Below are positions 1 to 64,000 of a stretch of DNA of 64,000 bases, in pieces. This DNA is from Spongiactinospora sp. TRM90649 (lineage in GTDB: Bacteria > Actinomycetota > Actinomycetes > Streptosporangiales > Streptosporangiaceae). The notes beneath the pieces were generated by a model that worked only from the letters and a program-made list of their open reading frames with translations, ran no database searches and was not told where the DNA came from. Location: contig NZ_JARLTC010000002.1 of the NCBI RefSeq assembly GCF_029382225.1, positions 496,001 through 560,000 on the forward strand. The letters run 5' to 3'. Numbering within the stretch: the stretch's first letter is position 1; each line of letters opens with the position of its first letter. Both the position numbers and the translations under genes were made by a program.

Positions 1-126
1 ATGATCGACAACGGTCGCCCGCAGGTACACGAACCCGCCTTCCAGCCCGATCCGACCGACTACGTGAGCTGGGAATACGCCAGAGGTTACGTGGACGGCG
101 TGATCGACACGGAGGAGCGGCGCTGA
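1..126 (+). CDS. DUF5319 family protein, C-terminal part (gene cut by window edge)
   Basis: The frame is open from base 1 and ends at a TGA at 124-126, giving 41 residues. The segment VHEPAFQPDPTDYVSWEYA and the following RGYVDG match my memory of the C-terminus of mycobacterial Rv3412 (VRPHEPAVDPEPDSYVTWDY, then CRGYAD), a DUF5319 protein encoded next to rsdA and sigD. The real start should lie left of the window, so the ATG at base 1 is probably internal. The function of the family is unknown. Its 3' end overlaps the convergent rsdA-like gene by 40 bp. Confidence 0.8.
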   Translation: MIDNGRPQVHEPAFQPDPTDYVSWEYARGYVDGVIDTEERR

Positions 127-296
127 TCGACGTCCTCGATCAGCGCGCGTAGCAGGCGGACCGCCGGGTCTCCCGTGTCGGGAAGCGCTTCCCTGCGGGC
201 CAGTGCCCGGCAGAGGGCGTCGTCGGAGACGACGCCCGACTCCTCGCCGCCGGGCCTGAGCGAGCGGGCCTGACAGAAGGGGTCGACAGCTTTCAA
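87..296 (-). CDS. RsdA-like short anti-sigma-D factor (sigma-binding region only)
   Basis: This 69-residue protein begins at a TTG that overlaps the sigD stop codon (TTGA), so translation is probably coupled to sigD. Residues 24-56 ([14 protein letters not shown], then [15 protein letters not shown]) resemble the N-terminal SigD-binding region of mycobacterial RsdA (a D-LL-ALA-RE pattern followed by D-A-A-LL--W--D). RsdA in mycobacteria is a membrane anti-sigma factor. Here there is no membrane segment and no extracellular domain, so if functional it would be a soluble SigD binder. It could instead be a degraded gene. The family assignment rests on motif memory. Confidence 0.6.
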
Positions 297-949
297 GCTA
301 TCGACTCCAGCTCGGCCATCGCGCGCAGTCGCGCCAGCGCCCTATGCTGGGCGACCCGAACCGCACCTGGTGACATGCCGAGTACATTACCGGTCTCTTC
401 CGCGGACAGGCCCGAAACCACCCGAAGGATGATGAGCTCCCGCTGGTTGTCCGGCAGCTTGGACAGCAGCCGCCGGGCGTGCTCCGCCTCGATGTAGCGG
501 ACCACGGTCTCTTCCGGCCCTGGCCCGTCGTCCGGGCCGTCCGGGAGGTCCTGCGTCGGGACGGCCGAGCGCACCGAACTGCGCAGGGCGTCAGCCACCT
601 TGTGCGACGCGATCCCGAAGACGAAGGACGCGAACGGCCGTCCCATGTCCCGGTAGCGCGGCAGCGCCGACAGCACCGCTATGCACACTTCTTGAGCCAC
701 GTCGTCGGCAATGTGATACTGACCGGCGACCCGGCCGAGTCGTGCGCGGCAATAACGCACCACCATCGGGCGTAGACGCCCGAGCAAAGATTCGATCGCA
801 CTGCGATCCCCCTGAACGGCCAGGCTCGTCAGTTCCCTGAGGTCGGACTCATCCGATCTCGTCGCAAGCCTTACCCCACCTATGGCGTCGGCGACGCTTC
901 CCTCGGTCACGTTAGGCATGATGCCCGTACTGATCGGGCCTGTCCTCAT
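293..949 (-). CDS. sigD: ECF RNA polymerase sigma factor SigD (ShbA type)
   Basis: This is a 218-residue group 4 sigma factor. Region 2 spans about residues 50-123 ([20 protein letters not shown], then [18 protein letters not shown]) and region 4 about 155-211 ([21 protein letters not shown] and the helix-turn-helix [19 protein letters not shown]). Position beside groEL1 and DUF5319 matches mycobacterial sigD and the Streptomyces shbA locus, where the factor directs transcription of the principal sigma gene; that target is inferred here. The ATG at 949 lacks a clear ribosome site, and the in-frame ATG at 919 is an alternative. The rsdA-like gene follows with overlapping codons. Confidence 0.9.
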
Positions 950-1258
950 GGCGAACGGCTACGGATTGGTCACATTGAGGGGACGGCGACCGGCCGTAAT
1001 CGAATGGCGACAGTGCGGATTAATAGACGCGAAATATTTCATAGCATTAGCCAATATGCCGCCTATTGGGGGGTGTCTTCGCCGACGCTTTAGCCCCGAG
1101 ACAGGTTTACCACGAAACAGATCTCTATCCGCCACACTTCCGTCTCAGAGATCACATGGACGCGAAAGTCGTGCCGCCGGAGGGCCGTCGGAGGGCTGCG
1201 GAGGGCCGTCGGCGCACCGCCGGGGGACCATACCCACGGGCCGTACCCCGACACGCGA
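950..1258. other. sigD upstream region without a recognised gene
   Basis: In mycobacteria whiB3 lies here, but I see no WhiB-like cysteine pattern on either strand. An AT-rich block at about 1018-1070 stands out from its surroundings and probably holds the sigD promoter, although I cannot fix convincing -35 and -10 boxes. The part at 1170-1215 is a run of GGAGGGC-like purine-rich units. The open frames here have poor codon bias. Confidence 0.4.
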
Positions 1259-1298
1259 ACGGCCCGCGGCCCCGTCGTGAGACGGGGACGCGGGCCGT
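1259..1298 (-). terminator. groEL1 terminator hairpin
   Basis: Arms 1259-1276 and 1281-1298 pair over 17 of 18 positions with a GTGA tetraloop (one G/A mismatch at 1269/1288). The hairpin lies about 80 nt past the groEL1 stop. There is no U tract, as is common for actinobacterial terminators. Confidence 0.8.
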
Positions 1299-1376
1299 GG
1301 CACCGACGGTTCCTGGGCGGCCCGTTGGACGCGCCTGGACGCGCTCTGGACGGGCCTGGACAGGCCGTAGCGGGGC

Positions 1377-3023
<1,647 letters not shown>

Positions 3024-3058
3024 TCAGCGGCTCCGGGGGTACAGCGGGAGACGCATCG

Positions 3059-3089
3059 AAGCCCCGGGCTGACGTGCTGCCCGGGGCTT
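3059..3089 (-). promoter_or_regulatory. Intercistronic hairpin between groES and groEL1
   Basis: Perfect 11-bp arms at 3059-3069 and 3079-3089 with a 9-nt loop lie between groES and groEL1. The position fits partial termination, mRNA processing or a stability element that sets the groES to groEL1 ratio. Cleavage in this interval of groESL1 mRNA is known in mycobacteria, but this hairpin's role is inferred. Confidence 0.6.
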
Positions 3090-3122
3090 GGATACGTCAT
3101 GTGAGTAAGGCCCCGTGGGCGC

Positions 3123-3434
3123 TTACTTCTCGATGATGGCGAGCACGTCGCGGGCGGAGAGCACCAGGTACTCCTCGCCGCTGTACTTCACCTCGGTACC
3201 GCCGTACTTGCTGTAGAGGACGATGTCGCCCTCCTTGACGTCGAGCGGAATCCGCTTCTCGCCGTCCTCATCCCAGTTGCCGGGGCCCACCGCGAGGACC
3301 TTGCCCTCCTGCGGCTTCTCCTTGGCGGTGTCCGGGATGACCAGGCCAGAGGCGGTGGTCTGCTCGGCCTCAAGCGGCTGAACCACAATGCGGTCGCCGA
3401 GCGGCTTAACGGGAACCTTGGTGGCGGTCGTCAC
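3123..3434 (-). CDS. groES: 10 kDa co-chaperonin GroES
   Basis: This 103-residue protein has the GroES core: [16 protein letters not shown] at the N-terminus, the mobile loop region around [19 protein letters not shown], and [23 protein letters not shown] near the end. It caps the GroEL cavity. The start is a GTG with a strong GGGGAGGT site 7 nt upstream. It is the first gene of the groES-groEL1 operon and is controlled by the promoter and CIRCE element at 3524-3585. Confidence 0.98.
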
Positions 3435-3523
3435 GATCGGACCTCCCCTTCAGATTTCGATGATCAGAAGAGGCGACCAGCGGCCTGCCGTCGCGGGTGT
3501 CAGACCTGCCTCGTCGCTTGTCA

Positions 3524-3550
3524 TTGGCACTCTCATAGGCAGAGTGCCAA
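3524..3550 (-). promoter_or_regulatory. CIRCE operator (HrcA binding site)
   Basis: TTGGCACTC at 3524-3532, a 9-nt spacer, and GAGTGCCAA at 3542-3550 form a perfect inverted repeat. It differs from the CIRCE consensus TTAGCACTC-N9-GAGTGCTAA by one symmetrical base per arm. It begins 6 bp after the -10 box, so bound HrcA would cover the transcription start. Confidence 0.96.
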
Positions 3551-3556
3551 CACGAA

Positions 3557-3585
3557 ACAGTATGCAAGGGGGCGCGAGTCGTCAA
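3557..3585 (-). promoter_or_regulatory. groES-groEL1 promoter
   Basis: On the minus strand TTGACG (3585-3580), a 17-nt spacer and TACTGT (3562-3557) form a good sigma70-type promoter directly in front of CIRCE. Confidence 0.85.
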
Positions 3586-3758
3586 CACGAACCGCCCGCA
3601 GGTCAGACCCTGTCCTGTCCGCTCGCAGAGGAATGTGCGCCTGGACGGCACGGACGACTACGCTCCACGCCACACGTGTGGCCACCATCCACCCTACGCG
3701 CACGAGCCACACCCACCGGACCCGCACTGGCCTCCCGGCCCGCCCTGGCCTCGCGCAC

Positions 3759-3793
3759 GAAGGAGCCGGCGCCTTCGAGGCGCCGGCTCCTTC
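3759..3793 (-). terminator. Strong hairpin terminator after the first small secreted-protein gene
   Basis: Perfect 15-bp arms at 3759-3773 and 3779-3793 enclose a 5-nt loop. The hairpin lies 40 nt beyond the stop of the gene at 3833-4075. It also separates that gene from the groES promoter. No U tract follows. Confidence 0.85.
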
Positions 3794-3832
3794 ATGTGGT
3801 CGATCAGGTTTCCTCTGATCACGGATACCAGG

Positions 3833-4075
3833 TTAGTTCTGGTACGCCCGGACGCTGCAGTCCACGGGCTTCTGAGAGTTGATGGTAACCGGAGAGAGCG
3901 GAATCAGCGGGATGGTGATGTCGCCGATGGCACTGTTGCCACAAACGATTACGTTGCCCGACTGCTGAGCGACGTTGTTTTCGTCGGGCCCGACGGTGGC
4001 GTGGGCCGGAGCGGCAAGCCCCACTCCGGCGAAAGCCGCCAGCACCGCGCCACTAAATGCGAGCTTCTTGAGCAT
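3833..4075 (-). CDS. Small secreted protein, paralogue 1 (C-X27-C family)
   Basis: This is an 80-residue precursor with a Sec signal peptide (MLKKLAFSGAVLAAFAGVGL, then AAPAHA) and a mature part of about 54 residues. The mature core is QQSGNVIVCGNSAIGDI, PLSPVTI, then VDCSVRAYQN, with two cysteines 27 residues apart that could form one disulfide. Three paralogues lie just upstream. The SGN and VCGN motifs recall chaplins, and the hydrophobic middle recalls rodlins, both exported surface proteins of Streptomyces. Cysteine spacing and length fit neither family well, so I leave the function open. A GGGAG site precedes the ATG. Confidence 0.93.
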   Translation of the reverse strand: MLKKLAFSGAVLAAFAGVGLAAPAHATVGPDENNVAQQSGNVIVCGNSAIGDITIPLIPLSPVTINSQKPVDCSVRAYQN

Positions 4076-4152
4076 CTAAATCTCCCGAACTTCCCGATCG
4101 ATCTCGGTATGAGGATCCAGCTCGTACCACCTGAAGGTCCGAGCCGGTAGCC

Positions 4153-4181
4153 AGTAGACCGATCCGGGACACGAACAGCAA
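4153..4181 (-). promoter_or_regulatory. Promoter of small secreted protein gene 1
   Basis: TTGCTG (4181-4176), a 17-nt spacer and TCTACT (4158-4153) lie about 77 nt before the start codon. The same arrangement precedes all four paralogues, which is the main support. A further block, ATTGGC next to the -35 and TTTCTTTACGGC farther upstream, is also shared. Confidence 0.75.
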
Positions 4182-4612
4182 GCCAATTGCACCATAACCG
4201 CCGTAAAGAAAAGGCAAATCACCATCCTGGCGAGACGAAACAGTGCCGAATTCACGGGCCCACGCATGCTTTGGGGGGAGCAATAGGAGAATTGGCTACA
4301 TGCGATGCTTGGTGGATTGTGTCCAGATCTGCCCAGCTAGATACCGTGATCGTGGGATGAGGATGGCTGCTCACCTATTTATGGGCGGCCCCTGTCCGTA
4401 ATGCACCCAGAGGCTGTGGCCGTATGCCAGGGACGCCGACTCCCTGTCCTGAACCTGACACGGCCGGCGCGGCCACATCCGGACCGGCGATGAGGCGCGG
4501 CATGGACTATCCGGAATCCCCGGAGGCCGTCCGCCGTCCTGCCGGGAAGATCAATGAAGATCAATAAGGATCGGGCGGTGCGTGGAGCAGAAGGGGGTCG
4601 GTACATGGAAAA
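4182..4612. other. Spacer between small secreted genes 1 and 2, no gene recognised
   Basis: The part up to about 4215 carries the conserved upstream box of the gene 1 promoter. The rest is moderate in GC, and its open frames (for example 4379-4747 on the minus strand) lack the GC-rich third codon positions of real genes here. I see no RNA gene. Confidence 0.4.
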
Positions 4613-4655
4613 GGGGGAGACCCCGGTCAGGAGGTCTCCCACCGGTGTCTCCCCC
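4613..4655 (-). terminator. Terminator with two competing hairpins after small secreted gene 2
   Basis: Arms 4613-4627 and 4641-4655 pair at 14 of 15 positions. Alternatively, 4615-4622 pairs perfectly with 4633-4640 (8 bp). The two folds share the left arm and exclude each other. The element is about 120 nt downstream of the gene at 4777-5025. Confidence 0.6.
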
Positions 4656-4776
4656 GGAGCCTTCGCACGGAAGGCGGATCCGGTGCCGAAGACCGGTCGA
4701 TCAAGGCCCCTGGCCCGAGGTCCGCGTTTGCGTCCGCGTCCAGTCACCTTTCGCGAACGACCTCAAGCAACGAGGT

Positions 4777-5025
4777 TCAGTTCTGGTAGACGCGAATGCT
4801 GCAGTCCACCGGGTCCTTCTTGGAAACGGTGACCGGTGCCAGGGTCAGCAGGCCGATGAAGATGTCGCCGATGGTGCTGTTGCCACACACGACCACATTG
4901 CCGGACTGGGTGCTGGTATTGAGGTCCTGGTCCTGCGGCCAAGGCGTGGCGGCCATCGCCGGTGCGCCGATTCCCGCGACCGCGAAAGCCGCCAGAGTCC
5001 CGCCGATTGCGAGCTTCTTGAGCAT
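4777..5025 (-). CDS. Small secreted protein, paralogue 2 (C-X27-C family)
   Basis: This 82-residue precursor starts at the ATG of MLKKLAIGG, with AGGAG upstream. A longer in-frame start at 5064 would add 13 residues not found in the paralogues. The signal peptide ends near APAMA-ATP. The mature core TQSGNVVVCGNSTIGDI, APVTV, then VDCSIRVYQN has the same C-X27-C spacing and ends in YQN like paralogue 1. The short N-terminal segment ATPWPQDQD is shared in part with paralogue 3. Probably a cell-surface or released protein; function unknown. Confidence 0.93.
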   Translation of the reverse strand: MLKKLAIGGTLAAFAVAGIGAPAMAATPWPQDQDLNTSTQSGNVVVCGNSTIGDIFIGLLTLAPVTVSKKDPVDCSIRVYQN

Positions 5026-5091
5026 TTGAATTCTCCTGATCGATCTTGCATGAGGTTCCGGCACCCAGAAATGGGTACGGGACCGATAGCA

Positions 5092-5120
5092 AGTAGACCT
5101 GCGGCAGACCCGAACAGCAA
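5092..5120 (-). promoter_or_regulatory. Promoter of small secreted protein gene 2
   Basis: TTGCTG (5120-5115), a 17-nt spacer and TCTACT (5097-5092). ATTGGC abuts the -35, and TTTCTTTACGGC lies farther upstream, as for paralogue 1. Confidence 0.75.
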
Positions 5121-5230
5121 GCCAATAGCATCGTTATTGCCGTAAAGAAACGGCAATCAACCAGAAATGCACCTTCTCCCCTCATCCCCACGTATGCCGC
5201 ACACTCTGACAAATCGGTCCTTGCACGCAC

Positions 5231-5265
5231 AAAAAAGGGGCACCGCGGCGTGAGCAGCGGTGCCC
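5231..5265 (-). terminator. Intrinsic terminator with U tract, 430 nt past small secreted gene 3
   Basis: Perfect 9-bp GC-rich arms at 5238-5246 and 5257-5265 are followed on the minus strand by CTTTTTT (5237-5231). This is the most canonical Rho-independent terminator in the window. It faces transcription from the small secreted gene at 5698-5946. Confidence 0.85.
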
Positions 5266-5697
5266 GCACAACCGAACCCACTTCGAACTCCGGTCGCCCG
5301 GCAGGCAGGCCGTCCTGGAAAGAGGACGTTCCTCCGGATGCCGTGGCCTCCTCCGTCGGACCGCCATCCGCCGGACAGCCATATCCGGCGGATCTCCGCG
5401 TGCTCCGCGGACGCACGCCGTCGGGCGCGGTCCGCCCAGAGCCCGCGCGTCGAGAAGGGCCTGCTCTCGACCGCGCGGCGGCAATGGCCGTCTTCCTCCG
5501 AGCCCTCGCCCTCGGCAGGGGGAGAAGATCGACGATGGTGCGTTGCCATGCATTGCCATCGTCTCCCACCATCCCCGGGCGATGGCCGCAAGGAGGCGGA
5601 CGGCCGGCTGAAGGCCCTCGCCACGAAGTTCCCTACCGGCCTCCGCTCGGGCCACCGGTCATGAAGGGGAACTGAAGGTCAACTGAGGGTCAACGTC
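5266..5697. other. Non-coding stretch between small secreted gene 3 and its terminator
   Basis: About 430 nt separate the stop at 5698 from the terminator at 5231-5265. The open frames here overlap one another on both strands and show no family resemblance. Near the gene end is a short direct repeat, with GGTCAACT followed by GGGTCAAC (about 5675-5695). It may be a long 3' UTR or hold a small RNA; I see no direct sign of either. Confidence 0.4.
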
Positions 5698-5946
5698 TCA
5701 GCTCTGGTTGACCCGGACGCCACAGTCGATCGACTTGCGGTCGGCAAGGGTCACCGGGGTCAGGTTGAGAAGGGTCACGGCCACGTCGCCGATCGCCGTG
5801 TTGCCACAGGTGATCGTGTTGCCGTTCTGCTGCGAGGCGTTGTTCTCGCCGCCGGGCCACGGCGTGGCCGCCTGGGCCGGCGTAGCGAGAGCCATGCCGG
5901 CAAATGCGGCGATCATGGTCCCGCTGAGTGCGAGCTTCTTGAGCAT
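5698..5946 (-). CDS. Small secreted protein, paralogue 3 (C-X27-C family)
   Basis: This 82-residue precursor has a signal peptide (MLKKLALSGTMIAAFAGMAL, then ATPAQA). The mature core is QQNGNTITCGNTAIGDV, LLNLTPVTL, then IDCGVRVNQS. It keeps the two cysteines 27 residues apart but ends in NQS rather than NQN or YQN. It is the most divergent at the C-terminus. GGGAG precedes the ATG. It is monocistronic, with its own promoter and a terminator about 430 nt downstream. Function unknown; see paralogue 1 for the chaplin/rodlin comparison. Confidence 0.93.
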   Translation of the reverse strand: MLKKLALSGTMIAAFAGMALATPAQAATPWPGGENNASQQNGNTITCGNTAIGDVAVTLLNLTPVTLADRKSIDCGVRVNQS

Positions 5947-6013
5947 CTAGATCTCCCGATCGATCTCGGAATGAGAATTCAGCTCGTACCACCTGAAGGC
6001 CGAGCCGCTAGCC

Positions 6014-6042
6014 AGTAAATCGACGCTCGACAAGAACGGCAA
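6014..6042 (-). promoter_or_regulatory. Promoter of small secreted protein gene 3
   Basis: TTGCCG (6042-6037), a 17-nt spacer and TTTACT (6019-6014). The leader from here to the ATG is nearly identical to that of paralogue 1 (CAGCTCGTACCACCTGAAGG on the plus strand), so copies 1 and 3 look like the most recent duplication. Confidence 0.75.
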
Positions 6043-6227
6043 GCCAATCAGCACTCAAACGACCTCAAAAGAATATCAAAGCCCGGCCATGCGCCTCCCA
6101 GATAATCACGGCTCTATGCGTGCCGAGGTTAACGCGAAGCGGGTGACGGCTTGACCCAGCCGTACCCGACGACAAACTCTCATACCAGAACCGGCCAGGC
6201 CGAGACCTGCCAGAACGCAGAAAGAGA

Positions 6228-6259
6228 GCGGGTGCCACGGCTTTCCCCGTGGCACCCGC
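6228..6259 (-). terminator. Hairpin terminator 366 nt past small secreted gene 4
   Basis: Perfect 13-bp arms at 6228-6240 and 6247-6259 with a 6-nt loop are followed on the minus strand by the pyrimidine-rich TCTCTTTCTG. It stands between paralogue 4 and the promoter of paralogue 3. Confidence 0.85.
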
Positions 6260-6624
6260 AAACCCAACTTTATCCTCGCGTAGCCGATGCGTCCCCCATA
6301 CGGGATTTCATGGCATCGGAGGTGTATCCCCTCGAAGGTCCGCAGCCCACGATCACGCGGCGGATCCCCGACGTTCTCAACGCGCCGAGCGTGAACAATC
6401 AGACCAGGTCTGGCGATATACGGATCCGCTGCTGAGCAAACCCTTTTCGCGCCAACCGGCCCTCGGCCGTCCGCCACATCCGGCGGTCGTGGGCCCACAC
6501 GCGGGAGAGCGCCCGACCGGAAATGACGGACTGGCCATAAAGGCCAAATTGAAAGGTTTCGCCTACGGACCGCGAGCAACTCGATGCGCTGCCACCGACT
6601 CCGTGAGGTACGTCAGAAGCACCC
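6260..6624. other. Non-coding stretch between small secreted gene 4 and its terminator
   Basis: This has the same layout as after paralogue 3: about 365 nt with no convincing reading frame between stop codon and terminator. It may be a long 3' UTR. Confidence 0.4.
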
Positions 6625-6864
6625 TTAGTTCTGGTTGGTCCGGATGCTGCAGTCCGTCGCCTCGTTGTTGGAGAACGTGACCGGGGCGAGGTTCAGAATG
6701 GGAACACTGATGTCGCCGATGGTGCGGTTACCGCAGACGATCGTGTTACCGCTCTGGGTGGCAACGTCATTGTCGTACTCATCACTGGCGTACGCCGGAG
6801 CGGCGAGGCTCAGGGCAGCGAAGCCCGCGACCACGGCACCGCTGACGATGAACTTCTTGAGCAT
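6625..6864 (-). CDS. Small secreted protein, paralogue 4 (C-X27-C family)
   Basis: This 79-residue precursor has a signal peptide (MLKKFIVSGAVVAGFAALSL, then AAPAYA) and an acidic mature N-terminus (SDEYDND). The core TQSGNTIVCGNRTIGDI, ILNLAPVTF, then TDCSIRTNQN keeps the C-X27-C spacing. An AGGAG site precedes the ATG. It is the farthest copy from groES. Function unknown. Confidence 0.93.
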   Translation of the reverse strand: MLKKFIVSGAVVAGFAALSLAAPAYASDEYDNDVATQSGNTIVCGNRTIGDISVPILNLAPVTFSNNEATDCSIRTNQN

Positions 6865-6928
6865 GTCAATCTCCTGTTGGATCTGTCTGACGACTCCGGC
6901 CCGTCCCCTTCGAGCGGAGCCACTAATC

Positions 6929-6958
6929 AGTAGACCTGAGACATTGCACTAAAAGCAA
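6929..6958 (-). promoter_or_regulatory. Promoter of small secreted protein gene 4
   Basis: TTGCTT (6958-6953), an 18-nt spacer and TCTACT (6934-6929). The upstream box TTTCTTTACCGC is present but closer to the -35 than in copies 1 and 2. Confidence 0.7.
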
Positions 6959-6959
6959 G

Positions 6960-7792
6960 AGAATAGCGGTAAAGAAAGCCTAAGCCTCATCGGTATACCC
7001 GTAAGACAATAAATAGGACATTCTGGATGCCCTTACCATCACAAATTGGACCTCATATCAGCAAACCTCTCATGGGCACAAACATTTCCGCCCCGTGCCC
7101 CCATGCCACCGCAAGCCGTCCACCCCGCTCGCAGGGCCTCCCGAGCCGATCGAGGGCATGGCCCGGCAGAGGGCGGGTGGGGCATGCGGCGGTTCCAGTA
7201 TCAGCGCCTGCCCCGGCGGGCGGGCCTGGGGCGGTGCCGCCTCTGACGGCCGGGATCGAGCGCACGTCCTCGACCCGCTGAGGCGGACGCCGACCGCCCC
7301 CAGCGGGGTCGGCGACGCCGCGTCTCCGTACGCGGCGCATAGCGCGGCCGGGCGTTGGCGGAGGCCGGCCGAGCCGGCGAAGCGGGGACCTGAACGGGCC
7401 ATCAGCGGTGACTCCGAACCGGCCACGTGTAGGGCTTCTACTGGCCACGGACAGCCGGTGTCATCAGCGGGCCTTCTCCAGGCCGTACACGGCGTCCAAG
7501 CGACCAGCCGATGGCGCAAGCGTCGGGCGAGCCCGACCCAAGAAGAACAGTCCGAGCGCAGCGAGGGCGATCAGCGTCCGCCCAGCAGCAGCGACGGCAG
7601 AGCCGACGGTGGGTGGCGCGCAGGCGGAAACATGCGGCGGGGGTGGCGGGGCGTGCGGCCTATGGGGAATGCGGGCGGCACGCGGGGGCGTGGTGGCTTG
7701 GGTTGGCGTGGGGGGTAGGGACGGCAGGGTTGTGCGAACGGCCTTGGGTCCCTGACGGTGGCGGTCGATGGTCGGGGGTGGCGGACGCGAGA
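6960..7792. other. Gene-free region between small secreted gene 4 and the repeat protein
   Basis: The first 120 bp are AT-rich. From about 7090 the DNA is very GC-rich, with overlapping open frames on both strands. Their translations are Arg/Pro/Gly-rich without family features, so I do not call any of them. The size leaves room for one lost copy of the roughly 0.92-kb small-protein unit, but I see no relic of the C-X27-C core. Confidence 0.4.
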
Positions 7793-7818
7793 GGGCCGGC
7801 ATGAACAAATGCCGGCCC
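7793..7818 (-). terminator. Hairpin terminator after the secreted repeat protein
   Basis: Perfect 10-bp arms at 7793-7802 and 7809-7818 enclose the loop GAACAA, 60 nt beyond the stop codon at 7878. Confidence 0.8.
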
Positions 7819-7877
7819 CCCGTGGGCCCAACCGCACTGCACCCAGCTTGTCGGGAGCCGGGTGCGCACGTCGTCAC

Positions 7878-8501
7878 TTAGTTCTGGTTGCTCGCGCTGC
7901 TCGTGGACGCCACGGAGTCATTGAAGTTCCAGACCACCGGGTCGGCGCCGGACCTCTTGTGCTCGTGCTTCTTGGGCCACTTGTGCTCGGGCTCGTGCTT
8001 CTTGGGCCACTTGTGCTCGGCCTCGTGCTTGTCAACGTCGACATACGAGTTGTGCTCGTACTTCTTCTCCCACGAGTGGCGGGACTCTTCTTCCTTGTTG
8101 AAGGAGTCCTTCGCCGTGGCCTCCTTGTTGAAGGATTCCCGGGTGGACTCGTCCTCGTTGAAGGACTTCTCGATCTCAACCTCGCGGTCGAAAGAGTCCT
8201 TGATCTTCTTGTTCTTGAAGTCCTCGTTGAAAGACTTCTCGGTGTAGGTGACCCGGTTGCAGGTCTTGCTGCGATGCTTCTTGTCCTCGGCGTTGTAGAT
8301 GCCGTCGAACGACGTGCCGACCCACTGGCCGACCGGGGCGTTCTTGGCGACGTCGCACAGGTAGACGTAGTAGACGGCGCTGGTGGGCTCGGCCTTCTTC
8401 TTCTCTTCGGGCTTGGGCTCGGTGCCCGCGTTCGCCTGGGTGGCGAAGGTCATGGCCAGGGCCGCGGCCAAAAAGCCGACGGTTGTCATTTTCCTGATCA
8501 T
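7878..8501 (-). CDS. Secreted charged repeat protein with NQN C-terminus
   Basis: This 207-residue precursor starts at MIRKMTTVGF, with GGAG upstream; a longer in-frame start at 8576 would bury the signal peptide. The signal runs to about residue 25 (ATQANA). A region with two cysteines (YLCDVAK and SKTCNRV) is followed by tandem units of about ten residues built on SFN(E/K)(E/D), then two copies of EHKWPKKHE. The mature protein is rich in Lys, Glu and His. It ends SASNQN, echoing the tails of the four small paralogues upstream. Unknown function; a surface-exposed or matrix protein is plausible. Confidence 0.88.
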   Translation of the reverse strand: MIRKMTTVGFLAAALAMTFATQANAGTEPKPEEKKKAEPTSAVYYVYLCDVAKNAPVGQWVGTSFDGIYNAEDKKHRSKTCNRVTYTEKSFNEDFKNKKIKDSFDREVEIEKSFNEDESTRESFNKEATAKDSFNKEEESRHSWEKKYEHNSYVDVDKHEAEHKWPKKHEPEHKWPKKHEHKRSGADPVVWNFNDSVASTSSASNQN

Positions 8502-8810
8502 CGCTTTGCGACTCCGTACTTCGTGCTTGCCGGGCAAGTGCTGGTCGTTCCGAACCGCGTTACGCCAGCTTGCCACTCGATTTCTTCCGTCATGTTGAAT
8601 ACCTCTGATTCCCGAAAAACAAACAACACCATTTCTTTTCCTACCATCGCCTACTTGTACCCTATTTGCACACCGGCGAGGTTTCCGTTGGATGTCTGCT
8701 AATCACAGCTATGCAAGATCTATCGCCTATGCCCTATATGACAGGACATATCCGGTTATTTCCGCCCTTCGCGACCGGAGGGGGTGACACCCTGCGATAG
8801 CGTCGGGAAC
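8502..8810. other. Divergent promoter region
   Basis: This 309-bp region lies between the secreted repeat protein (minus) and the methyltransferase (plus). It is AT-rich from 8590 to 8760, unlike its surroundings. I see no small gene. The plus-strand -10 box TAGCGT at 8798-8803 belongs to the methyltransferase. Confidence 0.5.
8798..8803 (+). promoter_or_regulatory. -10 box of a probable leaderless methyltransferase mRNA
   Basis: TAGCGT ends 7 nt before the ATG at 8811, so transcription should begin at or next to the A of the start codon. No -35 is evident. Confidence 0.5.
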
Positions 8811-10058
8811 ATGAACCTTGACGCATTTCTTGAGCTCCTGACGTCCCGTGGGCAGGAGGCCCTGGCGGCGGCCGAGGAGCTTGTGTCGAGGAACGACCCG
8901 GTCGCCGCCGCGACCTCGATGCGCCGCGACCATCCCGCCGAGCTGGCCGCGGCTGCGCTGACCCAGGCCGGGCTCCGCTCGCGCGCGGTCGCCAAGTTCG
9001 GCCACGACGCCGGGCGCATGTACTTCACCCCGGACGGCCTCGAACAGGCCACCCGCCCCGAGGTGGCCGGCCACCGCGCCCGCCGTGTCGCCGCCGTCCT
9101 CACCGACCGGGCTGGCGACGGGGCCGTGGCCGATGTCTGCTGCGGAATCGGGGGCGATGCGATCGAGCTGGCGCGGGCGGGGTTGAGGGTGCTCGGTCTG
9201 GACCGTGATCCACTGGCCGTCGCCGTCGCGCGGGCCAACGCTGCGGCGCTCGGGCTCGCCTCGCTCGTCGAGGTCCGGACGGCCGACGCCGCCGACGTGG
9301 ACCCCCACGCCCACCGGGCCCTGTTCATCGACCCCGCCCGCCGGAGCTCCGCCAGGCGGATCTTCGACCCGATGGCCTACTCCCCACCGCTCCCCCAGGC
9401 CCTGGCGCTGGCGTCGGCCGCGCGTGGGGCGTGCCTGAAGGTCGCGCCCGGCCTGCCGTACGAGTTCGTCCCGGAGGGGTCGGAGACCGAGTGGGTGTCC
9501 TACCGGGGGGAGGTCAAGGAGGCGGTGATCTGGCTGGGCGAGGCGGCCGGGGCGTTCGGGGGCCGTGCCGCCCCGGGCGAGGAGTTTCTGCGCAGGGCCA
9601 CGCTGCTGCCGTCCGGGGAGACCATGCTCGCCGACCCCGACGCCCCGGTGCCCGCGACCGGTCCCGCCGGGAGGTACCTGTTCGAGCCGGACGGCGCGGC
9701 GATCCGGGCGCACCTGGTCGCCGAGATCGCGGCCTCGGTCGGCGGGTGGCTGCTGGACCCGCGGATCGCCTACATCACGGGCGACGAGCCGGTGGCCACG
9801 CCGTGGGCGTCCTGCTACGAGATCGAGGACGTGATGCCCTTCTCGCTAAAGCGGCTGCGCGCGGCCCTGCGGGAGCGCAAGGTCGGGACGCTCACGGTGA
9901 AGAAGCGCGGGTCCGCCGTGGACGTCGAGCGGTTGCGACGCGATCTGCGGCTTTCTGGTGATAATTCCCTTGTCGTAGTGCTTACCAGAATTGCGGAGAA
10001 ACCGATCACACTCCTTTGCACACCGGTTCCGGCGAAAGTCACCGAGCCCCTAAAATAG
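8811..10058 (+). CDS. THUMP-like domain class I SAM-dependent methyltransferase
   Basis: The 415-residue protein carries a Rossmann-type SAM site, VADVCCGIGGDA at about 107-118, followed by the acidic loop GLDRDP. Its C-terminal part (MPFSLKRLRAALRERKVGTL, then TVKKRGSAVD) matches the THUMP-like domain of actinobacterial methyltransferases. The substrate is not known to me; rRNA or tRNA is likely by fold. The ATG at 8811 fits family N-termini (MNLDAFLELL); an upstream GTG at 8784 is less likely. It faces away from the secreted repeat protein. Confidence 0.88.
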   Translation: MNLDAFLELLTSRGQEALAAAEELVSRNDPVAAATSMRRDHPAELAAAALTQAGLRSRAVAKFGHDAGRMYFTPDGLEQATRPEVAGHRARRVAAVLTDRAGDGAVADVCCGIGGDAIELARAGLRVLGLDRDPLAVAVARANAAALGLASLVEVRTADAADVDPHAHRALFIDPARRSSARRIFDPMAYSPPLPQALALASAARGACLKVAPGLPYEFVPEGSETEWVSYRGEVKEAVIWLGEAAGAFGGRAAPGEEFLRRATLLPSGETMLADPDAPVPATGPAGRYLFEPDGAAIRAHLVAEIAASVGGWLLDPRIAYITGDEPVATPWASCYEIEDVMPFSLKRLRAALRERKVGTLTVKKRGSAVDVERLRRDLRLSGDNSLVVVLTRIAEKPITLLCTPVPAKVTEPLK

Positions 10059-10264
10059 GGACGATTCCGGGATAATCGCAAAGTTTTCAATTACCGGAGT
10101 ACGCGGGCTCCCTGACGGGCTACAGTTTTGGAGCCTCGGAGACCACCTTCCATCGACACGGGCGAGATCGGCCAGGCCGGGCGAACCGCACGCCGTCCGG
10201 GCTCCGGGGATCCCGACAATCCCACCGCCGCGCGGCCGACGTCGGCGAGTGAAGGAGCCATTCG

Positions 10265-11788
10265 GTGGATCACTCCAGCAACACCGTGCTGCAGGCGGGC
10301 AGCCAGACCGCCGTCTCCGACCGCATGCGCGAACTGCTCGCGCGCGCCGCCCAGGACCACGTCTACGAGCAGCGCACGCAGGGCGCGGTACTCGACGAGA
10401 TCCGGCAGCGGCTGGAGGGGATGGAGTGGTTGCTGCGCGAGGTCCGCGAACGCGAGCTGGGCGGGCTCACCGGCAGCCTCGACGCCGTGTCCGGACGGCT
10501 CGACGACATCGCCACCCGGCCCCCGACCTGGGCCGAGAGCCTGGCGCAGCACATCGAGGCGATCCGTGACCACGTCGACGTGGTCGGCGTCCGCGTCGAC
10601 TCGGTCGGCGAGCAGGTCAAGCCGGTCGCCGAGCTGCCCAGCCTGTGGGCCGACGTCGGCGCGGTGGGCGAGAGCATGGAGGAGGCCCTGTCCCGGCTGG
10701 CGACGGTGGTGGAGGGCGCCCAGGGCATCTCCCAGCGGATCGGCGACCTCGCCGCCCGCCTGGGCCAGCTCCAGAGCAGCATGGAGGCTGCCGCGGGGCG
10801 GTTCAGCCGCCTCGACAAGTCGGTCGCCGACCTGTCCCAGCGACACGACGACGACATCGCGGCGCTGGGCGAGCGGGTCGATCGGGTCGCGGCGCTGCTG
10901 AGCGCGGCCGAGGCCCGGATGACCGAGCGGGTGGAGGCGGCCGAGAGCCGGGCCGGCGCGCGGCTCGACGCCGTCGCGACCCGCCTCGGCGAGACGGTCA
11001 CCAACGCCGAGACCAGGATGGGCGAGCGCATCGACGGCGTGGGCGCCCGCGTCGGGGGGCTCGGCACCCGGCTGGAAGGCGTCGAGACCCGCGTCCAGGG
11101 CTTCGACTCCCAAATGGACGGCATGACGACCCACGTCCAGGGCGTGGGTGCCCAGATGGAGGACATGACGGCCCGCGTCCAAGGGGTCGGCGCCCTGATG
11201 GAAGGGGTGGAGGCGCGGGTCGAGGACGTCAGTGCGCACGTCAGGGGGCTCGGGGCCCGGGTCGATGACGTGGACGCGCGGGTGGAAGGCGTCGGCACCC
11301 AGGTCGAGCGGGTGGGCACCCGCGTCGGTGAGGCCGACGCCCGGATCATCGGGCTCGACTCCCGTTTCGACGGCAGGCTGTCCGCCATCGACGGCCGTTT
11401 CGACGGCGTCAACGCCCATCTCGCCCGCCTGGCCGCCGACGCCGAGGAGACCAGGGAGCAGATGGAGGCGGTGGACGATCACGTGGAGGCGGTCAACCAG
11501 CGCATCGGCAGGCTCCCGTCGTCGCTCAACATCGGCGAGCGGGTCGGCGAGCTGCTCACCACCCACAGCGAGGAGCACGCCGTGCGCTTCGAGTCGCTGG
11601 CCAAGGCCGCCGACACGCTGCTTGAACTGGTGAAGAGCCGCCCGGACGGCGAGCGGCTCAGCGAGGTGGTGGGCGAGGTGGTCCAGCCCGCGCACGCCGA
11701 TCTCACCCGCCGCCTGGCCGCATTGGAGGAGACCATGCTCGCCCTGGCCGAGGCGCTGCTGCGCCCCTCACGCCAGGGCAAGGACTGA
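10265..11788 (+). CDS. Long coiled-coil protein with 19 tandem heptads
   Basis: This is a 507-residue soluble protein starting at a GTG with AAGGAG 7 nt upstream. There is no signal peptide or membrane helix. Residues 255-387 form about 19 uninterrupted 7-residue units of the type (R/H/Q)(V/M)xGVG(A/T), for example RVGGLGT, RLEGVET and RVQGVGA, ideal for a parallel coiled coil. The flanks are also helical and rich in Ala, Glu and Arg. Structural, scaffold or partition-like roles are possible, but I recognise no named family. Its stop lies 4 bp from the convergent tsaD stop. A TACAGT -10 box at 10121-10126 may serve it. Confidence 0.9.
   Translation: MDHSSNTVLQAGSQTAVSDRMRELLARAAQDHVYEQRTQGAVLDEIRQRLEGMEWLLREVRERELGGLTGSLDAVSGRLDDIATRPPTWAESLAQHIEAIRDHVDVVGVRVDSVGEQVKPVAELPSLWADVGAVGESMEEALSRLATVVEGAQGISQRIGDLAARLGQLQSSMEAAAGRFSRLDKSVADLSQRHDDDIAALGERVDRVAALLSAAEARMTERVEAAESRAGARLDAVATRLGETVTNAETRMGERIDGVGARVGGLGTRLEGVETRVQGFDSQMDGMTTHVQGVGAQMEDMTARVQGVGALMEGVEARVEDVSAHVRGLGARVDDVDARVEGVGTQVERVGTRVGEADARIIGLDSRFDGRLSAIDGRFDGVNAHLARLAADAEETREQMEAVDDHVEAVNQRIGRLPSSLNIGERVGELLTTHSEEHAVRFESLAKAADTLLELVKSRPDGERLSEVVGEVVQPAHADLTRRLAALEETMLALAEALLRPSRQGKD
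11027..11425 (+). repeat. 21-bp tandem repeat array encoding heptads
   Basis: About 19 in-frame degenerate 21-bp units inside the coiled-coil gene. Purifying selection on heptad positions is more likely than recent expansion, because the units differ at many codons. Confidence 0.7.
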
Positions 11789-11792
11789 ACGG

Positions 11793-12824
11793 CTAGACGT
11801 GCACCGTCGTGATGGGCATCGACGAGTCGGCCGGGATGCCCAGCGTGGACGGCGCGACGCCCGCCCGCACCAGGTCTGATCCGAGCGTGGCCACCATGGC
11901 CCCGTTGTCGGTGCACAGCCCGGGCCGGGGCACGCGCAGCCGCACCCCGGCGGCGTCGCAGCGCTCCTGGGCGAGGGCCCGCAGCCGGGAGTTGGCCGCC
12001 ACTCCCCCGCCGATGAGCAGGTCGTGCACGTCGTAGCGGCGGCACGCGGCGATGGCCTTGCGGGTGAGCACGTCGACCACCGCCTCCTGGAAGGACGCGG
12101 CGACGTCGGGCACGTGGACGGCCTGCCCGGACGCCTCCCTGGCCTCCACCCACCGCGCCACGGCGGTCTTCAGGCCGGAGAAGGAGAAGTCGAGCGTGCC
12201 GTCGTCGTACTTGCCGCGCGGGAAGGCGATGGCCGTGCCGGAGCCGTCGCGGGCGGCGCGGTCGATGTACGGGCCGCCGGGGAACGGCAGGCCGAGCACC
12301 CGGGCGACCTTGTCGAACGCCTCGCCCGCCGCGTCGTCCACGGTGGAGCCGAGGGAGATCACGTCGCGGGCGACGTCGGGCACCAGCAGCAGCGAGGAGT
12401 GCCCGCCGGAGACCAGCATGGCCACGCAGGGCCGGGGCAGCGGGCCGTGTTCGAGCTGGTCCACGGCGACGTGCGCGGCCAGGTGGTTCACCCCGTACAG
12501 GGGGACGCCCAGACCCAGCGCGTACGCCTTGGCCGCCGCGACGCCGACCAGCAGCGCCCCGGCGAGCCCGGGACCCGCGGTGACCGCGATGGCGTCGATG
12601 TCGGTGAAGGCGAGCCCGGCCTCGCCGAGCGCCCGCTCCACGGCGGGCGTCATGGCCTCCAGGTGCGCCCGCGAGGCGACCTCGGGGACCACCCCGCCGA
12701 ACCTGGCGTGTTCCTCGACGCTGGAGGCGATCGTGTTGGCCAGCAGGGTGTGGCCGCGGACGATGCCGATGCCGGTTTCGTCGCAGGAGGTCTCGATGCC
12801 GAGCACCAGTGGTTCGTCAGCCAT
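11793..12824 (-). CDS. tsaD: tRNA N6-adenosine threonylcarbamoyltransferase TsaD
   Basis: This 343-residue protein is the catalytic subunit for t6A37 formation in ANN-decoding tRNAs, transferring threonylcarbamoyl from its AMP ester. The metal-binding motif HLAAH is at 114-118 and the ASKHA nucleotide motifs are present (SGGHSSLLL and [11 protein letters not shown]). It is the last gene of the tsaB-rimI-tsaD operon: its start overlaps the rimI stop by 8 bp. Confidence 0.97.
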
Positions 12825-13278
12825 CCAGCTTCCTCATCATCGTGATCGCGTCGGTGCCGTCGTCGTAGTAGCCGCGCCGCACGCCGATGTCCTCGAACCC
12901 GAACCGCTGGTAGACGGCGCGAGCCTGCGGGTTGTCGGCGCGGACCTCCAGGAAGACGGCGGCGGCGCCGCGCCGCAGCGCCTCCTTCATCAGCTCGCGC
13001 AGCAGCGCCCCGCCCACGCCGGTGCCCCGGTGCGCGGCGGTCACCGCGATGGTCTGCACGTCGGCCTGGTCTCCGGCGGCGGCGAGCCCGGCGTAGCCGA
13101 TGATCTCGTCGTCCAGCTCGGCCACCACGTAGTGGCGGGTGCGCGGCTGGTCGGCCAGTTCGGCGCGGAGCATGGCCTCGCTCCAGGCGTCGGACGGGAA
13201 GGTGTCCCGTTCGAGCTCCAGCACCACGGCCAGGTCGTCGTCGGTCATCTGGCGGAGCGTGGCGGCGGGACGGCTCAT
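12817..13278 (-). CDS. rimI: Ribosomal protein S18-alanine N-acetyltransferase RimI
   Basis: This is a 153-residue GNAT enzyme. Acetyl-CoA motif A is [15 protein letters not shown], and the C-terminal [16 protein letters not shown] is typical of RimI. It acetylates protein N-termini, classically S18. Its start overlaps the tsaB stop by 4 bp (ATGA) and its end overlaps tsaD, so the three genes are translationally coupled, as in many Actinobacteria. Confidence 0.95.
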
Positions 13279-13925
13279 GCCGTCACCTTCTTGGGCGCTC
13301 CCGGGACCCGGGCGTCGGGGCGGCGCAGGTAGATCGGCAGCGCGGGGCCGAGGGTCTCACCGGCGGCCATGCGCTCGACGGCGAGGGCGGCCAGCGCGCC
13401 CGCCGAGGGGTGCTCTGGAGCCTCGGCCAGGCGGTCGGCGCCGACGATCTCGGCGTACATGCGCCCGCCCGCGCCCACGACGGGCAGGCCGGGAGGCAGA
13501 TCGCGCGGCAGATCGACGGACGGCCCCGCCTCGCGGGTGCGCGCGTCGGCGTAGCGGGCCCAGAAGACCTCCTTGCGGCGGGCGTCGGTCGCCACCAGGA
13601 AGGGGGCGTCGAGGCCGCTCTCGAAGGCCAGGGCGTCGAGCGTGCACAGGCCGTAGGCGGGGACGCCGACGGCGGTGGCGAGCGCCTGTGCGGTGACGAG
13701 CCCGACCCGCAGGCCGGTGTAGGGGCCGGGGCCGGTGCCCGCGACGATGGCGGTGAGGTCGGCGGGCGTCACGCCCGAGTCGCCCAGAATCGCCTGGACG
13801 GCGGGGACGAGCAGCTCACCGTGCCGACGGGCGTCGATCGCGGTGGAGGCCGCGAGGACGCGCTCGCCGTCGTGGAGCGCGGCGGTTACGGCGGGGGTCG
13901 CCGTGTCAAAGGCCAGGACCAGCAC
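13275..13925 (-). CDS. tsaB: tRNA threonylcarbamoyladenosine biosynthesis protein TsaB
   Basis: This is a 216-residue ASKHA-fold partner of TsaD for t6A synthesis, with the N-terminal strand LVLAFDTATPAVTAAL and GTGPGPYTGLRVGL. I choose the GTG at 13925, giving MLVLAFDT as in the family; a TTG at 13934 would add three residues. A TAGGCT -10 box (13939-13934) lies 8 nt before the GTG, which suggests a nearly leaderless mRNA beginning the tsaB-rimI-tsaD operon. Confidence 0.94.
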   Translation of the reverse strand: MLVLAFDTATPAVTAALHDGERVLAASTAIDARRHGELLVPAVQAILGDSGVTPADLTAIVAGTGPGPYTGLRVGLVTAQALATAVGVPAYGLCTLDALAFESGLDAPFLVATDARRKEVFWARYADARTREAGPSVDLPRDLPPGLPVVGAGGRMYAEIVGADRLAEAPEHPSAGALAALAVERMAAGETLGPALPIYLRRPDARVPGAPKKVTA

Positions 13926-13992
13926 GAATGTCAAGCCTAGCGGCTCCCGGCGATGCCCGTGCCGTTCACTCGAACGTTCCAGCCCGCGCCGA

Positions 13993-14145
13993 TCAGGCGT
14001 CCCAGCCGGTGCGCAGGCGCAGCGAGTCCAGCGCCACCGCGCCCTGGCCCCGTTGGAAGGCGCGCACGGTGGGCAGGCCGGGCGGGTCGGGCTCCCCGGA
14101 CTTCCAGAGCAGGAAGCCGGTGAACCCGGCCAGCGCGGCCGTCAC
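13993..14145 (-). CDS. Possible short ORF downstream of sortase (orphan tail)
   Basis: From the GTG at 14145 this frame gives 50 residues (AGFTGFLLWKSGEPDPPGLP, then TVRAFQRGQGAVALDSLRLR, ending TGWDA) with G or C at nearly every third position, as in real genes here. The same bias extends in frame upstream to about 14190, right after the sortase stop, without an ATG or GTG. It is too short for most annotation cut-offs. It could be a small gene, or the 3' end of a longer gene whose beginning has been lost or fused. I do not recognise the family. Confidence 0.4.
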   Translation of the reverse strand: MTAALAGFTGFLLWKSGEPDPPGLPTVRAFQRGQGAVALDSLRLRTGWDA

Positions 14146-14208
14146 CGCGCCGGGATCGGCCAGCGCTTTACGGGCGCCGGCCGCGCCCCGCGGGCACAGA
14201 TCCGCAGG

Positions 14209-14763
14209 TCAGGCGGGCTTCGCCAGGGAGGCGTAGACGATGATGTTGTCGCGGTACTCGTGCTTGGCCCAATCGAACGTGCCGCCGCAGGTGACCAGCC
14301 GCAGCCCTTCGTCCACGTAGACGCGGCGGGCCGGGAAGCGGTCCTTGTCCACCTGCTCCACCGACTCGACCCGGTACTTGGCCACCTTGCCGTCGCTGCG
14401 CTCGACGCGGATCTCCTGCCCCTTGCGCAGTTGCCGCAGCTTGTAGAAGACGGCGGGCGCGGTCTTGGTGTCGACATGGCCGATGATCACTGATGCGCCC
14501 TTGTCGCCGGGGACCGCGCTGTGCCGGAACCATCCGGCGGTGTCGGGCTTCTCGTAGGGGGGCAGCTCGACCTCGCCGTCGTCGTTCATGCCCAGCTTCA
14601 TCAGCGGCGCCTCCAGCTTCAGCGACGGGATGTCGATGCTGCGGGGCACCACGGAGGCGCGCGGGGCGGCGCGTTCGTCGTCGCCGCCCCGGTTCACCGC
14701 GACCAGAACGGCTCCGGTGATCGCGCCGGCCAGAATGATCCTGCCCCACCGGTTGTCTGCCAT
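14209..14763 (-). CDS. Class F sortase
   Basis: This 184-residue protein has an N-terminal membrane anchor (IILAGAITGAVLVAV) and a sortase core with catalytic His96 (IIGHVDT), Cys159 (LVTCGG) and Arg171 (HEYRDNIIVYA). Class F enzymes are common in Actinobacteria and act outside the membrane; their substrates are poorly known. The gene lies 39 bp behind a membrane-anchored exported protein in the same direction, its likely partner or substrate. Confidence 0.92.
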   Translation of the reverse strand: MADNRWGRIILAGAITGAVLVAVNRGGDDERAAPRASVVPRSIDIPSLKLEAPLMKLGMNDDGEVELPPYEKPDTAGWFRHSAVPGDKGASVIIGHVDTKTAPAVFYKLRQLRKGQEIRVERSDGKVAKYRVESVEQVDKDRFPARRVYVDEGLRLVTCGGTFDWAKHEYRDNIIVYASLAKPA

Positions 14764-14802
14764 ACCGGAATCGCGTGTTCGTGGTTCGTCGTGCGGTCGT
14801 GG

Positions 14803-15468
14803 CTAGGAGCGCCGACGGCGTACCAGGGCCAGGCCGGCGCCGCCCGCCACGGCGACGACGAGGATGATCGCGGTCAGGCCGGGCGAGAGGCCGGAGTCGT
14901 CCTGCTCGGATCCGGCGGCGGTGCCGCCGCCGCCCGCTCGGGGGGCCTTGGTCGGCACGACGGTGCCCTTGTCGTCGTCCTTGTCGCCGGACTCGGCCGC
15001 GACCCGCAGGCGGGCCCTGCCGGTGTCGTTGGTGCCCTCGCACCGGACGTCGACGTTGTAGCGGCCCGCGTCGATGCTGCTGGGCACCTGGGCCTCGCCG
15101 CGCACCCACGGCACGGGGGCGGACTGGCCGTCGGCCGAGGCGGTGGGCGTGGGCGGCGGCACGGGGTCGAGGGTGACGGCACGGACGAAGGCGTCGGAGG
15201 TGGCGCTGCCGCTGTGCTCGGGGCCTCCGTCGGGGACGGGGCAATTGGCGAGGATCCACACGGTGGACTCCTCGCCCTCGATCACGTTGTCGGGGTTGAG
15301 GCGGACCGTGATGTTCTGCCGCCCTGGACCGGACGGCGTGGCCGACGCCCCCGCGTCGGTCGGGGTCGCGGCGGGTGTGGGGGACCCGGTGCCCGCCTCC
15401 GCCGAACAGCCCATCACACCGAACATGGCGATGGCCCCGACGGCCGTGACACGCCTGATCCTCGACAT
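14803..15468 (-). CDS. Exported membrane-anchored protein, probable partner of the sortase
   Basis: The 221-residue protein starts at MSRIRRVTAVGAIAMFGVMG, a signal peptide followed by Cys, so it could be lipid-modified (GVMGC is a loose lipobox). A Ser/Thr/Pro-rich linker leads into an extracellular domain of about 120 residues containing ITVRLNPDNVIEGEESTVWI and NVDVRCEGTN. The C-terminus has a Gly-rich spacer, a hydrophobic helix (GLTAIILVVAVAGGAGLALV) and RRRRS, the layout of a sorted wall protein. I see no LPXTG motif. Upstream GTG codons are alternative starts. Confidence 0.82.
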   Translation of the reverse strand: MSRIRRVTAVGAIAMFGVMGCSAEAGTGSPTPAATPTDAGASATPSGPGRQNITVRLNPDNVIEGEESTVWILANCPVPDGGPEHSGSATSDAFVRAVTLDPVPPPTPTASADGQSAPVPWVRGEAQVPSSIDAGRYNVDVRCEGTNDTGRARLRVAAESGDKDDDKGTVVPTKAPRAGGGGTAAGSEQDDSGLSPGLTAIILVVAVAGGAGLALVRRRRS

Positions 15469-15536
15469 CGTCCTCACCGATGACACCGCGTGCTCCACTT
15501 CGCCGTCCAACGTCGATCGCCCAACCACACTGATAC

Positions 15537-15550
15537 CCTGATTAATCAGG
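15537..15550. promoter_or_regulatory. Perfect 14-bp palindrome upstream of the sortase operon
   Basis: CCTGATTAATCAGG reads the same on both strands and lies 69 bp before the exported protein start. TTGACC on the minus strand overlaps its edge. Candidate operator or dimeric regulator site; no regulator identified. Confidence 0.45.
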
Positions 15551-15654
15551 TCAACCCGCCCCAAGCGATCTTCAAGACCGATGATCTATACCAACTGGGA
15601 CTGAGGTCAAGCGTGCCAGGAAGACGACCCGCGTGGAGGCCGAAAACGTAAGAG

Positions 15655-16140
15655 CTACCTGGCGGATATGGCGCCGGACCACCGGGCGCCGACGCCGCGC
15701 AGGCGGACGGTCCGCTCCTCGTCGCCCTCGCCGTCCGCCTCGGCGGGACGCTCGATGGCGATCTCCAGGCGTTCGTCGGCCAGGCCCTCGACCAGGCCCT
15801 CGCCCCACTCCACCACGGTCACCGACTCGTCGAGCGAGGCGTCGAGGTCGAGGTCGTCGACCTCCAGGCGTCCGCCGAGGCGGTAGGCGTCGGCGTGCAC
15901 GAGCGCCGGGCCGCCGTGCAGCGACGGGTGGACCCGCGCGATCACGAACGTGGGCGAGGTGATCGGCCCGCGCACCTTCAGGCCGTCGGCCAGGCCCTGG
16001 ACCAGGGTGGTCTTGCCCGCCCCGAGCGGGCCGGACAGCAGGACGAGATCGCCCGGCCGCAACAGCCCGGCCAGTTCCGCGCCGATCGCCCGCATGTCGT
16101 CGGCGGTGGCCGCCACCCGGCGGTCCTGCATCCGGATCAT
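15655..16140 (-). CDS. tsaE: tRNA threonylcarbamoyladenosine biosynthesis ATPase TsaE
   Basis: This 161-residue P-loop protein has Walker A GPLGAGKT at 37-44 followed by SPTFVIARVH, HADAYRL and VTVVEWGEG, all typical of TsaE. It powers the TsaB-TsaD complex. The ATG at 16140 overlaps the stop of the upstream hydrolase (ATGA), which fixes the start. It is encoded 1.7 kb from tsaB; the sortase pair lies between, whereas in mycobacteria tsaE and tsaB are adjacent. Confidence 0.95.
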   Translation of the reverse strand: MIRMQDRRVAATADDMRAIGAELAGLLRPGDLVLLSGPLGAGKTTLVQGLADGLKVRGPITSPTFVIARVHPSLHGGPALVHADAYRLGGRLEVDDLDLDASLDESVTVVEWGEGLVEGLADERLEIAIERPAEADGEGDEERTVRLRGVGARWSGAISAR

Positions 16141-17186
16141 CCTTCCCTGTCGGCTCGTTTGAGCAGGTCGCGCAGCGCGTCGTTGACCACCTCGGGGCGT
16201 TCGAGCTGCACCAGGTGGGAGGTGCCGGGGACCTCGGTGAGGCGGGCGCGCGGCAGCGCCGCCGCGATCGCCTGCGAGTGCTCCGGCGGGGTCAGCCAGT
16301 CCTTCTCCCCCACCATGATCGCGGTCGGCACGTCGTCGAGGACGCCGAGCGCGCTCAGCTTGTCGTGCGACATCAGCGCCGGGTAGAAGCCGGCGATCAC
16401 CTCGGTGGGCGTGGACCGGATCATCGACTCGACGAAGTCGACGACGGTCGGGCTGGCGTTGGCCGAGTCGCCGAAGCCGAACAGGCGCAGCCCCAGGAAG
16501 GCGATGTCGCTGCCCGCCTGCCTGCCCCGATCGACCAGCGCGCCGCGGCGGCCGATCGCCGACACGGCGCTGGGCGCGACCTTGTGCACCGCCTTGGAGA
16601 CCAGCGCGGGCAGGCCGAGGGTCACCTCGGCCAGCCGTCCGGCCGAGGTGGAGACCAGGGCGACGCCGCGCACGCGGTCGCCGAACAGTTCGGGACGGCG
16701 GTCGGCCAGCGCCATGATGGTCATGCCGCCCATGGAGTGGCCGACCAGCACGCACGGCCCCGGCACCAGCGCGTCGAGCACCTCGGCGAGGTCTTCGCCC
16801 AGGCGGTCGATGGTGGAGCCCTCGGGGGTGCAACGCTCGGAGCGGCCGTGGGAACGCTGGTCCCAGAGCACCACCCGGTGCGTCTCGCGCAGGTCGCGGT
16901 GCTGGTAGTGCCAGGAGTCGAGGTTGAGCGTGTAGCCGTGGCACAGCACGACGGTCAGCGGGACGTCTTCGACGCCGTCCACCAGGCAGTGCAGGGCGAC
17001 GCCGTCGGAGGTCAGGACGATCTCCTCGCGCCCGCCCACCTCGCCGAACGGCTCACCGGCCTCGGGGTCGGGGCGCAGCCGGATCCGGCCCACCGCGTAG
17101 CGCTTGGCGAGGGCCACCGAGGCCACGCCCGCCGACGCGGCGCCGACCACCGCGCTCGCGATGCCGGCCTTCCGCCAAATGCTCAT
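16137..17186 (-). CDS. Alpha/beta hydrolase, membrane-anchored
   Basis: This 349-residue protein has an N-terminal hydrophobic segment (about 9-27) that may anchor or export it. The fold is supported by LCHGYTLNLDSW (oxyanion loop), the nucleophile elbow GHSMGG with Ser151, VGEKDWLTPP and the C-terminal histidine in PGTSHLVQLE. A GAGGAGG site 6 nt before the ATG is strong. The gene sits between alr and tsaE, as in many Actinobacteria, and is coupled to tsaE. The substrate is unknown. Confidence 0.92.
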   Translation of the reverse strand: MSIWRKAGIASAVVGAASAGVASVALAKRYAVGRIRLRPDPEAGEPFGEVGGREEIVLTSDGVALHCLVDGVEDVPLTVVLCHGYTLNLDSWHYQHRDLRETHRVVLWDQRSHGRSERCTPEGSTIDRLGEDLAEVLDALVPGPCVLVGHSMGGMTIMALADRRPELFGDRVRGVALVSTSAGRLAEVTLGLPALVSKAVHKVAPSAVSAIGRRGALVDRGRQAGSDIAFLGLRLFGFGDSANASPTVVDFVESMIRSTPTEVIAGFYPALMSHDKLSALGVLDDVPTAIMVGEKDWLTPPEHSQAIAAALPRARLTEVPGTSHLVQLERPEVVNDALRDLLKRADREG

Positions 17187-17330
17187 CCCGGCCTCCTCGG
17201 GATATCGAGGTGCCCGGCATGGGATTGCGCCGGGTTCACGACATCTCGGGGCATTCTGCCCTGAACGTCCGAGAATCCCAACCGCGCCCCCGCACTGGTC
17301 ACTCCTGCCGCCTCCGCCTCTTCCCGCTCG

Positions 17331-18476
17331 TCAGCGAGCCGGTGCCGGCCCGCTTCCCTCCGTGTGAACGCGCCGGACCCGCGATCCGATCCCGGTCAGG
17401 ACCTCGTAGCTGATGGTCTCCAGGTGGTCGGCCCACTCCTGGACGGTCGGCTCGCCCTGGTCGCCGGGGCCGAAGAGGATCACTTCGTCTCCTGCCGACA
17501 AGGGGTCGTCGCCGACGTCGATCATGAGCTGGTCCATGCAGACGCGGCCGGTCACCTTGCGCCTGCGCCCGGCGGCCAGCACCTCGCACAGGTTGGTGGC
17601 GCGGCGGGAGATGCCGTCGGCGTAACCGATCGGCACGACGCCGAGCGTGGTCTCGCGTTCGGTGACGTAGACGTGGCCGTAGGAGACGCCCGACCCGGCG
17701 GGGACGCGCTTGGCGAGGGTCACGGTGGCCGCGAGCGTCATCGCCGGGCGCAGGCCGAAGTCGTCGATCTCCGGGACCGGACTGAGGCCGTAGATCGCGA
17801 TGCCCGGCCTGACCATGTCGTAACGGGCGCGCGGGATGGTGAGCGTGGCCGCCGAGTTGGACAGGTGCCGCACCACGTGGGACCCGCCCGCGCCCGCCCG
17901 CTCGGCCATCGCCAGCGCCTCGTCGAACCGGGCGATCTGCGCCTCGATCGACGGGTGCCCCGGCATGTCGGCGCAGGCCAGGTGCGACCAGAGCCCAACG
18001 ATCTCCACCAGGCCCTCGGCCCGGACGGCGAGCGCCCGGTCGAGCAGGTCGCCCCAGTCGGCGGCGGACGCCCCGCCGCGTGAGGTGCCCGTGTCGACCT
18101 TGAGGTGCAGCCGGGCCACCCGCCCCGTCTGGCGGGCCGCCTTGGCGATGTCGTCGACCAGCCAGGCCGCCCCCGCCGACAGCTCCACCTCCGCGTCGAG
18201 CGCGTCGGCCAGGCGGTCGTCGGGGCCGATGATCCACGACAGGATCGGCGCTTCGACGCCCGCCGCCCGCAGGACCAGCGCCTCCTCGATGAAGGCCGTC
18301 CCCAGCCGGTCGGCCCCGGCCGACAGGCACGCCTCGGCGCACGGCACCATGCCATGGCCGTAGCCGTCGGCCTTCACCGCGACCATCATCTCCGCGCCTG
18401 GGGCGCGCTCGCGCACCACGGCCACGTTGTGCCGGATGGCGGCCAGATCGACCCGTGCCTGCGTCGGGTAGCTCAT
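17331..18476 (-). CDS. alr: Alanine racemase
   Basis: This is a 381-residue PLP enzyme interconverting L- and D-alanine for peptidoglycan. Lys35 in AVKADGYGHG binds PLP, and Tyr266 in GVSYGHVY is the second catalytic base. The start MSYPTQARVDLAAI matches the family; an upstream GTG/ATG-like extension is not needed. It is followed by the alpha/beta hydrolase and tsaE in the same direction. The leader overlaps a 13-14 bp tandem repeat that begins in the end of nnr. Confidence 0.96.
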   Translation of the reverse strand: MSYPTQARVDLAAIRHNVAVVRERAPGAEMMVAVKADGYGHGMVPCAEACLSAGADRLGTAFIEEALVLRAAGVEAPILSWIIGPDDRLADALDAEVELSAGAAWLVDDIAKAARQTGRVARLHLKVDTGTSRGGASAADWGDLLDRALAVRAEGLVEIVGLWSHLACADMPGHPSIEAQIARFDEALAMAERAGAGGSHVVRHLSNSAATLTIPRARYDMVRPGIAIYGLSPVPEIDDFGLRPAMTLAATVTLAKRVPAGSGVSYGHVYVTERETTLGVVPIGYADGISRRATNLCEVLAAGRRRKVTGRVCMDQLMIDVGDDPLSAGDEVILFGPGDQGEPTVQEWADHLETISYEVLTGIGSRVRRVHTEGSGPAPAR

Positions 18477-18552
18477 GGTCCAAGTTTGGCAGGCTCCACT
18501 GAGTGATGGGGCACTTACGGCACGGCCCACGCCGAGCCTTTCGCATCGGTCA

Positions 18553-18607
18553 GGCGGAGCCGTCAGCCGAGCCGGTCAGGCGAGCCCGGCCAGACGAGCC
18601 GGTCAGA
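18553..18607. repeat. Four-copy 13-14 bp tandem repeat between nnr and alr
   Basis: Degenerate units of the type GCGAGCCGGTCAG are repeated four times, from within the alr leader into the last codons of nnr (the nnr TGA is part of the final unit). The repeat may be slippage-prone. Confidence 0.65.
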
Positions 18608-20057
18608 TGAGCAGCCGCAGGACTCCCGGCAGGGCCGCGGCCACGTCGGCGGCGGCCAGCGGCGCGCCGTCGGCCGCCAGCCGGGCCGCCGCGCCGTGCA
18701 GGTAGGCCGCGCAGCAGGCCGCGTCGAAGCAGCTCAGCCCGCCCGCCAGCAGCGTGCCGACGATGCCGGACAGCACGTCGCCGGTGCCCGCGGTGGCCAG
18801 CCACGGCGTGCCCGTGCGGTTGACCCGCGCCGCCCTGCCCGCCTCGGCCACCACGGTCGTGGAGCCCTTCAGCAGCACGGTCACCCCGAGTTCGGCCGCC
18901 GCGTCGCGGGCGTGTTCGAGCCGGGCCGCCTCGATCCGCTCCCTGGGCACCCCGATCAGCCGGGACAGCTCCCCCGCGTGCGGGGTGATCAGCGTAGGGG
19001 CGTCTCTGCGCAGCAGGGACGGCGTGGCCGCCGCGAGCGTCAGCGCGTCGGCGTCCACCGCCACCGGTTCGTCGCGCGCGAGCACCGACTCCGCCACCGC
19101 GAGCGCGTCGTCGTCGGTGCCGAGCCCCGGGCCGAGCACCCACGCCTGGACCCGCCCCACCCGCTCGACGCCCTCGCCGGCCGCGAGCGTGGTGATCACC
19201 GCCTCCGGCCACCGCTCCCTGACCACCGAGACCGGAGCGGCCTGACCGGCGTAGCGGACCATGCCCGCCCCCGACCTGATCGCCCCCGCCACGGACAGGA
19301 CCGCCGCGCCGGTGAACCTGTCGCCGCCCGCGACGATGCCCACCACGCCCCTGCGGTACTTGTCGGACTCCCGGTCCGGCCTGGGCATCAGCGCGGCGAC
19401 GTCGTCGTCGTCCAGCACCTCGATCTCGGGTTCCGGCAGGTACGGCCCGAGCCCGATGTCCACGAGCGCCACCGCCCCGGCGTGCGCGGCCCCCGGATCG
19501 ACCAGCAGGCCCGTCTTGTAGCCGCCGAAGGTCACCGTGAAGTCGGCGCGGATCGCCGCGCCGTCCACCCTGCCGGTGCCGGCGTCCACGCCGCTCGGCA
19601 CGTCCACGGCCACCACGGTGGCGGGCGCGTCGTTCACCACCGCGGCCAGCCCCGCGTACGGCTCGCGCAGCGCGCCCGACCCGCCGATGCCGATCAGCCC
19701 GTCGATGATCATGTCGGCCCGGCCCAGGGCGTCTCGCCCCTCGCGGTGCCCGCTCACGCGCCCGCCCGCCGCCAGCAGCGCGGCCAGCCCGCCCTCGTGG
19801 GTGCGCGACCCGGCCAGGAGGGCGTCGACTCGCGCGCCGCGCCGGGCCAGGTGCGCCCCGGCGTACAGGGCGTCTCCGCCGTTGTCACCGCCGCCCGCCA
19901 GCACGGCCACGCGGGAGCCGTAGACCCTGGGCAGCAGGTCGGCGCAGGCGGCGGCCAGCCCGGCCGCCGCGCGCCGCATGAGCGTGCCCTCGGGCAGGCG
20001 GGCCATCAGGGCCCGCTCGGCGGTTCGGATCTGGTCGCTGGTGTACGCGGTGCGCAT
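18603..20057 (-). CDS. nnr: Bifunctional NAD(P)H-hydrate epimerase and ADP-dependent dehydratase
   Basis: This 484-residue fusion repairs hydrated NAD(P)H. The N-terminal YjeF epimerase domain (to about 215) has AVLAGGGDNGGDALYAGAHL and VAVDVPSGVDAGTG. The C-terminal ribokinase-like dehydratase domain (about 225-480) has VGIVAGGDRFTGAAVLS, TLITPHAGELSRL and ATAGTGDVLSGIVG. A TAGCTT -10 box 7 nt before the ATG suggests a leaderless internal promoter inside the end of acpS, in addition to read-through from acpS. Confidence 0.95.
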   Translation of the reverse strand: MRTAYTSDQIRTAERALMARLPEGTLMRRAAAGLAAACADLLPRVYGSRVAVLAGGGDNGGDALYAGAHLARRGARVDALLAGSRTHEGGLAALLAAGGRVSGHREGRDALGRADMIIDGLIGIGGSGALREPYAGLAAVVNDAPATVVAVDVPSGVDAGTGRVDGAAIRADFTVTFGGYKTGLLVDPGAAHAGAVALVDIGLGPYLPEPEIEVLDDDDVAALMPRPDRESDKYRRGVVGIVAGGDRFTGAAVLSVAGAIRSGAGMVRYAGQAAPVSVVRERWPEAVITTLAAGEGVERVGRVQAWVLGPGLGTDDDALAVAESVLARDEPVAVDADALTLAAATPSLLRRDAPTLITPHAGELSRLIGVPRERIEAARLEHARDAAAELGVTVLLKGSTTVVAEAGRAARVNRTGTPWLATAGTGDVLSGIVGTLLAGGLSCFDAACCAAYLHGAAARLAADGAPLAAADVAAALPGVLRLLI

Positions 20058-20064
20058 GATGTCG

Positions 20065-20070
20065 AAGCTA
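20065..20070 (-). promoter_or_regulatory. -10 box of probable leaderless nnr mRNA
   Basis: TAGCTT on the minus strand, 7 nt before the nnr ATG and between the acpS stop and nnr start. Confidence 0.4.
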
Positions 20071-20080
20071 TCTCGCCGGG

Positions 20081-20431
20081 CTATCCTTCGGCGATCACAT
20101 ACGCGATGGCGACACCGCCGTCATGGGTCAGCGACAGGTGCCAGTGGCGCACGCCCATGGCCTCGGCGGTCTCGGCCACCCGGCCCGACACGCGCAGCAG
20201 CGGCCTGCCGTGCTCGGCCACGTGCACCTCGGCGTCGAGGTGGCGCAACCCCGGCGGCGCGCCGAGGGCCTTGGCCACCGCCTCCTTGGCGGCGAACCTG
20301 GCGGCCAGCGAGTGCACCGGCAGGCCGCGCTCGCCGTCGGTGAACAGCCTCGCGGCGAGGGCGGGCGTGCGCTCAAGGGTGGCGGCGAACCGCGCGACGT
20401 CGACGACGTCGACCCCGATTCCCACGATCAC
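20081..20431 (-). CDS. acpS: Holo-[acyl-carrier-protein] synthase
   Basis: This 116-residue phosphopantetheinyl transferase moves the 4'-phosphopantetheine of CoA to ACP of fatty acid synthesis. The metal ligands are Asp8 (GIGVDVVDV) and Glu50 ([13 protein letters not shown]). The GTG start at 20431 lies 6 nt after a TAGGCT -10 box (20443-20438), implying a leaderless mRNA. nnr follows 23 bp downstream; coaA, which starts CoA synthesis, is 1.6 kb away on the other strand. Confidence 0.95.
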
Positions 20432-20437
20432 CGGCCA

Positions 20438-20443
20438 AGCCTA
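20438..20443 (-). promoter_or_regulatory. -10 box of probable leaderless acpS mRNA
   Basis: TAGGCT on the minus strand, 6 nt before the acpS GTG. Confidence 0.5.
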
Positions 20444-20513
20444 CGGCCTGACGAGGCACCGAAGGCCAAAGTCGCCGGTCACCAGAAGTCGCCGGGGCGG
20501 TGGTCGCCGGGAT

Positions 20514-21932
20514 TCAGAAGTCGCCGCGCTGCCAGGGGCCCCAGATCGCGAACGTCGCCCCCCGCTTCGACTGGACGTTGACATAGAGGGTGTGGCCGCC
20601 CGGCCCGAAGGTGGACCCGGCGAACTCCGCGTCCGGGTCGCCCTGCACCGGCCGCATCCTGGCGAAGTCGAAGATCCGCCCGCCGGAGGTGAGCCCGCGC
20701 AGGTAGTTGCCGCCGGAGCCGTCCTCACAGAGCACCAGCGTGCCGCGCGGGCTGGTGGTGATGTTGTCCGGCAGGTCGAGGGTCATCGCCCGGGGCGACT
20801 CGTAGACGAGCCGCAGCCGTCCGTGCCAGGTCTCGTAGGCCCAGACCTGGCCCCGGCCGTCGCCGAACCCGCTCGGCGGCGTGTCGCCCTCCGCCGTGGC
20901 CCCGCCCTGGGTGGAGGTGAAGTAGATCGTGCCGTGGTGCTGGACCGCGCCCTCCAGCCGGGCGAAGATCGCCGCGCCCTGTTCCCTGCCCTGGCGGCCC
21001 ACGGCCTGCACCGCCGTCGCGTTGTCCGGCCTGCCGGTGAACTTCGGGTCGGGGTCGTCGATGTCCACCCAGTCGGCCTGGTAGGTCGAGCCGACCTCCA
21101 CGCCGCCGGAGAGGTCGGCGCGCGGCTCGCCGCGCACGGCGAGCATCTGCAGCCGCCCGCCGTCCAGGATCCGGCCCGCCCGCGCCGGGTTCTTGGGCGG
21201 CAGGTAGCGGTAGAAGCCGGAGGGGAAGTCGAAGTTGTCCTCGGTGAGGTAGAGCGCACCCTCGCGCGGCTCGTAGGCGGCGGACTCGTGGGCGAACCGG
21301 CCCGCCGAGCGGATCGGCCCCGACGCGCGCCCGCGCAGCGGCACCTCGAAGATGTAGCCGTGCGCACGGGTGAGCCGCGTGTTGTCGCCGCCGGAGGCGT
21401 CGTCGCCCACGTCGGGGCCGTTCACGGTCTCCTCGCACGACACCCACGCGCCCCACGGCATCGGCCCGCCGGAGCAGTTCATCATCGTGCCGTTCAGGCT
21501 GGGCCCGGACCGGACGACCTGCCCGTAACGGGTCACCTGGAGCGTGGCCGTACCGCCCCCGGCCACGGGGTCGTAGGCGTCTGCGGGGTCGCCGAACGCG
21601 CCCACGGGGCCGTTGACCTCGTGGTTGCGGATCAGGATCGCGTCGCCGCGCGGCCCGCGGAACGCGGCCATGCCGTCGTGTCTGCCCGGCGTGACGCCGC
21701 CCTGCGTGAACGGCTCGCCCGCCGCGTTGAACGAGCGGTAGGAGAAGCCCTCCGGCAGGTGCAGGCGCACCTCGCCGTCGCGGGCGTCGGGTACGGCCCG
21801 CAGCGGCCCGTACCCCGGCGCGGGCGTGGCCCCGCCGGTACGGCCCGCCCGCACCACGCCCCCGTACGGCCCCGCGCACCCCGGGGCCACCGCCAAGGCG
21901 GCGGTGGCCGCGAGGAATCGACGTCGCCTCAT
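20514..21932 (-). CDS. Tat-exported PhoX-like phosphatase (DUF839 family)
   Basis: The 472-residue protein starts at MRRRRFLAATAALAVA, a twin-arginine signal, with GGAGGT upstream. The mature part has PhoX-type features: IRNHEVNGPVG, WGAWVSCEETVNGPD, FAHESAAYEPREGALYLTED and a C-terminal beta-propeller-like region (LCEDGSGGNYLRG). PhoX enzymes are Ca/Fe-dependent alkaline phosphatases, and Tat export fits cofactor loading in the cytoplasm. Many DUF839 proteins lack tested activity, so the substrate is inferred. Confidence 0.9.
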   Translation of the reverse strand: MRRRRFLAATAALAVAPGCAGPYGGVVRAGRTGGATPAPGYGPLRAVPDARDGEVRLHLPEGFSYRSFNAAGEPFTQGGVTPGRHDGMAAFRGPRGDAILIRNHEVNGPVGAFGDPADAYDPVAGGGTATLQVTRYGQVVRSGPSLNGTMMNCSGGPMPWGAWVSCEETVNGPDVGDDASGGDNTRLTRAHGYIFEVPLRGRASGPIRSAGRFAHESAAYEPREGALYLTEDNFDFPSGFYRYLPPKNPARAGRILDGGRLQMLAVRGEPRADLSGGVEVGSTYQADWVDIDDPDPKFTGRPDNATAVQAVGRQGREQGAAIFARLEGAVQHHGTIYFTSTQGGATAEGDTPPSGFGDGRGQVWAYETWHGRLRLVYESPRAMTLDLPDNITTSPRGTLVLCEDGSGGNYLRGLTSGGRIFDFARMRPVQGDPDAEFAGSTFGPGGHTLYVNVQSKRGATFAIWGPWQRGDF

Positions 21933-22004
21933 CCCCACCTCCGCGTTGGCCTCCGCGTTGGATCGTATTCCCGCCCTGGCCCGTTCCGCCGGTGAGCCGG
22001 TCAG

Positions 22005-22010
22005 TAGGCT
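22005..22010 (+). promoter_or_regulatory. -10 box of probable leaderless coaA mRNA
   Basis: TAGGCT, 6 nt before the coaA ATG; no ribosome site is visible. Confidence 0.5.
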
Positions 22011-22016
22011 TCCGGC

Positions 22017-22958
22017 ATGGTCACCGAGGCAACCGCGGTCGAGGCGTCGTCGTACGTCGAGCTGAGCCGCGACCAGTGGCGGGATCTGCGCAAGAGCACG
22101 CCCCTCACCCTCACGGAGGAGGAGCTCGCGGAGCTGCGCGGCGTGGACGACCCGATCGACCTTGCCGAGGTCACCGACATCTACCTGCCGCTCACCCGGC
22201 TGCTCAACCTGCACTTCACCGGGGCCAGGAAGCGCGGCGCCGCGGTGAGCGCCTTCCTCGGCGAGAAGAGCGCGCCGCCGCCGTACATCCTGGGCATCGC
22301 GGGCAGCGTGGCCGTGGGCAAGTCCACCACCGCCCGGCTGCTGCACACGCTGCTGGCCCGCTGGCCCGAGCACGCCAAGGTCGAGCTGATCACCACCGAC
22401 AGTTTCCTCTACCCCAACGCGGTCCTGGAAGAGCGCGGCATCATGTCCCGCAAGGGCTTCCCGGAGAGTTACGACCGGCGGGCGCTGGTGCGGTTCATCG
22501 CCGCCGTCAAGGCCGGGGCCACCGAGGTCCACGCCCCCGTCTACAGCCACCTGGAGTACGACATCGTGCCGGGGGCGACGCAGACCGTCCGGCGGCCGGA
22601 CATCCTGGTCGTGGAGGGGCTCAACGTGCTCCAGCCCGCGCCGCCCGCCTCGCTGGCGGTGAACGACTTCTTCGACTTCTCCATTTACGTGGACGCCCGG
22701 GTGGAAGACGTCCGCGAGTGGTACGTGGACCGGTTCCACAAGCTGCGCCGTACCGCGTTCGCCGATCCCAAGTCCTACTTCCGGCGGCTGACCGAGCTGT
22801 CGGAGGCGGAGGCCACCGAGTTCGCGCGCGGCGTGTGGCGCGAGGTCAACGAGCGCAACCTGGTGGAGAACATCGCGCCGACCCGCGCGCGGGCCTCGCT
22901 GGTGCTGCGCAAGGGCCCCGACCACGCGATCCAGCGGGTGCTGCTGCGACGTACGTGA
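22017..22958 (+). CDS. coaA: Type I pantothenate kinase
   Basis: This 313-residue enzyme phosphorylates pantothenate, the first and regulated step of CoA synthesis. Walker A is GSVAVGKST at 96-104, followed by [17 protein letters not shown] and [12 protein letters not shown], which are diagnostic of CoaA. The gene is divergent from the PhoX-like gene and probably translated from a leaderless mRNA. Confidence 0.97.
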
Positions 22959-23013
22959 CACCGTGTCCCAGCCGTGTGTCATGGGATGCGTGATTTGGGA
23001 TGGCACGCGCGCC

Positions 23014-23019
23014 TAGTGT
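23014..23019 (+). promoter_or_regulatory. -10 box of probable leaderless DUF389 mRNA
   Basis: TAGTGT, 6 nt before the GTG at 23026. Confidence 0.45.
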
Positions 23020-23025
23020 GGTCGC

Positions 23026-24000
23026 GTGCTGCATCTGCGCGTCATCAGCCCGCCCTCGCACACCACTGAGGCGGTCGCCTACCTGTCGGATGCGCCCGGA
23101 GTGGTCAACCTGGTGGTGATGCCCGGGGTCGCCAGCCGTCCGCAGGGCGACGTGTTGCTGTTCGACGTCACTCGGGAGACCGCCAACGACGTGATCGACC
23201 GGCTGAAGGAGATGGGACTGCACAAGTCCGGGTCGATCGCCGCCGAAAAGCTCGACCTGGTGCTCTCGGACGCGGCCGACCGCGCGGAGGCGGAGGCGCC
23301 CGGTCAGCCCGACGACGCGGTGGTGTGGGAGGAACTGGCCCAGCGGGTCGCCGATGACAGCCAGATGACCTGGGCGTACTTCGCCTTCTTCGCCATCGCC
23401 ACGCAGATCGCGGCCATCGCGGTGGTGATCAACTCCCCGATCGTGCTGGTCGGCGCGATGGTCCTCGGCCCCGAGTTCGGGCCGATCTCGGCGGTGTGCT
23501 TCGGGCTGCTGCGCCGCGACCTGCGGCTGATCGGGCGGGCGAGCCGTACCGTGGTCGCCGGGTTCGGCGTGGGGATCGCGGTCACCTTCGTGTGCGCGCT
23601 GGTCAGCTACGCGCTGGACTGGATCGGACCCACATCGCTGGACTCCCACGCGTCGGTCGAGTTCATCGTCAAGCCCGACCGCTGGTCGTTCATCGTGGCG
23701 CTGCTGGCCGGGGCGGCGGGCGTGCTGTCCATCACCGCGGCCAAGTCGTCCGCGCTGATCGGCGTCTTCATCTCGGTCACCACTGTGCCCGCGGCGGGCT
23801 ACGCCGCCCTGGCCATCGCCCTCGGCCGCTGGGGGGATCTGGGCGGATCGGTCGCCCAGGTCGCCATCAACGTGACCGGCATGATCATCTCCGGTACGGC
23901 CACACTCTACGCCCAGCGCGTGCTGTGGGCGCGCTACGGCGCCCGCTACCCCACCCAGCTAAGGAGGAAGCTCAAGGATCCCCACCTATCCGGAGGATGA
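23026..24000 (+). CDS. DUF389 family integral membrane protein
   Basis: The 324-residue protein has a soluble N-terminal domain of about 110 residues and then about five or six membrane helices. The conserved stretch SPIVLVGAMVLGPEFGPISA (near 145-165) and SITAAKSSALIGVFISVTTVPA are hallmarks of DUF389. The family is widespread and uncharacterised; its pseudo-symmetric helix repeats suggest transport. The GTG start directly follows a -10 box. It lies between coaA and the ABC gene set but probably has its own transcript. Confidence 0.92.
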   Translation: MLHLRVISPPSHTTEAVAYLSDAPGVVNLVVMPGVASRPQGDVLLFDVTRETANDVIDRLKEMGLHKSGSIAAEKLDLVLSDAADRAEAEAPGQPDDAVVWEELAQRVADDSQMTWAYFAFFAIATQIAAIAVVINSPIVLVGAMVLGPEFGPISAVCFGLLRRDLRLIGRASRTVVAGFGVGIAVTFVCALVSYALDWIGPTSLDSHASVEFIVKPDRWSFIVALLAGAAGVLSITAAKSSALIGVFISVTTVPAAGYAALAIALGRWGDLGGSVAQVAINVTGMIISGTATLYAQRVLWARYGARYPTQLRRKLKDPHLSGG

Positions 24001-24047
24001 GCCGCACATCGTACATTCGGACGAGGTCCGGCCCCCTCACGCGGCGA

Positions 24048-24053
24048 TAGAGT
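24048..24053 (+). promoter_or_regulatory. -10 box of the ABC operon
   Basis: TAGAGT, 7 nt before the ATG of the first ATPase gene; again a leaderless layout. Confidence 0.45.
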
Positions 24054-24060
24054 CCGCCCC

Positions 24061-25017
24061 ATGACGATCCTCGCGACCGAAGGATTGACCAAACGCTTCC
24101 CCCGGGTGACGGCGCTGGACTCGCTCAGCGTCACGGTCACCCCGGGGGTCACCGGACTGGTGGGAGCCAACGGCGCGGGCAAGTCCACGCTCATCAAGAT
24201 CCTGCTCGGCCTCCTCGAACCGACGGCGGGCACGGCCAGGGTCCTCGACCTCGACGTCGCCACCAAGGGCGCCGAGATCCGGCGATCCGTCGGGTACATG
24301 CCTGAGCACGACTGCCTGCCGCCCGACCTGTCCGCGACCGAGTTCGTGGTCCACATGGCCCAGATGTCCGGCCTGCCGCGCACGGCCGCCCGGGAACGCG
24401 CCGCCGACACCCTGCGCCACGTCGGCCTCTACGAGGAGCGCTACCGCTCCGTCGGCGGCTACTCCACCGGCATGAAGCAACGGGTCAAGCTGGCCCAGGC
24501 ACTGGTCCACGACCCCCGTCTGGTCTTCCTTGACGAACCCACCAACGGCCTGGACCCCCAGGGCCGCGACGACATGCTCCGCCTGATCCGCCGGATCGGC
24601 ACCGAGTTCGGCATCAGCGTGCTGGTCACCTCGCACCTGCTGGGCGAACTGGAACGCGTCTGCGACCACGTGATCGTGATCGACGGCGGACGCCTGCTGC
24701 GCTCCTCGGCGATCTCCGAGTTCACCGGCGCGACCCAGAGCGTCACCGTCGAGGTCGAGGAGGACTGGCACCCGCTCGCCGAGCGCCTGACCCAGCGCGG
24801 CGAGGCCGTCAGCGGCGCCGGCCGGTTGCTCACCATCCAGGTCCGCGGCCCCGAGACCTACGACGCCGTCCGCGACGCCGTGTGCGACCTCGACCTGTCC
24901 CTGATCCGCATGGAGCAGGGCCGCAGGCGGATCGAGGACGTGTTCCGCGGCTCAAGCGCCCAGATCGACGAGTCGGCGGACGCCGGGCGGGCGTCCGCGA
25001 AGGACGTGACGGTATGA
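24061..25017 (+). CDS. ABC transporter ATP-binding protein (first pair)
   Basis: The 318-residue ATPase has Walker A GANGAGKST at 35-43, the variant signature YSTGMKQRVKLAQALVHDP, Walker B LVFLDEPTNGLDP and the H-loop TSHLLGELE. A C-terminal extension of about 90 residues follows the nucleotide-binding domain, as in ABC-2 exporters. It is the first of four overlapping or closely spaced genes (ATPase, permease, ATPase, permease) and ends in an ATGA overlap with the permease. The substrate is unknown. Confidence 0.95.
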   Translation: MTILATEGLTKRFPRVTALDSLSVTVTPGVTGLVGANGAGKSTLIKILLGLLEPTAGTARVLDLDVATKGAEIRRSVGYMPEHDCLPPDLSATEFVVHMAQMSGLPRTAARERAADTLRHVGLYEERYRSVGGYSTGMKQRVKLAQALVHDPRLVFLDEPTNGLDPQGRDDMLRLIRRIGTEFGISVLVTSHLLGELERVCDHVIVIDGGRLLRSSAISEFTGATQSVTVEVEEDWHPLAERLTQRGEAVSGAGRLLTIQVRGPETYDAVRDAVCDLDLSLIRMEQGRRRIEDVFRGSSAQIDESADAGRASAKDVTV

Positions 25018-25930
25018 CGGCCACCCCCGCGACCCCGATGACCTCGGCGCCCCCGGGCCCCGAAGCGGCCTCCGGCGTCATCCACGACATCGGCTTCCGC
25101 CACTACGACGGCGAACGGCTCGGCCACGCCCGCGCGCGGGCCGCGCTGACCCTGCACAGCCTGCGCGGCGCCTTCGGGTTCGGCCGCGGCTTCCGCGCGA
25201 AGATCATGCCCTTCGGCCTGCTGGGCATCATGATGATGCCCGCCGTCGTGTCCGTCGCCGCCATGACGCTGGCCCAGCAGCAGCCGTTCGCCTACGCCGG
25301 GTTCTCCACCACGATGTCGGCCGTGCTGGCCATCTTCCTGGCCACCCAGTCGCCCGCCATCACCGCGCCCGACCTGCGGTTCCGGGTCCTGCCGCTGTAC
25401 TTCTCCCGGCCGGTGAGCGTCGGCGACTACGTCACCGCCAAGGTCACCGCGATGACCATGGCGCTGGCGATCCTGCAGTGGATCCCGCTGACCGTGATGT
25501 TCATCGGCGAGATGCTGGCCGACCTGCCTGGACCGCCGAAGACCGGCCAGTACCTGGCCACCATGGGCGTGTCGATCGTCTACGCGCTGATGCTGGCCTG
25601 CCTGGGCCTCGCCATCGCCTCCCTCACCCTGCGCCGGGGGCTCGGCGTGGCCGCCGTGATCGCGTTCTACCTCTTCGCCACGGCGGTCTCGCAGGTGCTC
25701 GCGGGCGTCCTGTCCTCCATGAGCCGCGACGAACCGGCCTCCTGGGCGCTGCTGATCAACCCGTTCTACCTGGTGGACGCGGTGCAGGTATGGCTGACCG
25801 GCGGACCCCCGGGAATGGGCAACATCTACCCCGACGGCCTCGGCGGACCGGTGGCGGCGCTCGGCGTCGTCGTGGTGACCGCGGTGGCCGCCGCCGTACT
25901 GATCCTGCGCTACCGGAAGGCGGCCTCGGC

Positions 25931-25934
<4 letters not shown>
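25014..25934 (+). CDS. ABC-2 type transporter permease (first pair)
   Basis: The 306-residue membrane protein has about six helices, for example GLLGIMMMPAVVSVAAMTLA and LAILQWIPLTVMFIGEML. The N-terminal cytoplasmic segment contains GFRHYDGERLGHARARAALT, characteristic of this actinobacterial permease type. The ATG at 25014 overlaps the ATPase stop, which excludes the longer frame beginning at 24882. It probably pairs with the first ATPase. Confidence 0.93.
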
Positions 25935-26905
<971 letters not shown>

Positions 26906-26942
26906 CCCCCGGCCTGCGCCTTCGATCGAATGGAGTGACTAG

Positions 26943-27659
26943 ATGACCACCGTCGCCGGTATCAGTTACCGGATGGTCGTCGGCCGCCGCCGGATCTGGC
27001 TCATGCTGCTGCTCCCGGCCGGGCTCATCGCGCTGGCCGTACTGCTGCGCCTGATCGACAGCGCCGACGAGCGCTCCGCCGTCATGCTCCTGCAGGTCTT
27101 CGGCGTGGGCACGATGCTCCCCCTGCTCGGCCTGATCGCGGGCACCGGGGTGATCGGCCCCGAGATCGACGACGGCACCATCGTGCACCTGCTGTCCAAG
27201 CCGATCTCCCGCCCGGCCATCGCCGCCACCAAGTTCCTCGTCGCGTCCTCGCTGCTCGCGGTCTTCGGGGCCATCCCGACGTTCATCGCCGGGTACCTGC
27301 TCGTCCGCGGCGACTCCGGCATCGCCCTCGGCTTCGCCATCGGGGCGTTCGTCGGCGGCATCGTCTACGTGGCGCTCTTCCTGCTGCTCGGGGTCGTCAC
27401 CAAGCACGCCGTGGCCATCGGCATCGCCTACGCCCTCATCTGGGAGAGCGTGGTCGGCAACTTCGTGCCCGGCGCCCGCAACTTCTCCATCCAGCAGTGG
27501 GCCCAGACCATCGCCTACCAGTTCAACGACTCCATCTTCTTCGCCAAGCCCAGCGTCGGCACCGGCTTCGCCGTCACCGCCATCGTCCTGGTCACCGTCG
27601 GCACGGTCGTCTGGTCCGGCCAGCGCCTCCGCTCCTTCGCCCTCACCGGCGACGAGTGA
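26943..27659 (+). CDS. ABC transporter permease subunit (second pair)
   Basis: The 238-residue ABC-2 type membrane protein has about six helices (IWLMLLLPAGLIALAVLLRL, LGFAIGAFVGGIVYVALFLL and others). GPEIDDGTIVHLLSKPISRP is the conserved cytoplasmic loop of this permease type. A GGAG site lies 8 nt before the ATG. It is the last gene of the four-gene ABC operon, 37 bp after the second ATPase. Confidence 0.93.
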   Translation: MTTVAGISYRMVVGRRRIWLMLLLPAGLIALAVLLRLIDSADERSAVMLLQVFGVGTMLPLLGLIAGTGVIGPEIDDGTIVHLLSKPISRPAIAATKFLVASSLLAVFGAIPTFIAGYLLVRGDSGIALGFAIGAFVGGIVYVALFLLLGVVTKHAVAIGIAYALIWESVVGNFVPGARNFSIQQWAQTIAYQFNDSIFFAKPSVGTGFAVTAIVLVTVGTVVWSGQRLRSFALTGDE

Positions 27660-27708
27660 CGCGTACCCGGCCGTGGAGGCCGGGGGGTGCCGGGGAATGC
27701 CGGGGTGT

Positions 27709-28752
27709 TCAGTGCCGTCGCTCCGCGCTGCGGTAGACGCTCGGTGTCACGCCTTCGACCCGCCGGAACGTACGGCGCAGCGCACGCACGTCGCTGTAGC
27801 CGACCCTGACGGCGATCGCGTCGACACCGAGGCCGGTCTCGCGCAACAGCCGCGCGCCCTCCAGGTGCCGGACGTGTTCGAGCTGGTCGCGCCAGGTGGT
27901 GCCCTCCTCGTGGAGGCGGCGCTGCAGCGTCCGGGGACTCATCGCCAGCCGCCGGGCGACGCGCTCCAAGGTCGGCCCGCCCTGCCGGAAGGCCTCGGCG
28001 ATCTCCCCGTGCACCCTGTCCAGCCAGCGGAGGACGGGGCGCGCCGTGACGATCGAGGTCTCGACGAACTCCTCCATGATCGCGAAAAGGGTCGGGTCCG
28101 CCTCGGGCAGCGGCGCGGACCAGTCCGCCTGATCGAAGACGATCGCGTTCTCACCCGCGCCGAAGTCGATCCCGGACGTGCCGAAGGACTCGATCAGGTG
28201 TGCGCGATCGCCCCGCGCCCGGTGTGCGAACCTGACGCTCTCAGGCGTGAGCCTGCGGCCCGTGGCGGCTCGCGCCTCTTGGAGGATGAGCCCGAGCGCG
28301 AGCTCGGAGATCAGCGGCGCACCGGGGAAGTCGGGGAACGGGACGCGGTAGCCGACCCGTACGCGCCCGTCCTCGCCCTCGGTGATGGCCACGCTTTCCA
28401 TCGGATCCCGGATTGCGGCCAGCCTCCGGGCCGCGGCCACGACGGCGCCGCCCAGGGTGGGCGCGCTCTTCCACAGGTAGTCCCAGGCGTACAGATCGCC
28501 GCGCCGCCACAGCCCCGCCACCCGCGTGCCGCCGCCCCAAGCGTCGATCGCGCTGCCGGTGGTCTCCCAGATCTTCATCACCACGGCCGACGGGAGCCGA
28601 ATGCCGACCTTCCCCGCCGACTCGACGCCGGGGAGGCGGGCGAGGCGTTCTTCGGCCACCCCGGCCTCACGAGCCGCTTGGAGCAGCAGCCGCAGGAGAT
28701 AGGGCGGTGTCGTCCCGCGGTGCGGCGAGCCCGAGTCTGTCACTTGCTTCAC
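27709..28752 (-). CDS. AraC family transcriptional regulator
   Basis: This 347-residue regulator has an N-terminal arabinose-binding-type domain of the OruR/ArgR kind (SAPTLGGAVVAAARRLAAI, then VRFAHRARGD) and a C-terminal double helix-turn-helix (LERVARRLAMSPRTLQRRLH, then GYSDVRALRRTFRRVEGVTP). The GTG start has a weak ribosome site. It is divergent from the SGNH esterase gene and may control it; the effector is unknown. Confidence 0.93.
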   Translation of the reverse strand: MKQVTDSGSPHRGTTPPYLLRLLLQAAREAGVAEERLARLPGVESAGKVGIRLPSAVVMKIWETTGSAIDAWGGGTRVAGLWRRGDLYAWDYLWKSAPTLGGAVVAAARRLAAIRDPMESVAITEGEDGRVRVGYRVPFPDFPGAPLISELALGLILQEARAATGRRLTPESVRFAHRARGDRAHLIESFGTSGIDFGAGENAIVFDQADWSAPLPEADPTLFAIMEEFVETSIVTARPVLRWLDRVHGEIAEAFRQGGPTLERVARRLAMSPRTLQRRLHEEGTTWRDQLEHVRHLEGARLLRETGLGVDAIAVRVGYSDVRALRRTFRRVEGVTPSVYRSAERRH

Positions 28753-28944
28753 CTCAGATGATCCGGTCTGGCGTGATTCGGCCCCTCGGTTGACGTGTCC
28801 TGGTCTGTCGCCACCTGCGCATCCCTTTTAGGGTGAGGACCCAGTAAACGAGTAGCACCGCATTTCTGGCGCTCTGCGGTCTAATCAACCGATGCGCTTA
28901 CTAGTCGTTTCAGACCCCGCCTCTTTCGCATCAGAGGAGTTGCC

Positions 28945-30225
28945 ATGTTCGTTCGCCGCGTGATCGCCGTGGTCGCGGCCGGCGTGACGGCGGCGTGCCT
29001 GTGCGCGCCGTCCGCGAGCGCCACCAGCCGTGAGTCGGGCCGGAACTCTGGGGACTCGGGCCGGGGCCCCTGGCGGGCCGCCTGGGGAGCGGCGATGCAG
29101 CAGCCGAACGAGCTCACCCCCAACTGGGCGGAGACGGGATTCGCCGACCAGTCCGTGCGCCAGGTCGTGCGGGTGAGCGGCGGCGGCAAGACGCTCCGGA
29201 TCAGGCTCTCCAACCTGTACGGCAAGGCGCCCGTCCGGCTGGCCGGCGCCACCGTGGCCCGGGCCGGTGACGGCGCGGCCGTCCTGCCGGGCACGGTGCG
29301 ACCGCTGAGGTTCAAGCACCCCCGGATCCCGGCCGGCGGCGAACTCGTGAGCGAGCCCGCGCCTTTCCCCACCAAGGCGCTGGACCGGCTCGCGGTCACG
29401 CTGTACTTCGCCGAACCCACCGGCCCCGCGACGCAGCACGTCTCGGCCTTCCACACCACCTACCGCGCGCCGGGCGACCACCGCTTCGACACCGGCCCCG
29501 GAGCCTTCACCGAGAAGACCGAGTCGTACTACTTCCTCACCGGCGTCGAGGTGCCGGGCCGGCGCGGCACCGTGGTCACGCTGGGCGACTCGATCACCGA
29601 CGGCGCCTTCTCCAGCGTCGACGCCGAGAACACCTACGCCGACGAGCTCGCCGAGCGCCTGCGGGCATCGGGCCGCGACCTGACGGTGGTCAACGCAGGC
29701 ATCGGCGGCAACCGCGTCCTGCGCGACTCCAGGTGCTTCGGCGAGAGCGCGCAGACCAGATTCCAGCGCGACGTCCTCGACCGCCCCGGCGTCCGCACGG
29801 TGATCGTCTCCGAGGCGCTGAACGACCTGTTCGACATCCCCGGCATCGTCTTCGGCAAGGACTGCAACCGGCCCAATCCCACGCTGACCGCGGCCCAGTT
29901 GATCGAGGGCCACCGGGCGCTGATCCGGCGGGCGCACGCGCGCGGCATCCGGATCATCGGCGGCACGGTGACGCCGTTCAAGGGCAACCCCTACGGCGTG
30001 TTCACCGAGCAGGGCGAGCAGGCACGCGACGGGCTCAACCGGTGGATCCTGACGAGCGGCGAGTACGACGGGGTCGTCGACTTCGCCGGAGTCCTCGCGG
30101 ACCCCGCCGACCCCGACCGGCTCAACCCGATCTACGACGGCACCCCGGCACTGCGCGACGCCGTACACCCCAACGACGCCGGCTTCCGCGCGATGGCCGA
30201 GGCCGTCGACCTGACCGACCTGTAG
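28945..30225 (+). CDS. Secreted SGNH/GDSL hydrolase (esterase/lipase type)
   Basis: The 426-residue precursor has a Sec signal (MFVRRVIAVVAAGVTAACLC, then APSASA). The catalytic block I is VVTLGDSITDG with Ser216. Block III is IGGNRVL, and block V is DAVHPNDAGFR near the C-terminus. An N-terminal beta domain of about 170 residues precedes the SGNH fold, as in rhamnogalacturonan or lipid esterases of actinomycetes. GAGGAG precedes the ATG. It is a likely extracellular deacylase; the substrate is not deducible. Confidence 0.94.
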   Translation: MFVRRVIAVVAAGVTAACLCAPSASATSRESGRNSGDSGRGPWRAAWGAAMQQPNELTPNWAETGFADQSVRQVVRVSGGGKTLRIRLSNLYGKAPVRLAGATVARAGDGAAVLPGTVRPLRFKHPRIPAGGELVSEPAPFPTKALDRLAVTLYFAEPTGPATQHVSAFHTTYRAPGDHRFDTGPGAFTEKTESYYFLTGVEVPGRRGTVVTLGDSITDGAFSSVDAENTYADELAERLRASGRDLTVVNAGIGGNRVLRDSRCFGESAQTRFQRDVLDRPGVRTVIVSEALNDLFDIPGIVFGKDCNRPNPTLTAAQLIEGHRALIRRAHARGIRIIGGTVTPFKGNPYGVFTEQGEQARDGLNRWILTSGEYDGVVDFAGVLADPADPDRLNPIYDGTPALRDAVHPNDAGFRAMAEAVDLTDL

Positions 30226-30478
30226 GCACCGGCCTCGGCCGGCGGAACCTGGCCCACCGGGCCCGTGACCGAGGACCATGACCACCGCTGACTGAACCGG
30301 CTGCTCTCGCCAAGTCCCCCGGCGCTCGGGCTGGGCTTCGGGGGAAGCCCGCACGAGGCGGCGGCCCGCACAGCCGTGGACGCGCCATTCCCATCGACCC
30401 GACCGACATCCCCACCCCACCCGCCCCACCGACCTCCGCCGCCCTCGTCACCTCCACCGAAGGGCGTCGACCATCCGG

Positions 30479-32062
30479 CTAGCTGTATGCGAACAGGTCC
30501 CGCCGGATGCCCGCCGCCTTGAAGAGGTGGTCGCGCGATGCTTCCAGCTCGCGTCGCAGGCGGCTGAGGTCCACGTTGAGCAGCCGTCCCCGCCACTTAC
30601 GGACCTCGCCCGCGACGATCACCGTCTCAACGTTGGTGCGGTCCATCAGCGAGACCACCGCCCCCGGCACACTGTTGAGCGGGGCCACGTTGAGCGCGGT
30701 GGCGTCGAGCAGGACGATGTCGGCCTGCTTGCCGGGCGTGAGCGTCCCGGTCCTGCCGCCGAGCCCGAGGTGCTCGGCGCCGACGATGGTCCCGTATCGA
30801 AGCACGTCGCGGACGTTGAGGAGCTCAGGCGTGCCCTTGGCCGGCGTCGGCCAGTTGGTCGGCGGCACGCCCTCGCCCTGATCCAGCACCATCTGGTTGA
30901 CGACCATCCGCTGCATGCTCATCGCGGAGCGCATCAGCGTGAACGGGTCCGCGGCCATCGTCGTCTCGACGTCGGAGCTCAGCGAAGGCTCCATGCCGAG
31001 CTCCTGCATCTTGAGGATCGGCGGTGTACCGTGCCGCATGACCATCTCGATCGGTACGGCGAGCGAGACCTGAGCGCCGGCGTCCCGGAACCTCTTCCAG
31101 GTCTGGTCGGACATGCCGGTCATGTGGATGAAAAGGTTGTCCGGCCCTACCTGGACTCCGCCGATGCCCTCGGCGACGTCGTCGAAAACGGGCCGCATCC
31201 CCCATGAGCCGACCGAGTGTGCGGCGATCTTCACATCCAGCTCGCGGGCGATCGCCCAGGACCGGGTGTACACCTCCCTGCCGAGGTGGAGTTCGCCGCC
31301 CATGACCATGCTCACCAGTTGGTCGTCCGAGGAGAACCACCGATCTCTGATGCGGCGGGCGTCTTCCGGATACCGGGCTCCGGCGCGGCCGTCGCCCTCG
31401 AAGAAGCCGAACGCGGCACGCCGCCCGGTGTCGATCAACGCCTGGATCGCCGCGTCGGTGTGTTCCGGGGAGTGGTGGATCTGCGACACGTCGAGCACCG
31501 TGGTGACACCCGCGTCAAGCTGCGAGAGTCCGGCGAACAGTTCATTGATGTAGACGTCCTGCGGCCGGTACACGCGCGCGAATCCCTGGAGAATGTGCTG
31601 GCCATAGTTCGGGAACGCGCTCGGCGATCCCGAGCCGTCGTCGAGTAGCAGGCCATTGGCAAGGAACGCGCGCTCAGCCGTCTCGAACAAATGGTGGTGC
31701 GTGTCCACGAAACCTGGCATGACAATGCGCCCGCGTGCATCGATCACATCCGCGCCGGGGGCATTGACTTTACGTCCGACCGCGGCGATATTCTTGCCTT
31801 CGACCAGAACGTCGGCGACCTCGAAGTCGCCCACCTTGGGGTCCATCGACATCACCGCCCCGCCTCGGATGACGTAGCGGCGGCCCCGGCCGCCGGTGTC
31901 TGTCGGTGGTGCCTGTGCACGGTCCTGAGCCGCGGCCGGGGCCGCCGCGAGCAGGCTCGCACCCGCTGCGGCGGCCACCGTCGAGGTCTTCAGGAAATTG
32001 CGACGCGCGAATCGCGGGGCGGCGTTTTCTGGCCGCCCACTTTCGTTCTTCCGGCTGGACAT
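30479..32062 (-). CDS. Tat-exported amidohydrolase family protein
   Basis: The 527-residue protein has a twin-arginine signal (RRNFLK at 20-25, then a hydrophobic stretch to AAPAAAQ) and an amidohydrolase barrel: RIVMPGFVDTHHHLFETAE (metal ligands at 122-124), KIAAHSVGSWG and the C-terminal GTLTPGKQADIVLLD. This composite resembles chlorohydrolase/cytosine-deaminase-like subfamily members. The start at MSSRKNESGR has GGAG upstream. It is third in the operon behind pirin and the flavin reductase, 20 bp after the latter. The substrate is unknown. Confidence 0.92.
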   Translation of the reverse strand: MSSRKNESGRPENAAPRFARRNFLKTSTVAAAAGASLLAAAPAAAQDRAQAPPTDTGGRGRRYVIRGGAVMSMDPKVGDFEVADVLVEGKNIAAVGRKVNAPGADVIDARGRIVMPGFVDTHHHLFETAERAFLANGLLLDDGSGSPSAFPNYGQHILQGFARVYRPQDVYINELFAGLSQLDAGVTTVLDVSQIHHSPEHTDAAIQALIDTGRRAAFGFFEGDGRAGARYPEDARRIRDRWFSSDDQLVSMVMGGELHLGREVYTRSWAIARELDVKIAAHSVGSWGMRPVFDDVAEGIGGVQVGPDNLFIHMTGMSDQTWKRFRDAGAQVSLAVPIEMVMRHGTPPILKMQELGMEPSLSSDVETTMAADPFTLMRSAMSMQRMVVNQMVLDQGEGVPPTNWPTPAKGTPELLNVRDVLRYGTIVGAEHLGLGGRTGTLTPGKQADIVLLDATALNVAPLNSVPGAVVSLMDRTNVETVIVAGEVRKWRGRLLNVDLSRLRRELEASRDHLFKAAGIRRDLFAYS

Positions 32063-32082
32063 GCGGGTTCTCCGTAGGCTGG

Positions 32083-32661
32083 TCAAGATGCGCTGACGGC
32101 GGGGGCGGCTCGCAGGGGGGTGAGCGCGGCGCTCCAGGCGACCACCTGGCCGAGCATGGAGTCCAGTGCTTCAAAGTGGTAGTCGCCGGGCTTGAAGACG
32201 GTGAGATCTTCGAAATCCGTCATCAGGTGAAGTGCCACCTGCTGGCGTACGTCGGCCAAGAGGAGATTGCCGGCGATCGTCCGCAAATGTTCCACGGCGC
32301 GGGCGCCGCCCGCCATGCCGTACGAGACGAAGCCCACCGCTTTGTTGGCCCATTCGGCGTACAGGTAGTCGATGGCGTTCTTCAGGACGCCGGGAATACT
32401 GTGGTTGTATTCAGGCGTCACGATGACGAAGCCGTCGAATGACGCGATGGTGCTCGCCCATTGCTTGGTGTGCTCATTTTGATACATGCCGAACGCGGGC
32501 GGGAGAGGTTCGTCGAAATGGGGCAGCGGGAAGTCGCGCAGGTCGATGAGCGTGAAGGTGGCGTCGTCGCGGCGCGAGGCGTGGTCTCGCACCCAATTGG
32601 CCACCTGCTCGCTGTTTCGGGCCGGGCGGGAGCTGCCCACGATGATGCCGATACGGGTCAT
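32083..32661 (-). CDS. NAD(P)H-dependent FMN reductase
   Basis: The 192-residue flavodoxin-like enzyme has the FMN-phosphate loop IIVGSSRPARNSEQV and VIVTPEYNHSIPGVLKNAID, diagnostic of the NADPH-dependent FMN reductase (chromate or azo reductase-like) family. It starts 20 bp after the pirin stop, in a pirin-reductase-amidohydrolase operon. It may supply reduced flavin or detoxify quinones. Confidence 0.94.
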   Translation of the reverse strand: MTRIGIIVGSSRPARNSEQVANWVRDHASRRDDATFTLIDLRDFPLPHFDEPLPPAFGMYQNEHTKQWASTIASFDGFVIVTPEYNHSIPGVLKNAIDYLYAEWANKAVGFVSYGMAGGARAVEHLRTIAGNLLLADVRQQVALHLMTDFEDLTVFKPGDYHFEALDSMLGQVVAWSAALTPLRAAPAVSAS

Positions 32662-32681
32662 AACAGTCTGCTGCCTTTCTT

Positions 32682-33554
32682 TCAGATGTACTGCAGGCGG
32701 GCCTGGCGCGGGATCTGGCCGAACCCACCGCGGCGAAAGTCGCGAAAAGCCTGGTCGATCTCGGCCTGGGTGTTCATCACGAAGGGGCCGCCGATGGCGA
32801 CGTGTTCCCTGATCGGCGGTCCGCTGTACACCATCACCACGCTTCGCGTCTCCCGATCGCCCGCCTCCAGCGCGATCGAGGAGACGGGCGTGCTGGGGAC
32901 CGGGTCGGACCAGGCGATCTGGCCCGCCCGCACGGCGCGCCCGGCGATCGTGAAGCGGCCGTCCAGGACGTACAGGAACGCACGGTCGCGGCCTGGCAGG
33001 ACGTGGCTGAGGCGTCTGCCGGGCTCCAGCGTGATGATCGTGCCGCTGATGGGCCACTCGTTCGTCGCCGGCCCGGTGACGCCGTCCGCCTCGCCCGAGA
33101 TCAGGTCGATCCGGGCGCCGTCCCGCTCGATGACGGGCCGCTGTACGGCGAGCAGGTCCTGGTAGCGGGTGCCGGTCAGCTTCCGCTTTCCGGGCAGGTT
33201 GACCCAGAGCTGGAGCGTGTGCGCCCGCTCGTCGCGGAAGGCGAGCTCACGGTGGATTACGCCTTTCCCCGCGGTCATCCACTGCACGTCGCCGGTGGTC
33301 AACACGCCGGCGTTACCGGCGCTGTCGCCGTGCTCAAGAACGCCGTCCAGGACCATGGTCACGGTCTCCAGGCCGCGGTGGGGGTGCCATTCGAATCCGG
33401 GCGAGGAGAACCAGTCCTCGCTCAGCACGAGAAAGGGATCGGTCAGCTCCGGCCGCGTCGGGCTGATGATCACGCACTTGTCGTCCACCTGTGCGTCCGG
33501 CCCGAGACGCGTCTTCGTCTCGATCCGGACGACGGTGCGCTGCACGACGTCCAT
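32682..33554 (-). CDS. Pirin family protein
   Basis: The 290-residue bicupin has the pirin metal site in the N-terminal cupin (FEWHPHRGLETVTMVLDGVL, then EHGDSAGN and WMTAGKGVIHRE), whose His and Glu residues bind iron. Pirins include quercetinases and redox-sensing co-regulators. I prefer the ATG at 33554, 7-8 nt after AGAGG, over the GTG two codons upstream. It is first in an operon driven by the promoter at 33595-33622 and faces a MarR regulator. Confidence 0.94.
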   Translation of the reverse strand: MDVVQRTVVRIETKTRLGPDAQVDDKCVIISPTRPELTDPFLVLSEDWFSSPGFEWHPHRGLETVTMVLDGVLEHGDSAGNAGVLTTGDVQWMTAGKGVIHRELAFRDERAHTLQLWVNLPGKRKLTGTRYQDLLAVQRPVIERDGARIDLISGEADGVTGPATNEWPISGTIITLEPGRRLSHVLPGRDRAFLYVLDGRFTIAGRAVRAGQIAWSDPVPSTPVSSIALEAGDRETRSVVMVYSGPPIREHVAIGGPFVMNTQAEIDQAFRDFRRGGFGQIPRQARLQYI

Positions 33555-33577
33555 GGCCACGCCCTCTCACCTATCGA

Positions 33578-33623
33578 GTTGATGTGTCTACTGAAGACTA
33601 TGTCATCGAGTAGACGTGTCAAC
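33578..33623. promoter_or_regulatory. Divergent pirin/marR promoter with inverted-repeat operator
   Basis: Arms 33578-33592 and 33609-33623 form an imperfect inverted repeat (12 of 15 pairs). Within it, TTGACA (33622-33617), a 16-nt spacer and TAGTCT (33600-33595) make a strong minus-strand promoter for the pirin operon. The right arm lies just upstream of the marR -10 box. Probable autoregulated MarR site; binding is inferred. Confidence 0.65.
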
Positions 33624-33630
33624 TCACTGA

Positions 33631-33636
33631 TAGGGT
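33631..33636 (+). promoter_or_regulatory. -10 box of probable leaderless marR mRNA
   Basis: TAGGGT, 6 nt before the marR ATG. Confidence 0.5.
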
Positions 33637-33642
33637 GACCTC

Positions 33643-34104
33643 ATGGCGCAGCTTGGATTGACCGAACGCGAGCTCCGCGCATGGCGGACGTCCTTCCGGA
33701 TGGTGGAACTGCTGCGGGCTCGCATCGAGCAGCAACTGCAGGCCGACAGTGGCCTGTCCAACGCCGACTACACGGTGCTCGCGTTGCTGTCCGAAGCGCC
33801 CGACAGGCGGATGCGTTCCTACGAGCTCGGCCGGGCCGCCGGCTGGGAGAAGAGCCGCATGCACCACCAGCTCACCCGGATGAGCCGGCGAGGCCTGATC
33901 GCCCGCGAACGGTGCGGCTCTCGCGGCATCTACTCCGTGCTCACCGAGGTGGGCCTCGCCGCGCTCAAGGAAGCCGTGCCCGGCCACGCCCAAGAGGTCC
34001 GGCGCCTGTTCATCGAGCGACTCACCCCCGAAGAACTCGAGCAGTTCGCCGACCTCGCCACCAAGATTCTCAGCAACCTGGAAGCAGACCAGCCGCCCCG
34101 CTAG
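33643..34104 (+). CDS. MarR family transcriptional regulator
   Basis: The 153-residue winged-helix protein has the MarR core SNADYTVLALLSEAPDRRMR, SYELGRAAGWEKSRMHHQLT (recognition helix) and RMSRRGLIARERCGSRGIYS (wing). It faces the pirin operon across 88 bp containing an inverted repeat, so it probably represses that operon and itself. Its ligand is unknown; the reductase and pirin suggest a redox or phenolic signal. Confidence 0.94.
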   Translation: MAQLGLTERELRAWRTSFRMVELLRARIEQQLQADSGLSNADYTVLALLSEAPDRRMRSYELGRAAGWEKSRMHHQLTRMSRRGLIARERCGSRGIYSVLTEVGLAALKEAVPGHAQEVRRLFIERLTPEELEQFADLATKILSNLEADQPPR

Positions 34105-34219
34105 CCCCCGCCGGGGTGAACCCGGCGCTGGGCAGGGGCAGGCTGGGCAGGGTCAGATCCCGCCGAACCGCCTACCCCACAAGTTGCACTGAAGCGAGGC
34201 CCATGGGCCGGACACACGA

Positions 34220-34252
34220 CGACGCCCCCGAAAAAGGGCTTCGGGGGCGTCG
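34220..34252 (-). terminator. glmM operon terminator
   Basis: Perfect 13-bp arms at 34220-34232 and 34240-34252 enclose a 7-nt loop, 9 nt after the glmM stop. Confidence 0.85.
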
Positions 34253-34260
34253 GGAATGCG

Positions 34261-35664
34261 TTAGAAGCAGGTGGTGCGGACCGTTTCCGCCAGGTGGGTG
34301 GCGATTTCGTGGGCCTGGTCCTCGGAGGCGGCCTCGACCATGACGCGGATCATGGGCTCGGTGCCGCTCGGGCGGATCAGGACACGGCCGGTCTCGCCCA
34401 GGGACGCCTCGGCGCGGGCGATCTCGGCGGCCAGCTCCGCGGAGTGCGCGGCCCTGGCCTTGTCCACGCCCTTGACGTTGATCAGGACCTGCGGCAGCCG
34501 CTTCATCACCGACGCCAGCTCGGCCAGGGACTTGCCCTGCCGGGCCACCTCGGCCAGCAGGTGCAGGGACGTCAGCAGGCCGTCGCCGGTGGTGGCGTGG
34601 TCGAGCAGCAGCACGTGGCCGGACTGCTCTCCCCCGAGGTTGTACCCACCGGCCTTCATCGCCTCAAGGACGTAGCGGTCGCCGACGGCGGTCTCGATGA
34701 CGTCCAGGCCCGCGCCGCGCATGGCGATCTTGAAGCCCAGGTTCGACATGACCGTGGCCACCACGGTGTCCTTGACCAGTTCCTTCTTGGCGTGCATGGC
34801 CAGCGCCAGGATCGCCATGATCTGGTCGCCGTCCACGATCTCGCCCTCGTGGGTGACGGCGAGGCAGCGGTCGGCGTCGCCGTCGTAGGCGACTCCGAGG
34901 TCGGCCCCCCGGGACACCACGACCTGCTGGAGCCGGTCGAGGTGGGTGGAGCCGTACCCGGCGTTGATGTTGAGGCCGTCCGGCCGGGCGCCGATGGCCT
35001 CGACGTTCGCGCCCGCGCGCACCAGCGCCTCGGGTGCGACGGTGTGGGCCGCGCCGTTGGCGCAGTCCACGACCACGTTGATGCCTTCGAGGCGGACCGA
35101 CAGGGTGGTCAGCAGGTGCGAGATGTAGCGGTCGGCCTCGCCGTACGCCTCGTGGACACGGCCCACGCCCGAGCCCGCCGGGCGTTCCCACTTCTCGCCG
35201 AGCCGCTCCTCGATCTCGTTCTCCACCGCGTCGGGCAGCTTGTAGCCGCCCTTGGCGAGGAACTTGATCCCGTTGTCCGGCGCGGGATTGTGCGAGGCGG
35301 ACAGCATGATGCCGAGGTCGGCCCCGAGCGCCGAGGTGAGGTAGGCAACCGCGGGGGTCGGCAGCACGCCGAGCCGCAGCACGTCCACCCCCGAGGAGGC
35401 CAGTCCGGCGACCACCGCGGCCTCAAGGAACTCCCCCGAGGCACGCGGGTCTCTGCCCACGACCGCGACCGGGCGGGCGCGGCCGATGCTGCTGCCCGCC
35501 GCGCCCACACCGCCCATGTGGCCGTCGCCCGCGCCATTGGCGAACGCGCCCGCGTCGCCGAGGACATGCGCCGCCGCCACCGACAGCTCCATGGCGAGCT
35601 CGGCCGTGAGGTCGCGTCCCGCGACCCCACGGACCCCGTCGGTGCCGAATAGCCGGGCTGTCAA
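34261..35664 (-). CDS. glmM: Phosphoglucosamine mutase
   Basis: The 467-residue enzyme converts glucosamine-6-phosphate to the 1-phosphate for UDP-GlcNAc. The phosphoserine is Ser124 in LSASHNP, the metal loop is AYDGDADRC, and the sugar and phosphate loops GGEQSGH and [12 protein letters not shown] are present. The start is a TTG overlapping the rpsI stop (TTGA), with no strong ribosome site, so translation probably depends on rpsI. Residues 41-62 ([20 protein letters not shown]) form a Gly-rich insertion relative to typical GlmM. Confidence 0.96.
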
Positions 35665-36182
35665 CGCTTGCTGTACTGAGGAGCCTTACGGGCCTTCTTC
35701 AGGCCGTACTTCTTGCGCTCCTTCTCCCGCGCGTCGCGAGTCAGGAAGCCGGCCTTCTTCAGCGGCGGGCGGTTGGTGTCCACGTCGAGCACGGACAGCG
35801 CGCGGGCCAGGCCCATGCGCAGCGCACCGGCCTGGCCGGTCACGCCGCCGCCGTCGATCCGCGCCACGACGTCGAACTGCTCCTCGGCGCCGAGCGTGAC
35901 GAACGGCTCGTTGACGATCTGCTGGTGGACCTTGTTCGGGAAGTAGGTGTCCAGCGAGCGCCCGTTGATCTTCCACTTGCCGGTGCCCGGCACGATGCGT
36001 ACGCGCGCGACGGCCTCCTTGCGACGCCCGGTGCCGTACGAGTTGCCCGTGGTGATGGGCTTGCGAACGGGCGCGTCGCCGCCGGGGGCGGACTCGCTGG
36101 TGTACTCGGTCGGGAAGTCCTCGCCGGAGAATTCCTCCAGCTCGCCCTCGACGGGCGTCTCGACACCGGTGGGCTCAGCCAC
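35661..36182 (-). CDS. rpsI: 30S ribosomal protein S9
   Basis: The 173-residue protein has the conserved S9 core from [14 protein letters not shown] to the C-terminal [12 protein letters not shown], whose last residues contact P-site tRNA. An acidic N-terminal extension of about 45 residues is typical of actinobacterial S9. The start is GTG with AAGGAG upstream. It follows rplM by 75 bp and is coupled to glmM. Confidence 0.97.
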
Positions 36183-36257
36183 GGTTCTCCTTCTTACTTT
36201 CGATTCTCGGCGCTTAAGGATGAAGTGCGGTGGGCTCCGCGAGCCGTTTCAGCGGCT

Positions 36258-36701
36258 CTACTGAGCGATCTGGGTGATCTCGAAGGGAACCGGCTGCTGC
36301 GCCTGGTGGGGGTGCTCGGAGCCGGCGTAGACCTTCAGCTTCTTGGCCATCTTCCGGCCGAGGGCGTTCTTCGGGAGCATTCCCTTGACCGCCTTCTCCA
36401 CCGCCCGGTCCGGACGCTTCTCCATGAGCTCGGAGTAGCTCACGGAACGAAGGCCGCCGGGGTATCCCGAGTGGCGGTACGCCTTCTTCTGCAGCAGCTT
36501 GTTGCCGCTCAGCGCGATCTTGTCCGCGTTGACGACGATGACGAAGTCGCCGGTGTCGACATGCGGCGCGAAGATCGGCTTGTGCTTACCGCGGAGCAGC
36601 GTGGCGACCTGGCTGGCCAGTCGGCCCAGCACGACGTCGGTCGCGTCGATGACGAACCACTGGCGCTGAACCTCGGCGGGCTTGGTTGAGTAGGTGCGCA
36701 C
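36258..36701 (-). CDS. rplM: 50S ribosomal protein L13
   Basis: This 147-residue L13 contains [20 protein letters not shown] and [20 protein letters not shown]. The GTG at 36701 gives the family start [15 protein letters not shown]; the longer frame to 36863 has no support. It is first in the rplM-rpsI-glmM operon, with a promoter at 36873-36902 and a leader of about 165 nt. Confidence 0.96.
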
Positions 36702-37091
36702 GGTCGTAAGGCCTTCTTTGCTCGCGTCTTCGGCGCTGCCTTGAGTTGACAGCCTGTGGTCGGAAGGTGCGGGCACACGACAGCCCGGAACTTCCGTCTC
36801 CGCACACGGGAGAAGACGCCGGACGCGCCGCGTTTCAGTCGCGAAGGACTGACTCGCACACAACGAATTAGCAGACTACCGGCCCGTCGTGGTACTGGTC
36901 AAAACAGCCACACGGGAGGCGTCACCGGCAAGCCTACCGGTGACGGCGATGTGACGGCACCGGCGATCACACCGGCGATCACATCGGCGCGCCGGGAACG
37001 CTTTCGCGAGGCGCGCTCGGAGAACGGTTGGGTTTCGTTAACGTGATTCCCTTTTTCCCCAAGACGCAACATCTCTATCGTTGGGTGCGGT
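36702..37091. other. rplM leader and divergent promoter region
   Basis: The left part (36702 to about 36866) is the transcribed 5' leader of rplM. The right part, upstream of the CAP-domain gene, contains tandem CACCGGCGATCA units at 36959-36970 and 36971-36982 with a degenerate third. No gene is recognised. Confidence 0.55.
36873..36902 (-). promoter_or_regulatory. rplM-rpsI promoter
   Basis: TTGACC (36902-36897), an 18-nt spacer and TAGTCT (36878-36873) on the minus strand, about 170 nt before the rplM start. Confidence 0.8.
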
Positions 37092-37871
37092 ATGCGCCTG
37101 CCACCTCGTCCCCAGCCACCCCAGCGGACACTCCGGCGCCGGAGTCACCTGGGGGTTTTGGCGTGCCTTGTGTCGGTGCTCATCACCGGCATCGTGATCG
37201 GGCGAGTGTCACACGGGCCCGACAGCACAGGTCAGGTGTTCCTGGAGAACCCGCCGGCCGTCCCCACCCAGTCCCTGCTGGCCGAGCCGCGCGCCGGGCG
37301 TAGCCGCGCGCCGCTCGGCCTGGTCGTGCGTCCCTCGGAGACGGCCTCGCACCCGGTGAAGCCCACCCCCAGCCGGTCGCACCGTCCCACCAGGTCCCCG
37401 CGTGAGAAGATCTTCGACCCGCAGACCCCCGTGGACGCCAGGGCCGAGATCGGCTCACAGGCCGACACGACCGGCACCGGCCCGCGTCCGGTCGCCACGC
37501 TGGAAACGCAGGCCGTCCGGCTGACCAACCAGGCCCGGCGCAGGAACGGCTGCCGGCCGCTGCGCGTGGACCCCAGGCTCGCCCGGTCCGCGCGGCAGCA
37601 CTCGATCGAGATGGCCGAGAGCGGACAACTCACGAACAACTCCCCCGACGGTTCGACGCCGTGGAAGCGGATGGAAGGCGCCGGATACCCCGACGGCGGA
37701 GCCGTCAACATCGGCCGCGGATACCCCAGCGCACAGGAGGCGGTGCGCGGTTGGATGGCCAGCCCGAGTCACCGCGCGAACATCCTTAACTGCAGGCTGG
37801 CGGCCATCGGAATCGGGGTCGTAGAGGGGCCCGGCGGGCTGTGGTGGACGCAGTACTTCGGATATTCGTGA
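37092..37871 (+). CDS. CAP-domain (SCP-like) exported protein
   Basis: The 259-residue protein has an N-terminal membrane anchor or signal (LGVLACLVSVLITGIVIGRV), a Pro/Arg/Ser-rich linker, and a C-terminal CAP domain from about 140. Key motifs are LTNQARRRNGCRPLRVDPRL, ARQHSIEMAESGQLTN, GWMASPSHRANILN and WWTQYFGYS. Bacterial CAP proteins act at the envelope and their chemistry is unclear. A TATCGT -10-like box lies 10 nt before the ATG. Confidence 0.92.
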   Translation: MRLPPRPQPPQRTLRRRSHLGVLACLVSVLITGIVIGRVSHGPDSTGQVFLENPPAVPTQSLLAEPRAGRSRAPLGLVVRPSETASHPVKPTPSRSHRPTRSPREKIFDPQTPVDARAEIGSQADTTGTGPRPVATLETQAVRLTNQARRRNGCRPLRVDPRLARSARQHSIEMAESGQLTNNSPDGSTPWKRMEGAGYPDGGAVNIGRGYPSAQEAVRGWMASPSHRANILNCRLAAIGIGVVEGPGGLWWTQYFGYS

Positions 37872-37894
37872 CCATCTCGGTACCGGTTCACAGC

Positions 37895-37900
37895 TAATCT
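37895..37900 (+). promoter_or_regulatory. -10 box of probable leaderless mRNA
   Basis: TAATCT, 6 nt before the ATG of the first Pro/Gly-rich membrane protein. Confidence 0.45.
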
Positions 37901-37906
37901 CGGCGC

Positions 37907-40108
37907 ATGGGTAACCCCGGGGAACCATCACGCCGCCAGCCGTACGAGCAGTCCGGCGCGTCGCAACCGGCGAAGGAGAACTGGTTCGCGGCCTCGTCGC
38001 ACAGCCAGCCGCCCGACCCGCTGCGGGGCTCCGGCGACTCGCCGGAGGACAGCCCCGGCGGTAACGGCCCCGACCACCCCGACCACCCCGACTTCGGGCT
38101 CAACCCGGGTCTGGGCCGTGGCCCGGACGGCGGCGCGGGCCGTCCCGGCCGGGGCGCGGCTCCCGGGCCTGAACGGCCGAGCGCGCCGGGCCCGCTCGAC
38201 CCGGGGTTCGACCTCGGCCGGGCCTACGGCGCCCCCAGGCCGAGCGGCGGGGAGCCCGACGCCTTCCCCTCTCCTTCCTACGACCTGCCGTCCCGGGGCA
38301 TGGGACGGCCCGGCTCCCAAGGACCTGGATCTTCGGGTCCCGGCACCGACCCCGGCGGGCCCGGCTGGCCCGATCCGGGGCTGAGCGGCAGGCCGGGCGC
38401 GGGCACCGGTCCCGGCTGGCCGGATCCGGGGCTCGGCGGGTCCGCCCCGCCTCCTGGCGGCTCCGGGTGGCCGGACGCCGGGCTCGGCGGTGGGAGCGGT
38501 ACGAGTCCGGGCGGCGGCGGGGCCGGATGGCCCGACGCGGGGCTCGGCAGCGGGTCCGGTGCCGGGGCCGGCACGAATCCCGGTGGTCCCGGGTGGCCCG
38601 ACACCGGGCTCGGTGACGCGGGCCGTACGGGGTCTCTCTTCCCCTCCGGTTCCGGTGGGCCCAGCGGGCCTGGCGCGCAGGGTCCTGGCTGGCCCGACGC
38701 GGGGGCGGGCGGCGGCATTCTCGGCGGCGGCATGAGCGGCGACACCGATCCCGGTGGCCTGCGCCGACCGGATCTGGGCGGGCCCGGCGCGTCCGACCCG
38801 GGCATGGGTTCCATCTTCGGGACGCACGGCTCCGGGCCAGGGCAGGGACAAGGACAGGGACCCGGACAGGGACCCGGACAGGGACCCGGGCAGGCGCCAG
38901 GGCAAGGACCCGGTGGCGACCCGAACCTTCCGGGACCTGGAGCAGGTCCCGGACCAGGCGCCGGTCTCGGGCAGGGGCCCGGCCCCGTCGGTCAGGCCGG
39001 TCCGTCTGGTCCCGGCGCTCCTGGCACTCCCAGTGGTCCCGGGGAGCGGTTCGGGCTCGGTGAGCCCTTCAACGCAGGCCCTCCTCCCGGCCCCAACTCC
39101 GGTCCCGGCCAGCCCCCCGGTGAGGCTTTCGGACCTCCCGGACCCGCGTTCGGCGAGCCGCAGAACGCCGCCTCCGGTCCCGGCGCGGAACCCCCGCGCC
39201 CGACCGGCCGTCGTCGGCGCGGCAAGCCGGACGCCGACGCGCCCGGTTCCTTCCTCGACGGCCCGCCGTCCGCCTCGGGCCTGCCGGGTCCGGACACTCC
39301 TCCGAACGGCCCCGGCCTGCCGCCCAGCAAGGAGAAGGAGTTCGAGCCGCCGCGCGCCCGGCGCGAGATGTGGAGCCCCTACGACGAGGGCCCGAAGTCG
39401 CGGCGGCCGATCTACATCGCGCTCGCCGGGGTCCTGGTCCTGGTGGCCGGAGGCGTCGGGCTCGCCATGCTGGCCTCCTCCGACCCCGACGACCCGCAGG
39501 TGACCACGGCCCGGCCCACCGTGAGCCCGAGCAACCCCCAGACGCAGACGCGCCCCGGCGGCAAGGACGGCTTCGCGGCCTCCCGCACCACCGACAAGGA
39601 GCCGCTGACGCTCAAGGAGGTCTTCCCCGGTGCGAAGGTCGGCGCCTACACGCGCACGGCCCGCCGGGTGGACAAGAAGTGCGGGGACGCCGCCACCGGC
39701 GACGACCTGATCAAGGTGCTCGGCGAGGCCGGATGCAACCAGATGCTCCGGGCCAGCTTCCGCGACAAGGACGGCAAGATCATCGGCACGGTCGGCGTGG
39801 CCAACCTGAAGACCGCCAAGCAGGCGGCAAAGGTCGTCAAGGTCGCGGCGGGCGGGACGCTGGAGGACTACGTCAAGCCGCTGCCCGGCAAGGACGAGGC
39901 CAGCAAGAGCCTGGGCACGGGGCAGGCCAACGCGGGCGCGTGGAAGCACGGGCACTACGCGGTGCTGCTGTGGTTCCAGTTCAAGGACGGCCACGCGCCC
40001 ACCGACGCCGAGCGCAAGAAGCTGACCTCGGCCGCCATGGCCATCACGGACCGCACGGTCTACCCGGCCCTGGACTCCCGCGTCCTGACCGGACGGAGCC
40101 CCGGCTGA
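37907..40108 (+). CDS. Pro/Gly-rich single-pass membrane protein with exported two-Cys domain, copy 1
   Basis: The 733-residue protein has about 490 residues of low-complexity Gly/Pro/Asp sequence, including six GWPD-(P/A/T)GLG-type units and a GPGQ run. Then come a basic stretch and one membrane helix (about 500-522, IYIALAGVLVLVAGGVGLAM), a Thr/Ser/Pro linker and an exported C-terminal domain of about 180 residues. There is no signal peptide, so the long N-terminus should be cytoplasmic. The exported domain (LTLKEVFPGAKV, KKCGDAATGDDLIKVL, GCNQMLRASFRDKDG, HAPTDAERKKL) recurs in the next gene. I know no named family. Confidence 0.92.
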   Translation: MGNPGEPSRRQPYEQSGASQPAKENWFAASSHSQPPDPLRGSGDSPEDSPGGNGPDHPDHPDFGLNPGLGRGPDGGAGRPGRGAAPGPERPSAPGPLDPGFDLGRAYGAPRPSGGEPDAFPSPSYDLPSRGMGRPGSQGPGSSGPGTDPGGPGWPDPGLSGRPGAGTGPGWPDPGLGGSAPPPGGSGWPDAGLGGGSGTSPGGGGAGWPDAGLGSGSGAGAGTNPGGPGWPDTGLGDAGRTGSLFPSGSGGPSGPGAQGPGWPDAGAGGGILGGGMSGDTDPGGLRRPDLGGPGASDPGMGSIFGTHGSGPGQGQGQGPGQGPGQGPGQAPGQGPGGDPNLPGPGAGPGPGAGLGQGPGPVGQAGPSGPGAPGTPSGPGERFGLGEPFNAGPPPGPNSGPGQPPGEAFGPPGPAFGEPQNAASGPGAEPPRPTGRRRRGKPDADAPGSFLDGPPSASGLPGPDTPPNGPGLPPSKEKEFEPPRARREMWSPYDEGPKSRRPIYIALAGVLVLVAGGVGLAMLASSDPDDPQVTTARPTVSPSNPQTQTRPGGKDGFAASRTTDKEPLTLKEVFPGAKVGAYTRTARRVDKKCGDAATGDDLIKVLGEAGCNQMLRASFRDKDGKIIGTVGVANLKTAKQAAKVVKVAAGGTLEDYVKPLPGKDEASKSLGTGQANAGAWKHGHYAVLLWFQFKDGHAPTDAERKKLTSAAMAITDRTVYPALDSRVLTGRSPG
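38360..38715 (+). repeat. GWPD repeat region
   Basis: Six imperfect coding units centred on GWPD-(P/A/T)G-(L/A) separated by Gly/Ser-rich spacers, within copy 1 of the Pro/Gly-rich proteins. Just downstream (about 38844-38890), GGACAGGGACCC is repeated three times in tandem. Confidence 0.7.
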
Positions 40109-40197
40109 CGGTGTCTCAGATGCCCCGTTTTGTGGCTAATTGCCAGGAAAGGCACACCGGATCCGTCCATACCGGCGTGACGATCTCGGAGTCTCGC

Positions 40198-40203
40198 TAC
40201 GCT
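40198..40203 (+). promoter_or_regulatory. -10 box of probable leaderless mRNA
   Basis: TACGCT, 7 nt before the ATG of the second Pro/Gly-rich membrane protein. Confidence 0.4.
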
Positions 40204-40210
40204 TCGGCGT

Positions 40211-43200
40211 ATGCGTGGCCAGGATTCAGTGTCCGAGCACGACCGTGAGGGCGACGGCTCGTCCGCTTCGGTGACCCCGCCGCCGAGCTTCGGCCAGCCA
40301 CTGCAACAACCTCCGGCTCCGGGGCAGGCGGCGCCCCAGGCTCCGCCGAGGGCCCCATACGCCGACGGCCCGGCCCGGGGGGACACATCCCCGCCGGGTC
40401 CGGCGCACAACGCCCCCGCCGCTGCCGGCGGGGGCTGGAACGGCACACCCCGCGACGCGCTCGTCTACGTCGCGCCTCCGGGCGATCCCACCCCACCGGA
40501 ACCGCCCGGCGGGCCAGACGGCCCCAGGAGCGGAAGCGGCAGCGGGAACAGGCACGGTCATGGCGGCGCGCGACGGCTTCCCCCGGAGGGCCCGGGAGAC
40601 CAGGCCGCGGCCCCTGACGTTCCCCCGCCCGCCTACGACACCATCCCCGGAGGGCTCAAGCCGCCGGTCATACCCGGCGACCTGGACGGCCCCGGGAACG
40701 CGAACAAGCACGGCCGTGGCGGCGCACGGCGGCTCCCACAGGAAGGGCCGGGAGACCAGGCCGGATCGCCCGACGTGCCCGCCACGCCCCAGTCGGACGG
40801 GCCTTGGGGTCCGGAGCCCGGCACATCCGGCACGCCGGGCATGAGCGGGAGCGCGAGCGGTGCGCCCGCGTGGTCGGGCACCTCTGAGCCCTGGGAGGTG
40901 TCCGGCGACGGCTCGGCCTACGACTGGCACGCCTCCGCCCCGGGCCAGCCCCCACAACCCAGCGGCCCGCCGTCCCCGCCGCCTCCCGCCCCCATCTCGG
41001 GCCCCGGCGGCGCAGGCCCAGGCCCCAACTCTGTTCCAGGCCCAGGCGTCGCCTCGGGTCCGGGCTCCATTCCGGGCTCAGGCCCAGGCTCCCCCTCGGG
41101 TCCAGGCCCAGATCCCACTTCCAGCCAGGGGCTTGGCTCAGGCCCGGGCCCCATTCCCGGCCCAGGCTCCACTCCCAGCTCAGGACCCGCCTCGGGTCCG
41201 GGCTCCGTTCCGAGCTCAGGTCCACGCTCCGCCTCGGGCCCCGGTCTGAGTACGCCTGGGCCTATGGGCTCTCCTCCGGAGTCCGGCCGGGGCAGACGGC
41301 ACGCCGATCCGCGACACTCCGGTCAGGGCGGCGGCGCGCCCGCGAGCTTCGGGAACTCCTCCGCGAACGCGCCGGGCAACGGCCAGGCGCCGGGCTTCGT
41401 ACCCGGAGGGTCCGAATGGCAGCCGCCCGCCGGATACACGGCGGCGGCGGCAGGAATGCCGGTGTGGTCCGGAACACCCGAGTCCAATGGTTCTGTGCCC
41501 TGGCCCGCGGCCACTGGAGAGCCGATCGGGCTGCCGCCGTGGGCGTCGGCAGCGGACGAGCCGCCGGGCGGCGAGTCGTGGAGCGGCCCGCCGAGGGCCC
41601 CTCGCCCCGACGAGCCCCAGGACGCCCCCTGGGGCGAACCGGAGCCACGCCGTCCCGACAGGCCGTTCGCGCCGGATGAGCCGACAGCGACGCGCAAGGT
41701 GGAGCGGCGCGGCGCCGGCGAGGACATCCCGGTATGGCCGCCCCAGAGCGCCCGCGAGTCGGCCCCACAGGCTCCGGCGTCGCCACTCGACGGTCCCGCG
41801 CCGAGCCCACCCCGGCCATCCCCGCTGGACGGCCCGATGCCGAGTACGCCCCCGGCGTCCCCACTCGACGGCCCCACCCCGACCGCGCCCCGGCCATCAC
41901 CACTCGACGGAGCGTTGCCGGGCTCGCTCCAGCCGTCGCCGCTCGATGGGCCGATGCCGGGGCCGTTCCAGGGGTCCCCGCTCGATGGGCCCATGTCGGG
42001 CGCGCCTCACCTGCCTCCCATCAATGGCCACACACCGGGCAAACCCCCGTCGTCGCCTCTCGACGGACCGATGGCCGGTGCGCCCCAGAGCCCGGGGGCG
42101 CCCGTGCCGCCGGTGCTCGGGGCGGGTGCCGGGCCCGGTGAGGAGGGTCCGCAGCCCGACCGGGGCGATCCCTCTGGCCCCGGCGTGACTCCGGTGATCC
42201 AAGGGCAGGTCGAGCGGTCCGAGACCGCGCCGCCCGTCCTCGGCTCAACCGGCATCTCCAGCAACGCCGGTCCGCCGCCGTGGGCCCCGTCGCCCAACGG
42301 CCGGGTGCCCGAGCCGCCGATCCAGCAGAACGGCTCGGCGCCGGCGCATGCCGTCCCGTCTCTACCGGCGCTCGCCGAGGGCCCGACCCCGCCCGACGGG
42401 TTCCAGGCTCCGCCACCGCCGCCCCCCGGCCCACCGGCCGCCGCGCTCATGCCCGCGCCCGGTCAGAGCGCGCGGCAGGTGGAGCAGCGGTCGCTGTTCA
42501 CCCCGACCCCGCCGCCGTCCGGTCCGATCATCGGTCCCGGCAGGCCGTCCGGTTCCGCCGCGCCGCCGCCCGATTCCCTTGAGGCGGACGGCGGGCGCAG
42601 GCCGCTGCTGCTGGCCATCGGCGCCGTGGGCCTGCTGGTGGTGGTCGGTGTGGTCGGCTTCGTCGTCTGGCGGGCGATGACCGGCGGCCCGTCCACGGCG
42701 ACCCCTACCGCCGCCACGAGCGCCCCGGTCGCGGAGCCGTCCGCGTCCGCCGAGCCGCCGGAGGCCGCGGGCAACTCGGTGCTCAACGCCGAGGCGACCG
42801 ATCCGCAGAAGCTCGGGCTGGCCGAGGCGTTCCCGGACAAGAAGGTCGAGTTCAAGGGCGTCACGTATACCCGGGTCAAGACGGAGATGACCGGTTCCTG
42901 CGACAAGGCGGGCATCGGAAAGTTCGCCGACGCCCTGACCCAGAACAAGTGCGCCCGGGTGCTGCGCGCCACATACGTGGACGGCAAGAAGCGCCACGCC
43001 ATCACCACCGGCATCGCGGTGTTCCCCACCAGGGAAGACTCCGTCGCCGCCGACAAGGCCAAGAATCTGGGGACGAACGTCTGGTTCCGCGGTCTGCCGG
43101 GGGCGAAGGGGTCGGGCGCCGAGCGTGTCCACATCGCGGGCGGTTACGCCTCGGGTGTCGTCTGGGGGCGGTACATCGTCTTCAGCTACGCCACGAACGC

Positions 43201-43303
43201 CGACGGCCGCACCCCGACCGACAAGGACAAGGCGCTGGGCGAGGTCAGCGGCGCGTTCCGCGACAACACCTCGATGGTGCTGGAGCGCCGCATCACCGGC
43301 TGA
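40211..43303 (+). CDS. Pro/Gly-rich single-pass membrane protein with exported two-Cys domain, copy 2
   Basis: The 1030-residue protein has the same architecture as the preceding gene: about 790 residues of Pro/Gly/Ser-rich sequence, one helix (about 798-820, LLLAIGAVGLLVVVGVVGFV) and an exported domain. That domain (LGLAEAFPDKKVEFKGVTYT, GSCDKAGIGKFADALTQNKC, ARVLRATYVDGKK, RTPTDKDKALGEVS) aligns with copy 1, including both cysteines and the PTD motif. The N-terminal part carries eight 13-residue SPLDGP units and a GPG-rich run, and two related blocks containing HG(H/R)GGARRLP near residues 116 and 172. Function unknown. Confidence 0.92.
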   Translation: MRGQDSVSEHDREGDGSSASVTPPPSFGQPLQQPPAPGQAAPQAPPRAPYADGPARGDTSPPGPAHNAPAAAGGGWNGTPRDALVYVAPPGDPTPPEPPGGPDGPRSGSGSGNRHGHGGARRLPPEGPGDQAAAPDVPPPAYDTIPGGLKPPVIPGDLDGPGNANKHGRGGARRLPQEGPGDQAGSPDVPATPQSDGPWGPEPGTSGTPGMSGSASGAPAWSGTSEPWEVSGDGSAYDWHASAPGQPPQPSGPPSPPPPAPISGPGGAGPGPNSVPGPGVASGPGSIPGSGPGSPSGPGPDPTSSQGLGSGPGPIPGPGSTPSSGPASGPGSVPSSGPRSASGPGLSTPGPMGSPPESGRGRRHADPRHSGQGGGAPASFGNSSANAPGNGQAPGFVPGGSEWQPPAGYTAAAAGMPVWSGTPESNGSVPWPAATGEPIGLPPWASAADEPPGGESWSGPPRAPRPDEPQDAPWGEPEPRRPDRPFAPDEPTATRKVERRGAGEDIPVWPPQSARESAPQAPASPLDGPAPSPPRPSPLDGPMPSTPPASPLDGPTPTAPRPSPLDGALPGSLQPSPLDGPMPGPFQGSPLDGPMSGAPHLPPINGHTPGKPPSSPLDGPMAGAPQSPGAPVPPVLGAGAGPGEEGPQPDRGDPSGPGVTPVIQGQVERSETAPPVLGSTGISSNAGPPPWAPSPNGRVPEPPIQQNGSAPAHAVPSLPALAEGPTPPDGFQAPPPPPPGPPAAALMPAPGQSARQVEQRSLFTPTPPPSGPIIGPGRPSGSAAPPPDSLEADGGRRPLLLAIGAVGLLVVVGVVGFVVWRAMTGGPSTATPTAATSAPVAEPSASAEPPEAAGNSVLNAEATDPQKLGLAEAFPDKKVEFKGVTYTRVKTEMTGSCDKAGIGKFADALTQNKCARVLRATYVDGKKRHAITTGIAVFPTREDSVAADKAKNLGTNVWFRGLPGAKGSGAERVHIAGGYASGVVWGRYIVFSYATNADGRTPTDKDKALGEVSGAFRDNTSMVLERRITG
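41780..42091 (+). repeat. Eight 39-bp units encoding SPLDGP repeats
   Basis: In-frame tandem units of 13 residues, SPLDGP followed by seven variable Pro-rich residues, eight copies (residues about 524-627). The seventh is the most degenerate (PPINGH). Confidence 0.85.
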
Positions 43304-43320
43304 GACGCGCGCGTTCCTGA

Positions 43321-43346
43321 ACGGCGGGGGCACACCGTCCCGCCGT
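43321..43346 (+). terminator. Hairpin after Pro/Gly-rich protein copy 2
   Basis: Perfect 8-bp arms at 43321-43328 and 43339-43346, 17 nt after the stop codon. Confidence 0.5.
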
Positions 43347-43438
43347 CCAGGAAGTCCAGGGAAGTCCAGAACGCGAACCCGGCGTCCCCGCCCTCACCCG
43401 GGTGCAGGGAGATCGCCGACATGCGTCGGCCGAAAATC

Positions 43439-43452
43439 TAACAGTGCTGTTA
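43439..43452. promoter_or_regulatory. Palindromic operator next to the -10 box of the iminopeptidase gene
   Basis: TAACAG, TG, CTGTTA form a 6-bp inverted repeat that immediately precedes and touches the AT-rich -10 (TATAAATT region at 43451-43458). The layout resembles TetR-family operators. No regulator is encoded next to it. Confidence 0.5.
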
Positions 43453-43465
43453 TAAATTGGCCGCC

Positions 43466-44437
43466 ATGGCGACCCTCTACCCCTCGACCACCCTCCCCCA
43501 TGACAGCGGCATGCTCGACGTCGGCGACGGCCACCGCGTCTACTGGGAGGTCTGCGGCAACCCGCACGGAAAGCCCGCCGTGGCCCTGCACGGCGGCCCC
43601 GGGTCGGGCTGCACGCCCGGCTGGCGGCGCTACTTCGACCCCGACGTCTACCGCGTCGTCCTGTTCGACCAGCGCGGCTGCGGCAGGAGCACGCCTCACG
43701 TGGCCGACCCAGCCGTCGGCCTGGACACCAACACCACCCACCATCTGCTGGCCGATATCGAGGCGCTGCGCACCCACCTGGGCGTCGACCGGTGGCTCGT
43801 GTTCGGCGGATCGTGGGGCTCGACCCTCGGGCTCGCCTACGCCGAGCGGCATCCGGAACGGGTCTCGGAGCTGGTCCTGTTCAGCGTCGTCACCACCTCG
43901 CGCCGGGAGGTGGCGTGGGTGACGCGCGATATGGGCCGGATCTTCCCGGCGGAGTGGGCGCGGTTTCGCGACGCCGTACCGGCAGGGGAGCGCGACGGCG
44001 ACCTCGCCGCCGCGTACGCCAGGCTGCTGGCCGATCCGGATCCCGCCGTCCGGGAGAAGGCCGCACGGGACTGGTGCGACTGGGAGGACACTCACGTCGC
44101 CACGACGAGAGACCACCGGCCCGACCCCGCCTACGACGACCCGGTGTTCCGGATGACGTTCGTGCGCCTGGTCACCCACTACTGGGCGAACGCCGCCTGG
44201 CTGGAGGAGGACGTCCTGATCAGGGAGGCGGGCAGGCTGGCCGGGATCCCCGGCGTGCTGGTCCACGGCCGCCTCGACGTCAGCGGGCCACCCGACATCG
44301 CCTGGCGGATCGCCCGGGAGTGGCCCGACGCGACACTGATCCTCATCGACGACGCGGGGCACGGCACCGCGCACGCGGACACGGCCACGGCCCTGGTAAC
44401 CGCGATCGACCGCTTCGCTCAGGACCAGCCCGGTTAA
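43466..44437 (+). CDS. pip: Prolyl aminopeptidase (proline iminopeptidase)
   Basis: This is a 323-residue S33 peptidase releasing N-terminal proline. The oxyanion loop HGGPGSG is at 42-48, the nucleophile Ser116 is in GGSWGS, the acid residue lies in [10 protein letters not shown] and the His in DAGHG. I use the ATG at 43466; a TTG three codons upstream overlaps the -10 region. TAAATT ends 7 nt before the ATG, so the mRNA may be leaderless. Its 3' end overlaps the truA 3' end by 4 bp. Confidence 0.94.
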
Positions 44438-45333
44438 GGACTATCCGGCGCTGACGGGGACGGCGGAAGCGTGCGGACCCGCCGGGTCAGCGCCGCCCGC
44501 CGGGCCAGCTCCCCGGCGGGCGGGTAGCGGACCTCTTCCAGGCACAGGCCGTGCGCGGGCGCAACGGTCACCGCCGAGTCCCTCACGGCGCGCGTCAGCA
44601 CCTCGCCGGGCCACTCCACCTCGCGCCTGCCGTCCCCCACCCACAGCAGCGCGCCCACCAGGGCCCGCACCATCGAGTGGCAGAACGCGTCGGCGAGGAC
44701 GGTGGCCACCAGCAGGCCGTCGCCCGGATCGCGGGCCCAGTCGAGGCGCTGCAGCTCGCGGATCGTGGTCGCGCCCTCGCGCCGCTTGCAGAACGCGGCG
44801 AAGTCGTGCTCGCCGAGCAGGCGCGAGGCCGCCGCGTTGAGCCGGTCGAGGTCGAGCGGACGCGGATGCCACAGCACATGCCCGCGCCGCAGCGGGTCGG
44901 CCCCGCCGGCGGCGTCGCTCACCCGGTAGGCGTAGCGGCGCGAAAGCGCGGAGAAGCGAGCGTCAAAGCCGTCAGGAGCCACGCTGAGGCCCTGGACCCG
45001 CACGTCGGCCTCCAGAACCCCGCCCAGGCGCCGCAAAAGCCCAGGGAGCGACTCAGCCACGTCCAGGGGGGTGCTGTCAGTGCTCCTTGTCAGCGCCCCG
45101 AAGGCCGGCACGGGCACATCGACATGCGCGACCTGGCCACGCGCGTGAACCCCCGCGTCCGTGCGGCCCGCGACCGTCAGCGTGGGCGCGGCGTCGCCCA
45201 GCCGCAGGATCATGCCCAGCGCGCCCTCGATCTCCCCCTGGACGGTACGACGGCCGGGCTGCGCCGCCCACCCCGAGAAGGCGGTGCCGTCGTAGGCGAT
45301 GTCCAGCCGAAGCCGCACGACGTCGGCCATCAT
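44434..45333 (-). CDS. truA: tRNA pseudouridine(38-40) synthase TruA
   Basis: The 299-residue enzyme has the catalytic Asp59 in [14 protein letters not shown] and the conserved [12 protein letters not shown] and [14 protein letters not shown]. It modifies the tRNA anticodon arm. The start at 45333 has GGAG 7 nt upstream; an ATG at 45348 lacks a ribosome site. As in other Actinobacteria it follows rplQ, but a strong hairpin at 45504-45540 separates the two. Confidence 0.95.
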
Positions 45334-45503
45334 GATTCGCTCCGTCATCAGTGATCAAAGCCGCGGCGGGTTCAGGCGGACGCGGCGGCAAAGGGCGGCG
45401 AGCCCGAGGGCCCATTCGAGGGGCGCGACCGCAAAGCGGCGGAACCAGGGACCGTTCTCCCCGGAACGGTGGCCCGGACGAGCGGCGGCGGGGTGAAAGC
45501 CGC

Positions 45504-45540
45504 GGGCCCGCGGCCCCGAATGGATCGGGGTCGCGGGCCC
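45504..45540 (-). terminator. Terminator of the alpha operon (after rplQ)
   Basis: 16-nt arms at 45504-45519 and 45525-45540 with one mismatch and a 5-nt loop, 24 nt past the rplQ stop. truA must be read by read-through or its own promoter. Confidence 0.8.
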
Positions 45541-45563
45541 GGTGGCGTCGCGGACCGCTTGGG

Positions 45564-46106
45564 TCAGGACGCGTCCTTCTTCGGCTCTTCGTCCTTGGGC
45601 TCGTCCTTGGGCGCGTCGTTGGCGGCGGCGGCCTCCGGAGCGGCCTCGGGGGCCTCCTCCGTGGCGTCCTGCGGCTCAACGGTGTCCTGCGGCTCGGCGG
45701 CGGCCGGAGCGGGGGCGGCGTCGGCGCGGGAGACACGCACCGGATTCATCGGCTCGGTCACCAGCTCGATGACGGCCATCGGGGCGTTGTCGCCCTTGCG
45801 CCCGCCGAGCTTGGTGATCCGGGTGTAACCGCCGGGACGCTCGGCGAAGGTCGGCGCGATCTCCGTGAACAGGTGGTGCACGACACCCTTGTCCCGGACG
45901 ATGGTCAGCACCTGGCGACGGTTGTGGATGTCGCCCTTCTTGGCCTTGGTGATCAGGCGCTCCGCGAGCGGGCGCAGGCGCTTGGCCTTGGCCTCGGTGG
46001 TGCGGATGCGGCCGTGACGGAACAGGTCCGTGGCGAGGTTGGCCAGGATCAGCCGCTCGTGGGCCGGGCTGCCGCCGAGACGGGCGCCCTTCGTGGGCTT
46101 GGGCAT
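45564..46106 (-). CDS. rplQ: 50S ribosomal protein L17
   Basis: The 180-residue protein has the L17 core in residues 1-120 ([20 protein letters not shown], then ERPGGYTRI and MAVIELV). It then has an Ala/Glu/Pro/Asp/Lys-rich tail of about 55 residues that is absent from the E. coli protein but seen in actinomycetes. It is the last ribosomal gene of the alpha operon, 171 bp behind rpoA with a hairpin between them. Confidence 0.97.
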
Positions 46107-46210
46107 TGTGGTGGTCTCCTCATGGATGAACCCGCCCCGGCCGTACGAGGTACCGGGATCGGGCCGGCGGGCGCGCCGCCGTGACGGTGACGCGCCCCCG
46201 TTGGTTCAGA

Positions 46211-46238
46211 CGGCCCGGCGCCCCTCGGGGCCGGGCCG
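46211..46238 (-). promoter_or_regulatory. Hairpin between rpoA and rplQ
   Basis: CGGCCCGGC-G-CCCC pairs with GGGGCCGGGCCG (12 pairs, one bulged G, minimal loop), 40-70 nt after the rpoA stop. It may attenuate or protect the transcript. Confidence 0.5.
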
Positions 46239-46277
46239 CGGCCCGGTGTCGTGGTCACGACCCCGGGCCGGTACCGC

Positions 46278-47294
46278 TCAGTACTGCTCGGTCTCGACGT
46301 AGCGGCTGTCGTCGTCGTCGCTGTAGTCGCCGGCCACCGCGCTCGGGTCGAACCCGGGCGGGGAGTCCTTGAGCGCCAGCGACATCTCGTGCAGCTTCTG
46401 CTTGACCTCTTCGATGGACTTGGCCCCGAAGTTCCTTATATCCAGAAGGTCCTGCTCGCTGCGCGCGACCAGCTCACCCACCGTGTGGATGCCCTCGCGC
46501 TTGAGGCAGTTGTAGGAACGGACCGTGAGGTTCAGCTCCTCGATGGGCAGCGCCAGATCGGCGGCCAGGGCCGCGTCGGTCGGCGACGGGCCGATGTCGA
46601 TGCCCTCGGCCTCGACGTTCAGCTCGCGGGCCAGGCCGAACAGCTCGACCAGCGTCTTACCGGCCGAGGCCACCGCGTCGCGCGGCTTCATGCTCGGCTT
46701 GGTCTCGACGTCGAGGATCAGGCGGTCGAAGTCGGTGCGCTGCTCGACACGCGTCGCCTCGACCTTGTAGATGACCTTGAGGACCGGGGAGTAGATGGAG
46801 TCGATCGGAATGCGCCCGATCTCCTGGCCCGGCTGCTTGTTCTGCGCGGCGGAGACGTAGCCGCGACCGCGCTCGACGGTCAGCTCCATCTCCAGCTTCG
46901 CCTTGCCGTTCAGCGTGGCGATGCGCAGGTCGGGGTTGTGCACCTCGACACCGGCCGGCGGCGCGATGTCGGCGGCGGTGACCTCACCGGGCCCCTGCTT
47001 GCGGAGGTACATCACCACGGGCTCGTCGTGCTCGGAGGACACGACCAGCTCCTTGAGGTTCAGGATGATGTCGGTGACATCCTCCTTCACCCCCGGCACG
47101 GTCGAGAACTCGTGCAGCACGCCCTCGATGCGGATGCTGGTGACGGCCGCCCCCGGGATGGAGGACAGCAGCGTGCGGCGCAGCGCGTTGCCGATGGTGT
47201 AGCCGAACCCCGGCTCCAGCGGTTCGATGACGAACTTGGAGCGGGTCTCCTCTAGGGATTCCTCTAGAAGGGTGGGTCGCTGAGCGATCAGCAT
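46278..47294 (-). CDS. rpoA: DNA-directed RNA polymerase subunit alpha
   Basis: The 338-residue subunit has the N-terminal assembly domain ([40 protein letters not shown]) and the C-terminal domain binding UP elements and activators ([40 protein letters not shown]), joined by a flexible linker. A GGGGAG site lies 7 nt before the ATG. A long hairpin occupies the gap to rpsD. Confidence 0.98.
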
Positions 47295-47354
47295 GTGGGT
47301 CTCCCCTGTCGTCCGCGGCGCCCGCTATATGACGCCGCCGGTCATTCAAGCCTA

Positions 47355-47394
47355 TGCCGTACGGCCCGCGACGCGTCGCGGAAGCCGTACGGCA
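47355..47394 (-). promoter_or_regulatory. Long hairpin between rpsD and rpoA
   Basis: Outer arms 47355-47365 and 47384-47394 pair perfectly (11 bp). Inside them 47366-47381 is a 16-nt palindrome (CCGCGACG and its complement). Together they form one extended stem just after rpsD. Confidence 0.65.
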
Positions 47395-47419
47395 AGGCGG
47401 GTGAGGACCACCCGAAGGG

Positions 47420-48046
47420 TTACTTCGAGTAGTACTCGACGATGAGCTGCTCCTGGACCTGCGTGTCGATCTGCTGCCGGACCGGGAGCTGGTGCACGAG
47501 GACGCGCATCGAGTCGGGAACGACGCCGAGCCAGGCCGGGATGGTCTTGTCACCGGCGGTGGCGCGGGCCACCTCGTACGGCATCAGGTTCCGCGACTTC
47601 TCACGGACCTCGACGATGTCGTGCTCACGGACGCGGTAGGACGGGATGTCCACCTTGCGGCCGTTGACCACGATGTGGCCGTGACGCACCTGCTGACGGG
47701 CGGCGTCACGGGACTCGGCGAAGCCGGCACGGTAGACCACGTTGTCGAGCCTGGACTCCAGGATCTGGAGCAGGACCTCGCCGGTCTTGCCTTCCTTCTT
47801 GTTCGCCTCGTCGTAGTAGTTGTGGAACTGCTTCTCCAGCACGCCGTAGATACGGCGCATCTTCTGCTTCTCACGAAGCTGAAGCTGGTACTCCGACTCC
47901 TTGGGCCTGCCGCGGCCGTGCTCGCCGGGCGGGTAGGGCCGGATCTCGATGGGGCACTTCGCGGACTCGCACTTCTTGCCCTTGAGGAAGAGCTTGGTCT
48001 TCTCCCGACGGCAGAGCTTGCAGTCCGCTCCGGTGTAACGGGCCAT
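47420..48046 (-). CDS. rpsD: 30S ribosomal protein S4
   Basis: This 208-residue S4 is of the zinc-containing type, with ARYTGADCKLCRREKTKLFL at the N-terminus (CXXC, then KKCESAKC). The S4 RNA-binding domain is around RLDNVVYRAGFAESRDAARQ. It nucleates 30S assembly and in other bacteria represses its own operon. It follows rpsK by 26 bp. Confidence 0.97.
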   Translation of the reverse strand: MARYTGADCKLCRREKTKLFLKGKKCESAKCPIEIRPYPPGEHGRGRPKESEYQLQLREKQKMRRIYGVLEKQFHNYYDEANKKEGKTGEVLLQILESRLDNVVYRAGFAESRDAARQQVRHGHIVVNGRKVDIPSYRVREHDIVEVREKSRNLMPYEVARATAGDKTIPAWLGVVPDSMRVLVHQLPVRQQIDTQVQEQLIVEYYSK

Positions 48047-48072
48047 TGTCGATGATCTCCTGTGGCTCTGGC

Positions 48073-48477
48073 TCAGACGCGCCGGCGCTTGGGCGGACGG
48101 CAGCCGTTGTGCGGAACGGGGGTGACGTCCTGGATCGAACCCACTTCGAGGCCGGTGGCCTGCAGGGAACGGATCGCGGTCTCACGGCCGGAGCCGGGAC
48201 CCTTGACGAAGACGTCGACCTTGCGCATGCCGTGCTCCATGGCGCGGCGAGCGGCGTTCTCCGCGGCCATCTGCGCGGCGAACGGGGTGGACTTGCGAGA
48301 GCCCTTGAACCCGACGTGGCCGGCGCTGGCCCAGGAGATCACGTTCCCGGACGGGTCCGTGATCGAGACGATCGTGTTGTTGAACGTGCTCTTGATGTGG
48401 GCGTGCCCGTGAGCGACGTTCTTCTTCTCCTTGCGGCGTACCTTCTTGGGTGCGCCCTGACGGCTCTTCGGAGGCAT
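48073..48477 (-). CDS. rpsK: 30S ribosomal protein S11
   Basis: This is a 134-residue S11 with [20 protein letters not shown] and the C-terminal [18 protein letters not shown]. It is part of the platform of the small subunit and lies 55 bp after rpsM. Confidence 0.97.
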
Positions 48478-48532
48478 TGGTCGCCTTCAACTCCTGTGAG
48501 GTGCTCGGTCCTGCTGCGCGGACTACTGGTCG

Positions 48533-48913
48533 CTACTTCTTGCCCGGCTTCTTCTTGCCGGCCACGGTCTTCTTCTTGCCCTTGCGGGTACGTGCGTTGG
48601 TCTGCGTGCGCTGACCGTGCACGGGAAGGCCGCGGCGGTGCCGGATTCCCTGGTAGCAGCCGATCTCGATCTTGCGACGGATGTCGGCCTGGACCTCGCG
48701 GCGCAGGTCACCTTCAATCTTGAAGTTGGCCTCGATGTAGTCACGCAGCGGGACGAGCTCGTCGTCCGTGAGCTGGTGCACGCGCAGGTCGCCGCTGATG
48801 CCGGTGGACTGGAGGGTCTCCAGCGCACGGGTGCGGCCGATTCCGTAGATGTAGGTAAGGGCGACCTCGATCCGCTTGTCGCGGGGGAGGTCGACGCCAA
48901 CCAGGCGAGCCAT
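48533..48913 (-). CDS. rpsM: 30S ribosomal protein S13
   Basis: This is a 126-residue S13 starting [20 protein letters not shown], with AAGGAG upstream. A longer open frame to 49033 has no support. The basic C-terminal tail ([16 protein letters not shown]) reaches toward the P-site. It lies 230 bp behind rpmJ, a larger gap than usual. Confidence 0.97.
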
Positions 48914-49143
48914 GGTCGGGCATCTCCTTTGTAATTTCGGCGGAGGTCTTGCGCCTCGGCACCCCTCCCCATGCCCGGGGTGAGGGCCCCGGCCTCCGAC
49001 CGGGGGTCTCCCGCGTGGTACGGCCCGCGGCACGCCTGACCGGCTGCCGGGACCGCCTGCGCGAGCGCGAGGCGCTGTTCTGTTGTCGGCTGCTCATGCG
49101 TCGAGTCCGCTACTGGAGCGGACTCGGAGAAGCCTTGTCGTGA

Positions 49144-49257
49144 CTAGCCCTGGCGCTGCTTGTGGCGCAGGTTGTCACAGATCACCATGACGCGACCGTG
49201 CCGGCGGATCACCTTGCACTTGTCGCAGATCTTCTTGACGCTCGGCTTGACCTTCAT
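49144..49257 (-). CDS. rpmJ: 50S ribosomal protein L36
   Basis: This 37-residue protein ([20 protein letters not shown], then [17 protein letters not shown]) has the C-XX-C, C and H zinc pattern of the zinc-binding L36 form. It lies 26 bp after infA, its standard position. Confidence 0.96.
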
Positions 49258-49283
49258 CGTCCTCGTCGTTTCCTCAGACGCGC

Positions 49284-49505
49284 TTACTTGTATCGGTAGA
49301 CGATCCGCCCACGACTGAGGTCGTAGGGGCTCAGTTCGACGACCACCCTGTCGTCAGGCAGGATCCGGATGTAGTGCATCCGCATCCTCCCGCTGATGTG
49401 GGCCAGGACCTTGTGCCCGTTGTCGAGCTCTACCCGGAACATGGCGTTCGGGAGCGACTCGACCACAGTGCCCTCGATCTCGATGGCGCCGTCTTTTTTG
49501 GGCAT
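49284..49505 (-). CDS. infA: Translation initiation factor IF-1
   Basis: This is a 73-residue OB-fold factor ([20 protein letters not shown], then [20 protein letters not shown]), full length. It assists IF-2 and IF-3 in selecting the initiator tRNA. It normally follows map directly; here about 2.8 kb of accessory DNA separates them, so it needs its own promoter. Confidence 0.98.
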
Positions 49506-50036
49506 GTCCCTCGCGTTTCACTGATCGGTCATCTGAGGCGTCGGATCACTACGCAGCCGCGACCACGCGCACAGTGAAGAGGGCGGCGCCCGAAGGCCGC
49601 CGTTCGCGATGGTCAGTAAGTGAACCGACAAAGAAGTGTACGTCACCGGCACGCAAAACACGAAACGCGCGTGGGACCGGTGCCAGCACACCACCGCACA
49701 GCAGGATACCTCAGTCGCGACGACGGAGGGACATCAAGCCGCTCACGTCCTGCTTTCCGGGGATTGGCGGGAATCCGTGTCCGCCCGACCGTCTTGCACC
49801 GCCGATACAAGGGCGGGCGGACACGGACCCTCACGAAAGATCAATTACCCGTCCTCTTCCGCGCCAAATGCGATCATCGGCAAAGAGTAGGTCTGAGTAC
49901 CCTCGTTATCCTGCGAATCGGGGCATAGGACGGGCACTACGGCGAAGAGGCCGCCCTCGGCTAGAACACTCACGAACCACTGCTGTCCGTCTAGATCACC
50001 ACTTGTGGGAGCGACTCACCCACCTGGAAGACGGGC
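49506..50036. other. infA upstream region without recognised gene
   Basis: This 531-bp region is less GC-rich than its flanks from 49620 to 49990. It should hold the promoter of the infA-rplQ genes on the minus strand. I cannot assign boxes with confidence. The short plus-strand frames show no family features. Confidence 0.4.
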
Positions 50037-50426
50037 TCACCCGGCGGTTGCGGGAGGAGTCGACCGCCCCACCACACTCGGGTTGTCGATCGCCCACAGC
50101 CAGGTTCCGTCCGGCTGCCTGCGAGCCACCTCGACCGTCACGTCTCCACCGGCGATGCGCACCGCCGTCAACGCCAGATCGCCACTGCGAAGAACCGGCT
50201 GCGGCTCCCCCGGCGTGAACACCGGCCGCCCCGCCACGATCCCCTCATAGGCGGCCCGGATCTCTCCCCTCCCGGTCGCGACCCCACCACCGGGCAACGC
50301 GAGCACGGCGTCCGGCTCATACAGCTCGACCAGCCCGTCCACATCGCCGGCGTTCAACCGCTCCACCACGAACCGATTCAAATCCCCCGGCTCCACCGCC
50401 CGCTCCCGCCGTCCACCTTCGACCAT
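50037..50426 (-). CDS. NTF2/SnoaL-like small domain protein
   Basis: The 129-residue protein (from the ATG at 50426, with AGGGGG about 10 nt upstream) has the NTF2-fold pattern DLNRFVVERLNAGDVDGLVE, LYEPDAVLALPGGGVATGRG, EIRAAYEGIVAG and RRQPDGTWLWAIDNPS. Members include isomerase-like enzymes and ketosteroid isomerase homologues, often without known substrate. A much longer upstream frame to 50948 is Arg/Ser-rich and not convincing. The protein belongs to the accessory insertion between map and infA. Confidence 0.85.
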   Translation of the reverse strand: MVEGGRRERAVEPGDLNRFVVERLNAGDVDGLVELYEPDAVLALPGGGVATGRGEIRAAYEGIVAGRPVFTPGEPQPVLRSGDLALTAVRIAGGDVTVEVARRQPDGTWLWAIDNPSVVGRSTPPATAG

Positions 50427-51060
50427 CACCACACGCCCCCTGAACTTCGCCTGAATCCGAACCCCCGATCGTGGCACCGCCCACCGACAATCCGGCCTCC
50501 GCCCGCGCTGCCACCGGAAACGATCACAGGTCCGCGACCTCACGGACCTGAAACGGCGGAAGCCACAGCGGATCGTGCGGCGAGGCACGATGCTCGGTGT
50601 GTCACCGGCGGGCGTTGATCGTGCCGATCTCGGCCGGCGAGCCCGCCCGCTGTAGCCGGTGCGGTACGGCGGTGACCCTGGATCTGAAGGAAACCGGCTA
50701 CCCGCCCACCCGCAGGCCCCACCTCCGCGCGAGCTCCACGAGGACGCCCCGCGACTGATCCCGCGCGGCCGGTTCGCCATCGCCCCCGAACCCTCCCCGA
50801 TCATGGTGTTCGATCCCTGGACCGACCAGGTGACGGCGGACGAGGGTCCGCGCAGAACGATCCCGGTGAACGTGCCCGACGCGGTACTCGGCGCACCTCC
50901 CGCCCCTGCGCCGCACACTGTCCACCGCAGGCACGATAAGCGCCGCAAAGGTCGCTAGCCCGCCGACGCAGGGCTCAGCGGCCCCTTCCACGCTGCGGAT
51001 GCCGGCGCGTCCACGGCGTCGGCCCTTGCGGTCGCGATCGACACCCCACAGCAGTTCGTC
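50427..51060. other. Degraded DNA beside the transposase remnant
   Basis: Reading frames here are broken or have atypical composition. Pieces such as PEPSPIMVFDPWTDQVTADE (plus strand, near 50800) look coding but I cannot place them in a family. Probably decayed mobile or accessory DNA. Confidence 0.4.
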
Positions 51061-51236
51061 AGTGCGCCGGCCTCCCGCCTACCGAGGCACCGGACACGCC
51101 GGCCCGATCTCGATGAAGCGGTGGATCACATCGCGCACGGCGCCCTCTCCGACCTGCGCTAGAGGAGCGATGACCGGCACCACGCCGCCGGCCGGGCCTG
51201 GCACGATCATCGCCCGGCGGTGGCAGACCGAGCACA
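51061..51236 (-). pseudogene. IS630-type transposase N-terminal fragment with internal amber codon
   Basis: The frame reads HRRAMIVPGPAGGVVPVIAP, then LAQVGEGAVRDVIHRFIEIG, then PACPVPR, stop, AGGRR. This aligns with the helix-turn-helix region of IS630 family transposases as I remember it (VPVIARLVQADEDTVRDVIH, RFNEIGLACLDP, RWAGGRPR). A TAG stands where the family has Trp (TGG). No catalytic DDE region or terminal repeats are visible nearby. The fragment is therefore inactive. Confidence 0.7.
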
Positions 51237-51256
51237 TCGCGCTGCGGCCGGTGGCG

Positions 51257-51287
51257 GACCCCGCCTCCCCATCCGGTGGGCGGGGTC
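51257..51287 (-). terminator. Hairpin after the secreted aromatic protein
   Basis: Perfect 9-bp arms GACCCCGCC (51257-51265) and GGCGGGGTC (51279-51287), 13 nt past the stop codon at 51300. Confidence 0.65.
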
Positions 51288-51299
51288 GGATCTTGTGGG

Positions 51300-51737
51300 T
51301 TAGAAGACGTCGTGCCAGCCGCCGCAGCCGCTGGTCGGGGTGCGGCCCTCGCAGACGCGGAGGTCGAAGTCGCGCTTGAACTGGAACGGGTTGAAGTGCA
51401 GCCGGCCGAAGGTCTTGTAGGACTTCTGGTGGAACCGGCCGAACTTGTCATGCCACCTGAACCACACGTAGCTGTAGTCGCGGTCGCTGCGGTGGCGGTC
51501 GAACAGGTCGCCGGCGAAGTAGTACTTGCCGCTCTGCTTGTACCAGTAACCCTTGAAGTACGACTCGTGGGAGAAGCTCTCGCTGCTGTTGGAGTAGTAC
51601 GGGCCGAAGTGGTGACGCGACGGAGCAACCGAGGCCGAGGCCGACGCTGAGGCCGAGGCGACGGCGGGCGTGGCGAGGCCGGTCGCGAGGGAACCTGCCA
51701 GGGCGGCGCCGACGAGAAGGTTGCGCATCCTACGCAC
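51300..51737 (-). CDS. Small secreted aromatic-rich protein
   Basis: The 145-residue precursor starts at a GTG with GGAGG 6 nt upstream. The signal peptide (MRRMRNLLVGAALAGSLATG, then LATPAVASA) is followed by an Ala/Ser run and a mature part of about 105 residues rich in Tyr, Phe, His, Lys and Asp (YYSNSSESFSHESYFKGYWY). Two cysteines near the C-terminus (RVCEGRTPTSGCGGW) could form a disulfide. No family recognised. The high aromatic and charged content recalls the secreted repeat protein at 7878-8501, although I see no alignment. Confidence 0.87.
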   Translation of the reverse strand: MRRMRNLLVGAALAGSLATGLATPAVASASASASASVAPSRHHFGPYYSNSSESFSHESYFKGYWYKQSGKYYFAGDLFDRHRSDRDYSYVWFRWHDKFGRFHQKSYKTFGRLHFNPFQFKRDFDLRVCEGRTPTSGCGGWHDVF

Positions 51738-51875
51738 GATCTTCCTCCAGTGAGTTGTTCACGCTCCCGGATCGGGCTGCTCGGGACAGCCCTCGTCATC
51801 CGGTGCGGCTCACGTTAGGAAGGTTCCAATCCACCTTCTGCGCACGAATCCACACTCATCGCCGAGCGCGGATTT

Positions 51876-52328
51876 TTACTTCCCCAACTCCTTCTTCTTC
51901 GCATCGCCGCCGTTGTCCCCGACGATGGTGTGGACGAGCAGGATCACGCCCCACGGGCCCATGACCCACAGCGGCCAGGGGTAGACGCCGCCGTCGGAGG
52001 TGACGCTCACGATGAACCAGATGACCCAGTTGATGCCGCTCGCCGCCAGCCAGGCGGCCCACGCGCCGCGCAGGTCCTTCTTCTGCTTGGCCTTCTGTTT
52101 CTCGGCCTTCTTGTTCTGCTGCTCGGCCGAGTAGGAGCGCATGTCGACGTCGGGCAGGTCGCGGGTGATGACCTGCAGCTCGCCGTAGGTCTTGCTGGCG
52201 TAGAGCTGTTCGAGCCGTTCGTCGAACTCCTCGACGGTCAACCGGCCCTGGGCGTAATGCTCGCGCAGCACTCCGGCGATGCGATCGCGGTCAGAGTCGG
52301 AGGCCCTCATCTCCGGGCTTGACGCCAT
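51876..52328 (-). CDS. DUF1707 domain protein with two membrane helices
   Basis: The 150-residue protein has an N-terminal DUF1707 segment (MRASDSDRDRIAGVLREHYA, then QGRLTVEEFDERLEQLYAS) followed by a Lys/Gln-rich linker and two hydrophobic helices (WLAASGINWVIWFIVSV and LWVMGPWGVILLVHTIVG). DUF1707 occurs at the N-terminus of many actinobacterial envelope-associated proteins of unknown role. The ATG at 52328 is better placed after GGGAG than the one at 52334. Its start lies inside the last 38 bp of map, in another frame. Confidence 0.88.
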   Translation of the reverse strand: MASSPEMRASDSDRDRIAGVLREHYAQGRLTVEEFDERLEQLYASKTYGELQVITRDLPDVDMRSYSAEQQNKKAEKQKAKQKKDLRGAWAAWLAASGINWVIWFIVSVTSDGGVYPWPLWVMGPWGVILLVHTIVGDNGGDAKKKELGK

Positions 52329-53151
52329 TTTCATTCACTCCCGAGCAGAGAAGTCCACCGAGGCGCTCTTTGCCACCATCAAGGGCGGTAAGAACCCAAG
52401 GTCCATTATGTGTCACCGCGACGCTGTGCTCGAAGTGCGCGGAGGGCTTTCCGTCGATGGTCACGACCGTCCAGTCGTCGGCCAGGACGCGGGTGCGGTC
52501 GGTGCCCATGTTGACCATCGGCTCGATCGCCAGACACATGCCCGCCTCGAATTTGGGGCCCTTTCCGGGCCTGCCGTGATTGGCCACCCAGGGGTCCATG
52601 TGCATCTCGGTGCCGATGCCGTGGCCCCCGTACTCCTGAGGGATGCCATAGCGGCCCTGAGATCGAACGTAACGCTCGATCTCGTGCCCGACGTCCGAGA
52701 GGTGCCGACCGACCGTCAGCGCCGCTATGCCGCGCCACATGGCCTCTTCGGTCACCCGCATCAGCTCGGTCAGCTCGGGGGCGACCTCGCCGATCGGGAC
52801 GGTGATCGCGGAGTCGCCGTGCCAGCCGTCCAGGATGGCCCCGCAGTCGATGGAGATGATGTCGCCGTCGCGCAGCACGTGCGCGTCGGCGGGGATGCCG
52901 TGGACCACCTCGTCGTTGACGGACGCGCAGATGGTGGCGGGGAAGCCCTGGTAACCCTTGAACGAGGGGATCGCCCCGGCGTCGCGGATCGCCTGCTCGG
53001 CGATGGCGTCGAGATCGAGCGGGGTCATTCCGGGTTCGACCGATTCGCGCAACAGTTGCAGGGTGCGCCCGACGACCAGGCCGGCCGCGCGCATCTTCTC
53101 CAGCTGCTCTGGCGACTTGACCTGGATTCCATGCCGGTTCTTCCTGAACAC
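52291..53151 (-). CDS. map: Type I methionine aminopeptidase
   Basis: The 286-residue enzyme removes the N-terminal Met. The metal ligands lie in ISIDCGAILDGWHGDSAITV, GHGIGTEMHMDP and CLAIEPMVNMG. The GTG at 53151 (MFRKNRHGIQVKSPEQLEKM) has AGGGGG 8 nt upstream. The frame extending to 53265 is not needed. The N-terminal 40 residues are typical of the actinobacterial form. It follows adk by 175 bp. Confidence 0.96.
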   Translation of the reverse strand: MFRKNRHGIQVKSPEQLEKMRAAGLVVGRTLQLLRESVEPGMTPLDLDAIAEQAIRDAGAIPSFKGYQGFPATICASVNDEVVHGIPADAHVLRDGDIISIDCGAILDGWHGDSAITVPIGEVAPELTELMRVTEEAMWRGIAALTVGRHLSDVGHEIERYVRSQGRYGIPQEYGGHGIGTEMHMDPWVANHGRPGKGPKFEAGMCLAIEPMVNMGTDRTRVLADDWTVVTIDGKPSAHFEHSVAVTHNGPWVLTALDGGKERLGGLLCSGVNENGVKPGDEGLRL

Positions 53152-53255
53152 TGCGACACCCCCTGGGGCGGTTCTGCGGGCGGTACGGCGGGCTCCCCGG
53201 AAGGAACGGACATCAGGAGTCCCAATTCCTCCCGATTGTGCCCTAAACGCCAACA

Positions 53256-53302
53256 CGCCACTCACAGCGCCTGGCGGTGAGTGGCATGCCGGGTGAGTGG
53301 CG
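53256..53302 (-). promoter_or_regulatory. Alternative hairpins between adk and map
   Basis: CGCCACTCAC (53256-53265) can pair with GTGAGTGGC at 53277-53285 or with GTGAGTGGCG at 53293-53302; the two folds exclude each other. It sits about 25-70 nt after the adk stop. Confidence 0.5.
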
Positions 53303-53326
53303 CCGCCGTTCGGTCAACGGTGACAC

Positions 53327-53977
53327 CTAGTCGATGAAAGGGCGCAACTGCTCCATCGCGCGCTGGGTGACCTCTTCCACCGGGCCGGTGGCGTCCACCC
53401 CGACGAGGATGCGCTCATCGGCGTAGAAGGCGACCAGCGGGGAGGTCTGCTCCTGGTAGACCTCCAGCCGGTGGCGGATGGTCTCCTCGCGGTCGTCGTC
53501 ACGCTGGAAGAGCCTGCCCCCGCAGGCGTCACAGATGTCGTCCTGCTTGTCGTCGAATTCGACGTGCCAGATGCGGCCGCACTGACTGCACGTACGGCGG
53601 CCGGCGAGCCGGCGGACGACCTCGTCGTCGTCCACCACCAGCTCCAGCACGATGTCGAGGGAGATGTTCCACTCGGCGAGCATCTTCTTCAAGATCTCCG
53701 CCTGAGGGACGTTACGCGGAAAGCCGTCGAGCAGGAAACCGTCCTGCGCGTCGTCCTCGGAGAGGCGGTCCCGCACCATCGCGATGGTGACCTCGTCGGG
53801 GACGAGGTCACCGCGGTCCATGTACTCCTTGGCGAGCTTACCGAGGTCCGTGCCGCCGGAGACGTTGGCACGGAAGATGTCACCTGTCGAGATCTTCGGG
53901 ATGGACAGGTTCGATGCGATGAACTGGGCCTGCGTCCCCTTACCCGCTCCGGGGGGCCCTACCAGGACGACGCGCAC
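53327..53977 (-). CDS. adk: Adenylate kinase
   Basis: The 216-residue enzyme interconverts 2 ADP with ATP and AMP. The P-loop GPPGAGKGT is at 7-15. The LID has the four-Cys zinc pattern [23 protein letters not shown] of Gram-positive long-type kinases. Its GTG start shares one base with the secY stop (TAGTG), so translation is coupled to secY. Confidence 0.97.
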
Positions 53978-55284
53978 TACTTCAGGAAACCCTCGTAGTT
54001 ACGCTGCTGCAGCTGGCTCTCGATCTGCTTCACGGTGTCAAGCCCAACGCCAACCATGATCAGGATGCTCGTCCCTCCGAACGGGAAGTTCTGGCTCGCC
54101 CCGGCCACCGCGAGCGCGACGATCGGCACCATCGAGATCAGGCCCAGATAGAGCGCGCCCGGCGCGGTGAGACGGGTGAGCACGTAGTTGAGGTACTCAG
54201 CCGTCGGCCGGCCCGGACGGATGCCCGGGATGAACCCACCGTACTTCTTCATGTTGTCCGCGACTTCAGGGGGGTTGAAGGTGATGGACACGTAGAAGTA
54301 GGTGAAGAAGACGATCAGCAGGAAGAACGTGGCCATATAGACCGGAGTGTCACCGGTGACCAGGTGCGTGGAGATCCACTGAACGACGACGTTGGGGGTC
54401 TCCTGGCTGGCGAACAGCGTGGTGACGAGCTGCGGCAGGTAGAGCAGCGAGGAGGCGAAGATGACCGGGATGATGCCCGCCTGGTTCACCTTCAGCGGGA
54501 TGTAGGTGGAGGTGCCGCCGTACATCCTGCGGCCGACCATGCGCTTGGCGTACTGGACCGGGATGCGACGCTGGGCCTGCTCCACGAAGACCACCGCGGC
54601 GATCATGAAGATGCCGACGACCAGAACGGCGAAGAAGGTGAAGGAGTTCTGGCGGAAGATGTTCAGCAGCTCGGACGGGAAGACGGCGATGACCTGGGTG
54701 AAGATCAGGATCGACATGCCGTTGCCGACGCCGCGGTCGGTGATGAGCTCGCCCAGCCACATGATCACGGCGGTGCCGGCGGTCATCGTGATGACCATGG
54801 TGACCACGGTGAACACGTCGGTGCTGAGCAGGATCGGCTCCTGACAGCCCTGGAAGAGCTGGCCGCTCCTGGCGAGCGCGATGAACGCGGTGGACTGCAG
54901 CACGGCCAGACCGATGGTCAGATAGCGCGTGTACTGTGTGATCTTGGTGGTGCCGGCCTGCCCCTCCTTCTTGAGGGCCTCCAGTCGCGGAATGACCACG
55001 ACGAGGAGCTGCAGGATGATGCTCGCGGTGATATAGGGCATGATGCCCAGCGCGAACACAGACAGTTTCAGCAGCGCGCCGCCGCTGAACAACTGCACCA
55101 TGCCGTAGATGTTTCCAGCGTCGCTCGCCTGGGCCTGCTCCAGGCATCGACGGACGTTCTCAGCGTGAACACCGGGGGTCGGAAGCACCGAACCAAGCCG
55201 GAACAGCGCGATGATGCCCAGCGTAAAGAGCAACTTCTTGCGCAGGTCCGGTGTACGGAACGCCCGGGTAATCGCGGTCAGCAC
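53977..55284 (-). CDS. secY: Protein translocase subunit SecY
   Basis: The 435-residue channel protein has ten membrane helices, the first starting at [41 protein letters not shown] and the cytoplasmic loop [17 protein letters not shown] are conserved. It forms the SecYEG pore. It is preceded by a terminator-like hairpin after rplO and a 219-bp gap, so secY-adk is probably transcribed separately from the spc cluster. Confidence 0.98.
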
Positions 55285-55461
55285 GGTCCCTCCTGCGCGC
55301 CTTTACGGCGAGTTCGGTCAGCGATGGTGCGGGGTGATCCATGGCAGTCCATGGAGTGTCTGTCATTGAGATTGTCAGAGGCGAGGGCCTGCCGCAGAAA
55401 TTCTCGAAGGAATTTCGTCGACGGAAACACCTCGCCGCCCAGCGAACTCTAACGCACTACG

Positions 55462-55492
55462 GGCGCGGAGGCCCATAACGAACCTCCGCGCC
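55462..55492 (-). terminator. Terminator after rplO
   Basis: 10-bp arms at 55462-55471 and 55483-55492 with an 11-nt loop, 12 nt after the rplO stop. A second, AT-rich inverted repeat (GAAATTC, 6-nt loop, GAATTTC) lies at 55397-55416, toward secY. Confidence 0.7.
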
Positions 55493-55503
55493 TCTCGTGT
55501 ACG

Positions 55504-55986
55504 TCACACCTCGGTCGTCGAGCCTCCGGCGGCCGCGATCTTCTCCTTGGCGCTCGCGGAGAACGCGTGCGCCGAGACGTTGACCGTGACAGAGATCTCG
55601 CCAGTCCCCAGGACCTTCACGGGCTGGTTCTTGCGAACCGCGCCGCGGGCCACCAGGGTCTCGACCGTGACATCGCCGCCCTCGGGGAACAGCTCCCCGA
55701 GACGGTCCAGGTTGACGACCTGGTAGGTCGTCTTGAACAGGGCGTTCGAGAAGCCCTTCCGCTTCGGCAGCCGCCGCTGCAGCGGCACCTGGCCGCCCTC
55801 GAAGCCGAGGGGCATCGTCTTACGGGCCTTGCTGCCCTTGGTACCACGACCGGCGGTCTTGCCCTTGGAGCCCTCGCCCCGGCCCTTGCGGACCTTGGGA
55901 CGGTTGGCACCCTTGGCGGGCCGCAGGTCGTGGATGCGCAGCGGCGTCTTCTCCGACGTCTCGGACGTCTTCTCGGGCTCAGTCAT
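55504..55986 (-). CDS. rplO: 50S ribosomal protein L15
   Basis: The 160-residue protein has the L15 core ([56 protein letters not shown]). The first dozen residues ([14 protein letters not shown]) are an acidic extension. It lies two bases after rpmD. Confidence 0.97.
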
Positions 55987-55988
55987 GA

Positions 55989-56171
55989 CTAGTCGACCTC
56001 TTCAACCTCGACGAGGTGCGTCACCACGGCGACCATCCCGCGAATCTCGGGACGGTCTTCCTTGACGACGACGTCGCCGATCCGCTTCAGGCCAAGAGAG
56101 CGCAGCGAATCCCGCTGGTTCTGCCTGCCACCGATCTTGGACTTGACCTGCTTGATCCTCAGGCGTGCCAT
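55989..56171 (-). CDS. rpmD: 50S ribosomal protein L30
   Basis: This is a 60-residue L30 ([20 protein letters not shown], then [19 protein letters not shown]). The longer open frame to 56393 is an antisense-like artefact within rpsE. It starts two bases after the rpsE stop. Confidence 0.96.
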
Positions 56172-56173
56172 CG

Positions 56174-56806
56174 TCAGCCCCCCGCCTTCGCGGCGGCGGC
56201 CGCCTCCGCCATGCCCTCGGCGCGAGCCTTCAGCATGGCCTTCGGCACGACGTCCTCGATCGGCAGCCCGCGGCGGGCGGCGATCTCCTCGGGGCGGGAG
56301 AGCCCCTTGAGCGCCGTCACCGTGGCGTGCACGATGTTGATCGGATTGTCCGAGCCGAGCGACTTGGACAGCACGTCGTGGATGCCGGCGCACTCCAGGA
56401 CGGCGCGCACCGGGCCACCCGCGATGACGCCGGTACCGGCCGACGCCGGGCGCAGCAGGACGACGCCCGCGGCGTCCTCACCCTGCACCGTGTGCGGGAT
56501 GGTGCCCTGGATGCGCGGCACCTTGAAGAAGTGCTTCTTGGCCTCCTCGACGCCCTTGGCGATGGCCGCGGGCACCTCCTTGGCCTTGCCGTAGCCGACG
56601 CCGACCATGCCGTTGCCGTCGCCGACGACGACCAGGGCGGTGAAGCTGAAGCGACGACCACCCTTCACGACCTTGGCCACTCGGTTGATCTTCACGACGC
56701 GCTCGATGTACGAGACGCCCTTGTCGGCGGCGCCACCCCGGCGATCGTCACGACGGTCCCGCCGCTCGCCACCGGTGCCGCCACCGCGACGCGGAGCTGC
56801 AGCCAT
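56174..56806 (-). CDS. rpsE: 30S ribosomal protein S5
   Basis: The 210-residue S5 has a Gly/Arg/Asp-rich N-terminal extension (about 25 residues), the dsRNA-binding domain ([20 protein letters not shown]) and the C-terminal half ([20 protein letters not shown]). AGAGGA precedes the ATG at 56806; the frame to 57019 is rejected. Confidence 0.97.
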
Positions 56807-56846
56807 CAGTGGTTCCTCTTCTCGTTGCTCATGGGACGGGAGGCCA

Positions 56847-57230
56847 TCAGAAGTCCAACCCGCCTTCCCGGGCGCTGTCCGCGAGCGCCGCGATGCGGCC
56901 CGCGTAGCGGTTGCCACCCCGGTCCAGGACGACCGCGGTGATGCCCGCGGCCTTGGCCCGCTGAGCGAGAAGCTCGCCGACCTTCTTGGCCTTGGCGGTC
57001 TTGTCGCCCTCGGCGTCACGCAGCGAGACGTCCATGGTGGACGCGCTCACCAGCGTGTGACGCGCGACGTCGTCGATGATCTGCACGAACATGTGCCTCG
57101 TCGAACGGTTGACGACCATGCGCGGCCGTGCGGCGGAGCCGACGACCTTCTTGCGGACGCGGCGGTGACGGCGGGCCCGCGAGACGGCGCGGGCGGCCGT
57201 GTGCTTGCCGAACGCGGTCTTCGGAGCCAT
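56847..57230 (-). CDS. rplR: 50S ribosomal protein L18
   Basis: This is a 127-residue L18 with [20 protein letters not shown] and the 5S rRNA-contact region [20 protein letters not shown]. It starts two bases after the rplF stop. Confidence 0.97.
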
Positions 57231-57232
57231 GC

Positions 57233-57775
57233 CTACTTACCAGCCTTTCCGACCTTGCGGCGGATCTGTTCGCCCTGGTAGCGCACGCCCTTGCCCTTGT
57301 ACGGGTCGGGCTTGCGCAGTTTGCGGATATTCGCGGCGACCTCGCCGACCTTCTGCTTGTCGATTCCATCGACGTGCAGCAGGGTCGGGCGCTCGACGCG
57401 GAACGTGATGCCGTCAGGGGCGTCCACGACCACCGGGTGGCTGTACCCGAGCGAGAACTCGAGCTGCGTCGGGCCCTTGGCCTGGACGCGGTAGCCGACG
57501 CCGACGATCTCCAGGGACTTCGAGTAGCCCTGGGTGACGCCCGCGACCATGTTCGCGATCAGCGTCCGCGAGAGGCCGTGCAGCGCACGGACCTTGTGCT
57601 CGTCGTTCGGACGCGTCACGTTGATGACGCCGTCGTCATCGCGACCCACCGTGATGGGGTCGACGACGGAGTGGGTAAGAGTGCCCTTGGGCCCCTTGAC
57701 GGTGACATCCTGGCCAGCGATGGTGACCTCGACGCCGCCCGGCACGGGGATGGGCAGCCGTCCGATTCGCGACAT
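57233..57775 (-). CDS. rplF: 50S ribosomal protein L6
   Basis: This 180-residue L6 starts [20 protein letters not shown]. The second domain includes [20 protein letters not shown] near the C-terminus. A longer frame to 57832 is not used. Confidence 0.97.
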
Positions 57776-57794
57776 GCTGTATTTCCTCCCCTCG

Positions 57795-58193
57795 TTACCA
57801 GACGTAGGCGAGGACTTCCCCGCCCACACCACGCTTGCCGGCCTGCTTGTCGGTCATGAGACCGGCGGACGTCGAAATGATCGCGACGCCCAGCCCGCCC
57901 AGGACCCTCGGCAGGTTGCCCTTCTTCGCATAGACCCGCAGCCCGGGCTTGGAGACCCTGCGCAGTCCGGCGATGGACCGCTCTCGGGTCGGCCCGAACT
58001 TCAGCTCCACCACGAGGTTCTTTCCGACCTTGGCGTCTTCGACGTTCCAGGCCTGGATGTAACCCTCCTGCTGGAGGATCTCGGCGATGTGCGCCTTGAT
58101 CTTCGAATACGGCATCGCCACGGTGTCGTGGTAAGCCGAGTTCGCGTTACGCAGACGAGTCAACATGTCTGCGATCGGGTCGGTCATCGTCAT
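57795..58193 (-). CDS. rpsH: 30S ribosomal protein S8
   Basis: This 132-residue S8 has [20 protein letters not shown] and the C-terminal [27 protein letters not shown] lies 9 nt before the first ATG. In other bacteria S8 represses translation of the spc operon. Confidence 0.97.
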
Positions 58194-58305
58194 GGCCGGT
58201 GGCCCTCCCCGCCGCGGTTTCCCTCTGGGACCTACGGCGTGGTCGTGGGCGCCTCGGACGGCGCCCGGTGGTCATGAGTTTCTGAGTACGGCCGGAGCCC
58301 GGAGG

Positions 58306-58491
58306 CTACCAGCTCGACTTGGTGATGCCGGGCAGCTCGCCCCGGTGCGCCATCTCACGGAAGCACACGCGGCACAGCCCGAACTTGCGGTAGACGGCGC
58401 GCGGACGGCCGCACCGGGAGCACCGGGTGTAGGACCGGACCTTGAACTTGGGCTTGCGCTCAGCCTTGACGATCAACGCCTTCTTGGCCAT
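58306..58491 (-). CDS. rpsZ: 30S ribosomal protein S14, zinc-binding type Z
   Basis: The 61-residue S14 has two C-XX-C pairs ([20 protein letters not shown]), the short zinc form. A longer zinc-free S14 may exist elsewhere, as in other actinomycetes under zinc control. Confidence 0.97.
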
Positions 58492-58503
58492 GATCGACTC
58501 CTC

Positions 58504-59073
58504 CTATGCTTCCTTGAACGGGAATCCGAGGAGCTTCAGCAGCGCGCGCCCCTGGTCGTCGGTGGTCGCGGTGGTCACGACGGTGATGTCCATACCGCGC
58601 TGCCGGTCCACCTTGTCCTGGTCCACCTCGTGGAACATGACCTGCTCGGTGAGCCCGAACGTGTAGTTGCCGTTGCCGTCGAACTGCTTGGGCGACAGGC
58701 CGCGGAAGTCACGGATACGGGGCAGCGCCGTGGACAGCAGGCGGTCGAGGAACTCCCACATGCGGTCGCCGCGCAGCGTGACGTGCGCGCCGATCGGCAT
58801 GCCCTCGCGCAGCTTGAACTGCGCGATGGACTTGCGGGCGCGGGCCACGGCGGGCTTCTGACCGGTGATCGCGGCGAGGTCGCGGACCGCGCCCTCGATC
58901 AGCTTGGAGTCGCGAGCCGCCTCGCCGACGCCCATGTTGACCTTGATCTTGACCAGGCCGGGCGTCTGCATGACGTTCTTGATGTCGAACTGCTCACGCA
59001 GCTTGCCGGCGATCTCCTCGCGGTAGCGCTGCTTGAGGCGCGGCGCCACGCGCTCTTGCGTCTGGGCGGTCAT
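58504..59073 (-). CDS. rplE: 50S ribosomal protein L5
   Basis: This 189-residue L5 binds 5S rRNA; it contains [20 protein letters not shown] and [20 protein letters not shown]. Its ATG overlaps the rplX stop. Confidence 0.97.
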
Positions 59074-59414
59074 CAGTCGTCCTCACCCGATTCGTCGGCC
59101 TTGTCAGCCTTCTTCGCGGGCTTCTTGTCCTCGTCGGCCGGCTTCTCATCCTTGAGCTTCTTCACGTTGCTCACGTGGATGGGAGCCTCCATGGTCTGCA
59201 CCCCGCCGGTCTTCGCACCGCGCGGACCCTGGTGGGTCTCCTTGGAGTGCTTCTTGACCATGTTCACGCCTTCGACCACCACGCGCTGCTCGCGCGGGTA
59301 GGCGGCGATCACACGGCCCTTGGCGCCCTTGTCGTCACCTGCGATGACCTGGACCAGGTCGCCCTTCTTCACGTGCAGCTTCGCCGGCTGCCGCTGCTGC
59401 TTCGTCTTCGGCAT
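59073..59414 (-). CDS. rplX: 50S ribosomal protein L24
   Basis: The 113-residue protein has the KOW motif region [20 protein letters not shown] and a Lys/Asp/Glu-rich tail. I use the ATG at 59414, 7 nt after GGAGG and overlapping the rplN stop by one base, rather than the GTG just before it. Confidence 0.95.
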
Positions 59415-59782
59415 CACAGCACCTCCGGTGCCAGCGAGATGATGCGCATGAACTTCTTCTCACGCAGCTCACGGCCGACCGGGCCGAAGATGCGCGTGCC
59501 GCGAGGGTCGCCGCTGTCCTTGATCAGGACGGCCGCGTTCTCGTCGAAGCGGATGTAGGAGCCGTCCGGGCGGCGGCGCTCCTTACTGGTGCGCACCACG
59601 ACGGCCCTGACGACCTCGCCCTTCTTCACGCCACCACCGGGAAGGGCGTCCTTCACCGTGGCGACGATGACATCGCCTATGCCCGCGTAGCGCCGACCCG
59701 AGCCACCGAGCACACGGATGCAAAGGATCTCCTTGGCACCCGTGTTGTCGGCGACCTTGAGTCGCGACTCCTGCTGGATCAC
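59414..59782 (-). CDS. rplN: 50S ribosomal protein L14
   Basis: This 122-residue L14 ([20 protein letters not shown], then [20 protein letters not shown]) is full length. It is separated from rpsQ by 189 bp including a hairpin, so it may begin a sub-operon. Confidence 0.97.
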
Positions 59783-59931
59783 GTCTACTCCTGTGTGTCT
59801 CGCCGGTTCTCACCGCGGACGGTGAGCCTTGCGGAACCTGCTGTGGTCTTGTTCCCCCGGCACAGTGCGCTCGACTGGCGAGTCACCGCACCGCGGGCGG
59901 CGCGGGAGCCGTACGGCCCCGCGCCCTTGGA

Positions 59932-59959
59932 CGTCTCCGTGGGTCGCCCCACGGAGACG
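59932..59959 (-). promoter_or_regulatory. Hairpin between rpsQ and rplN
   Basis: Perfect 12-bp arms at 59932-59943 and 59948-59959 with a 4-nt loop lie 13 nt after the rpsQ stop. This may end or attenuate the S10 part of the cluster before the spc part. Confidence 0.65.
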
Positions 59960-59971
59960 CGTACTTCCTTG

Positions 59972-60268
59972 CTACTTGGCCTTCTCAAGCACCTCGACGA
60001 CACGCCAGCGCTTGGTGGCCGACAGCGGACGGGTCTCCATGAGCAGGACCCGGTCGCCGACGCCGCACTCGTTGCCCTCGTCGTGCGCCTTGTACTTGGT
60101 GGTCCGCCGGATGACCTTGCCGTAAAGGGCATGCTTGACGCGGTCCTCGACAGCGACGACGACGGTCTTCTCCATCTTGTCGCTGACGACCACGCCTTCG
60201 CGGGTCTTCCGGTAGTTCCTGGTGGGGGCGGCGTCCTCTGCGACGCCGCTGCCCGTGGTCTCAGCCAT
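59972..60268 (-). CDS. rpsQ: 30S ribosomal protein S17
   Basis: The 98-residue S17 has [20 protein letters not shown] and [20 protein letters not shown]. The ATG at 60268 overlaps the end of rpmC by 8 bp; a GTG one codon earlier is possible. The first 18 residues are an actinobacterial-type extension. Confidence 0.96.
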
Positions 60269-60509
60269 CACTCGGCTCCTTCACGTCCGTCGTCGCGTCC
60301 GCGATGATGCCAAGCTCCCGCTCCCGCATCACGGTGTAGATACGGGCGATCTCGCGGCGGACGGCACGCAGCCGCCCGTGGCTTTCGAGCTGACCAGTCG
60401 CCGCCTGGAAGCGGAGGTTGAACAGCTCCTCCTTCGCCTCCTTCAGCTTGGCGACCAGCTCGTCCTTGTTCTGGTCACGCAGCTCGGCGGCGGTCACACC
60501 CTGTGCCAT
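60261..60509 (-). CDS. rpmC: 50S ribosomal protein L29
   Basis: The 82-residue L29 has [20 protein letters not shown] and [18 protein letters not shown]. Its ATG overlaps the rplP stop (ATGA-like). The tail beyond the second helix is slightly longer than in E. coli. Confidence 0.96.
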
Positions 60510-60928
60510 CACGCCTCACCCACTTCACGCTTCACGAACCGGCATTTCATCGGCAACTTGTGCATCGCGCGGCGCAGCGCCTCGCGAGCGACCGGCTCGG
60601 CGACGCCAGACAGCTCGAACATCACGCGTCCGGGCTTGACGTTGGCGATCCACCACTCCGGCGAACCCTTACCGGAACCCATGCGGGTCTCGGCGGGCTT
60701 CTTGGTCAGCGGGCGGTCGGGGAAGATGTTGATCCACACCTTGCCGCCACGGCGGATGTGCCGGGTCATGGCGATACGAGCGGCCTCGATCTGGCGGTTG
60801 GTCACGTAGCTGTGCTCCAGCGCCTGGATGCCGTACTCGCCGAAGGAGACCCTGGTGCCGCCCTTGGCCATGCCGTGCCGGTCCGGTCGGTGCTGCTTGC
60901 GGTGCTTGACCTTACGCGGAACAAGCAT
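60509..60928 (-). CDS. rplP: 50S ribosomal protein L16
   Basis: This is a 139-residue L16 ([20 protein letters not shown], then [20 protein letters not shown]). It contributes to the A-site and lies two bases after rpsC. Confidence 0.97.
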
Positions 60929-60930
60929 GG

Positions 60931-61796
<866 letters not shown>

Positions 61797-61797
<1 letters not shown>

Positions 61798-62165
61798 TAG
61801 CGGGTCCTTCCCTTCGGCTTGCCCTGGCCGTCGGGCCTAGGCTCGACGATCACGGTGATGTGGCTCGTCCGCTTGTTGATGCGGTAGGCACGACCCTGCG
61901 CGCGCGGACGGAACCGCTTGAGCGTCGGGCCCTCGTCCACATAGGCGCGGCTCACGTAGAGCGACTCACGGTCGAGCTTGTAGTTGTGCTCGGCGTTCGC
62001 CATGGCGCTGGTGAGCACCTTGTAGACGGGCTCGCTCGCCGCCTGGGGAGCGAACTGCAGCACGGCCTGCGCCTCCGAAGCGGGCAGCCCGCGAATGAGG
62101 TCCACCACACGGCGGGCCTTCTGGGGCGTGACACGGACGAACCGCGCCTGAGCCCTGGCTTCCAT
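61797..62165 (-). CDS. rplV: 50S ribosomal protein L22
   Basis: This 122-residue L22 has [20 protein letters not shown] and the exit-tunnel loop region [20 protein letters not shown]. It lies 25 bp after rpsS. Confidence 0.97.
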
Positions 62166-62190
62166 CGCTTACTCCTCGTTTCTGAAGGCG

Positions 62191-62469
62191 CTACCGCCGG
62201 CTACGCCGGTCTTCCTTGACGTGGCTGCGGAAGGTCCGCGTAGGAGCGAACTCGCCCAGCTTGTGGCCGATCATCGCCTCGGTGATGAACACCGGGACGT
62301 GCTTGCGACCGTCGTGGACGGCGATCGTGTGACCGAGCATGTCGGGCACGATCATGGAGCGCCGCGACCACGTCTTGATGACGTTCTTGGTCCCCTTTTC
62401 GTTCTGGACGTCCACCTTCTTCTGCAGGTGGTCGTCCACGAAGGGGCCCTTCTTAAGGCTACGTGGCAT
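62191..62469 (-). CDS. rpsS: 30S ribosomal protein S19
   Basis: This 92-residue S19 has [20 protein letters not shown] and [20 protein letters not shown]. It lies 11 bp after rplB. Confidence 0.97.
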
Positions 62470-62480
62470 CTCGCTTGCTC

Positions 62481-63317
62481 CTACCGCTTCTTCCTCTTGC
62501 TCCGACGACGGATGATCAACCGGTCACTGGACTTGTTGGCCTGGCGGGTACGACCCTCCGGCTTGCCCTTGGGGTTGACCGGGTGGCGACCACCGGAGGT
62601 CTTGCCCTCACCACCGCCGTGCGGGTGGTCGACCGGGTTCATGGCCACACCTCGCACCGAAGGACGCTTGCCCTTCCAGCGCGCCCGGCCGGCCTTGCCG
62701 AGGTTGATGTTGCCCTGCTCGGCGTTGCCGACCTGGCCCACCGAGGCCCGGCACCGCACATCGACCATGCGCATTTCACCGGACGGCATACGCAGCGTGG
62801 CGTACTGCCCCTCCTTGGCCAGGAGCTGGATCTGCGCGCCCGCGGAACGGCCCAGCTTGGCGCCACCGCCCGGCTTCAGCTCCACCGCGTGGATGAAGGT
62901 ACCGGTCGGGATGTTGCGCAGCGGCAGGCAGTTGCCCGGCTTGATGTCGGCCCCGGGGCCGTTCTCGACCCGGTCGCCCTGCTTGAGGCCGGCCGGCGCG
63001 ATGATGTAGCGCTTCTCGCCATCGGCGTAGTGGAGCAGCGCGATGCGGGAGGTGCGGTTCGGGTCGTACTCGATGTGCGCGACCTTGGCCGGCACGCCGT
63101 CCTTGTCGTCCCGCCGGAAGTCGATGATCCGGTAGGCGCGCTTGTGGCCACCGCCCTGGTGGCGCGCGGTCACCTTGCCGTGTACGTTACGGCCGCCCTT
63201 GTTGTGAAGGGGAGCAAGCAGCGACTTCTCGGGTGTGCTGCGCGTGATCTCGGAGAAGTCCGAGACACTCGCGCCGCGACGACCCGGCGTCGTCGGCTTG
63301 TACTTACGGATGCCCAT
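62481..63317 (-). CDS. rplB: 50S ribosomal protein L2
   Basis: This 278-residue L2 has [20 protein letters not shown] at the N-terminus and the conserved [20 protein letters not shown] near the peptidyl transferase centre. Confidence 0.98.
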
Positions 63318-63366
63318 CTCTTTCGTTCATCCTTCGTCGGTGCTGGCTACGGGTTCGGACGGCGGT

Positions 63367-63669
63367 TCAGCCGACCTGGCCGAAGATGTCGATCCGGTCG
63401 TCTCCCGCCAGGCTCACGATCGCCCGCTTGGTGTCGGGACGCTTGCCGAAGCCCGCGCGGGTCCGCTTGCGCTTGCCCTGCCGGTTGATGGTGTTGACGC
63501 TGCTGACCTTGACGCCGAAGATCTGCTCGACAGCGATCTTGATCTGCGTCTTGTTCGCCGTCTTCTTCACCAGAAACGTGTACTTGTTGAACTCATCGAT
63601 CAGGCCGTAGCTCTTCTCAGAGACGATCGGCTTGATGATGATGTCGCGCGGGTCGGCGACCTTCTCCAT
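63367..63669 (-). CDS. rplW: 50S ribosomal protein L23
   Basis: This 100-residue L23 has [20 protein letters not shown] and the tip [20 protein letters not shown]. It docks trigger factor and SRP at the tunnel exit. Its ATG overlaps the rplD stop. Confidence 0.97.
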
Positions 63670-64000
63670 CAGGCGTCCTCCTGCCCGCTCTTGCCCAGCC
63701 GGGTGACGACCTGGTCGTACGCGGCCTGCGTGAAGACCACGTCGTCATTGACGAGCACGTCGTAGGTGTTGAGCTGCCCGGCGTCCAGCAGGTGGACCTC
63801 GGGAGCGTTACGCAGGCTCAGCCAGGTCAGCTCGTCGGCCTCGTCGAGGACGACCAGGACCGAACGGGCCTGCGTGATCTTGCGCAGCGCCTGCAGCGCC
63901 GCCTTGGTCTTGGGCGTCTCGCCGTCGACCAGGTCGCTCACTACGTGGACGCGGCCGAGCGAGGCGCGGTCGGACAGGGCGCCGCGCAGCGCGGCGGCCT
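63669..64000 (-). CDS. rplD: 50S ribosomal protein L4, C-terminal part (cut by window edge)
   Basis: The frame is open to the right edge, giving about the last 110 residues of L4 ([40 protein letters not shown]). The start lies beyond the window. A GTG-like start at 63941 is internal. Confidence 0.95.

Follow-up and report, generated by a model that had tools for sequence, protein, structure and literature searches.

A groES-linked array of small, predicted exported proteins with a shared, predicted promoter-leader module in Spongiactinospora

Array genes, their neighbours and the protein family

The window, a 64,000-nucleotide stretch of contig NZ_JARLTC010000002.1 of Spongiactinospora sp. 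TRM90649, contains, next to groES, four genes (A1 to A4) encoding related small proteins and, beyond them, a gene for a predicted exported repeat protein (Table 1). The original prediction described four related, co-directional genes for exported proteins of 79-82 residues, and this description agrees with the open reading frame calls, which give products of 80, 82, 82 and 79 aa on the minus strand. All four ORFs share the MLKK start and the motifs Q(S/N)GN, CGN, IGD, L-x-PVT and DC(S/G)(V/I)R, and signal-like starts (Lys-Lys, a hydrophobic stretch and AxA) are recognizable by eye in the alignments. The other array proteins are 55-61% identical to A1. If processed by the Sec pathway as predicted, the precursors would yield mature products of 53-56 residues.

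Table 1. Genes and predicted elements of the array locus
Feature	Position	Strand	Description
groES (Cpn10)	3123..3434	-	conserved downstream neighbour of array
Array gene A1	3833..4075	-	80 aa precursor; long-gap class
A1 predicted 5' leader hairpin	4117..4147	-
A1 predicted promoter	4153..4210	-	box 4202-4210, -35 4176-4181, -10 4153-4158; gap 20, spacer 17
Terminator-like hairpin	4615..4640	-	downstream of A2
Array gene A2	4777..5025	-	82 aa; long-gap class; MLKK start at 5025, listed ORF extends to upstream GTG
A2 predicted 5' leader hairpin	5054..5084	-
A2 predicted promoter	5092..5149	-	box 5141-5149, -35 5115-5120, -10 5092-5097; gap 20, spacer 17
Terminator-like hairpin	5241..5259	-	between A3 and A2
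Array gene A3	5698..5946	-	82 aa; long-gap class
A3 predicted 5' leader hairpin	5980..6007	-
A3 predicted promoter	6014..6073	-	weaker box 6065-6073, -35 6037-6042, -10 TTTACT 6014-6019; gap 22, spacer 17; hexamers read by hand (script had picked others)
Terminator-like hairpin	6228..6259	-	between A4 and A3; 13 pairs
Array gene A4	6625..6864	-	79 aa; short-gap class; closest to repeat gene
A4 predicted 5' leader hairpin	6892..6928	-
A4 predicted promoter	6929..6976	-	box 6968-6976, -35 6953-6958, -10 6929-6934; gap 9, spacer 18
Predicted exported repeat protein	7878..8501	-	207 aa; two-Cys head followed by SFNxx-like pentads; has a different upstream region of its own

A protein database search, in which the 7994 candidates sharing the most words were scored, delineated a family of 46 proteins followed by a score gap. 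One of these, an S. rosea array protein, carries the database name "Chaplin domain-containing". In another family search, the next match, P0040 (E 0.013), carries no label. Of the 341 genomes examined from the GTDB family to which this genome belongs, 8 gave strong matches, with up to 16 first-look candidates scored per genome. Weak precursor matches with a QSGN-FG body (G029, G035, G011:C8 and C14 of the window genome) were left out of the family because the similarity lies mainly over the signal. The mature sequences of the divergent G354 proteins gave no significant match, and these are tied to the array only by place, MLKK start and upstream module.

The original prediction suggested an undescribed family, and this still holds: no significant match was obtained for the four array proteins in Pfam or NCBIfam, for 37 family members in Pfam (best E 0.0015), or for the family in the PDB. 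AlphaFold2 on the 37 aligned precursors gave no usable fold (pLDDT 51, pTM 0.17). The two cysteines are conserved in all 37 members and likely form one disulphide in the mature product. The predicted C-x27-C spacing is found in all four array ORFs but is looser across the family, with 27 residues between the cysteines in 32 members, 28 in one and 29 in four. Two GN motifs 6 residues apart are present in 21 members, a single GN in 10, and other patterns in 6, one of which shows a GN spacing of 13. Pooled over the mature regions of the array genes and their S. rosea orthologues, pN is 0.17 and pS 0.30; the array ORFs thus behave as real genes, and they are under purifying selection.

The locus is syntenic in seven of the eight genomes with strong family matches, with groES, four to seven array genes and then the exported repeat protein gene. 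Among 338 family genomes, 7 had a match to the head of the repeat protein, every one an array genome; the model was built from these same seven, and up to 15 first-look candidates were scored per genome. This protein had no significant match in Pfam (best E 0.016), and its pentads do not follow the rule for pentapeptide repeats. Profile comparison of its head with the array proteins was not significant either (0.28%, reached by 16 of 60 shuffles). Across the region, terminator-like hairpins were observed at 10 sites, with 4.9 expected. An Rfam search over positions 1-13000 of the window yielded nothing near the gathering score; the best match, Thr_leader at 3756-3826 (30.7 bits against 55 required), spans a hairpin after A1.

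A shared, predicted promoter-leader module and two spacing classes

The array genes share an upstream module, R1, consisting of the box TTCTTTACG, TTGCTN, a spacer of 17-18 nt, TCTACT and then the 5' leader. It precedes 38 of 39 array genes tested in 8 genomes at E <= 4.3e-7 and the remaining one at 4.5e-4, 28 of these 39 genes having been used to build the model. With up to 128 first-look candidates scored per genome, the search of 15 array-free genomes returned a best E of 0.199 or nothing. The promoter pattern was found at three sites in 9.1 Mb, all within the array, and nowhere in the reversed control. Each of the four array genes is predicted to have its own promoter of one shared, rare type, in which the hexamers would act as a working promoter and the box would bind one activator.

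In all 40 array leaders, the folding energy was below the shuffle mean (mean z -1.78). RNAalifold found no consensus pairs in the leader alignment, and so a stem was defined from the folds of single leaders and then counted: it pairs in 78.4% of cells, compared to at most 46.6% when slid. Its covariation score is 0.255, against 0.207 for shuffled alignments (2 of 500 as high), and pairs changed on both sides show no excess (6 against 4.9 shuffled, 163 of 500 as high). The hairpin, if formed, might stabilize the array mRNAs.

The gap between the box and the -35 hexamer is either 9 or about 20 nt, except that A3-type genes deviate, with a gap of 22-23 nt and a weaker box. In a tree of 32 array proteins, gap class separates the two sides of one branch, which has support of 89/92, and needs a single change, a value as low being reached in 0 of 500 shuffles; the A3-type gaps and the 9-nt gap of L040_10824 were read by hand and classed before the tree was built. 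The 32 proteins were drawn from a promoter set of 40 genes, after removal of four S. gelatinilytica genes as near copies of those of S. rosea, the two genes from G354, L041_8655, which lacks a clear box, and L042_8050, whose box is unclear; neither set ever included the single Streptosporangium gene on C77 or the two genes from G355. In all seven groES-linked loci, the order is groES, long-gap genes, short-gap genes and repeat gene, with two genes unclassed. The two classes, the promoter module and the repeat-protein neighbour are new beyond the original prediction, and the literature searched contained no description of such a two-class array system.

That spacing tracks the protein tree exactly is also what plain descent would produce, so that the two spacings and the hairpin might have no function of their own and simply have been inherited with the duplicates, marking two old paralogue lines. 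The modest covariation of the leader stem is in line with this possibility, but the box, -35 and -10 elements are kept alike across the array genes while the bases between them vary, and the longer of the two main gaps exceeds the shorter by 11 nt, close to one helical turn, with the A3-type genes departing from this rule; we consider inheritance without function somewhat unlikely.

Another possibility is that the array encodes secreted signalling or antimicrobial peptides, small, disulphide-bonded and acting on neighbouring cells. The products are small and predicted to be exported, contain two cysteines and come in several diverged copies, and the family is patchily distributed. The mature dN/dS of the array genes relative to S. 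rosea, 0.43-0.54, is loose for a bacterial gene and would fit such a role. However, both gap classes are present in all seven genomes of the tree, which independent toxins would not require, and among the neighbours compared in the conserved block (array, repeat, groES-groEL, sigma, methyltransferase, coiled-coil and tsaD genes) none was recognized as serving immunity, processing or export. Such a function therefore appears unlikely.

Relation to chaplins and other surface proteins

What is known of the surface films that filamentous actinomycetes form comes mainly from the chaplins, rodlins and SapB of Streptomyces (PMC4255298). The original prediction noted that the motifs partly recall chaplins. 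The resemblance itself stands: like the array proteins, short chaplins (PF03777, ChpA-C, formerly DUF320) have a signal-like start, a mature part of about 50-58 aa, two cysteines, and GN and VCGN motifs. Homology at the profile level, in contrast, is not significant. With hhalign, the mature parts of the array proteins matched chaplins at probabilities of 13.8% and 8.3%, values reached by 2 and 3 of 60 column shuffles, respectively, and an earlier profile run gave 6.9%, under the best of 100 shuffles. PF03777 matched none of the 37 family members, and the PF03777 genome search recovered no array gene at E <= 10, with the C64 and C68 chaplins scoring 24-41 bits. The array further differs from chaplins in its own promoter module and link to groES, and in cysteine spacing, five chaplins from these genomes having 13 or 18 residues between the two. 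The mature array proteins do not appear strongly hydrophobic (GRAVY -0.64 to 0.25, mean -0.14, over the 37 members), compared to -0.13 to 1.10 for the five chaplins. Chaplins are described, in the section of PMC13251363 concerned, as having three GN motifs 12-13 residues apart, but this criterion is a weak test because four of the five chaplins here show only two GN, 15-16 apart.

A chaplin-related family annotated "Small secreted domain DUF320" (Nocardiopsis, Haloactinospora and Bailinhaonella; alignment A7) resembles the array in its ML(K/R)K start, tandem copies and two cysteines but differs in its VPVQVCN core, C-x21-23-C spacing (counted by eye) and CxNG end. This family matched six short chaplins at 80% (0 of 60 shuffles) but a wider set of 71 chaplin sequences at only 8.4% (0 of 60), and an initial six-sequence DUF320 set gave 2.0% against chaplins; the array matched the family at 1.5%, reached by 7 of 60 shuffles. 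Two Bailinhaonella genes of this family, near a long chaplin, are preceded by a promoter-leader module similar to that of the array. No match to the module was found before a third such gene, on C59, at eight chaplin loci (two of them in the window genome), or before the DUF320-type genes of Haloactinospora and G010.

Alternatively, the array may be a small exported family of its own, whose chaplin-like motifs would have arisen by convergence, with the Bailinhaonella case reflecting reuse of a promoter rather than of proteins. The non-significant mature-only comparisons with both chaplins and the chaplin-related family, the different GN spacing and the lack of the module at other chaplin-related genes are compatible with convergence. 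Yet the Bailinhaonella pair jointly shares the MLKK start, size, two cysteines and promoter-leader with the array, and two matches beyond the family score gap are labelled as chaplins, albeit with weak E values of 0.27 and 3.2. On balance, convergence seems rather unlikely.

Other coat proteins were compared by description. Rodlins, which streptomycetes secrete to their surface and which are reported to be obvious only in that group (PMC4255298), are similar to the array products in being small and secreted (predicted for the array). CwpA and CwpB of Actinoplanes missouriensis have been proposed as a non-Streptomyces case of hydrophobic surface proteins, no more than 10-15% identical to long chaplins (PMC13251363); they are sortase-dependent and do not occur as an array of homologues.

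A possible two-subunit coat

From sequence features, we judge it about as likely as not that the array products build a chaplin-like coat around aerial hyphae or spores, to which they would contribute two subunit classes under common regulation. The products of both classes would polymerize into this coat, with the repeat protein possibly part of the same layer, and the activator, acting from either of two sites separated by one helical turn, could set the levels for the two classes. We more tentatively propose, and regard as unlikely to hold as a whole, a heteropolymeric coat outside the chaplin family, in which the subunit ratio would be set by one box shifted by one helical turn, with separate single-gene promoters, a shared mRNA-stabilizing 5' hairpin and a pentad-repeat scaffold. 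The two promoter classes yield a prediction that can be tested by a reporter experiment. A coat of this kind would be a second small-protein coat with its own regulation, showing how coats diversify, beside the true chaplins, which are also present in all 6 array genomes tested.

Extent of the array family

The original prediction of four paralogous genes next to groES was confirmed in the window sequence for the positions, the strand and the shared motifs of the open reading frames. The four-gene set is not a product of chance because all four genes are matched by orthologues at the corresponding positions in Spongiactinospora rosea, with 67-83% identity, whereas the paralogues within the window show only 55-61% identity to the first array gene. 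For the pooled mature array proteins compared with the S. rosea orthologues, pN was 0.17 and pS 0.30.

When 37 family members were searched against 5.8 billion proteins, with 7994 candidates scored, 46 proteins matched at E <= 9.5e-22, followed by two chaplin-labelled matches at E 0.27 and 3.2. In the first-round search with four members, the last match (E 0.013) was the unlabelled database protein P0040, which is nearer to the DUF320 family. The named genera of the family are Spongiactinospora, Streptosporangium, Microtetraspora, Thermocatellispora, Thermoactinospora, Nonomuraea, Thermostaphylospora and Thermopolyspora. In a whole-genome search of the GTDB family Streptosporangiaceae, 16 of the 341 genomes matched the array at E <= 1e-6, namely, 8 strong genomes (best E <= 9.8e-34), the divergent genome G354 (1.5e-8), and 7 genomes at 2.7e-7 or weaker. 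These seven were left out of the membership count; inspection of two identified DUF320-type genes in G020 and a QSGN-FG protein in G035.

The suggestion that the family is undescribed held up. Pfam gave no significant match over the 37 members (best E 0.0015, to DUF7327, in two of them), nor did Pfam and NCBIfam for the four window proteins, and no sequence relatives were detected in the PDB (best E 0.18). Nothing recognisable as the array family appeared among the open-licence papers listed for chaplins, Spongiactinospora, Streptosporangiaceae and Nonomuraea.

Locus order and the repeat gene

Seven of the 8 strong genomes share the order methyltransferase, repeat gene, array, groES, groEL and sigma factor, with 4 (window), 4, 4, 4, 5, 7 and 4 array genes per groES-linked locus. 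In Thermoactinospora, six array genes occupy a different location that lacks both groES and the repeat gene. Among 20 further genomes, the interval between groES and the methyltransferase lacked a tblastn match to the array in 19, although a strongly diverged array could escape such a search; 11 of these intervals are shorter than 700 bp and 8 span 980-4539 bp. The twentieth genome, G354, also lacked a tblastn match, yet its interval contains two MLKK genes, along with an exported repeat gene that differs in composition from the SFN repeat gene. The element upstream of groES in the window is similar to CIRCE, the operator of heat-shock genes.

The pentad part of the repeat protein is clearer and longer in some relatives, with Thermostaphylospora reaching about 400 residues. 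The head profile matched in 7 of 338 family genomes, exactly those with a groES-linked array; given that the profile was built from these seven genomes, its weight lies in the absence of matches elsewhere. Profile comparison did not support homology of the head to the array, and the region upstream of the repeat gene is unlike the array module and, by eye, itself conserved.

Coordinates of features in the window and in related genomes (L, locus; G, genome; C, contig)
Feature	Source	Coordinates	Observation
Element upstream of groES	Window	3524-3550	TTGGCACTC-N9-GAGTGCCAA, read directly in the sequence
Repeat gene	Window	7878-8501 (-)	Predicted exported protein, 207 residues; two-Cys head, then SFNxx-like pentads
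ORF adjoining relocated array	Thermoactinospora	L163:6902-8341	Resembles secreted subtilisin-type protease (by eye)
Extra exported gene between groES and array	Microtetraspora	L040:7637-8074	Weak matches to array profile (E 5.2e-4) and repeat-protein head profile (E 1.4e-7), signal peptide included
Gene occupying the SFN repeat gene position	G354	L088:2553-3299	Predicted exported protein, two-Cys head, AEPAKAEA repeats; weak copy of array promoter-leader at start (15.5 bits)
Second repeat-head paralogue	Streptosporangium sp. KLBMP 9127	G343:C25:39170-39439	On a contig other than that of the array
Further module match	Bailinhaonella thermotolerans	G027:C15:75713	E 0.0023
Frame of very long multi-domain chaplin	Bailinhaonella	L139:5616-8252	The two small genes with the module lie about 1.4 kb away
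Four tandem DUF320-type exported genes	Haloactinospora	L043:4926-6076	Spacing about 300 bp

Predicted promoter module, gap classes and leader

The array genes share a predicted upstream promoter consisting of a TTCTTTACG box, a gap, TTGCTN, 17-18 nt and TCTACT. Downstream come a leader of roughly 57-81 nt and, ahead of the ATG, bases resembling GATCGATCGGGAG. A sequence-only model of this module was built from 28 array upstream regions and run on 8 genomes; of their 39 array genes, 38 were recovered at E <= 4.3e-7, with four of the 10 matches outside the model-building set being near-copies from S. gelatinilytica. The 39th, a lone Streptosporangium gene, scored E 4.5e-4. The module was also detected at genes of G354 and G355 (E 5.2e-7 to 2.5e-5). 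Fifteen array-free genomes gave a best E of 0.199 or no match, and neither the chaplin loci of the window genome (L054 and L067) nor six other chaplin loci matched. No exported small ORF was found after the further match on contig C15 of Bailinhaonella. A strict promoter pattern hit three sites in the 9.1 Mb window genome, all within the array (control, 0), and missed A3, which has TTTACT. A general sigma-70 scan detected none of the predicted array promoters, which therefore lie far from the sigma-70 consensus.

The box is separated from the -35 hexamer by 9 nt or by about 20 nt (22-23 in the A3 type), a difference of about one DNA turn. On a tree of 32 proteins, gap class requires a single change, compared with a shuffle average of 9.2 (0/500 as low); the branch splitting the classes has support of 89/92, below the tool's star, and one change also suffices in 92% of 200 bootstrap trees. 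Each of the seven tree genomes contains both classes, with one or three short-gap and three long-gap genes, and short-gap genes adjoin the repeat gene in 7/7 groES-linked loci, with two genes unclassed. From this arrangement we infer two kinds of subunit, not simply gene dosage.

Over the 46 nt that follow the -10 hexamer, predicted folding energy is below the dinucleotide-shuffle mean in all 40 leaders (mean z -1.78), 17 of which individually reach 5% or better. The best predicted fold in most leaders is a hairpin near the 5' end; L039_11198, L041_8655, L083_9223 and L085_5402 fold otherwise. A stem was named on the basis of single folds; pairing occurs in 78.4% of its cells, compared with 19.9-46.6% when it is slid. 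Its covariation score was reached by 2/500 shuffles, the number of cells changed on both sides by 7/500, and the number of stem pairs changed on both sides by 163/500; a +1 slide gives 7 such pairs and 22 cells versus 6 and 16 in the named stem. Because the sequences are related, support for the predicted 5' leader hairpin is moderate. In other bacteria, hairpins this close to the 5' end are known to slow mRNA decay.

Relationship to chaplins

By the chaplin model (PF03777), the array falls outside the chaplins as defined. The array proteins also depart from the rule of three GN motifs 12-13 residues apart, as given in PMC13251363, but counted literally, so do 4/5 chaplins of these genomes, and the rule was accordingly given less weight. 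True chaplins are present in 13/13 genomes tested, including six array genomes.

In Bailinhaonella thermotolerans, the short-gap form of the array module precedes two MLKK genes of the VPIQLCN family (genome-search E 4.0e-4 and 3.2e-3; 23.2 and 20.3 bits). Comparisons of the array profile with short chaplins, the wider chaplin set and the VPIQLCN family reached no significance. Thus, the predicted module ties the array to these two chaplin-type genes, while by sequence the proteins may or may not share descent. The array proteins may work like chaplins, and we infer a coat function.

Module matches were absent from the third VPIQLCN-family gene of Bailinhaonella, on contig C59, and from the tandem DUF320-type genes of Haloactinospora and G010. 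The VPIQLCN-family profile gave a match probability of 80% against six short chaplins and only 8.4% against the wider chaplin set (0/60 shuffles in each case), and public databases label relatives of this family DUF320 or Chaplin.
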